64,000 nucleotides of DNA from the NCBI RefSeq assembly GCF_014075995.1, contig NZ_CP055153.1, positions 5,146,001 to 5,210,000 on the forward strand, in the 5' to 3' direction. This DNA comes from Adhaeribacter radiodurans. GTDB taxonomy: Bacteria > Bacteroidota > Bacteroidia > Cytophagales > Hymenobacteraceae. A program made the position numbers and the translations under genes. Below the pieces are notes generated by a model. It did not search any database and had not been told where the DNA came from. It saw nothing but the letters and a program-made list of their open reading frames with translations. Shown one piece after another: positions 1-64,000 of this stretch (its first letter is position 1; each line of letters begins with the position of its first letter).

Positions 1-541
1 AAACCCGCATAACTCGTAAGTTCTGAATCTTAACGCGGTTATTACCCATTCTACCAGCCATTCGCATACCTTTGAAAACTCTTGAGGGCCAAGAGCAGGC
101 ACCAATAGAACCAGGGTGTCTGGCTCGGTTGTGTTGACCGTGTGTTTGGCCACCAACTCCACCAAAATTATAACGTTTTACTACTCCTTGAAAACCTTTA
201 CCTTTAGATGTTCCAACCACATCTAAAAATTCACCTTCTTCAAAAAGATCAACTCCAATGGTGTCGCCTAATTTAAAAGTTTCATCTTCAGTTCTAAATT
301 CAACAACTTTTGCTTTTGCTGTTGTATCCGCTTTTTTGAAGTGGCCTGCTAACGCTCGCGATACTTTTTTTTCCTTTACTTCACCATAGCCGACTTGTAC
401 AGCTTGGTAACCATCCACTTCAACTGTTTTAACCTGTGTAACTACACACGGTCCCGCTTGGATAAGCGTAGCAGCTATGCTTTTTCCATCAGGAGTGAAG
501 AGGCTTGTCATTCCGATTTTTTTACCGATAATTCCAGGCAT
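1..541 (-). CDS. rplC: 50S ribosomal protein L3 (partial)
   Basis: Large-subunit protein L3, which binds 23S rRNA near the peptidyl-transferase centre. The minus strand from the ATG at 541-539 reads [20 protein letters not shown] and continues with the L3 hallmarks [11 protein letters not shown] and FGGVGGHT. About 180 codons are in the window; the C-terminal end, a few tens of residues, lies beyond the left edge. It is downstream of rpsJ, as in the S10 operon, but the 160-nt gap holds a terminator and a new promoter. Identification is from remembered family sequence and is secure. Confidence 0.97.
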
Positions 542-566
542 TCTACTTGTTTATTTATATATATTA

Positions 567-587
567 CCCTTATCCTTTCGTTAAGGG
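567..587 (-). promoter_or_regulatory. Leader hairpin upstream of rplC
   Basis: Just downstream of the rplC promoter the transcript can fold a 6-bp stem (CCCTTA with TAAGGG) around a loop holding ACGAAAGGA. The first 22 nt of the leader (595 down to 574) closely resemble the tRNA-Tyr/tuf leader at 18281-18260. A role in controlling translation genes is inference. Confidence 0.4.
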
Positions 588-591
588 AGTG

Positions 592-621
592 CAAAGATAC
601 TAAATTTTTATTATTTGCAAA
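592..621 (-). promoter_or_regulatory. Promoter of rplC / S10 genes
   Basis: On the minus strand TTTG (621-618) is followed after 18 nt by TATCTTTG (599-592). This fits the Bacteroidota housekeeping promoter (-33 TTTG, -7 TAnnTTTG). It lies between the rpsJ terminator and the rplC start. Confidence 0.7.
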
Positions 622-650
622 AAATTATTTCACAAATAATCAGGCACATA

Positions 651-679
651 AAAAAACCAGAGATTAACTCTGGTTTTTT
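651..679 (-). terminator. Terminator after rpsJ
   Basis: A perfect 12-bp stem (651-662 with 668-679, CCAGAG/CTCTGG core) with a 5-nt loop and a T tract on either strand. It separates the str genes from rplC. Confidence 0.8.
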
Positions 680-700
680 TATTATAGAAATTATTATTTA

Positions 701-1006
701 TCAAACTTTAATTTCAACATCTACGCCGCTTGGTAATTCTAACTTCATTAATGCATCCACTGTCTTAGAACTAGTAGAATAAATATCTACTAATCTTTTG
801 TAAGTACATAATTGAAATTGCTCCCTTGCTTTTTTATTTACGTGAGGAGATCTCAGTACAGTAAACTTATCCTTCTCTGTTGGTAAAGGAATAGGTCCAC
901 TTACGATTGCACCAGTCGCTTTAACAGCTTTAACAATCTTTTCTGACGATTTGTCAACCAAATTGTGATCGTAAGATTTTAATTTTATTCTTATTTTCTG
1001 ATTCAT
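701..1006 (-). CDS. rpsJ: 30S ribosomal protein S10
   Basis: Small-subunit protein S10, also the NusE partner of NusB in antitermination. The 101-residue length is standard. Visible signatures are [14 protein letters not shown] at the N-terminus, a GPIPLPT segment near residues 38-44 and [13 protein letters not shown] near residues 53-65. It starts 11 nt after fusA, so it ends the rpsL-rpsG-fusA-rpsJ transcript before the hairpin at 651-679. Confidence 0.97.
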
Positions 1007-1017
1007 TTTATTTACCG

Positions 1018-3117
1018 CTATTTACCAGTTCCTTTAGTTTTTGCAACAATGCCATCTGCTAGGTTTTGCGGCACTTGTTCGTAATGGGAGAATGTTAAGT
1101 TTGCTGTTGCTCTTCCTGAAGTAAGTGTTCTTAAGTCGGTTACATAGCCAAACAATTCTGATAATGGCACATCAGCTTTTACTACTTGCGAACCAGCTTT
1201 AGTATCCATTCCTTTCATTAACCCTCTTCTTCTATTTAAGTCGCCAGTTACCGGACCTGTATATTCGTCAGGAGTAATTACTTCTAATGCCATTATTGGC
1301 TCCAATAATTTTGGAGCACACTTACGTGCCGCTTCTTTAAATCCTTGACGCGCTGCCAATTCAAAAGATAAAGCATCTGAGTCAACTTCATGATATGATC
1401 CATGGAATAAGCGAACCTTCATAGCTTCTATTGGAAATCCTGCCAATACGCCATCTTTCATTGCTTCTTCGAAACCTTTCTGAATAGCTGGAATAAATTC
1501 TTTTGGTATTACCCCACCTACAATGCCGTTTACAAATTCCAGGCCTTGCTTATTATCTTCGCGTGGTCCTAATTCAAACACAATGTCTCCAAATTTACCT
1601 CTACCACCAGATTGCTTTTTATAAGTTTCCCGGTGTTCAACATTTTTGGTAATTGTTTCTTTGTAGGCTACTTGCGGTGCACCTTGGTTAATCTCCACTT
1701 TAAACTCACGCTTTAAGCGGTCCATGATAATTTCTAAGTGAAGCTCTCCCATTCCTCGAAGAATAGTTTGGCCTGTTTCTTGGTCAGTATGTACCTGTAA
1801 AGTTGGATCTTCCTCCACTAACTTACCAATAGCCATACCCATTTTATCAGCATCAGCTTGCGTTTTTGGTTCAATAGCATATCCGATTACTGGTTCAGGA
1901 AAGTCCATTGCTTCTAATACAATCTTAGCATCCTGGGCACACAGAGTATCTCCGGTTTTAATATCTTTAAAACCAACTACAGCTCCAATATCACCGGCAC
2001 TTAGTCTTTCAATTGCATTTTGCTTATTTGCATGCATTTGAAAAATTCTAGAGATTCGTTCTTTATTTTCAGAACGAGTATTATAAACGTAAGAACCTGA
2101 CTCTAATACGCCTGAATAAGCCCGAATAAAACAAAGGCGGCCCACGTAAGGGTCAGTAGCAATTTTGAACGCTAATGCAGCAAAAGGTTCGGTTTCAGAC
2201 GGTTTACGTGCTACTTCTTCTCCAGTATCAGGGTTGGTACCTTTTATACTTTCTTTATCTAATGGAGAAGGGCACAATGCCATTACGTAATCCAACATTG
2301 TTTGAACTCCTTTATTTTTAAAGGAAGATCCACATAACATTGGAACAATCGCCATGTCAATAGTTGCCTTTCTTAGAGCCGTCAATATTTCATCTTCCGT
2401 AATTGATTCCGGATCATCAAAATATTTTTCCATCAAGCTTTCATCGTACTCAGCTACTGCTTCCAGTAACTTTTCACGGTACTCTGTGGCTTCATCCAAC
2501 ATATCATCCGGAATTGGAACTTCAGTAAAGGTCATTCCTTTATCATGTTCATTCCATTCTATTCCCCGGAAGTTTACTAAATCAACTACTCCTCTAAAAT
2601 TATCTTCTGAGCCAATAGGTAATTGTAATGCCACTGCATTACTTCCTAACATTTCTTTTACTTGCCTTACTACTGCCAGGAAGTCTGCACCAGAACGGTC
2701 CATCTTATTAACAAAACCGATGCGGGCTACATTATAATTGTTTGCTAAACGCCAGTTTGTTTCGGATTGTGGTTCTACTCCATCTACCGCACTAAATAAG
2801 AATACTAATCCATCTAATACTCTTAAAGAGCGGTTTACTTCAACAGTAAAATCCACGTGACCAGGAGTATCAATGATGTTTATATGATACTTATTTCCTC
2901 TATAATCCCAGCTAACTGTTGTAGCAGCAGAAGTAATGGTAATACCTCTTTCCTGTTCCTGTTCCATCCAGTCCATAGTTGCCGCTCCGTCATGAACTTC
3001 ACCTATTTTATGGCTTACTCCAGAATAGTAAAGAATACGTTCTGTTGTGGTGGTTTTACCAGCATCAATGTGTGCGGCAATACCAATATTTCTAGTATAT
3101 TTTAAATCGCGAGCCAT
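1018..3117 (-). CDS. fusA: Elongation factor G
   Basis: Translocation GTPase EF-G, 699 residues, full length. GTP-binding motifs are AHIDAGKT (residues 15-22), DTPGH (84-88) and NKMD (138-141), with the switch I region [15 protein letters not shown] before them. Domains II-V follow, including the domain [15 protein letters not shown] region. Only 2 nt separate it from rpsG and 11 nt from rpsJ, so the four genes are clearly cotranscribed. It looks like the canonical copy; a second EF-G elsewhere cannot be excluded. Confidence 0.98.
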
Positions 3118-3119
3118 TT

Positions 3120-3587
3120 CTAAAATCTAAAATGCGAGAAGGCTTTATTTGCTTCAGCCATCCGGTGGGTATCATCTTTTTTCTTAACAGCCGCACCTTC
3201 ACCTTTAGCTGCAGCAATTATTTCTCCAGCTAGTTTATCCGTCATAGTTTTTTCGCCACGCTTTCTTGCGTACAGAATCATCCATTTAATGCCTAATGAG
3301 ATTTTTCTGTCTGGTCTAACTTCCGTTGGCACTTGGAAAGTAGCTCCTCCTACACGACGGCTTTTAACCTCCACACTAGGCATAATATTATTTAATGCCT
3401 TTCTCCAAGTCTCTAACCCATTTTCTTTTGTTCTCTTCTCCACTACTTCACAAGCATCGTAAAAAATATTATATGCGATACTTTTCTTCCCATCGTACAT
3501 GAGGTAATTAACGAACCTTGTAACTAAGGTTTCTTTGTACTTAGGATCTGGAAGGAGAATTCTATTTTTAGGTTTTGCTTTTCTCAT
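3120..3587 (-). CDS. rpsG: 30S ribosomal protein S7
   Basis: Primary 16S rRNA-binding protein of the small-subunit head, 155 residues, the normal length. It starts [17 protein letters not shown] and carries the conserved [20 protein letters not shown] stretch near residues 72-91. It lies between rpsL (15-nt gap) and fusA (2-nt gap) in the str operon. Confidence 0.97.
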
Positions 3588-3602
3588 CTTATTAAAACAA
3601 TG

Positions 3603-4025
3603 TTATTTTTTCTTCTTAGCAGGTGCTCCTTTTCCTGCAGCTGCAGCTTGTCCCGGTTTCGGACGTTTTGCTCCGTATTTAGATCTTCTTTGCAATCTAC
3701 CATTTACTCCTGCGGTGTCTAAAGCTCCACGGATTATATGATATCTAACTCCTGGCAAATCTTTTACCCTTCCACCCCGGATTAATACGATCGAGTGTTC
3801 CTGTAAATTATGACCCTCACCTGGAATATAGGCGTTCACCTCTTTTCCGTTGGTTAACCGCACGCGAGCCACTTTACGCATTGCAGAATTTGGCTTTTTT
3901 GGAGTAGTTGTGTAAACACGGGTACACACGCCTCTTCTTTGTGGGCATGAATCTAAGGCAGGAGATTTTGATTTAGTTGTTAATTTTTCTCTACCCTTTC
4001 TTACTAATTGCTGTATAGTAGGCAT
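3603..4025 (-). CDS. rpsL: 30S ribosomal protein S12
   Basis: Decoding-site protein S12, 140 residues. It begins [12 protein letters not shown] and has [12 protein letters not shown] and the loop [11 protein letters not shown]. The lysines whose change gives streptomycin resistance in other species (in PKKPNS and in GRVKDLPG) are the wild-type residues. The tail from about residue 118 is an Ala/Lys-rich extension ending in four lysines, longer than in enterobacteria. First gene of the str operon, with its own promoter upstream at 4072-4103. Confidence 0.97.
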
Positions 4026-4071
4026 TTACTAATTTTTTATTATTAAAATGGTGTTATTCCAAATTGGATTG

Positions 4072-4103
4072 CAAAGGTATATAAAATACTCTGCAATATC
4101 AAA
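4072..4103 (-). promoter_or_regulatory. str operon promoter
   Basis: Minus strand TTTG (4103-4100), 20 nt, then TACCTTTG (4079-4072): a good Bacteroidota promoter. The leader downstream contains a short palindrome at 4058-4068 (TCC...GGA) before the rpsL start at 4025. Confidence 0.7.
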
Positions 4104-4203
4104 AAATTTAATAAAGTAATTCTGAAGCACTTAGTATTTTCTAATACCTAACCCGCACTAGTAAGTACAAATAAGATTTTCTATTATATTGTTTATAAAT
4201 TAT

Positions 4204-4241
4204 AAGCACAAATTAATTCTGATTAGGCCTAATTTGTGCTT
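4204..4241 (-). terminator. Hairpin after the small orphan gene
   Basis: Perfect 12-bp stem, 4204-4215 with 4230-4241, 14-nt loop, 11 nt past the stop of the gene at 4253. The following T tract is weak on the minus strand, so termination may be partial. Confidence 0.6.
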
Positions 4242-4252
4242 TGAAACTATCT

Positions 4253-4441
4253 TTAATCCTGAATTGCTTTAATTATTTCCTTTACTTTTGCGTATTCTTG
4301 TTCTACCTTATCTTTTGGATTTGCTACTTCTTCCTGTAAGATAATTACCTTCGCTGGTCCTTCACATTTATTTTTATAGTAATCTGGAAGTTCAATTACT
4401 CCATCAGCTTCTATAATTGTATTAAATTCTATTGCTTTCAT
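4253..4441 (-). CDS. Small antitoxin-like hypothetical protein
   Basis: I do not recognise a named family. The second ATG (4441) is preferred over 4453 because the product then begins MKAIEFNTIIEADGVIELPDYY, a short beta-rich start of the kind seen in AbrB-like or orphan antitoxins. The remaining half is charged and helical (DKVEQEYAKVKEIIKAIQD). Length is 62 residues. No toxin partner lies beside it: the next gene downstream is rpsL and upstream is the rpoC operon terminator. The gene appears intact; function is inference only. Confidence 0.55.
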   Translation of the reverse strand: MKAIEFNTIIEADGVIELPDYYKNKCEGPAKVIILQEEVANPKDKVEQEYAKVKEIIKAIQD

Positions 4442-4537
4442 ACTGTTTCTCATTTATTATGTTCTTTTTACGACACATAAGTTTCGGATGAAAGTATTAT
4501 TTCAAGTTTTTTATATTACTAAATAATCAGTTAATAA

Positions 4538-4568
4538 AAAAGCCCTTGTTTTATAAACAAGGGCTTTT
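4538..4568 (-). terminator. Terminator of the rpoBC operon
   Basis: Perfect 14-bp stem (4538-4551 with 4555-4568, GCCCTTG/CAAGGGC core), 3-nt loop and a T tract on the minus strand. It lies 20 nt past the DUF3467 stop. Confidence 0.9.
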
Positions 4569-4587
4569 ACTTGTAATCACATTACCT

Positions 4588-4911
4588 TTAAGCTTCCCCT
4601 ATATTATTTCCGAAATTCATTGGAAAACTAGGTTCTTCTTGGGTTTGTTTGATAGTGCCAAAAGAGCTTTCAAATCGTTGAATATTATCGGCTAGCGCTG
4701 CTAATAATCTCTTAGCATGCTCTGGGGTAATAACTATTCTCGATTTTACTTTAGCTTTTGGAATTCCTGGCATTAATCGTATAAAATCAATCACAAATTC
4801 ACTGCTTGAATGAGCAATCATTGCCAAATTAGCATATTCGCCTTCTGCTATTTCTTCAGAAAGCTCAATATTAATTTGGTTTTGTTCACCTTTCGATGCT
4901 TCTCTGGCCAT
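4588..4911 (-). CDS. DUF3467 domain-containing protein
   Basis: A 107-residue protein matching the DUF3467 pattern: NQINIELSEEIAEGEYANL, then SSSEFVIDFIRLMPG, then a helix containing ITPEHAKRLLAALADNI. The start at 4911 (MAREASK) is chosen over an upstream in-frame ATG at 4968 because the longer form would run into the end of rpoC. It begins 5 nt after the rpoC stop and ends just before the operon terminator, so it is cotranscribed with RNA polymerase. From memory this gene follows rpoC in many Bacteroidota. Its biochemical role is not known to me. Confidence 0.88.
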   Translation of the reverse strand: MAREASKGEQNQINIELSEEIAEGEYANLAMIAHSSSEFVIDFIRLMPGIPKAKVKSRIVITPEHAKRLLAALADNIQRFESSFGTIKQTQEEPSFPMNFGNNIGEA

Positions 4912-4915
4912 GATT

Positions 4916-7900
4916 TTATCTGTTTTGTAATTCCGATTGTCTTGCTTTAGTTGTTTGTTTAGAAGCAATTAAAGCATCATATTCTTCTTTAGAACCTACT
5001 ATTAAGTTGTTGTACTCTCGTAAACCTGTTCCTGCTGGAATCAAGTGACCAACAATAACGTTTTCTTTTAATCCTAACAGCTCATCAGCCTTGCCTTTAA
5101 TGGCTGCTTCGCTTAACACTTTAGTAGTCTCCTGGAAGGATGCAGCAGAAATCCAGCTTTGAGTACCTAACGACGCTTGTGTAATACCTTGCAAGGTCGG
5201 TTTAGATACGGCTGGTTGAGCATCCCGGACGGTTACTGCACGGAGATCACGACGTTTCAAGCTTGAGTTTTCATCGCGTAAACGGCGAGAAGTTACAATC
5301 TGGCCTGGTTTCAAATTAGTAGAATCTCCAGAGTCTTCCACTACTTTCATGTCAATAATGGTATCGTTTTCTTCCATGAAAGTAACTTTATCCACCACTT
5401 GATTTTCAAGGAAGGTAGTATCTCCTGGATCAATTACCATAACTTTCTGCATCATCTGGCGAACGACAACTTCAATGTGTTTATCGTTGATTTTTACACC
5501 TTGTAAACGATAAACTTCCTGAATCTCATTTACCAAATACTCCTGAACGGCACCTGGACCTTGAATATTCAGAATATCGGTTGGCGTAATAGCTCCATCT
5601 GACAATGGTAAACCAGCCCTCACAAAATCATTATCTTGTACCAGGATGTGTTTTGATAATGGCACCATGTATTTTTTCTTCACGCCATCTTTCGATTCAA
5701 TGAAGATTTCCCGGTTACCACGTTTCACACCACCATAAGATACCACACCATCAATTTCAGAAACTACTGCGGGGTTAGATGGGTTACGGGCTTCAAATAA
5801 TTCAGTTACCCGAGGCAGACCACCTGTAATATCTCTGGTTTTACCAATAGCACGTGGAATTTTTGCTAAAATCTGGCCAGCACGGATTTGTTCTCCATCT
5901 TCTACCGTTAAGTGCGCTCCTACTGGTATATTGTACCCTTTGCTTTCGCCGTTACTTGGATTTACTACAATTGATGGATTCTGGGTTTTATCTTTTGTTT
6001 CTATAATCACTTTTTCCCGGTGACCAGTCTGTTCATCAGATTCTTCCCGGAAAGTAATACCTTCAATGAGGGCTTCATAAGAAATTAAACCATCAAACTC
6101 TGAAAGAATAACGGCATTATACGGATCCCAAGAACAAATTTCATCGCCTTTCGTGATGGTTTGTCCTTCTTCTACTGTTAAGAAAGATCCATAAGGCACG
6201 TGATTGGAGATCAAAATTTTGTTAGTACCTGGTTCTACAATTCTTACTTCACCAGAACGTCCCATTACTACTTTAACGGTATTTCCTTCGTTGTTAACTG
6301 TTTCTATGGTCCGAACATCTTCAAACTCGATTTCTCCGGTAAATTTGGCACGAATAGCCGCATCTACCGCAATGTTTGAAGCGGTACCACCTACGTGGAA
6401 TGTACGAAGAGTTAACTGGGTACCTGGTTCACCAATTGATTGAGCGGCAATAACACCAACTGCTTCACCTTTCTGTACCATACGGCCAGAAGAAAGATTA
6501 CGACCATAGCATTTTGCACAGATACCACGCTTGCTTTCACAAGTTAATACAGATCGGATCTCTACTGTTTCAATGCTGGTAGCTTCAATCTTTTTGGTAA
6601 TTTCTTCTGTAATTTCGCTTCCAGCTTCTAAAATCATTTCATTAGTAACCGGGTCAATTACGTCATGCACATTGACCCGACCCAAGATACGCTCTGAAAG
6701 AGATTCTACAATATCTTCATTGTCTTTTAAAGCACTTACTTCCAGACCACGTAAAGTACCGCAATCTTCTTCGTTCACAATAACATCTTGCGATACGTCT
6801 ACTAAACGACGGGTCAGATAACCAGCATCTGCAGTTTTAAGTGCAGTATCCGCTAAACCTTTCCGAGCACCGTGAGTCGAAATAAAGTACTCAATTACAT
6901 CTAAACCTTCTTTAAAGTTAGAAAGAATCGGGTTTTCAATAATCTCACCTACTGAACCCTGTAATGACTTCTGTGGCTTTGCCATCAGACCCCGCATACC
7001 ACCTAACTGACGAATCTGCTCACGGGAACCACGGGCTCCAGAGTGCATCATCATGTAGATAGAGTTAAAACCTTGATCGTCTTTTTCCAGACGGCTCATC
7101 AGGGTTTCAGTAATTTGGTTGTTAATACGAGTCCAAATATCAATTACTTGGTTGTATCGTTCGTTGTCCGTAATCAGACCCATAGAGTAGTTTGCCCAAA
7201 CAGCATCTACATCTTTTTTAGCCTGCTCAACCAGGATGTCTTTTTCTTTTGGAATTACAATATCACCTAATCCCATAGAAAGGCCACCTTTATAAGCTGA
7301 CTGGAACCCTAAGGTTTTAATATCATCCAGGAATTGGGCTGTACGAGCCATACCCGTTGCTTTAAACACACGGGAAATAATTTGTTGCAGCTTTTTCTTA
7401 GTTAGCAGCTCGTCCACGAAACCAACTTCTTCTGGCACAAACTGATTAAATAACACCCGACCAGCTACAGTTTCGATTACTTTCGTAACGATTTTGTCAT
7501 TTTCATCCAGAACGTTAGTCCTAACCTTAATATAGGCATGTTTAGATAATTGCCCTTCGTTAATAGCAATGATTACTTCTTCTGCACTATAGAAAATTCT
7601 ACCTTCCCCAGCAATCTTCTCAGTTTCAGTGGTACGCTTACCTTTAGTTACATAATACAAACCCAATACCATGTCCTGAGATGGTACAGCAATAGGAGCA
7701 CCATTGGCAGGGTTCAAGATATTATGGGAGGCCAACATTAACATAGAAGCTTCCAAAATAGCTGCTGGTCCCAGTGGTACGTGCACCGCCATTTGGTCAC
7801 CGTCAAAGTCAGCGTTGAATGCGGTACATACTAATGGATGTAGCTGAATCGCTTTACCTTCAATCAGTTTTGGCTGAAAAGCTTGAATACCTAAACGGTG

Positions 7901-9229
7901 CAGAGTTGGAGCGCGGTTAAGTAATACAGGATGTCCTTTCAATACATTTTCTAAGATATCCCATACAACCGGATCTTTGCGGTCCACAATTTTTTTAGCC
8001 GATTTTACTGTTTTGACAATACCCCGCTCAATCAGTTTACGAATAATGAACGGCTTGAAAAGCTCGGCTGCCATATTTTTAGGTAAACCGCATTCATGCA
8101 ATTTAAGCTCCGGACCTACTACAATAACCGAACGACCAGAATAGTCAACCCGCTTACCTAATAAGTTCTGACGGAAACGACCTTGCTTACCTTTCAACAT
8201 ATCGGAAAGAGATTTCAAGGCCCGGTTACCTTCTGCCCGAACTGCATTAACTTTACGAGAGTTGTCAAATAAAGAGTCGACAGCTTCCTGTAACATTCGC
8301 TTCTCATTCCGCAGAATTACCTCTGGCGCTTTAATCTCAATCAAACGCTTTAAGCGGTTATTGCGGATTATAACCCGACGATATAAGTCGTTCAAGTCAG
8401 AAGTAGCAAAACGACCACCATCTAATGGAACTAATGGCCGTAATTCTGGCGGAATAACCGGTACCATGCGAATAACCATCCACTCCGGCCTATTTTCAAT
8501 GCGGGTAGCCGCATCCCGGAAGGCTTCTACAACGCGCAAACGTTTTAAAGCCTCTCCTTTACGTTGCTGAGAAGTTTCATGCGCAGCAGAATAACGTAAT
8601 TCATAAGACAAGTCATCAAGGTTTATGCGGGTTAATAATAACTCCAGCGCCTCAGCACCCATCTTAGCAATAAATTTATTCGGATCGCTGTTATCCAGCA
8701 TCTGATTTTCGCGCGGAAGTTTATCTACCATATCCAGGTATTCATCTTCCGTTAAGAAATCTAAAGTATTTACGCCATCTTCTGCTAATATACCTGGCTG
8801 CACTACTACATACCGCTCGTAGTAAATAATTTGGTCGAGCTTCTTAGTTGGTAAGCCTAGTAAATAGCCTATTTTATTTGGCAAGGATTTAAAGTACCAA
8901 ATATGAGCAACAGGTACTACTAACTCTATATGCCCCATGCGTTCGCGACGTACTTTCTTTTCGGTAACTTCAACCCCGCAACGGTCACAGATAATACCTT
9001 TATATCTGATTCTTTTGTATTTACCGCAGTGACATTCCCAATCTTTAACTGGACCAAAAATTCTCTCACAGAACAATCCTCCCATTTCTGGTTTATATGT
9101 TCTGTAATTGATAGTTTCTGGCTTTGTTACTTCGCCGTTCGACCGCTCCAGAATGGATTCCGGAGAAGAAAGGCTAATTGTGATTTTGGAAAAGTCCTGA
9201 ACTAGTTTTTTATTTTTTGCAAATGTCAT
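4916..9229 (-). CDS. rpoC: DNA-directed RNA polymerase subunit beta'
   Basis: Catalytic large subunit, 1437 residues, normal for Bacteroidota. The N-terminal zinc site is visible (Cys66, Cys68, Cys81, Cys84). The absolutely conserved Mg-binding loop NADFDGDQM is at residues 472-480. The later segment [19 protein letters not shown] gives a second zinc site and precedes [18 protein letters not shown] of the trigger-loop region. Transcribed after rpoB with a 102-nt spacer holding a hairpin, and followed at 5 nt by the DUF3467 gene. No disruption is seen. Confidence 0.99.
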
Positions 9230-9285
9230 TTTTCAGATTTGAAAATTTTACAATTTGTCTCTTTAAAGAATAGAACGAATATTAA

Positions 9286-9309
9286 GCAAGAAACATTTCT
9301 ATTTCTTGC
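9286..9309 (-). other. Hairpin in the rpoB-rpoC spacer
   Basis: An 8-bp stem (9286-9293 with 9302-9309, GCAAGAAA/TTTCTTGC) and 8-nt loop in the 102-nt spacer. No T tract follows on the minus strand, so RNA processing or pausing is more likely than termination; that is inference. Confidence 0.45.
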
Positions 9310-9331
9310 CTAATAATTAATTCTACCTCAA

Positions 9332-12300
9332 TTAATCTAATGTGATTTCAAGTGCCAAGCCTCTTAACTCATGAATCAATACATTAAATGATTCAGGAAT
9401 ATTTGGTTTTGGCAACACATCGCCTTTTACAATAGCCTCGTAAGCCTTCGCTCTTCCGATCACATCATCTGATTTTACCGTTAAGATCTCCTGTAAGACA
9501 TGGGATGCACCAAATGCCTCCAAAGCCCACACTTCCATCTCACCGAAACGCTGACCACCGAATTGAGCTTTACCACCTAACGGCTGTTGCGTAATAAGTG
9601 AATACGGTCCAATAGAACGCGCGTGCATCTTATCATCCACTAAGTGCCCTAATTTGAGCATATAAATTACACCAACTGTTACAGGTTGATCAAATTTATC
9701 GCCGGTTAATCCATCATACAGATAAGTACGACCATAACGAGGAACACCTGCTTCGGCCAACTCAGCAGACACCTGCTCTTCCGAAGCACCGTCGAATATT
9801 GGAGTAGCGTATTTTTTACCTAATCTCAAACCTGCCCAGCCCAATACTGTTTCGTAAATCTGACCGATGTTCATCCGCGATGGTACCCCGAGTGGATTTA
9901 AAACTATATCCATTGGTGTTCCATCTTCTAAAAATGGCATATCTTCTTCGCGAACAATACGAGCTACTACCCCTTTATTACCATGGCGACCAGCCATTTT
10001 ATCACCAACTTTAAGCTTACGCTTTTTAGCAATATAAACTTTTGCCAATTGCACTATACCTGCTGGTAATTCATCACCTACTTCTAAGGTAAAGCGTTCC
10101 CGCTTAAACCGAGCCGAAATATTGTTACGACGCTTGTTATAATTCTTAACCAGCCCAATAACCATATTATTGATACGATCGTCAGCAGTCCAGTTTTCCA
10201 AAATCAGGTCCTTAAATAAGTTAACCTCTTCTGGAACGGCATAATTACTTTCGTCCTTATATGGGTTCTTATCTGGGAATAAATTTTCGGCGATATTTTT
10301 CCGTGAAAATTTCACGCCTTTCGACATGATTTCATCTCCGAATTTATGCTTTATACCATTGGCAATTTGTCCATCAAGCAAGGTGGTAAGTTTATCCACC
10401 ATTATGTTTTTAACAGCTTTCAACTCACTGTTATAATGGGATTTTAAATCTTCCACTTCTTTCTTAGACTTAGCCCGCAGGTTTTTATCTTTTTTCGGAC
10501 GCGAGAATAATTTTGTCTCAATTACCACACCATTTAAAGAAGGCGGTGCTTTAAGCGAGGCATCCTTCACATCACCAGCTTTATCCCCAAATATGGCACG
10601 TAGTAATTTTTCTTCCGGAGTTGGATCAGTTTCTCCTTTAGGAGTGATTTTACCAATCAGAATATCACCTTCTTTAACTTCCGCTCCGCGACGGATAATA
10701 CCATTTTCATCTAAGTTCCGGACTGCTTCTTCGCTTACATTTGGAATTTCAGAAGTTAATTCTTCTTCACCACGTTTCGTTTCACGAACTTCCAACTCGA
10801 ATTCTTCAATGTGGATAGAGGTAAATACATCATCTCGAACAACTTTCTCCGAAATAACAATTGCATCCTCGAAGTTATAACCTTGCCAAGGCATGAAGGC
10901 AACTTGTAAGTTACGACCTAAAGCTAATTCACCATCATTAGTAGCATATCCTTCGCATAATGCCTGTCCTTTTCTAACTACCTCACCTTTATGTACAATC
11001 GGCATTAGATTGATACAGGTATCCTGGTTAGTTCTCCGGAACTTAATAAGGTCGTAGGTTACGTACTCAGCGTCAAAGCTGACAAGCTTATCGTCTTCGC
11101 TCAGGTCGTATTTTACTACTACCTTATTTGCATCTACATACTCCACTATACCTGAACCTTCAGCTACAATTAAAGTACGTGAATCAATAGCAGCCCGACC
11201 CTCTAAACCTGTACCAACAATAGGTGCCTGTGGTTTTAATAATGGTACCGCCTGGCGTTGCATATTCGATCCCATCAAAGCCCGGTTAGCATCATCATGC
11301 TCCAAGAATGGAATCAATGAGGCCGCTACTGATACGATTTGATTAGGTGCAACATCCATATAGGTATAAGTAGATGGCTCTGTTACTGGGAAGTCACCTT
11401 CAAATCGTCCTTTCACTCTATCATTCAAGAAATTCCCTCTTTCGTCAATGATTGCATTCGCTTGAGCAATATGGTGAGTATCTTCTTCTTCGGCAGTCAA
11501 ATAAACTACTCCTGTTTCTACTTCTACTTTACCATCTGTAACCTTGCGGTAAGGAGTTTCAATAAAGCCCATATTATTCACGCGTGCGTGTACACACAAC
11601 GAAGAAATCAGACCAATATTAGGTCCTTCCGGTGTTTCAATTGTACACAAACGACCATAATGGGTATAATGCACGTCACGTACCTCAAATCCTGCTCTTT
11701 CCCGGGAAAGACCTCCTGGCCCTAAAGCTGACACCCGCCGTTTGTGCGTAATCTCTGCTAACGGATTAGTTTGATCCATGAACTGAGATAATTGGTTCGT
11801 TCCAAAGAAAGAGTTAATAACAGAAGAAAGTGTTCTTGCATTGATTAAATCAACTGGCTTAAACTCTTCATTATCCCGAACGTTCATCCGTTCTTTAATG
11901 GTACGGGCCATACGAGCTAAGCCAACACCAAATTGCGCATATAATTGCTCTCCAACTGTACGAACCCGGCGATTGCTTAAGTGGTCAATATCATCAACAA
12001 CAGCTTTGGAATTAATTAAACCAATGAGGTACTTTACGATTAATACTATATCCTCATTAGTCAGAACTTTAGCATCCCAGTTATTATCTAAGCCTAACTT
12101 CTTGTTAATCCGATAACGTCCAACATCACCTAAATCATAACGTTTGTCGGAGAAGAATAACTTTTGGATTATATCCCTAGCCGTTTCCACGTCAGGAGCT
12201 TCTGTATTCCGCAATTGACGGTAGATTTGTTCAACTGCTTCTTGCTCTGAATTTGAATTATCTTTTTGTAAAGTATTATAGATGATTGTATAATCCGCAA

Positions 12301-13204
12301 TATTTACATTCTCACGGTGCAGGATAATTGATTTTGCTCCTGAATCCAGAATTGTATCAATATCTTCTTCCGTTAACGTTGAATCGCGTTCTAATAAAAC
12401 TTCATTTCTGTCTATAGAAACTACTTCACCGGTATCTTCATCCACAAAGTCCTCCGTCCAGGTACGTAATACCCGAGCTGCTAACTTGCGGCCTACCGCT
12501 TTCTTCATGGTTTTTTTATCGGCTGGTACTTCTTCCGACAAACCAAATAAATCCAGAATGTCTTTATCTGTACCATAACCAATGGCACGCAGCAAAGTAG
12601 TAACCGGAAACTTCTTCTTCCGGTCGATGTAAGCGTACATAACGTTGTTTACGTCAGTAGCAAATTCTATCCAGGAACCTTTAAATGGAATAATCCGGGC
12701 TGAATATAACTTGGTACCATTAGTATGCTTGCTTTGCGCAAAGAATACGCCTGGTGAACGATGTAGTTGAGAAACAATAACCCGTTCCGCTCCATTAATT
12801 ACAAAAGATCCTTTTTCCGTCATGTAAGGAATGTTTCCTAAGAAAACTTCCTGCTCAATGGTTTCAAAATCTTCGTTATCTTCATCATTGCAAATCAAAC
12901 GAAGCTTTGCTTTTAAAGGAACGGAGTAAGTTAATCCTCTATCAATACATTCGTCAACCGAATATTTAGGTGGATCGACATGGTAATCGATAAACTCGAG
13001 TACAAAATTTTCCCTTGAATCAGAAATTGGGAAATTTTCTGCAAACACCTTAAATAATCCTTCATCCGTCCTATTTTCAGCGGGTGTTTCTAATTGAAAG
13101 AAATCACGGAAAGATTGAAGCTGAACATCGAGGAAGTCGGGATAATCAATTACTGGGGTAATCGAAGCGAAGTTTATCCGCTCAGTTATTTTATGTTTAG
13201 CCAA
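9332..13204 (-). CDS. rpoB: DNA-directed RNA polymerase subunit beta
   Basis: RNA polymerase beta subunit, 1290 residues. The rifampicin-binding region lies at residues 467-499; its key positions (Asp477, His487, Ser492, equivalent to E. coli 516, 526 and 531) are wild type, so target-based rifampicin resistance is not predicted. Near the C-terminus [16 protein letters not shown] and [17 protein letters not shown] are the standard motifs contacting beta'. It follows rplL across a 152-nt spacer with a hairpin and a possible internal promoter. Confidence 0.99.
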
Positions 13205-13270
13205 AACTTTGAAATTTAAAGTTTACAAACTTATTTAAGTAATCCCAAATAAGAGATTACAAACATTGTA

Positions 13271-13278
13271 CAAAAGTA
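13271..13278 (-). promoter_or_regulatory. Possible internal promoter before rpoB
   Basis: Minus strand TACTTTTG matches the -7 TAnnTTTG element 67 nt upstream of the rpoB ATG. No TTTG lies at the expected distance upstream, so support is weak. Confidence 0.35.
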
Positions 13279-13298
13279 TTTTTGGTACAAACAGGAAA

Positions 13299-13322
13299 AG
13301 ACCTGACTAAATTGCCAGGTCT
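13299..13322 (-). terminator. Hairpin / attenuator between rplL and rpoB
   Basis: A 7-bp stem (13299-13305 with 13316-13322, AGACCTG/CAGGTCT), 10-nt loop, followed on the minus strand by TTTTCC. The short T run suggests partial termination, as in other bacteria where rplL is expressed more than rpoB; this is inference. Confidence 0.55.
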
Positions 13323-13356
13323 ACTTATTGGTAGGAATTGTAAGTTAGATAATTTA

Positions 13357-13740
13357 TTATTTTACCTCCACTTCAGCACCAGCTTCTTCTAAAGATTTTT
13401 TTAGAGACTCTGCTTCATCTTTAGCAACACCTTCTTTCAATGGTTTTGGAGCTGCATCTACTAATTCCTTAGCTTCTTTCAATCCTAAACCAGTTAATTC
13501 TTTAACTAACTTCACAACTGCTAGTTTAGAGGCACCGGCACTTTTAAGTACTACATCAAAAGCTGTTTTTTCTTCAACTGCAGGAGCATCTGATCCACCA
13601 GCAGCACCGCCGGCTACCATTACAGGAGCTGCAGCTGCCGGCTCAATGCCGTATTCATCCTTCAGGATTGTAGCTAGTTCATTTACCTCTTTTACAGTTA
13701 AATTTACTAACTGCTCAGCGAATGCTTTTAAATCTGCCAT
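13357..13740 (-). CDS. rplL: 50S ribosomal protein L7/L12
   Basis: Stalk protein L7/L12, 127 residues. The N-terminal dimerisation helix ([20 protein letters not shown]) is followed by an Ala/Gly-rich hinge near residues 35-50. The C-terminal factor-binding domain has [20 protein letters not shown] and [17 protein letters not shown]. It is 40 nt after rplJ in the usual rplJL order. Confidence 0.97.
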
Positions 13741-13780
13741 TTTTTATTAAAAATTAAAAGTTATTTATTTATTGTTTAAG

Positions 13781-14323
13781 TTATTCTTTTTCGGATAATG
13801 TTTTCAGAATACCAGCCAGCTTATTTCCACCTCCCTGAAGAGCAGATATAACATTTTTAGCTGGTGACTGTAATAGACCAACAATTTCTCCAATGAGATC
13901 TTGTTTGGATTTGATGGTGTTAAGAACCTCTAAATTTTCAGCCCCTACAAAAACATCGCTGTCTATATAAGCTCCTTTGAAAGCTGGTTTTGGTTCTACT
14001 CCTTTTGCATAAGCTTCCGACTTATAGAAAGCTTTTAAAAGTTTTGCCGGAGCACTACCAGATTCTTTTGAAAACAATATACCGGATTGGCCCTTCAGCA
14101 CAGTGTCCATTGCCGAAGTATCTGCCGATAAGGTATCTAAAGCTTTGCGTATTAAAGTGTTTTTATACACTTTATACTCCATACCTTTATCAAAACACAA
14201 TTTCCGGAAGCGGTTAATGGATGCTACCGTTAAACCAGCAGCATTCGTAATATAAAAGTATTGATGTGTAGCGAACTTTTCCGCTAATTCGTCAACTATC
14301 GCTTGTTTTTCTTCCCTTGTCAT
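13781..14323 (-). CDS. rplJ: 50S ribosomal protein L10
   Basis: Stalk base protein L10, 180 residues. The N-terminal half has the family pattern MTREEKQAIVDELAEKF and later GMEYKVYKNTLIRKAL. The C-terminal helix that binds L7/L12 dimers ends the protein (NVISALQGGGNKLAGILKTL). It begins 4 nt after rplA, so the two are tightly coupled, and precedes rplL. Confidence 0.96.
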   Translation of the reverse strand: MTREEKQAIVDELAEKFATHQYFYITNAAGLTVASINRFRKLCFDKGMEYKVYKNTLIRKALDTLSADTSAMDTVLKGQSGILFSKESGSAPAKLLKAFYKSEAYAKGVEPKPAFKGAYIDSDVFVGAENLEVLNTIKSKQDLIGEIVGLLQSPAKNVISALQGGGNKLAGILKTLSEKE

Positions 14324-14327
14324 TCTT

Positions 14328-15026
14328 TTATTTCCCTGAAGTTAAACTTGGATCTACTGAAACAGCGGGGCTCATTGTGCTTGACAATGTTATACTTCTG
14401 ATATAAGTTCCCTTTGCAGAAGATGGTTTTAACCGATTTAAGGTAGAAATTACTTCAGATGCATTTTCAGCCAATTTATCCGGTGAAAAAGAAACCTTAC
14501 CAATGCTTGTATGGATGATTCCTGTTTTGTCTACTTTAAAATCAATTTTACCAGCCTTTACTTCTTTAACTGCTCTACCGACTTCTGGAGTTACAGTTCC
14601 AGATTTAGGATTTGGCATTAAGTTCCGAGGCCCTAAAATTCTTCCTAAACGACCCACTTTTGCCATTACAGAAGGCATGGTTATAATAACATCTACATCA
14701 GTCCAGCCTTTCTCAATCTTTTGAATGTACTCGTCCAAACCTACATAATCTGCTCCGGCATCTTTAGCTTCTTGCTCCTTATCAGGGGTGCAAAGAACTA
14801 AAACCCGAACAGTTTTACCTGTACCATGTGGTAATGTTGCTATGCCACGAACCATTTGATCCGCCTTACGTGGATCCACACCTAAGCGTACATCAATATC
14901 AACCGAAGCGTCAAACTTAGTAAAAGTAATTTCTTTAACTACTCCTGCAGCATCTAACAAAGAATATTCTTTGCTTAGATCTAATTTAGCTAAAGCAGCT
15001 TTTCTATTTTTAGTATTTTTTGCCAT
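14328..15026 (-). CDS. rplA: 50S ribosomal protein L1
   Basis: L1 stalk protein, 232 residues, standard length. The signature [20 protein letters not shown] lies around residues 127-146, preceded by [16 protein letters not shown]1 often represses its own rplKA mRNA in other bacteria; no convincing mimic site was found here. It is 12 nt after rplK. Confidence 0.97.
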
Positions 15027-15038
15027 AACTACCTCTCC

Positions 15039-15482
15039 TTATTCGCTCCAGGGAGCTTTACCCGTTACTGTAATACCCATGCTTCGTGCTGTACCTGCTA
15101 CTAATTTCATAGCAGATTCAATTTTAAATGCATTAAGGTCTGGCATTTTTGTTTCTGCAATTGTTCTTACCTGATCCCAAGTTACCGAACCAACTTTATT
15201 ACGGTTCGGTTCTTTTGAACCATTTTTAATTTTAGCTGCATCTAGTAATAATACAGGCGCCGGAGGAGTTTTAATAACAAAGTCGAATGACTTATCTGTG
15301 TAGATGGTAATCAACACTGGACATATTTGGCCAGCTTTATCCTGAGTTCTAGCATTAAATTGCTTGCAAAACTCCATGATGTTTAAGCCTTTCGAGCCAA
15401 GTGCAGGTCCAATCGGTGGCGACGGATTCGCAGCACCTCCCTTTACCTGAAGTTTCAGGTAACCTTTTATTTCTTTTGCCAT
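15039..15482 (-). CDS. rplK: 50S ribosomal protein L11
   Basis: GTPase-centre protein L11, 147 residues. It shows [20 protein letters not shown] near residues 9-28 and the C-terminal rRNA-binding segment ending [13 protein letters not shown]. It follows nusG across a 98-nt spacer that holds only weak potential secondary structure, and is cotranscribed with rplA. Confidence 0.97.
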
Positions 15483-15580
15483 TTTTTAAATTTTGCTTTA
15501 CCCTTAATTGGTTAAAGCCTGTTTCATGAATCTTGCTCCTTAAAATATAAACTGATACTTGGAGCGACTAGCACCAGCTT

Positions 15581-16138
15581 TTAAGATTCTTTCTCTACTT
15601 GCATGTAGTTCAACTCAACTGGTGTATTTCTACCAAATATTTTCACCATAACGTTAAGTTTCTTTCTTTCTTCGAATACTTCTTCTACAGTACCAGAAAA
15701 ACCATTAAAAGGACCATCCATCACTTTAACAGTTTCTCCTACAATAAACGGAGATTCTAAAGTTTCTTCTGTTTCATCCGTTTCATCCACTTTACCGAGA
15801 ATACGGTTCACCTCGGCAAGGCGGAGCGGTACTGGCTTTTTCGTTGCTGAACCTTCATTCGCACCTAAAAACCCAATTACTCCCGGCGTGCTAATAATTA
15901 TATGTTCTGCCTCACCATGCGACAAATCAGCATGAATTAGAATGTAACCTGGGAAGAAATTACGTTCTCGCACTCTCTTCTTACCATTCCGCATTTCATA
16001 AACCTTTTCTGCCGGAATCAAAACCTGAGGCACATATTCCGTAAGTTCTTGTCTAGCTATCTCTGTTTCGAGGTAAGATTTAGCTTTCTTTTCTTGACCA
16101 CTAACTGCACGAACTACATACCATTTTAAATCTGCCAT
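15581..16138 (-). CDS. nusG: Transcription termination/antitermination factor NusG
   Basis: NusG/Spt5 family elongation factor, 185 residues. The N-terminal NGN domain starts [20 protein letters not shown] and contains [18 protein letters not shown]-terminal KOW domain is visible in [20 protein letters not shown] near residues 131-150. It sits 11 nt after secE, the classic secE-nusG pair. Confidence 0.97.
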
Positions 16139-16149
16139 TCGCTATATAA

Positions 16150-16341
16150 TTAAAACTGGTTGTAGAACCAAGACAAAGTTGAGTCGTACAAAAAGTCCAT
16201 AAAGCCAACAACAATCGCAAATACAACTGAACCTATTAATACTAAAACCGAACTGTTTTGCAGTTCACTATATTTAGGCCATGAAACACGATGTCTCATT
16301 TCCTCAATTGTATCGTGAATATATTTTCTAACCTTTTCCAT
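16150..16341 (-). CDS. secE: Preprotein translocase subunit SecE
   Basis: Single-pass subunit of the SecYEG translocon, 63 residues. The start at 16341 gives MEKVRKYIHDTIEEM followed by the conserved amphipathic region HRVSWPKYSELQNS and one membrane segment (SVLVLIGSVVFAIVVGFMDF). An upstream in-frame ATG at 16371 would overlap the tRNA-Trp gene and was rejected. It lies between tRNA-Trp and nusG. Confidence 0.93.
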   Translation of the reverse strand: MEKVRKYIHDTIEEMRHRVSWPKYSELQNSSVLVLIGSVVFAIVVGFMDFLYDSTLSWFYNQF

Positions 16342-16368
16342 CACCTTCGAAACAGACGAATTTATTTG

Positions 16369-16441
16369 CACGGGTGGAGAGACTCGAACTCCCAGCCAAT
16401 GGTTTTGGAGACCACTACTCTACCAATTGAGCTACACCCGT
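16369..16441 (-). tRNA. tRNA-Trp (CCA)
   Basis: A 73-nt cloverleaf read on the minus strand. The acceptor stem ACGGGTG pairs perfectly with CACCCGT, the anticodon loop is CTCCAAA with anticodon CCA, and GTTCGAGTC marks the T arm. The 3' CCA is not fully encoded. It lies between tuf and secE. Confidence 0.97.
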
Positions 16442-16497
16442 AAAAAAATGCACACCATTTTTGAAATGGAGTGCAAATTTAACAATTTTCTATATAG

Positions 16498-16542
16498 AAA
16501 CAAACCCGCTCCTGAAATTTATTCCGGAAGCGGATTTGTTTC
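16498..16542 (-). terminator. Hairpin downstream of tuf
   Basis: An imperfect stem of about 18 bp with G-U pairs (16498-16517 with 16523-16542) just past the tuf stop. No strong T tract follows on the minus strand, so it could also be a processing site ahead of tRNA-Trp. Confidence 0.55.
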
Positions 16543-16550
16543 TGATTAAT

Positions 16551-17738
16551 TTAGTCTAAAATTTCAGTTACCTGACCAGCACCAACTGTACGACCACCTT
16601 CACGGATCGCAAAACGAAGGCCTTTTTCCATTGCTACTTTGTTAATTAATTTAACAGTAATAGTAATGTTATCACCTGGCATAACCATTTCTACCCCTTC
16701 TGGAAGAACAATCTCGCCTGTTACGTCAGTTGTACGCAAGTAGAACTGAGGACGATATTTGTTAAAGAATGGAGTATGACGGCCACCTTCTTCTTTTGAA
16801 AGAACGTAAACTTCTGCCTTAAACTCAGCATGTGGCTTAACAGAACCTGGCTTACAAATAACCATACCGCGACGGATTTGGTCTTTGTCAATACCACGCA
16901 ATAATAAACCTACGTTGTCACCAGCTTCACCTCTGTCCAAAATCTTGCGGAACATTTCCACACCAGTTACAGTAGACTTTAAGCCTTCCGCACCCATACC
17001 CAAGATATCAACCTGCTCACCAGAGTTGATTACACCACGCTCGATACGACCAGTTGCTACAGTACCACGACCAGTAATAGAGAACACATCTTCAACTGGC
17101 ATTAAGAACGGCAGATCAGTTAAACGAGTTGGAATCGGAATAAAGCTATCCACTGCATCCATTAATTGCTCGATGGTAGCTACCCATTTGGCATCACCAT
17201 TTAAACCACCTAATGCAGAACCTTGAATTACCGGAATGTTATCGCCATCAAAATCATAAAACGATAATAATTCACGGATTTCCATTTCTACCAGTTCCAA
17301 CAATTCTGGGTCGTCTACCATGTCCACTTTGTTCATGAAAACAACCAATTGAGGCACACCTACCTGACGAGCTAAAAGGATGTGCTCACGAGTTTGTGGC
17401 ATTGGACCATCAGTAGCAGCTACTACCAAGATAGCACCGTCCATCTGAGCAGCACCAGTAACCATGTTTTTAACGTAGTCAGCGTGACCAGGGCAGTCTA
17501 CGTGAGCATAGTGACGGTTAGCAGTAGCATATTCAACGTGTGAAGTATTAATGGTAATACCGCGTTCTTTTTCTTCGGGAGCGTTATCGATAGAGGAAAA
17601 GTCTCTTTTCTCGGCAAGACCTTTGTTCGCTAAAACCTGAGTGATAGCGGCAGTCAGGGTTGTTTTACCGTGGTCAACGTGCCCGATGGTACCGATGTTA
17701 ACGTGCGGCTTCGAGCGATCAAAATTTTCTTTTGCCAT
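16551..17738 (-). CDS. tuf: Elongation factor Tu
   Basis: EF-Tu delivers aminoacyl-tRNA to the ribosome. The protein has 395 residues, with GHVDHGKT (19-26), DCPGHADY and NKVDMVDD as GTP motifs, and beta-barrel domains 2 and 3 ending [14 protein letters not shown]. It sits between a three-tRNA cluster and tRNA-Trp/secE, the arrangement of tufB in enterobacteria. No second tuf copy is visible; beside fusA, where tufA often sits, rpsJ is found instead. Confidence 0.99.
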
Positions 17739-17835
17739 TTTACTTATTATCTAATTGTTTAATTTTTGATTGTTTTCTGTAATATATAAAACCGCTTAAC
17801 AAGCACACAGCTTGGCTAAGCGGAAAATGTTATTG

Positions 17836-17907
17836 AGCCAACGATGGGAATTGAACCCACGACCCCTTCCTTACCAAGGAAGTACTCTACCCCTGAGCTA
17901 CGTCGGC
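17836..17907 (-). tRNA. tRNA-Thr (GGT)
   Basis: A 72-nt cloverleaf on the minus strand. Acceptor GCCGACG pairs with CGTTGGC (one G-U), the anticodon loop is TTGGTAA giving GGT, and the T arm has GTTCAATTC. It lies about 97 nt upstream of tuf, so it is probably in the same transcript. Confidence 0.97.
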
Positions 17908-17967
17908 AGCACTAAAAAATTAAAGAACTGTAATACTAAGCAAAACAGTTCTTTAATCTTGGTATTG

Positions 17968-18040
17968 AGCGGGAGACGAGGTTCGAACCCGCGACCTACA
18001 GCTTGGAAGGCTGTCGCTCTACCAACTGAGCTACTCCCGC
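17968..18040 (-). tRNA. tRNA-Gly (TCC)
   Basis: A 73-nt cloverleaf on the minus strand. Acceptor GCGGGAG pairs perfectly with CTCCCGC, the anticodon loop CTTCCAA gives TCC, and the T arm is GTTCGAACC. Middle member of the Tyr-Gly-Thr cluster. Confidence 0.97.
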
Positions 18041-18134
18041 TTGTTTAATAAATGATTTTTAAATGAGTAAATGGCTGAATTAATTATATTCTATTCTATT
18101 CACCCGATTACTAATTCACTCATATAATTTGGTG

Positions 18135-18217
18135 TGGGGAGAGAAGGATTCGAACCTTCGAAGTATCACTACAACGGAGTTACAGTCCGTCCCATTTGGC
18201 CGCTCTGGAATCTCCCC
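18135..18217 (-). tRNA. tRNA-Tyr (GTA)
   Basis: An 83-nt class II tRNA on the minus strand. Acceptor GGGGAGA pairs with TCTCCCC, the anticodon loop CTGTAAC gives GTA, and a long variable arm precedes GTTCGAATC. First gene after the promoter at 18278-18308. Confidence 0.96.
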
Positions 18218-18241
18218 GGCTTACATTAATTTAAGAACTTT

Positions 18242-18281
18242 CTCCTTTCGTTAGGCATGCCGTTTCGTAAGGAGTTGCAAA
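18242..18281 (-). promoter_or_regulatory. Leader of the tRNA-tuf transcript
   Basis: The start of this transcript (18281 down to 18260) shares the block TTTGCA-CTCC-TTA-CGAAA with the rplC leader. A second copy of TAACGAAAGGA lies at 18253-18243. CTCCTT and AAGGAG ends could pair across the leader. Confidence 0.4.
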
Positions 18282-18308
18282 ATTAGATGCTTTTTTTTCT
18301 TTATCAAA
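18278..18308 (-). promoter_or_regulatory. Promoter of tRNA-Tyr-Gly-Thr-tuf
   Basis: Minus strand TTTG (18308-18305), exactly 19 nt, then TAATTTTG (18285-18278). Both elements and the spacing match the Bacteroidota consensus, about 60 nt upstream of tRNA-Tyr. Confidence 0.78.
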
Positions 18309-18355
18309 TTTTTCAAAAAAAAAGTTCGAAGAATTTAGCAATTTGGAGTTTTGCG

Positions 18356-20926
18356 TTACTCCACCATACTGCTATATATCCGAATTAGCTTCGGATCTTT
18401 TTCTTTAGCCTTAATATCTGCGAGAAGTAATTTCTGAGTTTCTGGATCGCTGGCAATACTTAATGCCTGAAAAGCAGCTAACCTTACAAAGTATGTTTCA
18501 TGATGACGGGCCATATCTTCGAGTTTTGCTAAACCTTGCTTTAAATCTACCTGAGCACCAAAGTTCATCAGATACCCGCCAAAGTTCTGAGTAAAGAAAT
18601 AAAGATTCTCACCTTTTATAGTTTGAACATTTTTCATGAACCAATCAAAATAAGCCGGTCCGCCAAACCGAGCGTAATAACCTGATAAAGCTCTTAATAC
18701 TTCGTTATTTTTAGTGTTATCAAATTGCTTTAATTGAGTTGCTACTTGGCTGTTTTTAGTTGTAATAAATCCTTCGATACCAGCAGCCACTACTGCATAA
18801 GAAGAATCGGTAAGAGCTTTTTCTAAAACCGAAGTAGCATCAACATTTGGGAAGGTTGCAATTGCGGTTACGGCATCTGCTCTTACAATACTCTTTTTAT
18901 CATTCTTAGCTGTCTCTCTCAATTCTTCCACTACTGGCTTGGACTCAGTTCCTGTATATTTAGCAAGGGCTGTTAAAGCTGCGGAGCGGATTTGCGGGGT
19001 CTCATCTTTTAAAGCCATACGCATCATCTTTAAAATTTGCGGATCATTTACTTTATCGGTGAGCTTGGTAATAGCCTCGTATTTAGCTAAGTACTGATTT
19101 ACATGATTAAATTGATAAAGTAATTCGGCTTGGGTTTTAAAATGGTCTATTTTACCTAAGAGTTGTTGTTCGGCATCAAACAGTACTAGATTTGGTTTAG
19201 AGCTAGCTAGCAAATTAAAAGTTTGACGAGCCTCCGTTATGGTAATATTATGTTCTTTTTTCTGGCTTCCTTCCCATACAGCTACTTTTAACGGCAAGCG
19301 GTAAACTGGGGTATATAATGAATCTTGTTGCTGGATTACTGTTAATTGCACCTGCCCATTTTGATATGTATGTGTAATTTTTAAATCAGGATGCCCCGGT
19401 TTCAGAAACCATTGATCAAAAAACCAATTCAAATCCTCACCAGTTACATCTTCAAAGGCTATTCTTAATTCGGCTAATTCTACGGAAGTAAATTGGTGAG
19501 TAAGCAGGTAATTTTTTAAAGCAGTGAAGAATGCTTCATCTCCCACGTAATTGCGAAGCATGTGCAATACCCGGCCACCTTTGGCGTAAGAATGGCTATC
19601 GAACATATCTTCCTTATCCTTGTAATAATAACGGATTAAAGGTTCTTGTTTGGTTTCGGATTCGGCTAAGTATTCGTTTAATTCTTTTAAATTTAAGACA
19701 TCGGCAGCGGCTTTGCCGTATTTGTATTCTTCCCAGAGATATTCGCTGTAATTAGCAAAAGACTCATTGAGTGGCAAATTGGCCCAGCTTTCCAAAGTAA
19801 CTAAATCGCCGAACCATTGGTGAAATAGTTCATGGGCAATAATAAAGTCCCAATTTGTATCCTGTAATTCTCTTTTGGTTAACTGCAGGCTTTCCATAAA
19901 AACCGAAGCCGTAGTATTTTCCATAGCTCCCGAAACATAATCCCGCACTACTACCGATGCATATTTTTGCCAAGGAAAATCCACCCCCAGCTTTTTAGAA
20001 AAAAATTCCATCATTTCGGGAGTATTGCCAAAAATTGCTTTAGCCGTATTTGCAAACTGGGGCTCTACATAATAGTTTACGGCCAGATTGCGCCATTTAT
20101 CCTGCACTACGGCAAATTCGCCTACAGCAATCATGGCCAGATACGGGGCATGGGGCTTATCCATTTTCCAGTAATCGGTTCGGGTGCCATCAGTATTTTT
20201 CTTAGAATTTACCAGAAGACCATTAGAAAGTGTAATATATTTTTGATCTACCGTTAAGTATATCTCCTGCGTCATGCGCTCGTTAGGAGAATCAATGGTT
20301 GGCATCCAAGCGGAGTTGGCCTCGGTTTCTCCCTGCGTCCAGATTTGCTGCGGTTTATTTGGCTCTTTGCCGAGTGGATTAATAAAATAAAGACCTTTAT
20401 CAGAGGTTATGGCTGCGCTGCCTTTTACCTGTAAGTTATTAGGATTAGCTACATAGATAATTAAAATTTTATATTCCTGATTACGGTTATAAGTTTTATC
20501 AAGATTTATAGTAAGTTTTTGATTATCATACTTATAAGCCAGATCTTTATTAGTAGAACCTGTAATTAGTTTTACACTTTTAATGGTAAACCCTTTGGCA
20601 TCGAGTACGACAGTATTTTGCGGGTAGAAGAATGGCTTTAACGTTAAAGTTGCTTCTCCGATAGCTTGCTGCTTGCTCCAGTCGAAACGTAATTTTAAGT
20701 TGGTGTGAATTAAATCCGATAATCTGGTAATAGAAGGATTGTAAGTTCCTTTTTTAGAAGCCCACTCCGGAATACCACTGTTAATTTTTTGTGTGGTATC
20801 AGGAATAGGAGCCATTGCTGTAGAACTGATAATAGGTGTTTGACTTGTTGGAGAATTAGTTTTACACCCAGCTTCCATTACTAACAAAAACAGCAAACTC
20901 AGGCCACCCCAAAACTTATCATTCAT
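18356..20926 (-). CDS. M1 family metallopeptidase (lipoprotein aminopeptidase)
   Basis: Zinc aminopeptidase of the M1 family, 856 residues, probably removing N-terminal residues from peptides outside the cytoplasm. A lipoprotein signal ends at Cys21 (VMEAGC). The beta-saddle N-terminal domain leads to the substrate-binding GAMEN motif (333-337), the zinc motif HELFH (365-369) and the third ligand Glu388 in NESFANY. Residues from about 620 onward form alanine-rich HEAT-like helical repeats. It is divergent from the biotin carrier gene across 87 nt. Length, motifs and order all fit; the exact substrate is unknown. Confidence 0.93.
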   Translation of the reverse strand: MNDKFWGGLSLLFLLVMEAGCKTNSPTSQTPIISSTAMAPIPDTTQKINSGIPEWASKKGTYNPSITRLSDLIHTNLKLRFDWSKQQAIGEATLTLKPFFYPQNTVVLDAKGFTIKSVKLITGSTNKDLAYKYDNQKLTINLDKTYNRNQEYKILIIYVANPNNLQVKGSAAITSDKGLYFINPLGKEPNKPQQIWTQGETEANSAWMPTIDSPNERMTQEIYLTVDQKYITLSNGLLVNSKKNTDGTRTDYWKMDKPHAPYLAMIAVGEFAVVQDKWRNLAVNYYVEPQFANTAKAIFGNTPEMMEFFSKKLGVDFPWQKYASVVVRDYVSGAMENTTASVFMESLQLTKRELQDTNWDFIIAHELFHQWFGDLVTLESWANLPLNESFANYSEYLWEEYKYGKAAADVLNLKELNEYLAESETKQEPLIRYYYKDKEDMFDSHSYAKGGRVLHMLRNYVGDEAFFTALKNYLLTHQFTSVELAELRIAFEDVTGEDLNWFFDQWFLKPGHPDLKITHTYQNGQVQLTVIQQQDSLYTPVYRLPLKVAVWEGSQKKEHNITITEARQTFNLLASSKPNLVLFDAEQQLLGKIDHFKTQAELLYQFNHVNQYLAKYEAITKLTDKVNDPQILKMMRMALKDETPQIRSAALTALAKYTGTESKPVVEELRETAKNDKKSIVRADAVTAIATFPNVDATSVLEKALTDSSYAVVAAGIEGFITTKNSQVATQLKQFDNTKNNEVLRALSGYYARFGGPAYFDWFMKNVQTIKGENLYFFTQNFGGYLMNFGAQVDLKQGLAKLEDMARHHETYFVRLAAFQALSIASDPETQKLLLADIKAKEKDPKLIRIYSSMVE

Positions 20927-20992
20927 ATCCCGGATTGTTTTAAATTTGCCCGCAATTTCTGCATTTACTTCCGGATTTCAATTATCTTTGAG

Positions 20993-21000
20993 CCCCAAAA
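20993..21000 (+). promoter_or_regulatory. -7 element for the biotin carrier gene
   Basis: TATCTTTG matches TAnnTTTG 13 nt before the ATG at 21014, implying a very short leader. No clear -33 TTTG is seen. Confidence 0.45.
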
Positions 21001-21013
21001 CAATATCTTTACT

Positions 21014-21511
21014 ATGCTACAAGTAAAAACTGCTAACGGAAATACATGGCAGGTTGATATTAAAAAAGACAGTATACTTGTAGATAATTCCCTTTTCCCC
21101 TGGGACTTAGTTCAATTAGGCCCAAATCAATTTCACATTATCCAGAATAATCAATCGTATACTGCTGAAGTAGTAAAAGCAGATTATACCACTAAAAGTT
21201 TTAGTATTAAGATTAATGGTGTTTTGTACGAGCTATCTCTTCAGGATCGTTTTGACTTACTGCTAGATAAACTGGGTATGGGCCAGGTTAACACCAAAAA
21301 AATTAACGAAGTAAAAGCACCAATGCCAGGCCTTATTTTAGAGATAAAAGTAAAGGTAGGGCAAGAAGTAAAAAAAGGCGATCTTATTGTAATTCTGGAA
21401 GCTATGAAAATGGAAAATATTTTGAAATCACCGGCTGACGGTTTAGTAAAAGTTATTAAAGTGGATGTGCGCCAAAACGTAGAAAAAAATCAGGTTATAT
21501 TAGAGTTTTAA
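21014..21511 (+). CDS. Biotin/lipoyl carrier protein (acyl-CoA carboxylase BCCP-type subunit)
   Basis: A 165-residue carrier protein. The C-terminal third is a biotinyl domain with VKAPMPGLI (100-108) and the biotinylation motif EAMKMEN (129-135, Lys132 modified). The N-terminal 90 residues form a beta-rich domain like that in the short carrier subunits of Bacteroidota acetyl- or propionyl-CoA carboxylases. No carboxylase or biotin carboxylase gene is adjacent, so the partner must be encoded elsewhere. Which acyl-CoA is used cannot be told from the sequence. Confidence 0.85.
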   Translation: MLQVKTANGNTWQVDIKKDSILVDNSLFPWDLVQLGPNQFHIIQNNQSYTAEVVKADYTTKSFSIKINGVLYELSLQDRFDLLLDKLGMGQVNTKKINEVKAPMPGLILEIKVKVGQEVKKGDLIVILEAMKMENILKSPADGLVKVIKVDVRQNVEKNQVILEF

Positions 21512-21604
21512 TTCTAATAAATACAGAAGCAATAATTGTTCAAAGCTCAACTTTATTAAAGTTCAAATAAAAATAAATTTTATTATATATAGTAATTTAT
21601 CTTT

Positions 21605-21612
21605 TATCTTTG
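21605..21612 (+). promoter_or_regulatory. -7 element of the pyrH promoter
   Basis: TATCTTTG matches the Bacteroidota -7 consensus 100 nt upstream of the pyrH ATG, just after an AT-rich tract. The -33 TTTG is not obvious. Confidence 0.55.
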
Positions 21613-21711
21613 CGCCCGGTTTATCCTTAAAATTGAGGTTGTTCAATTATTAATGTGAATTAAAAATTTATAGAAATAAACATAGCGGATTAGCTATGAA
21701 CAGTAAAATAA

Positions 21712-22422
21712 ATGAAATACAAACGGATTCTTTTAAAATTAAGCGGTGAAGCGCTGATGGGTGATCAGCAATACGGCATTGATACCAAACGACTGATTCA
21801 ATATGCGCACGAAATTAAAGGCGCTGCTGATTTAGGTGCTGAGATTGCTGTAGTAATTGGTGGTGGAAATATTTACCGTGGTTCCCAAGCCGAATCTATG
21901 GGTTTAGACCGGGTTCAAGGCGATTACATGGGTATGCTGGCAACCGTTATTAACAGTATGGCCTTACAAAGTGCCCTCGAAAAAGAAGGCATTAGTACCC
22001 GCTTATTATCTGGTATCAATATTCAGCAAGTATGCGAACCATACATTCGGCGTCGGGCAATGCGCCATTTAGAGAAAAACCGGGTAGTAATATTTGGTGC
22101 CGGCATTGGTAGCCCTTATTTTACCACTGATTCTGCTGCTAGTTTACGAGCTGTTGAAATTGAAGCAGATGTAGTGTTAAAAGGAACCCGCGTAGATGGT
22201 ATTTACTCTGCCGATCCGGAAAAAAACCCGGATGCCGTACGTTTTACTCATTTAACTTTCCAGGATGTTTTTGAGCAAAACCTGAATGTAATGGACATGA
22301 CCGCTTTTACTCTTTGCAAAGAAAACGATCTGCCCATTATTGTATTTGATATGAACCGCGCTGGTAACTTGTGTCGTATATTAAACGGAGACGACTCCGT
22401 AGGCACTTTGGTGTCTTCTTAA
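21712..22422 (+). CDS. pyrH: UMP kinase
   Basis: Phosphorylates UMP to UDP in pyrimidine nucleotide synthesis; a hexameric amino-acid-kinase fold. The protein has 236 residues, with KLSGEALMG at residues 9-17, the phosphate-binding loop GGGNIYRG (50-57) and a C-terminal half containing [15 protein letters not shown]. It is followed after 126 nt by frr, a very common pairing in bacteria. Confidence 0.97.
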
Positions 22423-22548
22423 GAGTGCAATAGCTATATTTTAAGTGACCCAGCTTTTTATTACTATTTAAAATATTCCTTTTTTGTATACGTTTTGCGT
22501 TAGAGTTTTTAACCGGAACCCTTACCAACAATCATCTATAAAATTAAT

Positions 22549-23112
22549 ATGGAAGAAGAAATTCAGTTTTATATCAGCGAAGCAGAAGAATCTATGGCGA
22601 AAGCCTTGCAGCATACCGGCATTGAATTAAGTAAAATTCGGGCAGGCAAAGCTTCTCCGGCCATGATTGAAGATTTGCGGGTAGATTATTACGGCACCTC
22701 TACTCCTATTTCGCAGGTTGCTAACATTAGTACGCCAGATACGCGTACATTGCTAATTAAGCCTTGGGAGAAGAATATGCTGGGTGAAATTAACAAAACT
22801 ATAAAAAACAGCGATTTGGGCCTTAACCCTTTACAGGAAGCGGACGCTGTTCGTTTAAATATTCCGGCTTTAACCGAACAACGCCGCCGGGATTTAGTAA
22901 AACAAGCTAAAAGCGAAGGCGAAAGTGGTAAAGTAAGAGTACGGAATATTCGCAAGGATGTAAACGATTCGCTGCGTAAACTCTTGAAAGAAGGTGCTGC
23001 CGAAGATTCTATCAAAGATGCCGAAGCCAAAGTGCAAAAATTAACAGATTCTTATATTGTTAAGGTAGATGATTTACTAAGCAAGAAAGAAACAGAAATA
23101 ATGACTATCTGA
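22549..23112 (+). CDS. frr: Ribosome recycling factor
   Basis: Splits post-termination ribosomes together with EF-G. The 187-residue length is standard. Visible are HTGIELSKIRAGKASPAMIE near residues 22-41, the hinge region VDYYGTSTPISQVANIS and the C-terminal helical PALTEQRRRDLVKQAKSEGE. It follows pyrH and precedes a strong terminator. Confidence 0.97.
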   Translation: MEEEIQFYISEAEESMAKALQHTGIELSKIRAGKASPAMIEDLRVDYYGTSTPISQVANISTPDTRTLLIKPWEKNMLGEINKTIKNSDLGLNPLQEADAVRLNIPALTEQRRRDLVKQAKSEGESGKVRVRNIRKDVNDSLRKLLKEGAAEDSIKDAEAKVQKLTDSYIVKVDDLLSKKETEIMTI

Positions 23113-23133
23113 TTTTACATATTTACTAAAAAC

Positions 23134-23167
23134 AAAAGCCTCTTTGTTAACATACAAAGAGGCTTTT
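23134..23167 (+). terminator. Terminator after frr
   Basis: Perfect 14-bp stem (23134-23147 with 23154-23167, GCCTCTTTG core) with 6-nt loop and flanking A/T runs, 21 nt past frr. Confidence 0.9.
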
Positions 23168-23418
23168 ATTTTTACTGGCAAAGATAGGTTTACTTCTAAT
23201 TAAGATATACCATATAAGTATTTTACTTTTCTGTTTTAGAAGAGAAATAAAGCTTTTATAGTTTTAATACTTGTATTTAGTAATAATTAATATTATGCTA
23301 AGATGTTGTAAGATAAGCTGTAAGCAAAATTATTAAATTTAAACCAGCAAAAACGTTATCTTACCCCCTAAAGCTTCGTTTACTCGGTGCATATACTTTA
23401 CGCAAGAAAAAATTCTGT
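23168..23418. other. Non-coding gap before the branching enzyme
   Basis: AT-rich sequence between the frr terminator and the next ATG. It should contain the branching-enzyme promoter, but I could not identify a convincing TAnnTTTG with a paired TTTG. Confidence 0.5.
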
Positions 23419-25446
23419 ATGGAAGAAATAGATAACACTCCTCAGTTAATTAAAGATGATGGTTGGCTAAGCCCGTACGAACCAGAAATAATAGCCCGCC
23501 AGGAGCGGTATGCTCAAACATTACAAAAAATTCAGAACCAGCACGAATCACTTCATCAATTTGCCGATCGGCACAAATACTTAGGTATTAATTACGATGC
23601 AAAGAGTGAAGGATGGTGGTATCGGGAGTGGGCACCGGCAGCTAGTCAACTTTATTTAACTGGCGATTTTAATGATTGGAATCGGGCTAGTCATCCTCTA
23701 CAGAAAAATGAACAGGGAATTTGGGAAATATTTTTACCTGATCAAGAATATAAAGGTAGGTTTGGTCATGAAACAAAAGTAAAAGTACATGTGGTAGCGG
23801 CCAATGGTAATCTGGATCGCATCCCCCCTTATATTCGGCGGGCTGTGCAAGATCCGGTTAGTTATGATTTTGCGGGTCAGGTTTGGTTACCGGAAGATCC
23901 ATTTGTCTGGACTGATGATGCTTTCGCCACTACCAATATTACCGAACCCGTAATTTATGAATGCCATCCGGGAATGGCTCTGGAGAAAGAAGAAGTAGGC
24001 ACTTTCCGCGAATTTGCTGATCAAATTTTGCCCCGTATCCAGCGTGATGGCTATAATTGCATCCAGCTTATGGCTGTAATGGAACATCCGTATTACGGCT
24101 CTTTTGGTTATCATGTCTCTAATTTCTTTTGTCCTTCGTCGCGGTTTGGTACGCCCGAAGATTTAAAATACCTCGTGAACGAATCCCATAACTTGGGGGT
24201 AGCTGTGATTATGGATGTGGTACATTCGCACGCGGTAAAAAATATTGCGGAGGGTTTAGCCTTTTTTGATGGTTCCGGCGATCAGTATTTTTATCCCGGC
24301 GCACAGGGTTTCCATCCAGCCTGGGATTCGCGGGTATTTAATTACGGAAAACCAGAAGTGCAGCAGTTCTTACTTTCAAATGTTAAATATTGGCTGGAGG
24401 AATTTCATTTTGATGGTTTCCGGTTCGACGGAGTAACTTCTATGTTGTACCAACATCATGGCGAAGGAGTAGCATTTGATAATTATAATAAATATTTCCG
24501 GGAAGGAGTAGATGATGCTGCAATTTTGTACCTGCAACTAGCTACATCCTTAGTACAAGAGGTAAAACCTGGCGCCATTTGCATTGCCGAAGACATGAGC
24601 GGCATGCCTGGCCTTTGCCGCACTATAACCGACGGGGGTATTGGTTTCGATTACCGCTTAGCCATGGGTATTCCCGATTACTGGATTAAACTTCTGAAAC
24701 ATAGCCGCGATGAAGACTGGGATATTTATGAAATGTGGGGAGTACTTACCAACCGCCGCTACCGGGAAAAAACAATTGCTTACGCCGAATCGCACGACCA
24801 AGCCCTAGTAGGAGATAAAACTTTGGCTTTCTGGCTCATGGACAAGGAAATGTATTTTCATATGAGTGTCGATGATCCTAATTTAATTATTGATCGGGGT
24901 ATAGCGCTGCACAAACTTATCCGACTTATTACCATTTCTTTGGGAGGCGAAGGTTATTTAACCTTTATTGGTAATGAATTCGGGCATCCAGAGTGGGTTG
25001 ATTTTCCAAGGGAAGGCAATAACTGGAGCCATAAACATGCCCGTCGGCAATGGTCTCTGATTGATAACCCAAATTTAAAATATAAATTTATGGGCAATTT
25101 TGATCAGGCAATGGTTAAAACTATTTTGAAATACCATGTTTTAGCTGCTCCTCAAGGGCAACAACTTAACATGGATTCTGCCAATAACATTATTGTTTTT
25201 GAACGGGCTAATCTAATCTTCGTCTTTAATTTCAACACCCAAAATTCACTATTCGGCTATACTTTTACGGTTCCGCAAGCCGGTACATACCAGTTGATTT
25301 TAAATTCAGACGATTCAGAGTTTGGTGGATTTAACCGTATTGATCCAAGCGTAAAGTATTTTACCTACGAAGAAGAAAAAACAGCGAAACTTCGTATTTA
25401 TACTCCTAACCGTACGGCCTTGGTCTTTAAGTTACAAGATGACTGA
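23419..25446 (+). CDS. 1,4-alpha-glucan branching enzyme, GH13 (eukaryotic-like type)
   Basis: Makes alpha-1,6 branches in glycogen. The protein has 675 residues. An N-terminal helical segment is followed by a CBM48-like domain (about 60-150, WAPAASQLYLTGDFNDWN). In the (beta/alpha)8 barrel the nucleophile is Asp337 (GFRFDGVTSM), the acid/base is Glu391 (IAEDMSG) and the stabiliser is Asp460 (ESHDQ). The GFRFDGVTSMLYQHHG stretch and overall layout resemble the GH13_8 branching enzymes of eukaryotes more than enterobacterial GlgB. I infer that it works with the GT3 synthase at 40611. No symbol is given because the subfamily differs from GlgB. Confidence 0.88.
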   Translation: MEEIDNTPQLIKDDGWLSPYEPEIIARQERYAQTLQKIQNQHESLHQFADRHKYLGINYDAKSEGWWYREWAPAASQLYLTGDFNDWNRASHPLQKNEQGIWEIFLPDQEYKGRFGHETKVKVHVVAANGNLDRIPPYIRRAVQDPVSYDFAGQVWLPEDPFVWTDDAFATTNITEPVIYECHPGMALEKEEVGTFREFADQILPRIQRDGYNCIQLMAVMEHPYYGSFGYHVSNFFCPSSRFGTPEDLKYLVNESHNLGVAVIMDVVHSHAVKNIAEGLAFFDGSGDQYFYPGAQGFHPAWDSRVFNYGKPEVQQFLLSNVKYWLEEFHFDGFRFDGVTSMLYQHHGEGVAFDNYNKYFREGVDDAAILYLQLATSLVQEVKPGAICIAEDMSGMPGLCRTITDGGIGFDYRLAMGIPDYWIKLLKHSRDEDWDIYEMWGVLTNRRYREKTIAYAESHDQALVGDKTLAFWLMDKEMYFHMSVDDPNLIIDRGIALHKLIRLITISLGGEGYLTFIGNEFGHPEWVDFPREGNNWSHKHARRQWSLIDNPNLKYKFMGNFDQAMVKTILKYHVLAAPQGQQLNMDSANNIIVFERANLIFVFNFNTQNSLFGYTFTVPQAGTYQLILNSDDSEFGGFNRIDPSVKYFTYEEEKTAKLRIYTPNRTALVFKLQDD

Positions 25447-25494
25447 TGATCTTATGCCTAATTAGTTGAGAAATGTATTTTAATCATTAAAAAG

Positions 25495-25519
25495 AAAAGC
25501 AGGTAATTAACCTGCTTTT
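25495..25519 (+). terminator. Terminator after the branching enzyme
   Basis: A 10-bp stem (25495-25504 with 25510-25519, GCAGGT/ACCTGC core), 5-nt loop, then a run of T. Confidence 0.88.
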
Positions 25520-25716
25520 TTTATGTGCCTTGATTAAGCATTTTTAAAAGGTAAGTACAAAAAATTAAAAATTCGTTAACAAGTTAGGTGGTTCGTTATT
25601 CTATTTATATAATTCTAAAAACGAGGATTTTACCAGATACATTTTGAAATAAAATATTGTAAATTGTTTACAAATTGTTGTAAATATTAATCAATTTTCT
25701 ATTCAAAAACCACCTA

Positions 25717-26349
25717 ATGGACAGAAGAGAAGCCATGTTGAGAGTGGCTGCCTTAATGGGCAGTGCAGTCTCTGCTCCCCTCCTATCAGGCCTAATGTAC
25801 AGTTGCCAAAGCAAAACCAGCAACAACCAAGACACTGATACTAAAACCACCACAGTAGTCTCGGACAAACACAAGGCCATGATTGAGGAAATCACGGAAT
25901 TAATTATTCCTAAAACAAGTACGCCGGGTGCTAAAGAAGCCAAAGTACCCGAGTATGTATTAATTATGCTCGCTGATTGCTATCCGCAGCAGGAACAGCA
26001 GCGCTTCTTTAAGGGATTAGATACCTTAGATGAACGCGCCAAGCAAGCCTACGGTACCGAGTTTGTAGATTGCAAACCCGACCAGCAAGTAGCCTTATTG
26101 CAGAAAGAAGAAGAATTGGCCATGGCGGAACAGAAGGAACAAAGAAAAATTAAGGCTCAAGCAAAAACTCGCGAAGAAAGAGAAAAACAAGATGATCCTC
26201 CTTTCTTTTCAATGATGAAGGAAATGACGATTGTCGGTTATTTTACTTCGGAAGCTGGTGCAACAAAAGCTACTGCTTACGTGCAAGTTCCTGGACGTTT
26301 TGAAGCTTGTACGGACTTACAACCCGGCCAAAAAGTTTGGGCTACTTAA
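25717..26349 (+). CDS. Gluconate 2-dehydrogenase subunit 3 family protein
   Basis: Small subunit of a membrane or periplasmic GMC-type dehydrogenase, 210 residues. The N-terminus MDRREAMLRVAALMGS has paired arginines and a hydrophobic stretch, so Tat export is likely. A cysteine (Cys30) in MYSCQS could instead mark lipid attachment. The core EITELIIPKTSTPGAKEAKV is typical of the family. Residues about 125-155 form a charged, possibly coiled-coil segment (AMAEQKEQRKIKAQAKTREE). It precedes a GMC flavoprotein by 68 nt, the usual partner; a cytochrome subunit is not adjacent. Confidence 0.85.
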   Translation: MDRREAMLRVAALMGSAVSAPLLSGLMYSCQSKTSNNQDTDTKTTTVVSDKHKAMIEEITELIIPKTSTPGAKEAKVPEYVLIMLADCYPQQEQQRFFKGLDTLDERAKQAYGTEFVDCKPDQQVALLQKEEELAMAEQKEQRKIKAQAKTREEREKQDDPPFFSMMKEMTIVGYFTSEAGATKATAYVQVPGRFEACTDLQPGQKVWAT

Positions 26350-26417
26350 AATTACAACTGGTTTCTACCTCTTTTAGTCTTATTAAATTTTATTACTCCT
26401 TAGATGTTAAAATATTC

Positions 26418-28118
26418 ATGAATATAAACGGTAAAGCTAAAGATCAAAATACCTACGATGCTATTGTAATTGGTTCGGGCATTAGCGGTGGTTGGGCAGC
26501 AAAAGAACTCACCGAAAAAGGCCTTAAAGTAATTATGCTGGAAAGAGGGCGCAATGTGGAGCACATAAAAGATTATACTACGGCCATGAAACACCCATGG
26601 GAATTTACGCACCGGGGAAAAATTACTTTAGCTCAAAAAGAAACGCACCCGTACCTGAGCCGCGATTATCCTTACAACGAAACCAACGAAAGTTTCTGGA
26701 TAAACGATAATGACGCTCCTTATAGTGAAAAAAAACGTTTTGACTGGTATCGGGGCAATATTGTAGGCGGAAAATCTATTATGTGGGGCCGTCAATCGTA
26801 CCGTTTGGCTGATCTTGATTTTGAGGCAAATGCCAAACAAGGTATTGCAGTAGACTGGCCCATCCGATACAAAGATATAGCGCCGTGGTACGACTACGTA
26901 GAAAAATTTGCGGGTATTAGCGGGGCAAAAGAAAATATTCCTCACCTTCCTGATGGCGAATTTCTGCCTCCTATGGAATTAAACTGCGTAGAAAAGGAAG
27001 TAAAAAAGCATATTGAATCAAAATTTAAAGGTCGTCATTTAACTATTGGGCGGGTTGCTAATTTAACACAACCGCATAATGGCCGCGCGAATTGCCAATA
27101 CCGCAATTTATGCAGCCGCGGTTGCCCGTATGGTGCCTACTTCAGCACACAATCTTCTACGTTGCCGGCTGCCGTGAAAACTGGAAACCTTACTTTACGC
27201 CCGCACGCGTTAGTAACCAATATTATTTACGACGAAAAATTAGGCAAAGCTACCGGCGTCAGTATTATTGATACTGAAACAAATGCTACTGTCGACTACT
27301 TTGCTAAAATTATATTCGTAAATGGTTCTACGTTGGGTAGCACCTTTGTTCTTTTAAATTCTACATCCAGTCGTTTTCCTAATGGCTTGGGCAACTCAAG
27401 TGGTCAATTAGGCCATAATCTCATGGACCACCACTTCCGCATTGGTGCCGGTGGAGAAATGGATGGCTTTGATGACAAATATTATTATGGCCGTAGGGCA
27501 AATGGTATTTACATTCCTCGATTCCGGAATTTAGGAGATGAAAAACGCGATTATATCCGGGGATTTGGCTACCAAGGTGGAGCCAGCCGTGATAGTTGGA
27601 TGCGGGGAGTAGCTGAAATGGGCATTGGCGCTAACTTTAAGGAAGAAATTACTAAACCAGGTAAATGGAAAATGAATTTAACCGGCTTTGGTGAGTGCTT
27701 GCCTTACTACGAAAATCAGGTAACTTTAAATAAAGACCGCAAAGATAAGTGGGGGTTGCCTACTTTAGATATTGATGCTGAATTTAAAGATAATGAGATG
27801 AAAATGCGGAAAGACATGATGAACGATGCTGCCGAAATGTTAGACGCTGCAGGTTTAAAGAATGTCACTACGTATGATAATGGTTCTTATCCAGGTATGG
27901 CAATTCACGAAATGGGTACTGCCCGTATGGGTCGTGATCCTAAAACATCGGTACTAAATGCTTTTAATCAATTACATGAGGTAAAAAATGTTTTTGTAAC
28001 CGATGGTGCCTGCATGACTTCTGCAGCTTGTCAAAATCCATCTTTAACGTATATGGCCTTAACTGCCCGCGCAGCAGATTATGCCGTTTCTGAGTTAAAG
28101 AAAGGCAATATTGCTTGA
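26418..28118 (+). CDS. GMC family oxidoreductase (flavoprotein large subunit)
   Basis: FAD-dependent alcohol or sugar dehydrogenase, 566 residues. The start at 26418 gives MNINGKAKDQNTYDAIVIGS with the dinucleotide motif GSGISGG at residues 19-25 and LERG after it. An upstream in-frame ATG at 26307 would overlap the preceding gene and adds unrelated residues. Later motifs are NIVGGKSIMWGR, a cysteine-rich stretch (NCQYRNLCSRGCPYG) and the C-terminal catalytic part with HEMGTARMG and CQNPSLTYMALT. It is paired with subunit 3 upstream. The substrate is unknown; the exported partner suggests a periplasmic oxidation. Confidence 0.9.
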   Translation: MNINGKAKDQNTYDAIVIGSGISGGWAAKELTEKGLKVIMLERGRNVEHIKDYTTAMKHPWEFTHRGKITLAQKETHPYLSRDYPYNETNESFWINDNDAPYSEKKRFDWYRGNIVGGKSIMWGRQSYRLADLDFEANAKQGIAVDWPIRYKDIAPWYDYVEKFAGISGAKENIPHLPDGEFLPPMELNCVEKEVKKHIESKFKGRHLTIGRVANLTQPHNGRANCQYRNLCSRGCPYGAYFSTQSSTLPAAVKTGNLTLRPHALVTNIIYDEKLGKATGVSIIDTETNATVDYFAKIIFVNGSTLGSTFVLLNSTSSRFPNGLGNSSGQLGHNLMDHHFRIGAGGEMDGFDDKYYYGRRANGIYIPRFRNLGDEKRDYIRGFGYQGGASRDSWMRGVAEMGIGANFKEEITKPGKWKMNLTGFGECLPYYENQVTLNKDRKDKWGLPTLDIDAEFKDNEMKMRKDMMNDAAEMLDAAGLKNVTTYDNGSYPGMAIHEMGTARMGRDPKTSVLNAFNQLHEVKNVFVTDGACMTSAACQNPSLTYMALTARAADYAVSELKKGNIA

Positions 28119-28134
28119 TATAGAATTAGCGCAT

Positions 28135-28173
28135 AAAACAAAAAGACCACATTAAATGTCGTCTTTTTGTTTT
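28135..28173. terminator. Bidirectional terminator
   Basis: A 13-bp stem (28135-28147 with 28161-28173) with A and T runs on both sides, between the convergent GMC gene and the GT4 gene. It can serve both. Confidence 0.85.
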
Positions 28174-28203
28174 TAAAAAGGTTATCTTAAACGCACAACA
28201 TTA

Positions 28204-29544
28204 TTATTCTACAACTTTTTCAAAAATCTGAAGAATTTCTTCGGTTGCATTTTCCCAGGTAAGTTGTTCAATATCCTGGTAAGAATCTGCTATTACTTTA
28301 GCTCTTAATTCTTCGTCTTCGAGTAAGGAAATAATGTGCGCTGCCATGGTATCAGTATCATCATAATCGGCTTTTAAAGCACTATGCAGTACTTCACCTA
28401 CCCCCGATTGATTAGAAATTACAGCAGGAACTCCAAATTGAGCGGCCTCAATTGCAGATAAGCCAAAAGGTTCTGAAACAGACGGCATGCAATACACATC
28501 CGCTATTGCTAGCAGGTTCTCTACTTTTTCACGGTCCAGGTAACCGGTAAACTCAAACTTATTATCTAACTGCAAATACTGATCAGAGGCAATAAGATCT
28601 TGCAATTGATTACCGGTACCCGCCATTACAAATTGCACATCTTTGTTTTTCTCTAAAACTTTCGAGGCAATATCCAGGAAATAAGAAGCTCCTTTTTGCT
28701 CTGTTACGCGCCCCAGGAACAACACAATTTTATCTTCGTCGGAAGCTTTTTCTTTTCGCTGTTTCAGCGTTGGTTCAATTCCATTGTACACCGGCTGAAT
28801 GCGTTCGCCCGAAACACCGTATTCATTTTGAATTATTTTAGCCGTATACTCACTTACCGGAATAATAAAATCAGCTTTTTCTAAGGCTTGCTTTTCTAAT
28901 TCGTAAATCCAACCCTGGCTATCTTTACCAGCCCGGTCGTAACTCAGCGAGTGCACATGTACCACTAAAGGTTTACCACTTACTAATTTTAACTCCACAC
29001 CCGCTAAAAAAGTCATCCAATCGTGCGCATAAATCAAATCGAAATCTTTCTGCGAGGCCAACCGAGTGGCATAACGGGCATATTGGATAACAGCCGAATT
29101 TGCGTCCATATTTTCCAGGCTAGTTTGGCCAAATACATTTAGCTCCTCTACTGGCTCAGTGATAGCTACCGGATGGTAAGCTTGTTTTACCGCCGTGGTG
29201 GTTGCTTCTTCCGGCTCGGTATTTTGCACAACAGAAGAAATCTCTGCTGGTAAATCTTCTTCTGTTTGATACGGCGTAATAGTAGAGGGCACATACATTA
29301 CATCGCCAAAAGTAGAATAATCAGGTTTAACAAACTCAGCTTTAATGTTTTGAATATCAATATTGTTCAAGCCAGTTAAATTAACATTCTGCAAAATAAA
29401 ATCCGGATCGGATTTAGGCAGAATCAGGGTAAGATCTACCTTGTCGGCGAGAGACTTAGAGATACCGTAACAAGCAGTACCTAACCCTCCAGAAACAATG
29501 GGTGGAAACTCCCAACCTAACATTAATACCTTTAGCTTTTTCAT
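28204..29544 (-). CDS. Glycosyltransferase family 4 protein
   Basis: A GT-B fold retaining glycosyltransferase, 446 residues. The N-terminus VLMLGWEFPPIVSGGLGTAC is the glycogen-synthase-like donor/acceptor loop. Later motifs are VHVHSLSYDRAG, LFLGRVTEQKG and the donor-binding EPFGLSAIEAAQFGVPAV. Residues about 88-135 are a Glu/Thr-rich low-complexity insert absent from the core fold. It converges with the GMC gene and diverges from the GH31 gene, with other glucan genes near. A role in alpha-glucan or cell-surface glycan synthesis is possible but not shown. Confidence 0.85.
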   Translation of the reverse strand: MKKLKVLMLGWEFPPIVSGGLGTACYGISKSLADKVDLTLILPKSDPDFILQNVNLTGLNNIDIQNIKAEFVKPDYSTFGDVMYVPSTITPYQTEEDLPAEISSVVQNTEPEEATTTAVKQAYHPVAITEPVEELNVFGQTSLENMDANSAVIQYARYATRLASQKDFDLIYAHDWMTFLAGVELKLVSGKPLVVHVHSLSYDRAGKDSQGWIYELEKQALEKADFIIPVSEYTAKIIQNEYGVSGERIQPVYNGIEPTLKQRKEKASDEDKIVLFLGRVTEQKGASYFLDIASKVLEKNKDVQFVMAGTGNQLQDLIASDQYLQLDNKFEFTGYLDREKVENLLAIADVYCMPSVSEPFGLSAIEAAQFGVPAVISNQSGVGEVLHSALKADYDDTDTMAAHIISLLEDEELRAKVIADSYQDIEQLTWENATEEILQIFEKVVE

Positions 29545-29906
29545 GTAAGTAACCTTTTTGTAAGTGTTTAAACAGAACCAATAATATTTATTTATGAATA
29601 ATTCTACTTTTTATTATAATAATCAAAAATTACTATATATATTTACTAAAATCCTTGACTGATTATTACTTTGAAGGATGTATACGAGAGATTACTTTTA
29701 AACTTAATCAAAAATATGATTAAATCTTAGCTATAAATTAATCAATAGTTAGGTAGCTAATTGATATTTTTAATAAAATTAACTTTTCTTTACAAATTTA
29801 ATAAATAATTATTTACTAATCTAAATAATTTTTAATAATAAAAGCTTTTTTTTCTGAACCTTTTCTCTATTTCTACACCAACTAATTAAATTTTGCTATT
29901 ACAATT
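29545..29906. other. AT-rich divergent promoter region
   Basis: The 362 nt between the divergent GT4 and GH31 genes are very AT-rich, with no reading frame of note. It must hold promoters in both directions; several TTTG- and TAnnTTT-like strings occur, but none is convincing enough to mark. Confidence 0.4.
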
Positions 29907-32327
29907 ATGGAAAATGCCGTCCAAGAAGGTAACTATATGATAAATGACCTGGCAAACAGAAAAGGAGAACTGTTTCCGGGTACCATAATAGATTGCCAGT
30001 ATAAAAATAACAACTTTTATTTTTATTGCGATAATAATGTAATTCTGCACATTAAAGCAATAACCGATAAAGTAATCCGGTTTCGATATGCGGTAGATGG
30101 TGATTTCGAAAAAGATTTTTCGTATGCTGTAGCGGAAACGTACCAACCAGAAAAACCAACTCTGGAATTTAAAGAAAAGACAGATCATTATCGCATTACC
30201 ACTAACCGGATTATAATTACTATTTGGAAAGAAAATTTATCCGTCAGAATTCTGGATAAATCCGGTACAGTTCTTATCGAAGACGAAAGAGGTTTTCATT
30301 GGGAATACAACCGGGAAACCGGTAACAACATTGTTAAAATATCGAAAAAAGTACAAAGCGGGGAGCACTATTACGGCTTAGGCGACAAATCCAGTAACAT
30401 GAATTTGCGGGGACGCCGGGTAGAAAACTGGGGCAGCGATACCTACGGTTATGGCAAAAACACCGATCCCCTATATAAAAATATTCCTTTCTACATTGGC
30501 CTGCACCAGAAAATAGCTTACGGTATGTTTTTCGATAACAGTTTCCGAAGCTTTTTTGATTTTGCCGCAGAACGAAGCAATGTAACCAGTTATTGGGCAC
30601 ATGGTGGAGAACTAAACTATTACTTTATTTACGGCCCCAAACTGGTAGAAGTAACTGAGCAGTATACCTGCTTAACGGGCAAACCAGAATTACCGCCCTT
30701 GTGGGTATTAGGGTATCACCAATGTAAGTGGAGCTATTATCCTGAAGAAAAAGTAAAAGAAATTGCCGCTGGCTTCCGTGACCGGCAGATTCCTTGTGAT
30801 GCCCTTTATCTGGATATTGATTATATGGAAGGTTTTCGGTGCTTTACCTGGAGCAAAGAATATTTTCCGAACCCCAAACGCATGTTGCAGGAATTAGCCC
30901 AGGAAGGGTTTAAAACTGTAGTTATTATTGATCCGGGAATTAAAATTGATAAAGATTATTGGGTGTACCAGGAAGGGATTGAAAACGATTATTTCTGCCA
31001 TCGGGCAGACGGCCCTTTAATGAAGGGCTCGGTGTGGCCGGGCTTATGTAATTTCCCGGATTTTACCCGCCCCGATGTACGGGAATGGTGGGCAGACTTG
31101 TTCAAAGGCTTATTAGAAGTTGGGGTAAAAGGTGTTTGGAATGATATGAATGAACCTGCCGTATTTGAACAAGGCACTTTCCCCGACGATGTACGGTTTG
31201 ACTATGATGGGCACCCGTGCAGTCATAAAAAAGCGCATAACATTTATGGTATGCAAATGGCCCGGGCTACTTACATGGGGGTTAAGAAATATGCTTACCC
31301 TAACCGCCCGTTTACCATTACCCGTTCGGGCTATTCCGGAGTACAACGTTTTGCTTCAACCTGGACCGGAGATAACATAGCCAGTTGGGAACATATGTGG
31401 CTGGCCAACATTCAGTGCCAACGCCTGAGCATTTCGGGATACTCGTTTGCCGGTTCAGACATTGGCGGATTTATTGAAACTCCCTCCGGCGAACTTTACA
31501 TAAGATGGTTGGCTTTAGGCGTATTCCACCCCTTTTGCCGCACACATTCTTCCGGAGATCATGGGGATCAGGAACCTTGGTCGTTTGGCGAAGAAAACAC
31601 GGCCTTAGCAAAGAAATTTATTCAATTGCGCTACCAGTTTATGCCATATATGTATACTACCTTCTGGCAGTATGTAACAAAAGGCACCCCAATGCTAAAG
31701 CCATTGGTTTACCTGGATCAGTATGATTCAGAAACGTACCTGCGCATGGCGGAATTTGGATTAGGCGACAATTTACTTGTATGCCCCATTACCCAGCCCG
31801 AAGCGGATGGTCGTTGGTTGTACTTGCCGCGGGGCAATTGGTATTATTACTGGACCGATGAATTGGTAGCAGGTGGTAAAGAAATTTGGGCTAACGCTGG
31901 TCTGGATCGTATTCCTTTATACGTGCAAGCCGGTGCCGTTATCCCGATGTTCCCGGTACTGCAATACGTAGGCGAAAAAGAAATTGAAGAACTAACTTTA
32001 CATGTATACCATAAAAACGGTGCGCACGAAAGTACCCTTTTTGAAGATGCCGGCGAAGGCTACGGCTATGAAACGGGAAACTGTATGGTAAAAAAATTCG
32101 CTACAATTGGCACTAGTTCCAGTTTGAGCCTGCAGCAAACCACCACCGGAACGTTCCTGGCTACTTACCAAACCTATAAAATAATAGTACATGGTTTACC
32201 TTTCGAAATAACGTCGGTTGAACTGGATGATCAGAGTATAGAAATTAGCCAAATAATAAAAGAGGAAGATTCAAACATTCAGATTATTTATACCAATGCT
32301 GATTTTAGAACATTAACTTTAAAATAG
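29907..32327 (+). CDS. Glycoside hydrolase family 31 (alpha-glucosidase type)
   Basis: Retaining alpha-glucosidase, 806 residues, full length. The N-terminal beta-sandwich includes GEHYYGLGDKS (152-162). In the barrel, WNDMNEP (411-417) gives nucleophile Asp413 and TWTGDN (485-490) gives acid/base Asp489; YHQCKWSYY and FAGSDIGGF are further GH31 hallmarks. No signal peptide is visible, so it is probably cytoplasmic and may act on glycogen-derived oligosaccharides. It faces the aldolase gene across a shared terminator. Confidence 0.93.
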   Translation: MENAVQEGNYMINDLANRKGELFPGTIIDCQYKNNNFYFYCDNNVILHIKAITDKVIRFRYAVDGDFEKDFSYAVAETYQPEKPTLEFKEKTDHYRITTNRIIITIWKENLSVRILDKSGTVLIEDERGFHWEYNRETGNNIVKISKKVQSGEHYYGLGDKSSNMNLRGRRVENWGSDTYGYGKNTDPLYKNIPFYIGLHQKIAYGMFFDNSFRSFFDFAAERSNVTSYWAHGGELNYYFIYGPKLVEVTEQYTCLTGKPELPPLWVLGYHQCKWSYYPEEKVKEIAAGFRDRQIPCDALYLDIDYMEGFRCFTWSKEYFPNPKRMLQELAQEGFKTVVIIDPGIKIDKDYWVYQEGIENDYFCHRADGPLMKGSVWPGLCNFPDFTRPDVREWWADLFKGLLEVGVKGVWNDMNEPAVFEQGTFPDDVRFDYDGHPCSHKKAHNIYGMQMARATYMGVKKYAYPNRPFTITRSGYSGVQRFASTWTGDNIASWEHMWLANIQCQRLSISGYSFAGSDIGGFIETPSGELYIRWLALGVFHPFCRTHSSGDHGDQEPWSFGEENTALAKKFIQLRYQFMPYMYTTFWQYVTKGTPMLKPLVYLDQYDSETYLRMAEFGLGDNLLVCPITQPEADGRWLYLPRGNWYYYWTDELVAGGKEIWANAGLDRIPLYVQAGAVIPMFPVLQYVGEKEIEELTLHVYHKNGAHESTLFEDAGEGYGYETGNCMVKKFATIGTSSSLSLQQTTTGTFLATYQTYKIIVHGLPFEITSVELDDQSIEISQIIKEEDSNIQIIYTNADFRTLTLK

Positions 32328-32344
32328 AGGCACATTGTATACAG

Positions 32345-32385
32345 AAACAAAAAGCCACCTGAAATAATCAGGTGGCTTTTTGTTT
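32345..32385. terminator. Bidirectional terminator between GH31 and aldolase genes
   Basis: Perfect 18-bp stem (32345-32362 with 32368-32385, GCCACCTGA core), 5-nt loop, A/T runs on both sides. It lies between convergent genes. Confidence 0.92.
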
Positions 32386-32407
32386 GTATCATTAATATGA
32401 AGAGTTT

Positions 32408-33484
32408 TTAATTACGGTTTAAGGCATTTAAATCGGCAAATGCTTCTTTTAAACGATCAATAAAAGTTTGTTCGCCGGAACGCAGCCACACGCGGGGATC
32501 ATAAAATTTCTTGTTCGGGCTATCCTCCCCTTCGGGGTTACCAATTTGCCCTTGAAGATAATCTTTTTTCTTTTCGTAGTAATTTTTTATTCCATCCCAA
32601 AATGCCCATTGCATATCCGTATCAATGTTCATTTTTACCGCTCCGTATTCAATAGCCTGGGTAATTTTTTCTTTTTCTGAACCAGAGCCACCGTGGAATA
32701 CAAAATTTACCGGATTAGGACCTGTTCCAAATTTTTCCTGAATATGTTCCTGCGAATTTCTCAGAATTTCAGGACGTAACTCTACGTTACCCGGTTTGTA
32801 AACGCCATGTACGTTACCAAAGGCCGCTGCAATAGTAAAATGATTACTAATAGCCTTTAAAGTTTCGTAAGCATAAGCCACGTGCTCAGGCTGGGTATAT
32901 AAATGGGAACTATCTATATCTGAGTTATCTACTCCATCTTCTTCACCACCAGTTACTCCTAATTCAATTTCAACTGTCATACCCATTTTATTCATTCTTT
33001 CGAAATAACGAGCACAGGTCTCAATATTTTCCTGAATATCTTCTTCAGATAAATCGAGCATGTGGGAGCTGTATAAAGGTTTGCCATGCTGAGCAAAGAA
33101 TTTTTCACCGGCATCTAACAAGCCATCAATCCAAGGTAATAATTTTTTAGCGGCATGGTCGGTATGCAGAATAACCGGAACCCCGTAGGCTTCGGCCATT
33201 AAATGAACGTGCTGCGCGCCGGAAACTGCCCCGGCAATAGCCGACTTTTGAGCATCGTTACTTAAACCTTTACCAGCAAAAAATTGAGCCCCACCGTGTG
33301 AGAATTGTATAATCACAGGTGAATTTACTAATTTAGCTGTTTCTAAAACTGCGTTTACCGAATTGGTACCAATAACATTCACCGCAGGTAAAGCAAAATT
33401 ATTTTTATTGGCGTAATCAAATAAGGCTTGTACATCGTCGCCAAACAAAACGCCGGGTTTAAATTTAGTCATTACATCACTCAT
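32408..33484 (-). CDS. fbaA: Class II fructose-bisphosphate aldolase
   Basis: Zinc-dependent cleavage of fructose-1,6-bisphosphate in glycolysis and its reverse in gluconeogenesis. The protein has 358 residues. Catalytic Asp109 and zinc ligand His110 lie in ILHTDHAAKK, with ELGVTGGEEDGVD and VFHGGSGSEKEKI (GGSGS phosphate loop) further on. Length and motifs fit the class IIA FbaA type. Monocistronic as far as visible. Confidence 0.95.
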   Translation of the reverse strand: MSDVMTKFKPGVLFGDDVQALFDYANKNNFALPAVNVIGTNSVNAVLETAKLVNSPVIIQFSHGGAQFFAGKGLSNDAQKSAIAGAVSGAQHVHLMAEAYGVPVILHTDHAAKKLLPWIDGLLDAGEKFFAQHGKPLYSSHMLDLSEEDIQENIETCARYFERMNKMGMTVEIELGVTGGEEDGVDNSDIDSSHLYTQPEHVAYAYETLKAISNHFTIAAAFGNVHGVYKPGNVELRPEILRNSQEHIQEKFGTGPNPVNFVFHGGSGSEKEKITQAIEYGAVKMNIDTDMQWAFWDGIKNYYEKKKDYLQGQIGNPEGEDSPNKKFYDPRVWLRSGEQTFIDRLKEAFADLNALNRN

Positions 33485-33657
33485 TACTATATTTTAATTA
33501 ATGTTGGGGTTTAATATTTAAAGAAGAAAAGGACAAACCTAATATTTTTAGTTTTTCAACTAGATGGGCACAATACTACCTTTTTTTATTGTAATTTAAA
33601 ATTAATGGCCTCACTTTTAACTAAAATAGCTTCCTAAACCATTAACCTATCAGAATT

Positions 33658-35013
33658 TTAAGGTACTTGTTGCATTTTTTGTAAATACTGCTGGCGAGCA
33701 AGTTCTAACTCTATTAATATTTCTTCGCGCTGTTTTAATAAGGTGTTAACTACTTTAGAGTCGTTAAAAAGTAAAACTTGAAGCCGCAGATGAGTTTGTA
33801 AATTTTTTACTCGACGAAAATAATGCAACACAAAAAAACCACTTAAGGGCAAGCTCAGAAAAAATAACAAGGTTAATAGCCCCGCCTGCGTGAAATACCA
33901 AAACAAATATAATTCTACCCCATAAAATAGTGGAAAAGTAAAAATACCCGTGGTAAGCAGAATAGGGGCTATAAATTCAGCTTCTTCGGTTAAAGCATTG
34001 GCTACTTTAGCGGGTATAATATAAGGTAAGTAGTTAGTAAGTAATCCAAATAAATAAAGCGGCAAACCAATTAGTAAAAACAAAATGGATGTGAACAACC
34101 ACTTTCCGAAATGCATCTTCCCTTCCGGAGAATAAAATACGGTTTCCTCTAAATGTAAGGCTTTTATCTGCTGTAAGTACGTCTTTAATTTATGCTGGAT
34201 ATTTTTTACCCTTTCGGAGTCGTGCCTTTTAAAATATTCCAAGCTAGCTACAATGGCGCGGGTAAGTTGAAATTCCTGTTCGGAATCGGTCTTTTCGCTA
34301 TTCGTTAATAAGTGATTTTTAAAAACAGTTTCTACCTGATATACCAGTTCATCGTCGGTATTAGAATGCGTATGTATAATGTTTGCTTCAAGCTCGGTTC
34401 TAATTTGATTGGTTAATTGGTAAACTGCCTTGCTAGCATCTTGCTGGTAAACAGAAGCTAAATTATTGACCACTATGGGCGGAGCAACATTTATTAATAA
34501 GTTACTCCTGAATCGGGTGGGTTCTAAATAATTTAATCCAATAGGCAATATCTTAACTTCCTGGGTAAAGTCTAAGCGGGCAGCGGCTCCCAAGGCAATA
34601 CGAGCCGCTCCAGTTTTTAATGGCCGCAGTCGTCGTTCGTTAAAGCTATTTCCTTCCGGAAAGATGAGCAAAGAGCCTTTAGCATTTAAAAATTCATAAC
34701 ATTTCTCAAAAGTACTTTCATTCGCTCCCGCTACTACTAACCCGTCTTCCCGGCGATAAACCGGAATAAGATTCATTCTTTGCAATAACCATTTCCGAAA
34801 AGGCGAACTAAAAACAGTGCTTTTAGCAATAAAGTAAATTTCCTGCTTAAACAAGGACGCAATTACAATAGGATCCATAAATGTATTTGGATGATTGGCT
34901 ACTAGTAAAAGTGGGCCTTTATCAGGCAAAGGTTGAGATAGTTTTACTTCAATTTTTTGATAGAATATCTTTAATGCTATCTTAAATATGATTTTGAGGA
35001 TAAAGTAAATCAT
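33658..35013 (-). CDS. 1-acyl-sn-glycerol-3-phosphate acyltransferase-like protein
   Basis: Membrane acyltransferase of the PlsC/LPLAT superfamily, 451 residues. An N-terminal hydrophobic anchor is followed by ANHPNTFMDP near residues 39-48. The His-Asp spacing is HX5D rather than the classic HX4D, as in the Bacteroidota and fungal GPAT-like branch as I recall it. The FPEGNSFNERRLRPLKTGAA block is the substrate-binding motif. From about residue 300 there are two or more long membrane segments. A role in phospholipid or aminolipid synthesis is inferred. Confidence 0.82.
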   Translation of the reverse strand: MIYFILKIIFKIALKIFYQKIEVKLSQPLPDKGPLLLVANHPNTFMDPIVIASLFKQEIYFIAKSTVFSSPFRKWLLQRMNLIPVYRREDGLVVAGANESTFEKCYEFLNAKGSLLIFPEGNSFNERRLRPLKTGAARIALGAAARLDFTQEVKILPIGLNYLEPTRFRSNLLINVAPPIVVNNLASVYQQDASKAVYQLTNQIRTELEANIIHTHSNTDDELVYQVETVFKNHLLTNSEKTDSEQEFQLTRAIVASLEYFKRHDSERVKNIQHKLKTYLQQIKALHLEETVFYSPEGKMHFGKWLFTSILFLLIGLPLYLFGLLTNYLPYIIPAKVANALTEEAEFIAPILLTTGIFTFPLFYGVELYLFWYFTQAGLLTLLFFLSLPLSGFFVLHYFRRVKNLQTHLRLQVLLFNDSKVVNTLLKQREEILIELELARQQYLQKMQQVP

Positions 35014-35500
35014 CGTATTGATTGCCCCACATTAAAGTTCAAGAATTGTAAGCTATTAAATATACGCAAGTATGCTTACTCTATAAAAACTCTTAAAGTT
35101 TACGAACTAGTAACTAAACCTCCTCCCCATTGCATAACCACTATTTTAATTAGTAAAACATACTTTTAAACAAATAGTACTTCCAAATTTTAATACATTA
35201 TTATTTAAAATAGCGTATTTACATAATTACCTCCTCTAATTAGAGTACTTAATAGGTATTTCCACCTTCATCAACTATCTATTTAGCTAAATAATCAACC
35301 CAAAATCAATTAATGATCATATTCAGACTGACAATAGCGAAATTTAATACGTTTTTATTCAAACACCCTATTTTAACAAGTCATTTACATACTTTTAGTA
35401 ATTTATTTAAAAATTTGCCATTAAAAATTAGGCATTATTTTAAAAATATTATTATGTTTGAATCGTTGAACAATTATTAATCACATTTAATTTCTAACCC
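35014..35500. other. AT-rich gap upstream of amtB
   Basis: 487 nt with no plausible gene. TATGTTTG at 35453-35460 fits the -7 element 41 nt before the amtB ATG; no TTTG sits at the right distance upstream. The rest is AT-rich without obvious repeats. Confidence 0.45.
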
Positions 35501-36829
35501 ATGAAAGAAAAATTATCTATCGTTCCCTTCTCTATGCTGGTAATTGTCAGCGTACTGGGTGTTGCCTTATCGGGAGTACCCGGAACCATGCCTACTGAAG
35601 GCTTAAACTCCGGTGACATAGCCTGGATGCTGGCAGCAACAGGTTTGGTTTTACTAATGACTCCCGGTCTGGCATTGTTTTACGGAGGCATGGTAAATGC
35701 TAAAAACGTTATTTCAACGATGTTGCAAAGTTTTATTTGCATGGGTATAATCAGTATTCTTTGGATTGTGGTAGGTTTTAGCCTGGCTTTTGGTGACTCT
35801 ATCGGCGGTTTTATTGGTGACCCCCGCACTTACTTTATGTTTAACGGAGTACTCGAAAGCAAGCCTTGGCCACTAGCTGCCACCATTCCGTTGGTATTAT
35901 TTGCTTTCTTCCAATTAAAGTTTGCGGTAATTACGCCAGCTTTAATAACTGGCTCTTTTTCTGAAAGAATTCGTTTTACCTCTTATATCTTATTAGCTTG
36001 TTTGTTTAGTATGTTTATTTATGCGCCTATTGCGCATTGGACCTGGCACCCAGAGGGTTTCTTGTTTAAAATGGGCGTTTTAGACTTTGCGGGCGGTACG
36101 GTAGTACACATTTCGGCGGGTTGTGCTGCTTTGGCTTCTGCTATTTACTTAGGCAAACGCAAACAAGAAATTGCGCATACTACTCCAGCTAATATTCCAT
36201 TTGTTTTAGTGGGTACCGGTTTACTTTGGTTCGGCTGGTTTGGTTTTAACGCCGGTTCGGCAGTAAGTGCCAGTGGATTAGCCGCTTCTGCTTTTGCAAC
36301 TACTAATACTGCCGCTGCTGCTGCTGGTATAGCCTGGATTTTATTTGATGCATTCCGGGGTAAAAAACCTTCTGCTATGGGCTTCTGTATTGGGGTTGTA
36401 GTTGGTTTAGTAGCCATTACTCCTGCTGCAGGTTTTGTAGGTATTTCTGTAAGTATTTTTATTGGTACAGTAGCTGCTATTATCAGTAACCTGGCGGTAT
36501 CCTGGAGAGGTAAATCCAGCTTAGACGATACTCTGGATGTATTTCCTTGCCACGGAGTAGGCGGTATTGTAGGTATGTTAATGACCGGTATTTTTGCTCA
36601 TCAAGGCATTAACCCTGGTAACACTACCGGAAACGGTTTATTTTACGGCGAAACAAAATTATTCTTAATTCACTTAACTGCCCTAGGCATTGTAGTAGCC
36701 TTCTCTTTCCTGGGTACTTTCGTACTATTGAAAATTACAGATCTCATCACGCCATTACGAGTATCTGAAGAAGAAGAAAACATCGGCTTGGATGTATCGC
36801 AACACGAAGAAAAGTTATTGGTAGCTTAA
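35501..36829 (+). CDS. amtB: Ammonium transporter
   Basis: Amt/MEP/Rh channel for ammonium uptake, 442 residues and about eleven to twelve membrane segments. The N-terminal hydrophobic segment may be a cleaved signal or an extra helix. Signatures are TPGLALFYGGMVNAKN near residues 54-69, FAGGTVVHISAG (first pore histidine region) and DVFPCHGVGGIVGMLMTG (second). The C-terminus is short and acidic. No glnK gene is adjacent, although it often is in other bacteria, so control must be elsewhere or absent. Confidence 0.95.
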   Translation: MKEKLSIVPFSMLVIVSVLGVALSGVPGTMPTEGLNSGDIAWMLAATGLVLLMTPGLALFYGGMVNAKNVISTMLQSFICMGIISILWIVVGFSLAFGDSIGGFIGDPRTYFMFNGVLESKPWPLAATIPLVLFAFFQLKFAVITPALITGSFSERIRFTSYILLACLFSMFIYAPIAHWTWHPEGFLFKMGVLDFAGGTVVHISAGCAALASAIYLGKRKQEIAHTTPANIPFVLVGTGLLWFGWFGFNAGSAVSASGLAASAFATTNTAAAAAGIAWILFDAFRGKKPSAMGFCIGVVVGLVAITPAAGFVGISVSIFIGTVAAIISNLAVSWRGKSSLDDTLDVFPCHGVGGIVGMLMTGIFAHQGINPGNTTGNGLFYGETKLFLIHLTALGIVVAFSFLGTFVLLKITDLITPLRVSEEEENIGLDVSQHEEKLLVA

Positions 36830-36863
36830 TTGAGCTTACCGGAGAAACTCTAAATAAAAACTA

Positions 36864-36909
36864 AAAAAGCAGAAAGCGGTTCCTAATCAGGAACCGCTTT
36901 CTGCTTTTT
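36864..36909 (+). terminator. Terminator after amtB
   Basis: A perfect 21-bp stem (36864-36884 with 36889-36909, GCAGAAAGCGGTTCC core), 4-nt loop and T tract. Confidence 0.93.
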
Positions 36910-37069
36910 AGCCAATAGTAAGAAAGAGAAATAAGTATTAAGACATTAGATGTTAAATTCCTATATAATAAATTAATTAAATATCCACCTTGTATAATAA
37001 CAATCTCGGCATCCAGTTTAGTAAACTAATGTCATTTAGTTATTAAACATACTTGGAAGCAAAAACTAC

Positions 37070-37900
37070 TTAAAAAATAATAGTCCGGTTTCCGCTAATA
37101 AATACTTTATCTGCAAAAACTAATTTTAGCGCCTGCGCCAGCACAATTTTTTCAACATCCCGACCCGATTGGGCCATGTCGCGGGCGCTATGGGCGTGAT
37201 TTACCTGAATAACGTTTTGCGCAATAATAGGCCCTTCGTCTAATTCATTACTTACAAAATGCGCAGTTGCCCCAATAATCTTTACTCCTCGCTCGTAGGC
37301 TTGCTTATAAGGGTTAGCTCCAATAAAAGCGGGTAAGAAGGAATGATGAATATTGATAATGCGGCCGGGAAACTGCGCGACAAAGCCTGAGCTAAGTACC
37401 CGCATGTATTTGGCTAATACAATATACTCGGGTTGGTAACTTTTAACTACTTGCGCTATTTCCTCGTCGTGTTCTTCGCGGGTTTTATCTTGGTGGGTTA
37501 CATAATGGAACTGGATTCCGAAACGTGTTACCAAGGGCTCTAATACATCATAGTTTCCAATTACCGCCAGAATATTGGCCTGCAAATCGTTAAACTCGTA
37601 GCGCAACAATAAATCGCCGAGGCAATGATGCTCTTTAGTAACCAGAATAACAATGTTTTTCTTTTGCTGAGGCAGCAGTTGAATATTTACGCCGGCGGGT
37701 AATACCGTGTACAGTTCGGCGGTAACTTGTTCTACCTGTAATTCGCCTTCTACTTCGGCACGCATGTAAAAATGATTTAAAGTATTATCTACAAACTCAT
37801 CGTTGCTGATAATATTTAAATTATAATTAAAAACCACGCGGGTAATGTCATAGATCAACCCTTTCCGGTCGGGGCAATCAATGCGTAAGGTGTAAATCAT
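37070..37900 (-). CDS. purU: Formyltetrahydrofolate deformylase
   Basis: Hydrolyses 10-formyl-THF to formate and THF, supplying formate for purine synthesis and balancing one-carbon pools. The start at 37900 gives MIYTLRIDCPDRKGLIYDIT, an N-terminal ACT domain, and 276 residues; the longer upstream ATG at 37960 adds a non-homologous tail. The C-terminal formyltransferase-like half has NIHHSFLPAFIGANPY and GATAHFVSNELDEGPII, both family hallmarks. Confidence 0.94.
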   Translation of the reverse strand: MIYTLRIDCPDRKGLIYDITRVVFNYNLNIISNDEFVDNTLNHFYMRAEVEGELQVEQVTAELYTVLPAGVNIQLLPQQKKNIVILVTKEHHCLGDLLLRYEFNDLQANILAVIGNYDVLEPLVTRFGIQFHYVTHQDKTREEHDEEIAQVVKSYQPEYIVLAKYMRVLSSGFVAQFPGRIINIHHSFLPAFIGANPYKQAYERGVKIIGATAHFVSNELDEGPIIAQNVIQVNHAHSARDMAQSGRDVEKIVLAQALKLVFADKVFISGNRTIIF

Positions 37901-37962
37901 TTTGGGTTGTAAATTCCTTTTTTTGGATGATAGTAGCAATATAGAATAGCATACGCACAAAA

Positions 37963-37991
37963 AAAGCCTTCTGCTACAAACAGAAGGCTTT
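37963..37991 (-). terminator. Terminator after the Dabb gene
   Basis: An 11-bp stem (37963-37973 with 37981-37991, GCCTTCTG core) with 7-nt loop and a T tract on the minus strand, 13 nt past the Dabb stop. Confidence 0.85.
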
Positions 37992-38003
37992 AATATTTTT
38001 AAA

Positions 38004-38306
38004 TTATACCGTTTCAGAATCGTAAATCTGCACGCGCTCCCAATATTGTTGGCAGGTTTCTACAAATTTAAGGTGGGTAGGATCTACCTGGTAGGCATCG
38101 TGATCAGCCAGATTTTCAAAAACCAGCAACAACGAATACGAATACGAACGATCAATAACCGGTCGATCCGTAGAAGCGGGTTTTCCTACGTCGCCTAATT
38201 TTACATGCTTTATGGGCAACAAAGATTTTACACCCGCCTCAAAGGCTGACTGCTGTTCTTGGTTTAATTCTGGTTTTAAAAAGAAAAATACGTGATGTAC
38301 AAACAT
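38004..38306 (-). CDS. Dabb family protein (stress-responsive alpha/beta barrel)
   Basis: A 100-residue protein of the ferredoxin-like Dabb family. It begins MFVHHVFFFLKPELNQEQ, then has SLLLVFENLADHDAYQVDPT and HLKFVETCQQYWERV, the usual pattern of the domain. Members form dimers; the substrate, if any, is unknown. It lies between cutC and purU in the same direction but has its own terminator. Confidence 0.85.
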   Translation of the reverse strand: MFVHHVFFFLKPELNQEQQSAFEAGVKSLLPIKHVKLGDVGKPASTDRPVIDRSYSYSLLLVFENLADHDAYQVDPTHLKFVETCQQYWERVQIYDSETV

Positions 38307-38571
38307 AAAGGCAGATTTAAGATGAATATGGCCGGCAATTTATAGGTTTCTGAAAATATTGCCTACTTAATTTTTAAAATCTAAATAGTTGTTGTTTGTT
38401 CGCTCTGCTGTTTTTAATTACACTGCGTTAAACTGGAAGCAGAAAAATCGGTAATATTTTAGCCTAATGGCTATTAAGAAAGTACCTTTAAACTGCTACT
38501 TACAAACCCTACAGTGAAGGCTACACTGCTTCTTATTATAACCCAGACAACATTTAATAAAAAACGAACAA
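38307..38571. other. Gap between cutC and the Dabb gene
   Basis: 265 nt, AT-rich; I see no gene, terminator or convincing promoter in it. Confidence 0.4.
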
Positions 38572-39324
38572 CTAACTCGTTTGCAAGGCTTGTTGGGTTC
38601 GGGCTACTTTCTGAGCATTGGTAAAAGTAAGTTCGTACTCAGGTACACGTAATTCCCCGCCCATAAAAGCATTCGGGTTCCGGTAAGTCATAGGACTGGG
38701 CAACTTTTCGCGGGCCGTTAAATGGTATTCCTTTGCTTGGGTTTCGCGGTGTAAACGAGCAATATTTCGGTCGGTGATGCCTCCTCCGGGCATTATTACT
38801 ATTTTGTCTTTGGCTCTTTGGATTAACTGCGCTATTAATTCGGATCCTTCTAAAGCAGATTTTTCCTGACCAGATGTAAGTATGCGTTCTACTCCTAGAT
38901 CTATTAATTGGTCTAAGGCTCGCATGGGATCGGCTACCATGTCAAATGCCCGATGGAAAGTTATTTTAAGAGGCCGGGCTTGTTCAATTAATGCAGCGGT
39001 ACGTTCTACATCTATGTTACCATCGGGTAATAGTACACCCAGAACAACTCCATCAGCTCCCAAACTTTTTATCATTTCCAGGTCGTACTGCATTATGGCA
39101 AATTCTTCGTCGGTATAGCAGAAATCGCCGCCCCGCGGCCGGAGAAGAACATGAATCGGAATAGTAATTTTCTGACGCGCCAGACGTAAACAGCCAGCGG
39201 TTGGGGTGGTTCCCCCTTCAAACAAGTTCGCACATAATTCTACCCGGGCCGCTCCTCCTTGCTCGGCTTGCACACAAGAATAAACCGAATCGGTACAAAT
39301 TTCCAGTATAAGTTGATCTATCAT
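38572..39324 (-). CDS. cutC: Copper homeostasis protein CutC family
   Basis: CutC TIM-barrel protein, 250 residues. Signatures are LEICTDSVYSCVQAEQGGAA at residues 6-25, RVELCANLFEGGTTPT, HVLLRPRGGDFCYTDEE and FHRAFDMVADPM. The family is named for a copper link in E. coli, but its direct role in copper handling is disputed and its activity is unknown. The neighbours give no metal context. Confidence 0.92.
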   Translation of the reverse strand: MIDQLILEICTDSVYSCVQAEQGGAARVELCANLFEGGTTPTAGCLRLARQKITIPIHVLLRPRGGDFCYTDEEFAIMQYDLEMIKSLGADGVVLGVLLPDGNIDVERTAALIEQARPLKITFHRAFDMVADPMRALDQLIDLGVERILTSGQEKSALEGSELIAQLIQRAKDKIVIMPGGGITDRNIARLHRETQAKEYHLTAREKLPSPMTYRNPNAFMGGELRVPEYELTFTNAQKVARTQQALQTS

Positions 39325-39516
39325 GAATTAAAAAATATAAAATTTAGTAAATAGTTTGATTTACTTACTAATTAGGGTTCCCTTTAAGTAATGAGTAATT
39401 CTATAGGCGAATAGCCGGTGTAAAAAAAGTAAAATATACCGACAAATCATTTTATTACTGATTTTTACTGAACGAACCTCAACAACATTTTTAGTTTAAA
39501 ATAAAGAAATTAGGTT

Positions 39517-40614
39517 ATGGACTTAGGGTTACCGATACCTTACCTGCTGGAAAAAATTTTGCGAGCCGCCACTCTGATTATAGGCAGCTTAGTAGTGGGC
39601 TTACTAATAAAATTTTTAACTTTTAAAGTACTTGCTGTATCCCACCGCCGTTCCGAATCTGCTATTATTTCTTCGGTTACCCGATTTGTAAAGCAGCCCG
39701 TTGGTTATTTTCTGCCAGTGTTGGTGTTTTCGTTTGTAATGCCGCTTATGCCTTTTACGGGTGGCAGTTACGAGGTAATGCGGCGTATTATTGAAACCAG
39801 TTTAATTATAACCTTTGCCTGGGTACTCATCCGGGCGGTTTACGTTTTTGAAGATGTAGTCCGGCGGAGCTATCAGATTTCGAAGGTCGATAATATTCGG
39901 GAACGAAAAATAATTACGCAACTCCAATTTATTAAACGCCTAGTAGTGCTGGGAATCGGCTTTGTGGCCCTTTCGTTGGTACTCATGAGTTTCGCAGCGG
40001 TCCGGAAAATAGGAACAGGTTTACTTACCTCGGCAGGTATTGTGGGTATTATAGTAGGTTTTGCGGCGCAGCGTTCATTGGCAAACCTCTTGGCTGGTTT
40101 TCAGATTGCCTTTACCCAACCCATCCGGATTGATGATGTAGTACTGTTAGAAGGTGAATATGGCAACGTAGAAGAAATTACGCTTACTTATGTAGTAGTA
40201 CGGATCTGGGACCAACGCCGCCTGGTGTTACCTATTAATTACTTTATTGAAAAGCCTTTTCAGAACTGGACTCGCACGAATGCCGAACTTTTAGGAACAG
40301 TATTTATCTATACCGATTATACTATTCCCGTAGATTTGGTGCGGGCAGAATTAGAAAGACTAGCTCAGGCTTCGCCGCTGTGGGATAAGCGCGTTTGTAA
40401 ATTGCACGTAACCGAGTCTAAAGAAAAGACCTTAGAACTGCGGGCACTCGTAAGTGCCCGCGATTCTAGTTCAGCCTTTGAACTACGTTGCGAAATCCGG
40501 GAAAAACTGGTTTCTTTTATTCAAAAAAATTATCCCGACAGTTTACCTAAAACCCGCACCAATTCGCCGCTGGAAACAAATACTTTAACAAGTAGCGCCG
40601 CCAGTGAAGCTTAA
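39517..40614 (+). CDS. Mechanosensitive ion channel family protein (MscS-like)
   Basis: A small-conductance channel releasing solutes on hypo-osmotic shock, 365 residues. Four hydrophobic segments lead into the pore-lining helix ILLTSAGIVGII-like region and the conserved GFAAQRSLANLLAGFQIAFTQ near residues 184-204. The beta domain RIDDVVLLEGEYGNVEEIT follows. The gene ends tail to tail with the glycogen synthase: the palindrome TTAA at 40611-40614 supplies both TAA stops. Confidence 0.92.
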   Translation: MDLGLPIPYLLEKILRAATLIIGSLVVGLLIKFLTFKVLAVSHRRSESAIISSVTRFVKQPVGYFLPVLVFSFVMPLMPFTGGSYEVMRRIIETSLIITFAWVLIRAVYVFEDVVRRSYQISKVDNIRERKIITQLQFIKRLVVLGIGFVALSLVLMSFAAVRKIGTGLLTSAGIVGIIVGFAAQRSLANLLAGFQIAFTQPIRIDDVVLLEGEYGNVEEITLTYVVVRIWDQRRLVLPINYFIEKPFQNWTRTNAELLGTVFIYTDYTIPVDLVRAELERLAQASPLWDKRVCKLHVTESKEKTLELRALVSARDSSSAFELRCEIREKLVSFIQKNYPDSLPKTRTNSPLETNTLTSSAASEA

Positions 40615-42452
40615 GTAAATTCTTTATCTAAAGCCAACACGTAAGCCCGGTTATAATGTTTGGTTAAGTTATTCCAGTCAAACTCTACGGATGAGTTTTC
40701 AACTCTGTTGCGCAGCGATATTCTTTCCCGCTGGCTTAGGCGCACGTAATCAAATAAATAATTACTAAGTTGGGTTACCGCATCATCAAAACTTCTATTC
40801 CGACGCTTGATAACATAAGTACCGCGGGCAGTTTCTTCATCTACCTGGCGGTGAGCCAGGTAATCACCGAAGCCAGCCAAATCGCTGGTAACGGCCGGTA
40901 CTCCGCGGGCAATACACTCTAGTGGCGTATAACCCCAAGGCTCATAATAACTCGGGAATATTCCTAAGTGGCAGCCCCGCACAAACTGTCCGTAATCTAA
41001 ACCAAATAAAGGATTGGTAGCCGAAATAAAATCCGGATGGTAAACAATTTTCACCCGGTCGTGGGCATTATTAATTAAATGGGAGGAACGCAAAAAGCTT
41101 AAAATTTCGTCGGTTTGGTCGTGTACCAGGTTGTGCGTTACTACGCTCGGCAAAATGTGCGTTTTCCAGGATTGTAAGTTACGCCGATAACGCAGTTGCC
41201 AATAATCATCCACAAACTCGGCCATGTCAGGTAATTTCACGTCGTTATTGGAAGCCGCGTATTTAAATAGTCTATCCCCGATTTGCTTCTGAATGGTTTC
41301 GCAAGTTTCCCGAATTTCCTCCATCATAGCCCGTGATTGCAGCACGTGCGCGTTTATGGAATGGTAAGGTTGCTTGGTCACAAAAAACATTACCACTGTT
41401 TTTTTAATGCCTGCTTGTTGCATGCGGTAATTGAGCCGGGCTAAAGCTTCGAGGGTTACATCAAATCCTTTATTACGGTATTCGTATCTCCCCGAAGTAA
41501 AGAAATAAAGTGTTTGATCCAGATCGAACGGATAACTCTGGAAAAAATGCCCCATTACAAACTGGTGGATTTTTGCTTTAAATTGGGCGTGCAGGTTCTG
41601 AAACTCGTGGATAGCAGTAAACCGTTCAATATTTAAGCCATTGGGCAGCAATACATCCGGTATCCGGTCGAGCAAAAATATACACTCCCTGGCCGTAACC
41701 TGACTAACCGTGCTAAAAATATGCGAGCCGTGCGCTGCCGCTCGCTCAATACGTACGGCCGTTTCAATATTAAAATGCTGCGCTTCTTTTAACCAATTTA
41801 CCGACGTAAGATTATCGTAAAACGATGGATCATTCATGGCCAGGTAGCGGCCCAGTAAAGTAGCGTGAGTAGTAAATACAATTTTAATTTTTGCTTGTTC
41901 CCGCCGCAATGCTGGTATAGCCGAGCCTACCATCCACTCGTGAAAGTGCGCGATAACGGGTCTTTCGGTAATTTCCGGAGTTATTAAAATACTCAGGAAT
42001 ATTTTTACTAAATGACCAAACGCTTCGGTCTGATTCAATAGGTCATCATTATCGGGCGTAGGAATATCATGATCGGCCCACAACCGGTACTTTATATCTC
42101 CCAACCGGTCATATACACTGTATGGATTTAGTAATACAATTAGGGGATTACCCGCCACGAGCCAATGCCCGTAATGTACCTCATACCCCATATTGCGCAT
42201 CTTCAATACTGCTTGGCCAAAAGGTCGGCTGTAATCATCAGTCGGTTCAAACTCAGCCGCCGCCATTTTCGGGAAATACGGCCCGATCAGAAAATAACAA
42301 TCGCCCCATTTTTCGATCATCGATTGTACTTTCGTCTGAATAACGGTATAAATACCGCCCACCTGGTTACAAACTTCCCAGGCAATTTCGGCTAATAACG
42401 CTTGTTTCAGCGCATCTTCGTTAAGTTTAGCAGGATAATTTAGGTCTAGCAC
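40611..42452 (-). CDS. Glycogen synthase, GT3 family
   Basis: Alpha-1,4-glucan elongation, 613 residues, with the animal/fungal type layout. The N-terminus EIAWEVCNQVGGIYTVIQTK is the GT3 hallmark; later AHFHEWMVGSAIP, a long central insertion and the C-terminal donor site SYYEPWGYTPLECIARGVP are seen. GT3 enzymes normally use UDP-glucose rather than the ADP-glucose of bacterial GlgA, so the pathway here is probably UDP-glucose based. This is family knowledge, not tested. Likely partner of the branching enzyme at 23419. Confidence 0.93.
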   Translation of the reverse strand: MLDLNYPAKLNEDALKQALLAEIAWEVCNQVGGIYTVIQTKVQSMIEKWGDCYFLIGPYFPKMAAAEFEPTDDYSRPFGQAVLKMRNMGYEVHYGHWLVAGNPLIVLLNPYSVYDRLGDIKYRLWADHDIPTPDNDDLLNQTEAFGHLVKIFLSILITPEITERPVIAHFHEWMVGSAIPALRREQAKIKIVFTTHATLLGRYLAMNDPSFYDNLTSVNWLKEAQHFNIETAVRIERAAAHGSHIFSTVSQVTARECIFLLDRIPDVLLPNGLNIERFTAIHEFQNLHAQFKAKIHQFVMGHFFQSYPFDLDQTLYFFTSGRYEYRNKGFDVTLEALARLNYRMQQAGIKKTVVMFFVTKQPYHSINAHVLQSRAMMEEIRETCETIQKQIGDRLFKYAASNNDVKLPDMAEFVDDYWQLRYRRNLQSWKTHILPSVVTHNLVHDQTDEILSFLRSSHLINNAHDRVKIVYHPDFISATNPLFGLDYGQFVRGCHLGIFPSYYEPWGYTPLECIARGVPAVTSDLAGFGDYLAHRQVDEETARGTYVIKRRNRSFDDAVTQLSNYLFDYVRLSQRERISLRNRVENSSVEFDWNNLTKHYNRAYVLALDKEFT

Positions 42453-42635
42453 AGGCAGGTGATTTAAGGTTAGTAAATATGCTGTTTAAATATAGATATT
42501 ACTGCGATTAAATACGGTATTTCTACGGAAGATGAAACCACTTTGTAGTAATATTGACAAAAAAATCCCGGATTAAAGCTAAGCTACAGATTTACAGGAA
42601 GTAAATTTTAAAAATTATTTACTAATTAGGCTTTA

Positions 42636-43253
42636 TTATTTAAAAAGGCCGAATAATTCCAGATTTATCTGGTTAACAATAAAGCCTAAATCTTCGGGGT
42701 TCTTCACAAAATCCAGGTGGTTCACATCAATAATAAGTAATTTACCTAAATCGTAGTGGTTAATCCAGTTTTCGTATTGCTCATTCAGGCTACGCAAATA
42801 TTGTATACTGATATTGTTTTCGAAATCCCGGTTCCGTTTTTCAATTTGCTCAATCAACTTGGGCAAATCGGCTTTTAAATAAATTAGAAGATCGGGCGGC
42901 GTAACCATACTAATAAGCGAACGGAATAACTCAAAATAATTATCGTAATCGCGTTGGCTCATCATGCCAGACTCGTGGAGATTACGGGCAAAAATATAGG
43001 CATCTTCGTAAACGGTGCGGTCTTGCACCACGCTTTTTTCACTGTGTTTAATTTGCTGAACCTGCCGGAAGCGACTGTTCAGGAAGAAAACCTGCAAATG
43101 AAAAGCCCAGCGGGGCATATCGTCGTAAAAATCTTTTAAGTAAGGATTGCTATCCACTACTTCTTCAAAAAGAGCCCATTTATAATGATGCGCTAATTTC
43201 TGCGCCAGCGTGGTTTTACCAGCCCCAATATTTCCGACTATAGCAATATGCAT
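42636..43253 (-). CDS. Deoxynucleoside kinase
   Basis: Salvage kinase phosphorylating deoxynucleosides, 205 residues. The P-loop GNIGAGKTT lies at residues 7-15. The motif QDRTVYEDAYIFARNLH corresponds to the DRS-type active site, and LIYLKADLPKLIEQIEKRNR is the lid region. It resembles dGK/dAK enzymes of Bacteroidota. The exact base preference cannot be read from the sequence. Confidence 0.9.
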   Translation of the reverse strand: MHIAIVGNIGAGKTTLAQKLAHHYKWALFEEVVDSNPYLKDFYDDMPRWAFHLQVFFLNSRFRQVQQIKHSEKSVVQDRTVYEDAYIFARNLHESGMMSQRDYDNYFELFRSLISMVTPPDLLIYLKADLPKLIEQIEKRNRDFENNISIQYLRSLNEQYENWINHYDLGKLLIIDVNHLDFVKNPEDLGFIVNQINLELFGLFK

Positions 43254-43260
43254 GCGTTTA

Positions 43261-43292
43261 GTTGAAAGTTATAAGTTGAAAGTTATAAGTTG
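43261..43292. repeat. 14-bp tandem repeat
   Basis: GTTGAAAGTTATAA occurs twice in tandem (43261-43274, 43275-43288) followed by GTTG, immediately upstream of the deoxynucleoside kinase start. Its role is unknown. Confidence 0.7.
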
Positions 43293-43653
43293 CCAGTAGA
43301 TAGTAAATTTATTTTTGTTCACTATTTCAACTATACTATATAAAAAGTGAACCTACTTCTTTTTATTACTAAGATAATGCTGTTTACAACCTACTAAGCT
43401 GATATAATAAACTAAAAGGTTTATTATATCATGTAAATACAGTTTAGTTACTGGCTTCCATTTACTTTTTCTAATTTATAAAGTTGATTAATTTTTAAAT
43501 TTCTTAATTAAATAAATCATTGTTCTGGAATATCTTTCAAAATTCCGTAATACTATATGTACAATAAATTAAAAATCTATGTCTTATCTTCCAATAACTT
43601 CTTTGCGCACCTTCAAAAATGAAAACCCTCATTTCCAGTTAAAATTTTAAATA
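43293..43653. other. AT-rich gap
   Basis: No plausible intact gene. The right-hand part (from about 43570) may contain the decayed start of the small reading frame at 43654. Otherwise nothing recognisable. Confidence 0.4.
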
Positions 43654-43872
43654 TTGGAGAAGCCGTTGAATGGCAAGAACTTTTATTGTTCCTTTCGTGA
43701 TAAAGATATTAACAATGAATTTTGGACAGATTTAGCCTATTATGAATTAAATAATGAGCATAATTTATCAGTATTTGAGAGTAACATAGTATATAACATC
43801 AAAAGGAAGTTAGCAGGCGAACCAGATAAATGGAATGAGGAAACTGATCTATGCAATTCAAGTAATTTATAG
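43654..43872 (+). pseudogene. Small hypothetical ORF, probably a gene remnant
   Basis: A 72-residue frame from a TTG codon. Residues from about 8 onward (FYCSFRDKDINNEFWTDLAY and on) look like real protein, rich in Asn, Tyr and charged residues. The preceding bases in a second frame read KILNIGEAVEWQE, which also looks protein-like, as if a one-base shift near 43670-43685 broke a longer gene. No family is recognised. It could also be a genuine small gene or chance. Confidence 0.35.
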
Positions 43873-43895
43873 TGCCTAAAGGTTGAACTGTAATT

Positions 43896-43944
43896 AGATA
43901 GCTATTTAATTTTGCTATAAATTAGCAGAACAAAATAGCTATCT
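43896..43944 (-). terminator. Terminator-like hairpin after the outer-membrane protein gene
   Basis: A 12-bp outer stem (43896-43907 with 43933-43944, AGATAGCTATTT/AAATAGCTATCT) with a further inner helix (TTTGCTA/AGCA), 17 nt past the stop at 43961. Confidence 0.7.
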
Positions 43945-43960
43945 TAAATTTTCAGAAATA

Positions 43961-46855
43961 TTAATTGCTCGGACCAAAACCCCGGTTACTGGGATTAAAG
44001 TCACTTGGGCGACGTTCCCGATTACTCCGATCGCCCGGATTATTGGAATTATTGTTATTTGAGTTGCCGCTGCCATTGTACTGCCGAATGGTATAAGTAA
44101 ACGAAAGCATAAAATACCGTTGCAGCGTTCGGGTTTCCACATCTTCAATATAAGTGGGCTGGATGTTGCGTTGGATGCTGTTGTTTTGTTTGAGTAAATC
44201 ATACACCGACAGGCGTAAATCGCCGTTGCGTTTCGGGAAAAACTTTTTACCCACGCTCACATTCCATAAGCTGTAGTTTTGGTTGTAATTGGCACTTAAA
44301 CCCGAGTAAATGCGCTGCGAAAAATCAGATTGTAAAACAAAACCTTTCCAGAAAATCCAGTTTAAACGAGCGCGGTTATTAAGGGTATAATAATTATTAT
44401 TGCGGCCCACCGTTGCTGAGTTTTGCGTAAAATTCATGGTGCCGTTACTGGCCAAAGTAAAATCCAGGTTCTCGCTGATGTTGCTGCTTAAAGTTAAGCC
44501 CACCCCATACGTTTGCGTGTAAGAATAATTGAGCACCCCGTTTAAATAGCCCGGATTTTTGTTGTAGCCGGCGTTGGCATCTACGTTTATGTTAGTTTTA
44601 AGAGCTTTAACAGGGATGCCGTAGTTTACGAACCCGGTAAAGCTATACTGCCCGTTTACGTTGGTAGGCCGGGTAATTTGTTGATTCCGGATAAGCGGTA
44701 CGCCAAAAATAACTTCGGTAGAATCGGCAATAATGGTTTCATTTACAATCGGGTTTTGATTGACTGAGGCATTAACGCCGATAAAAAAAGTACTGGCTTT
44801 TTCGAGGTTAGTAGCCGAGTACCGCACGTTCACAAAGTGCCGGTAAAACTGGTTCAGGTTAGGATTACCTACCGTAAACCGCAGCGAGTCGTTGCTTAGC
44901 GTAACCACATCCTGCAATTGCTCTACTGTAGGTGGGTTAGTGGTGCCCCGGTAAAACAGTCGAAAATTTTTCTGTTTGTTGATGTTATACTGCAAACGGG
45001 CATTAGGCACTACATTATTAAAACTCCGGGAAAAAGAGTTGGTAGTAGGAAACTCGCGCTTGTTGTTTAGTTCGGAATATTGATACGAGGTATTCACGTT
45101 AAAATTGATCTTGTTGTCTTGAGACCGGAAACGGTAACCTACGCCTAACCGGTGCTGCGGATTAAAATTTACAAAAGTATTGGAAAAGCGCGGATCAAAC
45201 TCGTTATAGCCTTCTTCTTCGTCGATAAAATTATAAGCCCTCCTATCCGATTCGTTGCGCTGAAAGGTACCGGAGTAATTTAACTGCACCTGACTGAATT
45301 TACTTAAGGGCTCGGAGTATGAAAGCGAGGGCGTCAGACTCCAACCTTTTACTTCTTGGTCGTTGCGTTGGTTAATGGAAATAAATTCATCCGGGTTAAA
45401 TTGCGCTGTTTCGGATTGGTTATAAGAATCTACGTCACGGTTATTAATAGCCGTACCTAAACCAATAGAAAGCGTGCGGCCCCGTTTAGCAAACCGGTGC
45501 TGAAAAGTAAATTCATTCGTAAAATTTAAGCCCAGCGAGTTTGACTTACTCTGTCCTAAAGTTTCGGTAACCTGCGCGGTATCCATGCTCCGAATGCGGT
45601 TAATACCAGATAAAGCATCGCGGCCCTGTAAACTCAATCGAGGACGCATAAAAATATTGTTAGCCGAATCCAGCTTAAACTCCAACCGGAAGTTTAACCG
45701 GTGATTATGATTTTGATTGGAAGAGTTATTTATCTCACTTTCCGAGTTATAAGGTAAGCGTTGGTTAACTACGTATTGTAAAAAAGATTTCTCGAAGGCA
45801 TCGTTATCGGTGTAATTACCAAAGTAACTACCGCTGATCTCCAGCTTTTTGCCGAACTGACCCGAGTAGTTTAAGCCCGCCGAATGGGTTTTAGTAATCC
45901 CATTTAGCTGCGGTAAGGCAAAGTCGTTGCCACCACCAAAACCACCACCGCCCTGGCCGCCACCGCCACCTCTTCCACCCCGGCCACCTCCTCCACCGCC
46001 GCTGGAAACTCCAATTAAATCTTCGCCGGAAAAGTTTTGTTGGTTAATAGAATTGGATTGTCCCAGAATAGTTAAGCGCTGACCCGGTTTAAAAAAATTT
46101 AAACTACCGCCCACCTGGTAACGGGCATCGGTACCGGCACCGGCGTAAACCCGACCAAACTGCCCGGTTCGTCTATCGGCCCGAGTTACAATGTTTAAAG
46201 TTTTCACCCGGGTACCATCATCGAAACCCGAAACCTTAGCTTGCTCGCTTTGTTCTTCCAGAATCTGAATTTTATCAATTACTTCGGCGGGCAAATTATT
46301 TAAGGTAGCATTAACGTCATCACCGAAAAATTCTTTACCATCTACCAGCACGCGTTGCACGTTTTCGCCCTGAGCTTTCACCTGGCCATCCTGCACATTA
46401 ATGCCGGGCATTTTCTGAATTAAATCCGAAGCACTGGCATCGGGATTGGTTTTAAAAGCGCGGGCATTTAGTTCGGTGGTATCTCCTTTTTGCACTGCCG
46501 TGGGGGTTTTGCCGATTACCTGCACTTCTCTTAACTGTCGGGTATCAGAAGTTAATGCAATAACGCCAACGTTTAACGGCGCGTTAGTTAAGGTAACCGG
46601 TCGTTGTGCGGTTTGGTAACTTAAAAATGAAATACGTAATTGGTACCTACCCGGAATTTGTTGAAAAGCAAATCGACCGGTAGCATCCGTTATAACCGCC
46701 GATTGCGAGGAATCGGGCAAGCGGATAAGCAACACAGTAGCGCCGGGCAATGCCGAATTATCTTTACTATCGGTTACGGTACCTTCCAGCAAAAAGGATT
46801 GACTTAAAACCGGCAGGGTAAATAAGAACAGCCAAAAAGTAAAAAGTATTTTCAT
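43961..46855 (-). CDS. Outer membrane beta-barrel protein with carboxypeptidase-like domain (TonB-receptor-like)
   Basis: A 964-residue surface protein. A signal peptide ends near residue 18 (LPVLSQSF). Residues about 23-110 are a carboxypeptidase-regulatory-like fold, then a plug-like region (DASASDLIQKMPGINVQDGQ, RVLVDGKEFFGDD) leads into a large C-terminal beta-barrel. Around residues 285-310 there is an extreme Gly-rich loop, and the tail is Asn/Ser/Arg-rich. No SusD partner or export gene is adjacent, so the cargo is unknown. From memory this belongs to a large Bacteroidota group annotated as TonB-dependent receptors or outer-membrane beta-barrel proteins. Confidence 0.85.
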   Translation of the reverse strand: MKILFTFWLFLFTLPVLSQSFLLEGTVTDSKDNSALPGATVLLIRLPDSSQSAVITDATGRFAFQQIPGRYQLRISFLSYQTAQRPVTLTNAPLNVGVIALTSDTRQLREVQVIGKTPTAVQKGDTTELNARAFKTNPDASASDLIQKMPGINVQDGQVKAQGENVQRVLVDGKEFFGDDVNATLNNLPAEVIDKIQILEEQSEQAKVSGFDDGTRVKTLNIVTRADRRTGQFGRVYAGAGTDARYQVGGSLNFFKPGQRLTILGQSNSINQQNFSGEDLIGVSSGGGGGGRGGRGGGGGQGGGGFGGGNDFALPQLNGITKTHSAGLNYSGQFGKKLEISGSYFGNYTDNDAFEKSFLQYVVNQRLPYNSESEINNSSNQNHNHRLNFRLEFKLDSANNIFMRPRLSLQGRDALSGINRIRSMDTAQVTETLGQSKSNSLGLNFTNEFTFQHRFAKRGRTLSIGLGTAINNRDVDSYNQSETAQFNPDEFISINQRNDQEVKGWSLTPSLSYSEPLSKFSQVQLNYSGTFQRNESDRRAYNFIDEEEGYNEFDPRFSNTFVNFNPQHRLGVGYRFRSQDNKINFNVNTSYQYSELNNKREFPTTNSFSRSFNNVVPNARLQYNINKQKNFRLFYRGTTNPPTVEQLQDVVTLSNDSLRFTVGNPNLNQFYRHFVNVRYSATNLEKASTFFIGVNASVNQNPIVNETIIADSTEVIFGVPLIRNQQITRPTNVNGQYSFTGFVNYGIPVKALKTNINVDANAGYNKNPGYLNGVLNYSYTQTYGVGLTLSSNISENLDFTLASNGTMNFTQNSATVGRNNNYYTLNNRARLNWIFWKGFVLQSDFSQRIYSGLSANYNQNYSLWNVSVGKKFFPKRNGDLRLSVYDLLKQNNSIQRNIQPTYIEDVETRTLQRYFMLSFTYTIRQYNGSGNSNNNNSNNPGDRSNRERRPSDFNPSNRGFGPSN

Positions 46856-46970
46856 AGCATCAGAAACAGAGCGTGAGTTCCTTGGATGCCTTTTAGCTGG
46901 TAAAGTTTAACTAGGTAGTCAAAAAAAGTAAAAATTTTAAAGTCCGAAGAGTATTTGACTTTTTAGAATT

Positions 46971-47024
46971 GCTTTTTAGCTACTATGGCACGGATTTACT
47001 TCCGTGCCATAGTAGCTAAAAAGC
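46971..47024. repeat. Perfect 24-bp inverted repeat
   Basis: Arms 46971-46994 and 47001-47024 are exact reverse complements with a 6-nt loop (TTTACT). The arm contains CTACTATGGCACGGA. It lies upstream of the outer-membrane gene and 312 nt beyond nadD, which already has its own terminator. No reading frame is associated. Confidence 0.9.
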
Positions 47025-47240
47025 TTTCGTTTGCATAGCGGCGGCCGATGCTTTGTTCATAAATGAAGTTGTTTCATTGCTAGCTTCTTTGTTCTTTTTG
47101 TCTTGACACAAAGTAAGAGGGCCCCTACCCCCAGAACCAAAAAAGTCAAGGCGCTAAAAACTCGCTGAACGTTCGAACAGTTTAGCGTCAATGAGTGCAC
47201 CTGGAACGGCTATTTGTTTCATAGCATACCGGAAGTTGTT
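47025..47240. repeat. Possible interspersed non-coding element
   Basis: This stretch has several nested inverted pairs: CTTGAC/GTCAAG around 47102-47150, and CGCTAAA/TTTAGCG at 47152-47158 and 47181-47187. The string TTTTGTCTTGACACAAAGTA resembles a sequence I recall repeated many times between genes in related Bacteroidota genomes. Copy number cannot be checked in this window, where only one copy is seen. No gene is present. Confidence 0.4.
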
Positions 47241-47290
47241 TTCTGCACAGAGCTTTTAAAATTGGAAATCACTACTTACTAAAATGCTTA

Positions 47291-47311
47291 AAAAAAGCAG
47301 GCTACCCTGCT
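47291..47311 (-). terminator. Terminator after nadD
   Basis: On the minus strand a 6-bp stem AGCAGG/CCTGCT (47306-47311 with 47296-47301) and 4-nt loop are followed by seven T residues, 24 nt past the nadD stop. Confidence 0.75.
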
Positions 47312-47335
47312 ACTTGCCCACTAGAAAAAAAAATT

Positions 47336-47908
47336 TTACAACCAGAACTTCTTAAGTTTAATGTAGTTTTCTACTACTTCCGGTACCATGTAGGTAATAG
47401 ATTTGCCCTGGTGTACGCAATCGCGAATAAAAGTAGCAGAAATATCCAGCAAGGGTGCCGGTACGGACTTTATTTTTGGATGATTTTTTAACGGCGAAGG
47501 AGGAGTGCCGGAACGCGGGTAAACGTAAATTTGAAAAAACTCCAGTATTTGTTCGTGGTTTTTCCACTTCGGGAACGAAGGCAGATTATCTTCGCCCATA
47601 ATCAGCACAAATTCATAAGAAGGGTATTTTGCTTGCAGATAAGTAAGCGAATCAACCGTATAACTCGGCTTTGGCATTTTAAACTCGATATCGGATACTC
47701 CCAAGCGGGTATTCGTATCAATAGCCAGATTCACCATGTGCAACCGGTCAAACTCGTGCAGCAGCGAAGCACTTTTTTTAAATGGATTTTGTGGCGAAAC
47801 TACTAACCAAACTGCACTTAAATCGGTATTATTGGCCATGTAATTTGCTAAAATTAAATGACCAATGTGGATGGGATTAAAAGAGCCGAACAACAGGCCT
47901 ACTTTCAT
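47336..47908 (-). CDS. nadD: Nicotinate-nucleotide adenylyltransferase
   Basis: Adenylates nicotinate mononucleotide in NAD synthesis, 190 residues. Nucleotidyltransferase motifs are GSFNPIHIGHL (8-18) and ISATFIRDCV near residue 157. Its ATG overlaps the gmk stop by 4 nt (ATGA), implying translational coupling. Last gene of the sigma/anti-sigma/gmk/nadD run. Confidence 0.95.
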   Translation of the reverse strand: MKVGLLFGSFNPIHIGHLILANYMANNTDLSAVWLVVSPQNPFKKSASLLHEFDRLHMVNLAIDTNTRLGVSDIEFKMPKPSYTVDSLTYLQAKYPSYEFVLIMGEDNLPSFPKWKNHEQILEFFQIYVYPRSGTPPSPLKNHPKIKSVPAPLLDISATFIRDCVHQGKSITYMVPEVVENYIKLKKFWL

Positions 47909-48489
47909 ATCACAACATCTTCCACCCCAATAAACTGGTTTACTAAAGCTTCGGCTTTCCGGAAAGCTTCTTCCAGGTCATCATTTACAATAACCTTATC
48001 AAATTTATTTTCAAAACTCAGTTCGAACTTTGCTTTAAATACCCGGCTGGAAATACTGGAAGCCGAATCGGTTGCCCGGGCAACCAAACGCTGCGCCAAT
48101 GCTTCAATAGAAGGAGGTTTAACAAAAACAGCCAGAGCGCGATCTTGGTAAAATTCTTTAATGTGCAAACCACCTTTTACATCTACATCCAGAATGGCAT
48201 GTTTACCAGTACTCCAGATGCGTTCAATCTCAGATTTTAATGTACCGTAAAAAGCACCTTCGTATACTTCTTCCCACTCTACAAATTCGTTATTTTCAAT
48301 TTTTTGCCGGAATTCTTCGGGAGTAATAAAGTAATAATCCTTGCCTTGCACTTCATTACGGCCACGTTTATCGCGCGTGCAAGCCGATATAGAAAAACCT
48401 AAGTGCGGATTTACTTTTAACAGATGTTTTACAATAGTGGTTTTACCAGCGCCGGAGGGAGCCGAAAAAATAATGATCTTACCTTGCAT
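47905..48489 (-). CDS. gmk: Guanylate kinase
   Basis: Phosphorylates GMP to GDP, 194 residues. The P-loop APSGAGKTT lies at residues 10-18, followed by SISACTRDKRGRNEVQGKDY, the GMP-binding region, and HAILDVDVKGGLHIK. It starts 6 nt after the anti-sigma gene and overlaps nadD by 4 nt, so all are likely in one transcript. Confidence 0.96.
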   Translation of the reverse strand: MQGKIIIFSAPSGAGKTTIVKHLLKVNPHLGFSISACTRDKRGRNEVQGKDYYFITPEEFRQKIENNEFVEWEEVYEGAFYGTLKSEIERIWSTGKHAILDVDVKGGLHIKEFYQDRALAVFVKPPSIEALAQRLVARATDSASSISSRVFKAKFELSFENKFDKVIVNDDLEEAFRKAEALVNQFIGVEDVVI

Positions 48490-48495
48490 CCGAGG

Positions 48496-48804
48496 TTAAA
48501 CAGTTTCATTTATGATGGTCTTGATAGAACCCATCAGATTTTGAGGCACAATTTTGCGCTTTATATTATCTTTTAAAAATAATTTTAACTGTTGATGCTT
48601 ATCATGGGCCTTAAAACAATCCTGGCAGGTCTCCAGGTGATTAAAAAAATAATGACGGTCTTCAGCGGTAGCTTCGCCGTCAATAATTACATCTAATAAT
48701 TCTACTACGCGTTCGCAGTCGGTTTTAGGGCCCTCTTCGGTAAGAGCATGTTGTAAAGTAAAGGTTGTATTCATGGGCGTTGAGTTGGGTGCTTGGTTGT
48801 TCAT
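48496..48804 (-). CDS. Putative zinc-finger anti-sigma factor
   Basis: A 102-residue protein with an HX3CX2C motif (HLETCQDC, about residues 56-63), typical of zinc-binding anti-sigma (ZAS-like) proteins, and a second His nearby. No membrane segment is visible, so it should be soluble. It lies 94 nt after the ECF sigma gene and 6 nt before gmk. Pairing with that sigma factor is inferred from position. A second ATG 10 codons in is possible as the start. Confidence 0.78.
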   Translation of the reverse strand: MNNQAPNSTPMNTTFTLQHALTEEGPKTDCERVVELLDVIIDGEATAEDRHYFFNHLETCQDCFKAHDKHQQLKLFLKDNIKRKIVPQNLMGSIKTIINETV

Positions 48805-48898
48805 ACGTTCAAGGTTATCCGGTTACAATAGGCTGTTTTCAGTGTAACAAAAAATCCAAATAAAAATTTACAATTTCATATAAATATTTACTTTTTTT

Positions 48899-49507
48899 TT
48901 ATTCTTCCTCTTCCTCCCCGTGGTAACCCATTGAACGAGCGTATTTTTCAAGCTTTTCTTTCAGAAAGTTCCGGGCCCGGTGCAAACGAGAACGGACGGT
49001 ACCAATTGGAATATCCAAAATTTTGGCCATTTCCTCGTAAGTAAACCCTTCCAGATCGCAAAGTATAATTACTGTCCGGAAATCTACGGGCAACGAATTT
49101 AAGGCGCTGGCTACTTCATCACCGATTAATTCCTGTACGCTCTGCGAACGCATATCCGAAGTAGTAGCAATTTCGCCATCGCCATCTAAACCTTCCGAAT
49201 TATAATAGCCTTCTACTTCGCTATAATCAACTTTTGCCGGCTGTTTACTTTTTTTCCGGAAATCGTTAATAAACGAATTCTTGAGTATTCGGAACAGCCA
49301 GGCTTTGGCATTAGTTCCGGGCTCAAAGTAATCGAAAAACCGGTATGCCTTCAGATAGGTCTCTTGAACCAGGTCATTGGCATCGTCTTCGTCTAAGGTA
49401 AGTCTAAAAGCAAAATTATACAGCGGATCGATTATTGGCAGTAATTCCGCTTCGAACCGGGTATCCTTTTCTGCCTTAGTTAGCTGATTGCCTCTTTGCT
49501 CGCTCAT
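48899..49507 (-). CDS. RNA polymerase sigma factor, sigma-70 / ECF family
   Basis: A 202-residue ECF sigma factor. Region 2 contains DDANDLVQETYLKAYRFFDY and AWLFRILKNSFINDFRKKS; region 4 contains LPVDFRTVIILCDLEGFTYE and IPIGTVRSRLHRARNFLKE. A linker of about 30 residues rich in Glu, Ser and Asp separates them. It heads a group with a zinc anti-sigma factor, gmk and nadD. The signal it responds to is unknown. Confidence 0.93.
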   Translation of the reverse strand: MSEQRGNQLTKAEKDTRFEAELLPIIDPLYNFAFRLTLDEDDANDLVQETYLKAYRFFDYFEPGTNAKAWLFRILKNSFINDFRKKSKQPAKVDYSEVEGYYNSEGLDGDGEIATTSDMRSQSVQELIGDEVASALNSLPVDFRTVIILCDLEGFTYEEMAKILDIPIGTVRSRLHRARNFLKEKLEKYARSMGYHGEEEEE

Positions 49508-49735
49508 TTAACTTAAATTGGATGTTAATAAACATTTTAAACCGCTAGGTTATACGTAAAATTACGATAATTAGCAGCATAGCGTTTTACTGGTATGTAA
49601 CCAACTCGATTACAGTTACCTTAGAATTTTAAAATTAAAATTAGAAAAGCCTGCTGCCAACTATTGCTAACAGCAACACCTCTTAATGTCCGCATGTACG
49701 TAAAACCAACCAGAATGGCTACTTTTTTATTTAAG

Positions 49736-51043
49736 TTAATGCGGATAGTAGCCAACATCTTCGCGGCTTACCCGTACCGGCTGGTTTTTACTTTCTTTAT
49801 TGGTAAAAAACAAACAATAGAAAAAAACAAAAGTATTCAGGCCAAGTTGTCTCTGAAAAAAGGATTCAACCAGCATAGCCGTGGCGATAATAATTAAAAA
49901 GGCGATACTCTCTTGGTTCTGTTGCCAATTAAATTTTATAACCGGATACAGAAAAGTATACAATAGTAAAATCAAGCCACCTACTCCCATGCTCACCAAA
50001 AAGTTCAGATATTGGTTGTGCAGCCCAATCTGATTTTCCTTTTTCAAACCAAAATCTTTTACGGCATACTGGCGGTCCAGTTCTACTTTTACATCGGCCG
50101 GCGCCACACCTAACAACCAGTTACGCCTCACTAAGGTTAAAGCAGTTTCCCAGGCTGCCAAACGTTGCGAAATAGAGTAATAATTAATATCCTGGTTGTG
50201 CAGATAACGTTCTACATCGCTCTGAGTATTAGCTACCCGCAACCGAACCGATTCTAAGGTAAAATAAGCCCCAACAGGAATTAAAATAATAGTAGCTAGT
50301 AAGGCACTGCCCAGCACATATTGTTTGTGATTACGAATAAAAATAAATACCTGTACCAGCATAGCTACATACATAGCCAGTAAGCCGGTACGAAACGCCA
50401 TAATATGCAGCGAAACAAAAATGAGTACCAAGCAAACTGCAAGTATTTTTTTCTCAGTTTTACGCCAGAGTAGTACAGGCGATTGGTAGAGATGTAAGGT
50501 AAAAAATACGGCTAAGGCCATTAATACGCCAAAGTAAATGTGCGAAATACCATTAATACTTGTAGGGTTTTGGCTATGCGAAATCATGGCGTTAATTTGT
50601 TCCCGGTGCAGAAAATAATGAATCACTGTACCCACCGAAAGCAACATCACTAGAAATACAAAAAGAAATAATACTGCATAACGCTGCTTATTGCGCAAGC
50701 CAGGCAACATGCCCCAGGCGCAGGATATTACAAGAAAAGGCAGGTACTGAGTGATGTAATAACGCCACTGAGCCCAATTATCGGTATATAAAGTACTCAG
50801 CAAAAAAAGTCCGTAAAAGCCCAGCAGGAATAAAGCCGGTGTATTTTGTTTTAACCGTTTTAAACTTTGTTGCACCGGCATTTGCCACAATGCCCATACC
50901 AGCATAGCAATAGGAGCGATACTCAGTAAAGCCCGCGATAACAACAAACCAACTACAAATAAGCAGCTTAGCAAAAACAGGCCATTCTGTGCCCTAGCTT
51001 CTGAAAAGCGATTATTCTTTAAGTTGGCTAGTATATTTGGCAT
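49736..51043 (-). CDS. O-antigen ligase family membrane protein
   Basis: Polytopic protein of 435 residues with about ten to twelve membrane segments and a large periplasmic loop near residues 255-330 (ERYLHNQDINYYSISQRLAA, then NWLLGVAPADVKVE). The loop and IGLHNQYLNFLVSMGVGG are the Wzy_C/WaaL hallmarks, including the conserved His in HNQYL. It transfers or polymerises glycans in the LPS pathway; ligase versus polymerase cannot be decided. It follows GT2 and GT9 genes. Confidence 0.85.
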   Translation of the reverse strand: MPNILANLKNNRFSEARAQNGLFLLSCLFVVGLLLSRALLSIAPIAMLVWALWQMPVQQSLKRLKQNTPALFLLGFYGLFLLSTLYTDNWAQWRYYITQYLPFLVISCAWGMLPGLRNKQRYAVLFLFVFLVMLLSVGTVIHYFLHREQINAMISHSQNPTSINGISHIYFGVLMALAVFFTLHLYQSPVLLWRKTEKKILAVCLVLIFVSLHIMAFRTGLLAMYVAMLVQVFIFIRNHKQYVLGSALLATIILIPVGAYFTLESVRLRVANTQSDVERYLHNQDINYYSISQRLAAWETALTLVRRNWLLGVAPADVKVELDRQYAVKDFGLKKENQIGLHNQYLNFLVSMGVGGLILLLYTFLYPVIKFNWQQNQESIAFLIIIATAMLVESFFQRQLGLNTFVFFYCLFFTNKESKNQPVRVSREDVGYYPH

Positions 51044-51153
51044 AAGAAAAATTTATTCAAAGGAGTATTTACTATAAAGCATTTATGCCCGTAAATTTTT
51101 TAATTCTGATTCTGTTAATAAAGTAAAGAAGCCATCCTAAGATAAACAACTTT

Positions 51154-52182
51154 CTACCTAGGCCATTGTTCTAATGTGGCAACCACCTGCGCTACGTTAA
51201 TCTGCTGAATACACACGCAACTGCCAGGCGATTTCCGGCAATCGCTGCAATCTTTGGGTACTACCAGGTATTGTGCCCTTGGGCCTAACGGTGCCCAGCG
51301 TCCCGGATGCATGGGCTTAATAGGCGGATACAAACCTAGCGCATGGATACCCACACTGGCGGCCAGGTGCAAAGGTCCGGTACTGGCTCCTACTAAACCA
51401 GTACAAGCTTTCATAAAACTGATAAACTCCGATAACGAGAATTTACCGGTTACATCAGTAATGTAGTTTTGATTTTCGCGGAGCCAATCCTGCAACAACT
51501 CTCCTTCTGCTGCTGAGCCCGAAATAAAAACCTGCCAGCCTAATCCGTGAAGTTGCTGGGCCAAAGAAGCAAAATGCGGCAAACCCCACTCGCGGGCACT
51601 TCCTTTAGATTTGGGGTGCAAAATAATACGAGGTTTATCCCATTTTAAAAATTTCTGCCATTTTTCCGGCAGCGGATTAATTCTGGAAAAATCCAAATAA
51701 CCAGTCACCTCGTCTAAAGAGGGTATTTCTTTTAAGCCCAAAGGCCGGAGTAAAGTAAAATTTAATTGGCTTTCGTGGTAAGGCGAATGGCGGCGACTGA
51801 GGTTAACTAAAACATTAACCGTAAACCAATGAAACCAACGGTTACGCGTACCAATGCGTTGTTTTATGCCCGCCTTTCGAGCTAGTTGCGCAATTTGTTT
51901 ATTCGGGAAAACATGGATAATGCTGCTAATCTGCTGTTTTTTAAAAAATGCAACTTGTTCGGCTACCGATAAATTCTTTACGTCATCCCAATTTAAAAAT
52001 TCGTCGATGTGTCGGCAGCAAGCTACTACGGGCGCCGTGTAGGTACGCCCCAGGAACAGCACCCGCGCACCGGGCACATGTTGCTTTATCCAGCCTGCCA
52101 TAGGTAAAGTTAATACCACATCCCCAATCGCATCAATCCGGCTGATCAAAATAGTTTTGGCAGGAGCTTGCAAATGTTTCAT
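51154..52182 (-). CDS. Glycosyltransferase family 9 (heptosyltransferase-like)
   Basis: A 342-residue GT-B protein of the LPS heptosyltransferase family. Motifs are ILISRIDAIGDVVLTLPMAG at the N-terminus and later GLVGASTGPLHLAASVGIHA for donor binding. The C-terminus has a cysteine cluster (CSDCRKSPGSCVC), as in many GT9 members. Its ATG overlaps the GT2 stop by 4 nt, so the pair is coupled and probably builds LPS core or a related surface glycan. Confidence 0.9.
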   Translation of the reverse strand: MKHLQAPAKTILISRIDAIGDVVLTLPMAGWIKQHVPGARVLFLGRTYTAPVVACCRHIDEFLNWDDVKNLSVAEQVAFFKKQQISSIIHVFPNKQIAQLARKAGIKQRIGTRNRWFHWFTVNVLVNLSRRHSPYHESQLNFTLLRPLGLKEIPSLDEVTGYLDFSRINPLPEKWQKFLKWDKPRIILHPKSKGSAREWGLPHFASLAQQLHGLGWQVFISGSAAEGELLQDWLRENQNYITDVTGKFSLSEFISFMKACTGLVGASTGPLHLAASVGIHALGLYPPIKPMHPGRWAPLGPRAQYLVVPKDCSDCRKSPGSCVCIQQINVAQVVATLEQWPR

Positions 52183-52931
52183 CGGTTGGTCCAGTATAGT
52201 TTCGCGTATTTCACAAAAACTGCGTACCCCGATAGTACCGCTACACAGAATCCGGCAAAGCCATCGCGCCAGCCAAATTTTAAAAAATACATCTGAAAAA
52301 ACTTAAACGGCGGCTTTACCAACATAGGCCATAAACCGGGACGTTTGTTTTTCAGCTTTAATTCCTGGCAAGCAATGGTGGTAAAATGATTAATTTGCTT
52401 CAGGTGATCTTCCAGGGTATGAAAAGAATAATGCAGCAAATCGCCTTTTAGTAAACCGGTTGGTTGGTTAGAGTGTATCTGGTATACTTCATGCAACAAT
52501 AAACCTTCCCACTGACCTTGTTCCCGGTTATACAAACGTAACTTCTTATCGGGGTACCAGCCCCCGTGCCGGATCCAGGAGCCGCAGTAATTGGTTAACC
52601 GAACCAAGTAATAGCCGGCGAATTGCCAGTTTTGCTTAATGGCTAAAACTGAGTTTTCGAGTTCCGGAGTAACTACTTCATCGGCATCCAGAGAAAGAAT
52701 ATGCGGATACACAGCCTGGCTATTTGCAAAGTTTTTTTGCTCGACGTAACCGGTAAAAGCCCGCGAAACAAACCGCGTACCGTGCTGGGCGCAAATTTCG
52801 GCGGTATTATCCGTAGAGTACGAATCAACCACTACAATATCATCGGCTACATTTTTTACGCTCTCCAGGCAGCTCCCAATGTTGCGCTCTTCGTTAAACG
52901 TAATAATTACCACCGACAACTTTACAGGCAT
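52179..52931 (-). CDS. Glycosyltransferase family 2 (WaaE/KdtX-like)
   Basis: A GT-A inverting transferase of 250 residues. It starts LSVVIITFNEERNIGSCLES and has the nucleotide-metal motif SLDADEVV near residues 75-82. The HGGWYPDKKLRLYNREQGQW segment and LLHYSFHTLEDHLKQINHFT match the LPS-core beta-1,4-glucosyltransferase group. It is coupled to the GT9 gene by a 4-nt overlap and followed by the O-antigen ligase. Confidence 0.88.
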   Translation of the reverse strand: MPVKLSVVIITFNEERNIGSCLESVKNVADDIVVVDSYSTDNTAEICAQHGTRFVSRAFTGYVEQKNFANSQAVYPHILSLDADEVVTPELENSVLAIKQNWQFAGYYLVRLTNYCGSWIRHGGWYPDKKLRLYNREQGQWEGLLLHEVYQIHSNQPTGLLKGDLLHYSFHTLEDHLKQINHFTTIACQELKLKNKRPGLWPMLVKPPFKFFQMYFLKFGWRDGFAGFCVAVLSGYAVFVKYAKLYWTNR

Positions 52932-53050
52932 TTATCTAATATTTTATGGCTTGATTAAATCTTGCGCGAATATCGGATTTTCCGGAATAGAATTTTAAAT
53001 TTTTATCTTTCTACCGAACAATCAACCGGATAGAAGCTGTTTGAAAAAGA

Positions 53051-53078
53051 AAAGAGCCGGACGAAAATCCGGCTCTTT
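53051..53078 (-). terminator. Terminator after ahcY
   Basis: An 11-bp stem (53051-53061 with 53068-53078, GAGCCGGA core), 6-nt loop, T-rich on the minus strand. Confidence 0.85.
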
Positions 53079-53139
53079 AAAAATATATACTCGAAAGATA
53101 ATCCGAGGAATTTATGTAATCCGCGAAAATATGTGTGAT

Positions 53140-54447
53140 TTAGTAACGGTAATACTCTGGTTTAAACGGTCCTTGCTTTTCTACGCCAATGTAGGCCGCT
53201 TGATGCTCGGATAATTCTTCCAGTTCTACGCCAATTTTAGCTAAATGCAAACGGGCAACTTTTTCGTCGAGGTGCTTGGGTAAAGTATATACCTGGTTTT
53301 CGTAATTAGCCGCATTCTGCCATAATTCTAACTGCGCTAATACCTGGTTGGTAAAAGAGTTAGACATTACAAACGATGGGTGACCGGTAGCGCAACCTAA
53401 ATTTACTAAACGACCTTCGGCCAACACGATCACGTCTTTACCTTCAATGTTGTATAGATCAACCTGGGGTTTAATAGTATCTTTAGTATGTCCGTAATTA
53501 TTGTTTAACCAGGCCATATCAATTTCATTATCGAAGTGGCCAATGTTACAAACAATTGCTTTGTCTTTTAGCGCCCGGAAATGTTCTTCCCGGATAATGT
53601 CGCAGTTACCAGTAGCGGTTACCACAATATCCGCTTGCGGTACGGCCTCCGCCATCTTCTTAACGGCAAAACCATCCATAGCAGCTTGTAACGCGCAAAT
53701 CGGGTCGATTTCGGTAACAATTACGCGGGCACCAGCGCCCCGCAACGAAGCCGCCGAACCTTTTCCTACGTCGCCGTAACCAGCTACTACTGCTACTTTA
53801 CCAGCCATCATTACATCGGTAGCCCGGCGGATCGCATCTACTAAAGATTCTTTACAGCCGTATTTGTTATCAAATTTCGATTTAGTTACCGAGTCGTTGA
53901 TATTAATAGCAGGTAAGGGCAATGTGCCGTTTTTCACGCGCTCGTACAAGCGGTGTACCCCGGTGGTAGTTTCTTCCGAAATTCCCCGGATACCAGCCGC
54001 TAATTCCGGATACTGATCCAGTACCATGTTGGTTAAATCGCCACCATCGTCCAGAATCATATTTAAAGGCTTGCGATCTTCGCCGAAAAACAACGTTTGC
54101 TCAATGCACCAGTTAAACTCTTCTTCGTTCATGCCTTTCCAGGCAAATACCGGAATACCAGCCGCTGCGATAGCCGCTGCCGCATGATCCTGGGTAGAGA
54201 AAATATTGCAGGAAGACCAAGTTACTTCGGCACCTAACTCTACTAAGGTTTCAATTAAAACGGCCGTTTGGATGGTCATGTGCAAGCAACCGGCAATACG
54301 AGCACCTTGTAAAGGCTTAGAAGCGCCAAATTCTTCACGGATAGCCATTAAGCCAGGCATTTCGGCTTCAGCTAATCTAATTTCTTTCCGACCCCACTCC
54401 GCGAGTGAGATATCTTTAACTTTGTAGTTAAGGGCGGTTTCGATCAT
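53140..54447 (-). CDS. ahcY: Adenosylhomocysteinase
   Basis: Hydrolyses S-adenosylhomocysteine to adenosine and homocysteine in the methyl cycle; 435 residues. Signatures are [16 protein letters not shown] (53-68), [13 protein letters not shown] and the NAD-binding [15 protein letters not shown]. The C-terminus [12 protein letters not shown] is typical. No SAH riboswitch is evident upstream. It has its own promoter and terminator. Confidence 0.97.
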
Positions 54448-54467
54448 TTTTTTATAGTTTTAAATGG

Positions 54468-54499
54468 CAAAGTTACAGAATAGGTTTATGAACTGCAAA
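54468..54499 (-). promoter_or_regulatory. Promoter of ahcY
   Basis: Minus strand TTTG (54499-54496), 20 nt, then TAACTTTG (54475-54468), 21 nt before the ahcY start. Confidence 0.68.
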
Positions 54500-54643
54500 G
54501 GTTCATATATCCAGGTAATTAAAGGCAGGATTTATATAGCATACGGTTCTAACTAAATTTAGAAACCCGTCAGGCTAAAAACCTTAACCAAATCAGTTGC
54601 ATAACAAAAGTAAACCAAAAGAGTTTAATCAGGACAAAAAAAT

Positions 54644-54691
54644 AGACCTAAAACTTCGCCCCCGGAATCTGTTGGGCGAAGTTTTAGGTCT
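54644..54691 (-). terminator. Terminator after the DUF4397 gene
   Basis: A perfect 18-bp stem (54644-54661 with 54674-54691, AAACTTCGCCC core), 12-nt loop and a T tract on the minus strand. Confidence 0.9.
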
Positions 54692-54715
54692 AATTGTAAA
54701 ATCGAGGTTTTGAAT

Positions 54716-55405
54716 TTAATTGTTAACAATTACCTGAGCCCCTATGGTATTAGTATTTCCAGTGGGTGGTGCCGCATATCCGCGGGCAAAAACAGTGTAT
54801 ATTTTGCCATTTTGCAAAGCTACTCCGGGCAAATCCAGCACTACCGTATTGGTACCGGCTAGCCTCACTTCCAGGTTATAAGAAGTAGCGTCTACCGGTG
54901 TAAAATCGGTAGCTGATTTAAAGCTTCGGTTGCTAAACAAAACTGGCCCATCTTTTACTGCTATATCTACAGCCGGAGCATCTGGCGATAAATGTATAAA
55001 CCGGACGTGTGCCTTACCCGAAGCTGGGGTGGCTAAATTATCAGGTAACACCAGAGGTTCTATGTTAGCCAGGTTGTTAATGGCAAACACGGAGTAATTC
55101 TGTCCGGCCACAAGGTCAAGGTTGGCGTCGATAACTGAAGTGGCAGAACCAGCAGCATTTACCTTAACGTTACGCTGGCCAGCCATTACATCCAAGTATC
55201 CAGAATTATTCGGAAAAGCCAACCCGCTGGAATTAACTTTTACATTATCTACTAAAATATCAACAGCGGGCGCATTCGGCGAGGCGTGTACCACCATAAC
55301 CCGAGCCTTGGCCATAGTATCAGTATCTTCGTCGTCGTCATTACAAGCAGTCAGGAACAAGGCCGGAAGTAGAACCAGCATCATGAGTTTTAACCATTTT
55401 TTCAT
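54716..55405 (-). CDS. DUF4397 domain-containing lipoprotein
   Basis: A 229-residue lipoprotein: signal LMMLVLLPALFLTAC with lipid Cys at about 21, followed by acidic residues (NDDDEDTD) that may favour surface display. Two repeats of the domain core are visible, VVHASPNAPAVDILVD and FIHLSPDAPAVDIAVK, then a C-terminal beta segment ending GAQVIVNN. The domain is common in Bacteroidota surface proteins; function unknown. Confidence 0.9.
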   Translation of the reverse strand: MKKWLKLMMLVLLPALFLTACNDDDEDTDTMAKARVMVVHASPNAPAVDILVDNVKVNSSGLAFPNNSGYLDVMAGQRNVKVNAAGSATSVIDANLDLVAGQNYSVFAINNLANIEPLVLPDNLATPASGKAHVRFIHLSPDAPAVDIAVKDGPVLFSNRSFKSATDFTPVDATSYNLEVRLAGTNTVVLDLPGVALQNGKIYTVFARGYAAPPTGNTNTIGAQVIVNN

Positions 55406-55810
55406 AATATTATTCTTTAATTATAAAATGTTAGTAATGGAACTAAAACCCGTTAAGTAAATTATTGTTTAATATTTTTATAAATTTTTTAAACATTTAA
55501 TCATTCATTATTACTAATCTATGCTAATAAAATCATTTTAAAACAAAATAAACCAGTTGTTATCGGTTTCATCTTAAAATAAGGTTTATCTATTGTTTAA
55601 CAATTAAATATTACATATAAACAAAACAACAATTAAATTTTCTTAAAACACCTTTAAAGCAATATAGTTAGGCGGAGTAACAACAGAAACGAGTTGGCAT
55701 GAAACAGGTATACTAAAATTACGCCGATAGAATTTCCGTAAGTATGCCGCTAATCATGCTACTTTTGGAAAATATCAGCTAGTTCAGGAAATATTAACAA
55801 AAAAGATTTA
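55406..55810. other. AT-rich divergent gap
   Basis: 405 nt between divergent genes, very AT-rich, no reading frame worth calling and no clear repeat. Promoters for both flanking genes are presumably inside; none was assigned. Confidence 0.4.
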
Positions 55811-57004
55811 ATGGCTAATGTAAAGCCGCTTACGCCAGCAGAGCAGGAATTTGTACGGGAACACGCCCAAGCCGATCCGGCCAAATTGCTCTTGCAACAA
55901 CACCGGTACAAAGATTTAGACGTTCCCCGCTTGGTGCACTACATACAAGCCCGGCAAAAAGTTAAAAGCAAGCTGCCGCTCTGGTACCAAAACTTACAGA
56001 TTATCTACCCGCCTTATTTATCTTTAGAACAAAGCTCTTCCGAAATAACTGCTCGTTACAAAGCTAATTTGGTGCGTGGCCAGGTATTGATAGATTTAAC
56101 GGGCGGTTTTGGGATTGATAGTTTTTATTTTGCCCAGCGTTTTGAACAGGTGCATTACGTGGAGCAAAATCCTAGCTTGACGGCTGTTTCCGAGTTTAAT
56201 GCCACTGTTCTGGGTGTTACGAATATTCAATTTCATACTGATAACGCAGCTAAATTTTTAAAAAATTTTACCGGCAAAGCTGATTGCATTTACCTGGATC
56301 CGGCTCGGCGGGGTAATGCTAACCAGAAACTCCATTTATTAAGCGATTGCGAACCAAATGTTTTGGAAATGCTGCCATTGCTTTTCCAGAAATCCGATCA
56401 GGTTTTGTTGAAAACTTCCCCGATGCTGGATATTGAACAAGCCCGTCAGCAGTTAAATAAAGTAAGTAAAGTATTAGTAATAGCTGTAGATAACGAATGT
56501 AAAGAGGTACTCTATTTATTAAATGAAAATTCTCCTCCGGAAATTCAATTTGAAGCAGTAAACCTTCATCCACAGAAAGAAGCCATAATTTTTAGATTTA
56601 ATAAATCTGATGAGGAAACTGCATCCATTACTTATGCCGAGCCGCAACAATATATTTACGAACCTAATACAGCCATACTAAAAGCGGGAGGGTTTAAGAG
56701 TGTCGCTCAACAATATAGTATAAACAAACTGCACCGCAACAGTCATTTATACACCTCCGAAATGTTAATTACTGATTTCCCGGGGCGAGTTTTTAAATGT
56801 TTAACCGTTTGTAAGTACCAGAAAAAAGAAATAATAACTCATATACCAGAAAAGAAAGTCAATATTACGGTTCGTAATTTTCCGGAACCCGTAGCGGCTA
56901 TTCGCAAAAAATTAGGTTTGCAGGAAGGTGGCAACCTGTATTTACTTGCTACTACCGATATTCACCAGAAGCCTGTTATTCTAATCTGCGAGAAAGCTAT
57001 GTAA
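55811..57004 (+). CDS. Class I SAM-dependent methyltransferase with THUMP-like domain
   Basis: A 397-residue protein. Central Rossmann motifs are LIDLTGGFGIDSFYFAQRF (SAM-binding) near residues 94-112 and IYLDPARRGNANQK. The N-terminal third is helical and the C-terminal third resembles the ferredoxin-like THUMP-associated domain described for the Porphyromonas PG_1098 group. An RNA substrate is likely by family, but the modified base is unknown to me. It precedes the acetyltransferase gene in the same direction. Confidence 0.84.
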   Translation: MANVKPLTPAEQEFVREHAQADPAKLLLQQHRYKDLDVPRLVHYIQARQKVKSKLPLWYQNLQIIYPPYLSLEQSSSEITARYKANLVRGQVLIDLTGGFGIDSFYFAQRFEQVHYVEQNPSLTAVSEFNATVLGVTNIQFHTDNAAKFLKNFTGKADCIYLDPARRGNANQKLHLLSDCEPNVLEMLPLLFQKSDQVLLKTSPMLDIEQARQQLNKVSKVLVIAVDNECKEVLYLLNENSPPEIQFEAVNLHPQKEAIIFRFNKSDEETASITYAEPQQYIYEPNTAILKAGGFKSVAQQYSINKLHRNSHLYTSEMLITDFPGRVFKCLTVCKYQKKEIITHIPEKKVNITVRNFPEPVAAIRKKLGLQEGGNLYLLATTDIHQKPVILICEKAM

Positions 57005-57128
57005 AATTGCTTTCACCAGTATCCACCTAAACTCTAATTAATCAATTTAATAAATTTTAAATTGGGTGGTGCCAGGGTTTAAGATTCCTCTTCATTATCT
57101 TTTTAAGCAACAATCATAATTATTAGAG

Positions 57129-57587
57129 ATGACGGTAGAAATCAAAAAATTAAGCAATCAAGACCTGGATACTTTTATAGAACTTATCCGGGTATTTGAA
57201 GATGTTTTCGAAATGAAAAATTTTGTTTTGCCTGATCACAAACATCTGCAGCAATTATTAGCTAAGGATAGTTTTTTTGTGTTTGTGGCCTTGGAAAATA
57301 ATAAAGTGGTGGGTGGCTTAACAACCTATACTTTAGAGCAATACTATTCTATCTTACCGGTGGTGTATATTTATGACCTGGCGGTTTTAACCAATTACCA
57401 GCGCCAAGGAATTGGTAAACTGTTAATTGCGAGTTTAAACGTTTATTGCAAAGAAATTGGGATACAAGAAGTATTTGTTCAGGCCGACGAGATTGATGAT
57501 TATGCGCTAGATTTTTATCGAGCCACTGGTGGCACACCCGAAAAAGTTGTTCATTTTACTTATCCTCTAAATACGCCGCCAGTATAG
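57129..57587 (+). CDS. GNAT acetyltransferase resembling aminoglycoside 3-N-acetyltransferase type I
   Basis: A 152-residue GNAT protein. Its centre matches AAC(3)-I enzymes closely from memory: VYIYDLAVLTNYQRQGIGKL (about 79-98, acetyl-CoA site RXXGXG-like), then EVFVQADEIDDYALDFYRAT and VVHFTYPL near the end. The N-terminal half (LIRVFEDVFE, FVALENNKVVGGLTTYTLEQ) also aligns. It sits alone with no integron or transposon around it, so it looks chromosomal. Whether it acetylates an aminoglycoside or another amine is unknown. Confidence 0.8.
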   Translation: MTVEIKKLSNQDLDTFIELIRVFEDVFEMKNFVLPDHKHLQQLLAKDSFFVFVALENNKVVGGLTTYTLEQYYSILPVVYIYDLAVLTNYQRQGIGKLLIASLNVYCKEIGIQEVFVQADEIDDYALDFYRATGGTPEKVVHFTYPLNTPPV

Positions 57588-57904
57588 TTTTTTGAGCATA
57601 TTCTACATAAGCCATTTTCGTCTAATCAGGCTATTTCTTCTAAACAAAAAAGTAAATGGAAGAACTAAAAACGGACTTGCGCTGCATGCTACTTACTATT
57701 TATCCTCCTATCTGCCCACCTCCGTAAAGTTTTAAAATAAGGCAACTTGTTTAAACCCAGCATGCAACCTTTCCTTTAATCCTGGAATCATATAGATACA
57801 TAAAGGTGTGGGAGATAAGGTATTGCTGGAAGCTAAAATTTGACTCTTACCCTTATATATTTTAGATACCAGGTTTATCTTGCTCATTCATAAAGTTTAA
57901 GAAT
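57588..57904. other. Gap upstream of the RiPP precursor
   Basis: 317 nt without a plausible gene. It presumably carries the promoter for the precursor: TTTG followed by an AT-rich TATATATTTTAG occurs around 57837-57867 and TTTATCTTGC near 57880, but no perfect consensus is present. Confidence 0.4.
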
Positions 57905-58075
57905 ATGAAACTATCGAAAGCCTTATTAAGCGCTATTTTGCTAGGCATAACTGTTCAAACGACTACCAGTTGCGAAGAAAAAGAGCTGCCTCAACCAAAC
58001 TCAGAGCAAGGAGAAAACACCAAGCAGTCGGGAGAAGAAATTCCGGCTAACTGCCCCGGCTGTGGCATGGGTTAA
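57905..58075 (+). CDS. Putative MNIO-class RiPP precursor peptide (chryseobasin-related)
   Basis: A 56-residue peptide. Residues 1-22 form a basic plus hydrophobic stretch (LSKALLSAILLGITVQTTTS) ending at Cys23, like a lipoprotein signal. Residues 24-47 are a polar Glu/Gln/Pro-rich linker. The end is Asn49-Cys50-Pro-Gly-Cys53-Gly-Met-Gly56. A Cys-containing C-terminus next to a DUF692/MNIO gene is the arrangement of known MNIO RiPP precursors; CPxCGMG endings are what I recall for the chryseobasin-related group. The stop is 26 nt before the MNIO start, so the two should be cotranscribed. Modification and product are inferred. Confidence 0.8.
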   Translation: MKLSKALLSAILLGITVQTTTSCEEKELPQPNSEQGENTKQSGEEIPANCPGCGMG

Positions 58076-58101
58076 GAAGGTAGTTTTAAAATTGTATACG
58101 G

Positions 58102-59235
58102 GTGCCGCAAATACTATCTTCTATAGCTTGTAATTTAGACGCTGATATTTTAACTGCGGCTTTGCCCTTGTTTGAAGAAAGCCGGGTAGGGGCGATAGAG
58201 TGGTCGTTTGATACCCTTTACGGTAATTCTCAAATTCCGCCCTGGTTCTTAGAATTACTAAAAGCTTACAGCAACGAAAACAAGCTTATTGGGCACGGCG
58301 TATTTTTTTCGCTGTTTTCCGGCAAATGGTCTCAGAACCAACACGAGTGGCTAAACCAATTGCGCCAATTATCTTCGGAATTTCACTTTGACCACATTAC
58401 CGAACATTTTGGTTTTATGACGGGCCAAAATTTTCATTACGGGGCTCCCCTTCCTATTCCTTATTCTAAAACAACTTTAGCCATTGGGCAAGATAGATTA
58501 GCCCGCATTTACGAGGCCAGCCAATGCCCGGTAGGTTTAGAAAATCTTGCCTTTTCGTATTCATTAGATGAGGTAAAACAGCACGGCGAATTCTTAGAAC
58601 AATTAGTAGCGCCCGTTAACGGCTTCCTAATTCTGGATTTACATAATCTTTACTGCCAGATTCACAACTTTACTATTTCTTACGAGGACATTATCAACCT
58701 GTACCCGCTTGACCGGGTTCGGGAAATTCATATTTCGGGCGGCACTTGGCAGGATTCTACTGTTGAGCCGGAACGAAAAATAAGAAGAGACACCCACGAC
58801 GAAGCCGTACCAGAAGAAGTTTTTCAGTTACTAAAACGTACAATAGATAAGTGTCCGAATTTAAAATATGTAGTTCTGGAGCAACTCGGCAACGCCTTAA
58901 AAACAGAGGCCAGTAAAAAACTTTTTTATTCAGATTTCTTGAAGTTAGAAGAAATTGTCCGAAACAAAAACCATTCTTTAGCCTCGCATTTTACTAATTC
59001 CTTTCTGCCTTCAAAATCTGTAACTACTGGTAGCATTCTAGAAGACGAAAAACTATATCAACAACAAATTCAGTTATCTTCTATCCTGGAAAAGGCTTCT
59101 TCTTACCAGGCGGCAATTCATTTACTAAATTCCTCGCCTTTAGCCCACTCCGACTGGAAAATCGAACAATGGGAACCGCACATGCTCGAAACGGCAATAA
59201 GTATTGCGCAAAAGTGGAAGAAAAATCTTGATTAA
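58102..59235 (+). CDS. DUF692 / multinuclear non-heme iron-dependent oxidase (MNIO) RiPP-modifying enzyme
   Basis: A TIM-barrel protein of 377 residues from a GTG start; an in-frame stop at 58087 and no other start codon support it. Likely metal ligands of the family are visible: His65, His98, Glu101, Glu147, Asp179 and His181 (LDLHN), His210, Asp230 and His232 (DTHDE) and Glu260. Such enzymes use a di- or tri-iron centre and oxygen to rebuild cysteine-containing peptides. Typical members are about 280-300 residues; here about 85 extra C-terminal residues (293-377) are helical and may replace a separate partner protein. The substrate is presumably the peptide just upstream. Confidence 0.85.
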   Translation: MPQILSSIACNLDADILTAALPLFEESRVGAIEWSFDTLYGNSQIPPWFLELLKAYSNENKLIGHGVFFSLFSGKWSQNQHEWLNQLRQLSSEFHFDHITEHFGFMTGQNFHYGAPLPIPYSKTTLAIGQDRLARIYEASQCPVGLENLAFSYSLDEVKQHGEFLEQLVAPVNGFLILDLHNLYCQIHNFTISYEDIINLYPLDRVREIHISGGTWQDSTVEPERKIRRDTHDEAVPEEVFQLLKRTIDKCPNLKYVVLEQLGNALKTEASKKLFYSDFLKLEEIVRNKNHSLASHFTNSFLPSKSVTTGSILEDEKLYQQQIQLSSILEKASSYQAAIHLLNSSPLAHSDWKIEQWEPHMLETAISIAQKWKKNLD

Positions 59236-59328
59236 AGTTTACGGATGAGCCAGCCAACAATTTACTTTAGCTTTGCTCTTTTCAACCTCCGTTTAATAAT
59301 CTGGCAATTTACTTTTTCAATTAATTTA

Positions 59329-59931
59329 CTACTTAGCTTTACTCGTCCAGGGGTTGCCTTGTACCCGAAAACGCCAGGGCAATAAAGCATCTTCGCCGGC
59401 ATAATCTACTCCCACCCTCGGACTGGCAATAATTTGATCTTCTTTTATAATCTCACTTCGATCTTCCAGCCAAATAGTATTACCGGTTAAATCGGTCCCA
59501 TACAGTTTTTTTGTAATACCTAAAGCTAAAGTTACTAAACCAGGTCCAGATGTTAATTTAGGACTAACTTTCGGGTGCCCCCTTCGCAGCAGCATTTCCG
59601 GCAATCCTTCGGTTGGTTCAATGGCCCGGATTAAAACTGCATCGGCTTTTTCGGCTACATTCGTAATAATATTAAATAAGGCGTAGATACCATAAATAAG
59701 GTAAACGTAAGCTACTCCTCCCTCCTGAAACATGATCTCGGTCCGGGCGGTGCGGCGCCCACTATGCGAATGACAAGCCAAATCGTTTTCGCCACTATAA
59801 GCCTCGGTTTCTACTATTTTACCTCCGGTAATTACTCCGTCTAAGTTAGTAAATATGTACTTACCCAGTAAGTCACGGGCAATTTGTACCACATCCGAAC
59901 GCGTATAAAATGATTTAGAAAGTTTAGCCAT
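59329..59931 (-). CDS. DNA-3-methyladenine glycosylase (AAG/MPG family)
   Basis: Removes alkylated purines in base excision repair, 200 residues. Family motifs are ARDLLGKYIF, IVETEAYSGENDLACHSHSG (active-site Glu in VETEAY) and MFQEGGVAYVYLIYGIYALF. The C-terminus SPRVGVDYAGEDALLPWRF is also typical. It converges with the MNIO gene across 93 nt holding no clear terminator. Confidence 0.95.
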   Translation of the reverse strand: MAKLSKSFYTRSDVVQIARDLLGKYIFTNLDGVITGGKIVETEAYSGENDLACHSHSGRRTARTEIMFQEGGVAYVYLIYGIYALFNIITNVAEKADAVLIRAIEPTEGLPEMLLRRGHPKVSPKLTSGPGLVTLALGITKKLYGTDLTGNTIWLEDRSEIIKEDQIIASPRVGVDYAGEDALLPWRFRVQGNPWTSKAK

Positions 59932-60138
59932 ACAGAAAAGTATTTGAAAGGCTTACCTGTTTTACGTATTCAAGGTTTTGCTCTCGGTTAGTAAAGCTCT
60001 TTGTAATTTTTGAAAGTAAAATACATTTAACCATCAGAAACCTGATCCGGCATATTCGTATTATACTCAAAAGATTTCTTCTAAAAATTCTGAGAGAGTT
60101 TTTTACTTCTACATCCTGAACCTATCGAAATTGAAAAT

Positions 60139-60672
60139 ATGAAATGTAATTTTTTTATTTATTGCTGTCTGTTGGCCTTACTTAGTTGCAGCTCTACCCG
60201 GGTCGCCAACATTCAAGCGGCCGATAATTTTGTATTAAGTAATTATAAAACCTTTAACTTTTACGAAATTACGGCTAACGGAGAACCCGTAAATCCACAA
60301 TTTAATAACCGGATTGATATTTTAAAATCAACTATTCAGCAACAACTTACGAGCAAAGGTTTAACGCTTAGTCAAACCAACCCGGATTTACTCGTGAACG
60401 TTGGCATTGTAACTACCGAGAAAGTACAAACCCGCCAAACCGATTTCCGGACGGATGCTCCGCGGTACATTGGCCAATACCGTTATTCCTGGAAAAGCCA
60501 GCAAGTAGAAGTTGGTCGTTACCGCTAAGGTACGGCTTCGGTACACCTGGTAGATCCAACAAAAAACGAATTAGTATGGCAAGGCGTAATGGAAGGTATT
60601 ATTCCTAAAAAAGATGCCGCTTTGCAACGAGAAATAAATGCCGGAGTTACCGAGTTATTTAGTAAGTTATAA
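60139..60672 (+). pseudogene. DUF4136 lipoprotein gene interrupted by an in-frame stop
   Basis: A lipoprotein signal (LLALLSC, Cys at residue 17) and DUF4136 features: NYKTFNFY, NNRIDILKSTIQQQLTSKGL, NPDLLVNVGI. The frame stops at TAA 60526-60528 after YR, yet continues in the same frame for 48 more codons (GTASVHLVDPTKNELVWQGV) to a natural stop at 60670-60672. Family members have a Glu-Gly-Thr at this spot, so a single GAA to TAA change fits. The 129-residue product may be non-functional; readthrough or a sequencing error are alternatives. Confidence 0.85.
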
Positions 60673-60704
60673 TAATTTACTAAATCGTCTTTTATAGTAC
60701 GGAG

Positions 60705-60727
60705 AGTTCACTAAGGTGAACTTTTTT
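60705..60727 (+). terminator. Terminator after the DUF4136 gene
   Basis: A 7-bp stem (60705-60711 with 60716-60722, AGTTCAC/GTGAACT), 4-nt loop and six T residues. Confidence 0.8.
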
Positions 60728-60949
60728 CTTTTTCAATAAAGAATTTGTAAAACAACACTTACTACAGATTTAGCATCCGGCTTCAAAATCACACACTGTC
60801 TGGATGGAAGGATAATCTTTCTTGATGTATTTGAGAATTATTTATTCTCATGAGTTCACATAACTTATGTAAATAATTTCTTCTCTGCGAAGCATTTTAG
60901 TAGGTTTTTAGCACCCGTCACTTACAATAGGTATTCTCAAAGTTTTGAT
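60728..60949. other. Non-coding gap before the riboswitch
   Basis: No gene seen. An imperfect inverted pair (GAATTATTTA near 60835 with TAAATAATTTC near 60880) is present. It otherwise appears to be plain upstream sequence. Confidence 0.4.
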
Positions 60950-60957
60950 TACCTTTG
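60950..60957 (+). promoter_or_regulatory. -7 element of the btuB transcript
   Basis: TACCTTTG fits TAnnTTTG and lies just before the cobalamin riboswitch. A -33 TTTG at the exact spacing was not found. Confidence 0.5.
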
Positions 60958-60961
60958 CTTC

Positions 60962-61142
60962 AGATTGGTGGCTTACTTGCACCCGCATGTAAAGCCTTAA
61001 AAGGGAATCAGGTGTAAAACCTGGGCTGTTCCCGCAACTGTAATCTTCTAATAACCAGTTTGTTTATTCCTTATGCCACTATTCTGCTTTTAGAATGGGA
61101 AGGCCAAACGAACCGAAGAAAGCCAGGAGACCTGCCAACCGG
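60962..61142 (+). ncRNA. Cobalamin (adenosylcobalamin) riboswitch
   Basis: The conserved core is visible in order: the GGTGGC / CATGT start, AAAAGGGAATCAGGTGTAAA, CTGGGCTGTTCCCGCAACTG, a variable arm, then the B12 box GCCAGGAGACCTGCC at 61122-61136. It lies about 115 nt upstream of a BtuB-like receptor gene. B12 binding normally lowers expression of such genes. Ends are approximate. Confidence 0.9.
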
Positions 61143-61255
61143 AATTTATGTTACACGCTTTCGGGTAAAAAGCTAAGGGCCAGATACATGATATTATATT
61201 TTACTTCATTGCTGCTTCTTTTCGCCCCGACGGATTTAAATCTGACCGGGAAAAG

Positions 61256-63172
61256 ATGCGCTTAAAAAATTTATTGCTTTTATTAGTTTTCGGGCTACTC
61301 CACCAGGTTGCCTGGGCACAGGCTATCGGCGATACGCTCACGGGAGGCAAACTGCCGGAGGTTCAAATCACAGCCAGGCATTATCTGCGTTATACCATTG
61401 GCTCCCGTACTACTAAACTGGATTCTGCCTACTTAGGAGTGAATAATGCTACTTCTCTGGCCGATGTATTGCAAAGCCGCACCCCTATTTACCTGAAAAA
61501 CTACGGAAATGGCATGCTTTCTACTATTTCCTTCCGGGGAACTTCGGCCAGCCAAACCGCTGTATTATGGAATGGCTTTAACATTAACCTTCCTACTTTA
61601 GGTCAAACTGATTTCTCGCAAATTCCTATAACTGCCATCCAAACCGTAGAATTGCAGCACGGCTCGGGTAGCGCTAATTTTGGCACTGGTGCTATTGGCG
61701 GAAGTATTTTACTTTCATCTAATGCTAATTGGCAGCCCGGTTGGCAGTTCAGGGCGCAGCAAGATGCAGGTAGTTTTGGGTATAATTTTCGTCAGTTGGC
61801 AGGTAAGTTTAGCACTAAAAAAGTAAATTTAGAAACTACTTTTTACCGTAAAACAGCTCAGAATAATTTCAGATTTAAAAATATTACTCAGTTTGGGGCT
61901 CCTTACCAACGGCAAGAAAATGCCGCCCTTGATCAATGGGGTTTTACTACCAATTTATACCTGCGCCTCAACACCCGCAATACGGTAGCTATCCGGAATT
62001 GGTATACCGATAATAATGACCAATCGCAACCCAACATGGTGGCCGCCAATACCCATGCTCGCTTGGCCAACCGCAACTGGCGGCTCATGAGCGAATGGGT
62101 TAATAACACCAACTTAGGCCAAACAACCATCCGGGCAGCGTACTTCGCAGATTACATGCTTTATCGCGACGATAATACTAATGCAGAAACCCAGGTAAAT
62201 ACTTACCAAGCCCAGGCCCAGCATAGTTTTACCTTGGCAAAGAAAATAAACGTAGATGCCGGCACCGATATTCAATATTTTACCGCCGATGTAGATGGTT
62301 ACGGAAAAAAAGTAAATGAAACCCGGGCTTCTGGCTTTCTTTTACTCCGCTACGATCCTTTATCTTTTCTACACTTAAACTTAAATCTGCGCCAAGCTTG
62401 GATAACAGGTTTTAATCCGCCGCTGGCTCCTACCTTTGGTTTTGCCTTTGATATCCTTGAAAAAAGTAAAAACTCGCTTACCTGGAAAGGAGCAGTTACC
62501 CGTGGCTACCGTGTTCCTACTTTAAATGACCGGTACTGGCCAACCGGCAATGTAAGTTTAAAGCCCGAAAACAGCTACAATTTCGAAGCGGGTTTCCTGC
62601 ACAAGTATTCTCAAACCAGGTTTACAGTAGAAAACGAAGTGACCGCGTATCACATGCGGGTAGAAAACTGGATTCAATGGTTACCCGCGGCAAGTACCGG
62701 CATTTGGTCGCCTGAGAATTTAAAAAAAGTACATACGGCGGGGATAGAATTTTCGAGTAAAGCAAATTGGCAGTTCTCACGGGGTAAGTTAACCACGGGA
62801 GTAAATTATAATTATACTTCTTCGAAGCAGGTCCAAAATGATAATAATTCTTCGGAGCCAACCGGAAAGCAGTTGATATACGTGCCCTATCACACGGCCA
62901 CTACTTACGCCGATTTTACCTATAAAACTTGGCTGCTAACGGCTAATTACCAATTTACCGGAACCAGGTATACTACTGCCGAAAACACACGCTCTTTACC
63001 TGCTTATGGTTTGGTAAATCTTTATAGTGGCAAAACTTTTATAATTAATAAGGCTAATTTTCAACTAATAGGCCGGGTAAATAACCTGACCAACCAAGTA
63101 TATCAAAATTTAGAATACTACGCCATGCCCGGCCGGAACTACCAGCTTAGTGTTCGCTTCACTTTCCATTAA
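61256..63172 (+). CDS. btuB: TonB-dependent receptor, BtuB-like cobalamin importer
   Basis: Outer-membrane receptor of 638 residues. The signal peptide is MRLKNLLLLLVFGLLHQVAWA, followed by a TonB-box-like LPEVQITA near residue 35-42. The plug has NGMLSTISFRGTSASQTAVL and VELQHGSGSANFGTGAIGGS, then a 22-strand-type barrel to the aromatic C-terminus RFTFH. Control by a cobalamin riboswitch and the downstream BtuG-like gene (33-nt gap) point to cobalamin as substrate. Size and plug also match BtuB. Confidence 0.9.
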   Translation: MRLKNLLLLLVFGLLHQVAWAQAIGDTLTGGKLPEVQITARHYLRYTIGSRTTKLDSAYLGVNNATSLADVLQSRTPIYLKNYGNGMLSTISFRGTSASQTAVLWNGFNINLPTLGQTDFSQIPITAIQTVELQHGSGSANFGTGAIGGSILLSSNANWQPGWQFRAQQDAGSFGYNFRQLAGKFSTKKVNLETTFYRKTAQNNFRFKNITQFGAPYQRQENAALDQWGFTTNLYLRLNTRNTVAIRNWYTDNNDQSQPNMVAANTHARLANRNWRLMSEWVNNTNLGQTTIRAAYFADYMLYRDDNTNAETQVNTYQAQAQHSFTLAKKINVDAGTDIQYFTADVDGYGKKVNETRASGFLLLRYDPLSFLHLNLNLRQAWITGFNPPLAPTFGFAFDILEKSKNSLTWKGAVTRGYRVPTLNDRYWPTGNVSLKPENSYNFEAGFLHKYSQTRFTVENEVTAYHMRVENWIQWLPAASTGIWSPENLKKVHTAGIEFSSKANWQFSRGKLTTGVNYNYTSSKQVQNDNNSSEPTGKQLIYVPYHTATTYADFTYKTWLLTANYQFTGTRYTTAENTRSLPAYGLVNLYSGKTFIINKANFQLIGRVNNLTNQVYQNLEYYAMPGRNYQLSVRFTFH

Positions 63173-63205
63173 ACTAATCTTTACACTATACTTTAATCTT
63201 TATTT

Positions 63206-64000
63206 ATGAACAAAAATTTATTTAACCAGTCGGTTTTGGTTGGTTTTTGCCTCAGTAGTATTTTTTTAACCAGCTGTACCGATGACGATTCCGGTGGAAA
63301 CACTTTAGAACCCAAAGGTGCTTATGAGAAAGGCGTATTAATTGTAAACGAAGGAAACTTTCAGAAAGGCAATGGTGCCATTTGCTTTTTTGATAAGCAA
63401 AATAAAACCGTTGTAGAAAATGTTTTTCTTACGGAAAATAACCGGCCGTTAGGCGATGTAGTGCAGTCTGCTACTATCCATAACGACCGGGCTTATGTGG
63501 TAGTGAATAATAGTAATAAAATTGAAATTGCGGATGCGAATACTTTTAAATCGTTAGGAGTAATTAACAATCTGCAGATGCCCCGTTACTTAGTAGTTGC
63601 GAATAATAAAGGTTATCTAACCGAATGGGTAAGTTACAGCAGTAAGGGCCGGGTCTCTATTATTGACCTTACTACTAATGCTGTTACTAAAAGCTTAGAA
63701 GTAGGCAAGTTACCTGAAAAATTATTGGTACTGAATAACAAAGTTTACGTTACCAATTCCGGCGATAATACATTATCGGTTATTAATTCTACTTCGGATG
63801 CTATAGAAACAACACTTCCCGTAGGCGACTCTCCTAATAGTTTAACCGTTGATGCGGCTAATAAATTATGGATATTATGCAGTGGTCAGAAAAATTATAA
63901 TTCAGATTATTCCATCGACGAAAATACCAGTACGCCGGGTAGTTTAGTTCGCATTAATCCTAGTACGCAAGCTATAGAAGCCACATTAACTTTTACTTCT
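63206..64000 (+). CDS. Beta-propeller lipoprotein, BtuG / YncE-like (partial)
   Basis: First 265 codons of a gene running off the right edge. A lipoprotein signal ends at Cys24 (LTSC) followed by acidic residues (TDDDSGG), a possible surface-export signal. Repeated blades include RVSIIDLTTNAV, NTLSVINSTSDAIETTLPVG and SLVRINPSTQAIEATL, typical of YncE/DUF5074 propellers. Placed right after btuB in a riboswitch transcript, it is probably a surface B12-binding BtuG homologue, as described in Bacteroides; that is inference from context. Confidence 0.82.
   Translation, partial: MNKNLFNQSVLVGFCLSSIFLTSCTDDDSGGNTLEPKGAYEKGVLIVNEGNFQKGNGAICFFDKQNKTVVENVFLTENNRPLGDVVQSATIHNDRAYVVVNNSNKIEIADANTFKSLGVINNLQMPRYLVVANNKGYLTEWVSYSSKGRVSIIDLTTNAVTKSLEVGKLPEKLLVLNNKVYVTNSGDNTLSVINSTSDAIETTLPVGDSPNSLTVDAANKLWILCSGQKNYNSDYSIDENTSTPGSLVRINPSTQAIEATLTFTS

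Follow-up and report, generated by a model that had tools for sequence, protein, structure and literature searches.

Introduction

The systems closest to the locus studied here are DybAH, ChsAH and HymAH, each a precursor gene with its MNIO enzyme. As the portions of the preprint drawn on here describe them (PMC12636315), the Bacteroidota precursors of this subfamily are shorter than ChrA and carry a third cysteine in a lipobox; the clusters consist minimally of precursor and MNIO, with no obvious conserved partner gene. DybH, ChsH and HymH, co-expressed with their own precursors alone, yielded products lighter by 4 Da. By NMR the DybA product contains a macrocycle together with a hydantoin; in Escherichia coli, DybA became triacylated at an internal cysteine. 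HymA, from Hymenobacter, ends CPGCGLG. A C-terminal helical domain is present throughout the ChrH family, fused to the MNIO; in cyanobacterial relatives it is separately encoded.

Here we analyse a pair of genes in a stretch of 64,000 nucleotides from Adhaeribacter radiodurans (the window). An earlier note had taken the pair for a stripped-down MNIO locus with an unflagged precursor. Its core interpretation, an MNIO enzyme beside a short, Cys-ending, chryseobasin-related precursor, stands; 'stripped-down' and 'unflagged' do not, and it overlooked the lipobox. The locus is of an already-known kind, the two-gene lipidated RiPP type of DybAH, ChsAH and HymAH, and the window pair is a further, intact-looking member. 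What is new here, as judged by a limited literature search with the preprint's sequence logos outside it, is the conservation of the precursor's signal peptide.

Results and Discussion

The precursor and its enzyme

The precursor ORF begins with ATG and runs for 56 codons (MKLSKALLSAILLGITVQTTTSCEEKELPQPNSEQGENTKQSGEEIPANCPGCGMG). A gap of 26 nt, as in the earlier note, separates its stop from the GTG with which the enzyme gene starts, and both reading frames are intact in the window. The features of the pair, all on the forward strand, are as follows.

57905..58075, +, RiPP precursor of 56 aa, chryseobasin-related / DybA type (NF050125 match; conserved upstream of the enzyme)
57905..57973, +, signal peptide with lipobox TTSC at residues 20-23 (sequence; alignment A2)
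57974..58051, +, variable hydrophilic linker, residues 24-49 (alignment A2; pN/pS 0.38)
58052..58072, +, core motif CPGCGMG, predicted site of the macrocycle and hydantoin (sequence; chemistry by analogy with DybA and HymA)
58102..59235, +, MNIO (DUF692, PF05114) enzyme of 377 aa, GTG start, DybH/HymH type (PF05114; NF050165 below cut-off; AlphaFold2 model)
58252..58884, +, stretch matched by PF05114, residues 51-261, within the TIM-barrel core (Pfam match; structure model; ligand mapping)
58999..59220, +, fused C-terminal helical domain, about residues 300-373 (AlphaFold2 helices)

Far from being unflagged, the precursor is matched over residues 1-56 of 56 by a curated model, NF050125 ('chryseobasin-related MNIO class RiPP peptide'), at 91.3 bits (cut-off 40, E 4.6e-26; NCBIfam search). 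The cysteine of the T-T-S-C lipobox, Cys23, is invariant in 14 precursors (alignment A2). It is the predicted lipid-attachment residue, and the product is a predicted lipoprotein. Scanning for a promoter and a terminator turned up nothing beyond chance.

The enzyme scores 114.6 bits against PF05114 (Pfam cut-off 25). Its AlphaFold2 model, with a mean pLDDT of 82, is closest in the PDB to TglH (8hi7, E 3.6e-14, and 8hci) and then to MbnB (7fc0 and 7tcr). The iron ligands of TglH, in the part of the source used here, are H71, H107, E151, D184, N187, H216, D229, H231 and E258 (PMC10880893). In a HMMER alignment E147, D179, N182, H210, D230, H232 and E260 of the enzyme have the same residue types as the last seven of these. 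H71 and H107 of TglH fall outside that alignment, and H65 and H102 of the enzyme were assigned through the facing histidines of 3bww, a related structure. All nine candidate ligands are invariant in 14 relatives, bearing out the ligand set that the note had expected. At the C-terminus the model places helices at residues 316-331, 335-344 and 359-371. The domain that the cyanobacterial relatives encode separately (PMC12636315, in the part drawn on) is thus predicted to be fused to the enzyme here, which speaks against calling the locus stripped-down.

Class assignment

Judged from its sequence, the window pair carries every feature of the subfamily named in the consulted parts of PMC12636315. 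It has the features of the chryseobasin-related DAG-RiPPs: the NF050125 match, a CPxCGxG end, the lipobox cysteine, the fused helical domain and no adjacent partner gene. HymAH of Hymenobacter gelipurpurascens is like it in having a precursor and an MNIO without a partner and a CPGCG(L/M)G end, differing in the Leu that replaces the Met of the window motif; the likeness is one of described features (PMC12636315, in part). DybAH of Dyadobacter crusticola shares the third cysteine in a lipobox, a CPxCGMG end, the fused helical domain and the lack of a partner, with CPACGMG in DybA against CPGCGMG in the window (PMC12636315, likewise in part). Five Dyadobacter enzymes are 59-61% identical to the window enzyme, DybH itself lying outside this comparison. 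TglHI and MbnBC share the TIM-barrel fold and the iron-ligand residues but work with separate partner proteins on different substrates and yield different products.

ChrA and ChrH resemble the pair in enzyme subfamily and C-terminal motif (PMC10214503; PMC12636315). Yet ChrA lacks the lipobox cysteine in the two copies read, and the chryseobasin operon is larger and its product S-methylated, as these sources describe them in the parts used. The model for ChrH, NF050165, gives the window enzyme 408 bits, below its cut-off of 600, and the enzyme is therefore not ChrH proper; the companion model NF050124 reaches 11.9 bits (cut-off 50). In a quick tree of 92 enzymes the window enzyme joins three same-genus kin with support 95, and these fall in a mainly Hymenobacteraceae group (support 84), with Hymenobacter among the nearest relatives. 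Two ChrH-proper enzymes are set off from these by a long branch (support 100%).

These results bear on the possibility that the enzyme, like ChrH, uses SAM to make an S-methylated, chryseobasin-type product (+10 Da). Subfamily and motif are the same, and ArlAH gave a mixture of methylated and unmethylated product in the described experiments (PMC12636315). We nevertheless consider methylation very unlikely: the enzyme groups with mainly Hymenobacteraceae sequences away from ChrH proper, both chryseobasin models score below their cut-offs, and DybAH, ChsAH and HymAH yielded products of -4 Da in the same part of that source.

A copper-binding metallophore with thiooxazole or oxazolone-thioamide groups, like methanobactin or the bufferins, would also come from an enzyme of this superfamily. 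Some bufferins are predicted lipoproteins (PMC12452194), and one oxazolin has been shown to be lipidated (PMC12636315), in the portions of those sources drawn on. Such a product is highly improbable here, given that the MbnB model TIGR04159 scores 22.2 bits against a cut-off of 325 and the BufB model NF050167 98.2 against 310, that the motif differs, and that the DybA product is described, in the part of PMC12636315 used, as lacking such UV absorbance.

The proposed product

We conclude that the pair very probably (about 0.9) makes a DAG-RiPP of the DybA/HymA type, with the full scheme of modification and lipidation. The enzyme, with its iron centre, would act in the cytoplasm without a separate partner, recognising the C-terminal CPGCGMG and removing four hydrogens (-4 Da). 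The two cysteines would be joined in a thiohemiaminal-linked macrocycle, and the backbone just after it would close into a hydantoin ring; one thiol would stay free, and S-methylation would not occur. The lipoprotein signal would then direct the modified peptide to export, Cys23 would receive diacylglycerol and LspA would cut before that residue, so that the peptide stays anchored in the membrane and carries its modified ring at the other, free end.

For this scheme the genome supplies both genes, the motif, the lipobox-like site, the ligand residues, the predicted fused helical domain and an LspA-like ORF, and the relatives supply the pairing. The reaction and the absence of methylation are inferred from DybAH, HymAH and ChsAH, and the lipidation from DybA, as reported in the parts of PMC12636315 used. 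The LspA-like ORF of the host (223 aa) scores 39.5 bits against TIGR00077, below the cut-off of 73.95; the stop flagged at this ORF is the codon immediately before its ATG. With the one Lnt model applied, TIGR00546, canonical Lnt was not found in the host genome (G000): its sole match, at L205, has 21 bits (cut-off 132.9), and we read it as a nitrilase-type amidase ORF. Because the Lnt model gave just this match, the host product may not be triacylated and may differ from the form seen in E. coli.

Conservation of the pair

Among 98 related genomes, the window's own included, NF050165 matches at E 1e-10 or better in 17: 14 strongly (at least 367 bits) and 3 weakly (at most 52 bits). Directly upstream of the enzyme, all 14 strong relatives have a short precursor that contains a lipobox-like site and ends C-x-x-C-G-x-G, and every one of these precursors gives an NF050125 match with an E value of 0.001 or better; at the three weak matches in this sample no lipobox/motif precursor was seen. 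A DNA pattern for the C-terminal motif was found in 13 of the 98 genomes, in 12 of them directly upstream of the enzyme, and its reversed form in 2 of the 98. The pattern missed two enzyme-bearing genomes, whose motifs are CPACGRG and CLSCGMG. The remaining match (G033:C12:16197-16220, minus strand) stands alone in a genome without an enzyme match and may be due to chance.

The named loci are the best 80 of 241 relatives found among genome contigs. In 79 of these best 80 a precursor lies 1-194 nt upstream of the enzyme, measured to the start of the tblastn match; L079, also among the best 80 of 241, has none in the upstream stretch examined. The conserved Cys-ending neighbour that the earlier note had proposed to look for is therefore present. 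Lipobox counts among the named loci rest on a choice of start that requires a lipobox-like cysteine; the only ORF in the best 80 of 241 without such a start is an extra copy in L074, ending CPPCGRG. Two or more tandem precursors occur in 8 of the best 80 of 241 (L056, L067, L074, L087, L088, L089, L095 and L098). Their linkers are clearly different in most, the L056 copies being nearly identical and the L095 copies similar.

A phylum-wide draw of 395 genomes gave NF050165 matches at E 1e-60 in 6, two of them above cut-off (ChrH proper). Four of the five loci read from this draw have a motif-ending precursor; the fifth, L140, which starts near a contig end, lacks one. In the host genome the pattern TGYCCNNNNTGYGGNNTGGGNTRR, which covers residue 6 as NTG codons only, occurs once, at the window precursor, and within that coverage no second motif substrate in trans was found. 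Among the viral contigs (viral_contigs) no relative was confirmed in the 16 stretches that match a pattern; the phages gave no match.

Could the short ORF be spurious, or the locus a decayed remnant? The brevity of the ORF invites the question. Among four same-genus copies, compared in pairs, the core motif shows zero amino acid changes (pN/pS 0.00); the ratio is 0.12 in the signal, 0.22 in the enzyme and 0.38 in the linker. In these copies the precursor ORF evolves as a coding gene. With signal and motif values well below 1, both frames intact, a 91-bit family match and a pairing conserved in 14 of 14 strong relatives and in 79 of 80 loci (best 80 of 241), a spurious or decayed gene is hardly credible.

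Gene neighbourhood and inferred gain or loss

The pair is flanked upstream by a GNAT gene and downstream, on the other strand, by a DNA-3-methyladenine glycosylase gene. No partner protein, methyltransferase or exporter gene is found among these immediate neighbours, as the earlier note had observed. A gene with a methyltransferase domain lies further upstream (55811-57004); from its Pfam domains we take it to encode an RNA methyltransferase that has no connection with the pair. Among NCBIfam models the GNAT acetyltransferase (57129-57587, +) is best matched by the AAC(3)-I family, whose cut-off of 200 its 109.6 bits do not reach.

Within 8 kb, no ORF family besides the enzyme occurs in more than 9 of 80 loci (best 80 of 241 relatives). 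This survey used ORFs of at least 90 aa in single-linkage clusters; small genes lie outside its coverage, and some loci are shortened by contig ends. The pair alone is the normal form of the subfamily, in agreement with PMC12636315 as far as it was drawn on. Because it recurs alone in relatives, 'stripped-down' is misleading. A TonB-dependent family that we read as SusC-like is found in 8 of 80 loci (best 80 of 241); SusC-like genes are described, in the consulted part of the preprint, as often co-occurring with such clusters (PMC12636315).

The pair is not present throughout the genus. Two genomes without the enzyme, G002 and G004, keep the order SAH hydrolase, RNA-methyltransferase-like gene, glycosylase and DUF4136 lipoprotein with the pair absent, G002 carrying a DUF4397 gene in addition. 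The site that is empty there is occupied in G005 by the pair and a GNAT gene. In G003 and G006 the pair adjoins the glycosylase, and the GNAT and RNA-methyltransferase genes are unmatched in the stretch read; in G001 the gene order around the site is lost. From these arrangements we infer that gain or loss affects the two genes together. A relative 68% identical to the window enzyme lies with its precursor on the Hymenobacter volaticus plasmid NZ_CP095062.1 (L159, 4761-6122), beside replication and ParA genes; the PLSDB gene table, incomplete by its own account, omits this precursor.

Further downstream in the window is a cobalamin riboswitch (60949-61153, +; Rfam RF00174, 103 bits), which precedes a TonB-dependent receptor gene (61256-63172, +) and a DUF5074 lipoprotein-like gene (63206-64000, +). 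The arrangement resembles that of vitamin B12 uptake operons of the BtuB-BtuG kind.

Conservation of the signal peptide

The DAG-RiPP scheme leaves one observation unexplained, the conservation of the signal peptide. Its mean pairwise identity is 68-70% (13 or 14 genomes, 78 or 91 pairs). The signals of five orthologous control lipoproteins from the same genomes average 43% (DUF4136), 36% (DUF5074), 34% (GldH), 31% (GldD) and 44% (BamD). Pair by pair, the precursor signal is more conserved than that of DUF4136 in 75/78, DUF5074 in 77/78, GldH in 78/78, GldD in 91/91 and BamD in 82/91. Even against the mature parts of the controls its identity is greater in 72/78 pairs for DUF4136, 77/78 for DUF5074, 62/78 for GldH, 49/91 for GldD and 72/91 for BamD. 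Within the genus (6 pairs) it stands at 85% against 50% for DUF4136 and 71% for DUF5074, exceeding both in 5 of 6.

Some of these figures favour selection on the signal less. Mature GldD equals the precursor signal in identity (69% each), and this tie and the 71% of the DUF5074 signal within the genus are less favourable to such a reading. Several scripted lipobox picks are doubtful (GldH in G035; GldD in G063, G019 and G027), and GldD starts vary in length; the doubtful picks lower the GldH and GldD values somewhat, and no mispick was seen among the listed picks for BamD, DUF4136 or DUF5074. GldH in G018 was excluded, its lipobox not having been found, and a third window lipoprotein, at 54716-55405, was dropped as a control, its matches being confined to 9 of 14 genomes and in several cases weak.

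In a wider comparison, of 3081 pairs of 79 named precursors, signal identity rises with that of the enzyme: it is 51%, 60% and 74% where the enzymes are 50-60%, 60-70% and 70-80% identical, and linker identity in the same bins is 24%, 27% and 42%. Recent spread is an unlikely cause of the conservation within the genus, since synonymous divergence among the four same-genus copies is high (pS 0.57-0.72, that is, differences at 57-72% of synonymous sites). On an ungapped profile of the DybA-type signal, 79 of 79 DybA-type leaders score above the best of 392 other signal-like N-termini, a result that shows one family only, not selection. Scored in this way for possible homology to the DybA-type signal, two ChrA leaders rank 25 and 34 of 393.

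The preprint, in the part used, suggests that, with the C-terminal motif alone being recognised, purifying selection on the N-terminus is relaxed throughout the subfamily in all its diversity (PMC12636315). Within this clade we see the opposite. The conservation suggests selection beyond generic export and hints at a sequence-specific role. Tentatively, and at somewhat less than even odds, we propose that the signal, with the consensus M-K-(L/I)-(S/P)-K-x-L-L-x-A-I-x-x-G-(I/V/L)-(T/A)-V, performs a further task that depends on its sequence. It would serve either as a RiPP leader to which the enzyme binds, so that ring formation outpaces export, or, once released, as a peptide that acts in its own right.

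Implications

The pair adds a lipobox-bearing member with a CPGCGMG end to the newly described class of RiPP-lipoprotein hybrids. Within one genus, its presence in some genomes and its absence from the corresponding site in others yield a matched set for comparison. Should the signal peptide indeed double as a leader, this would change the view of how the enzymes of this class choose and time their substrates.
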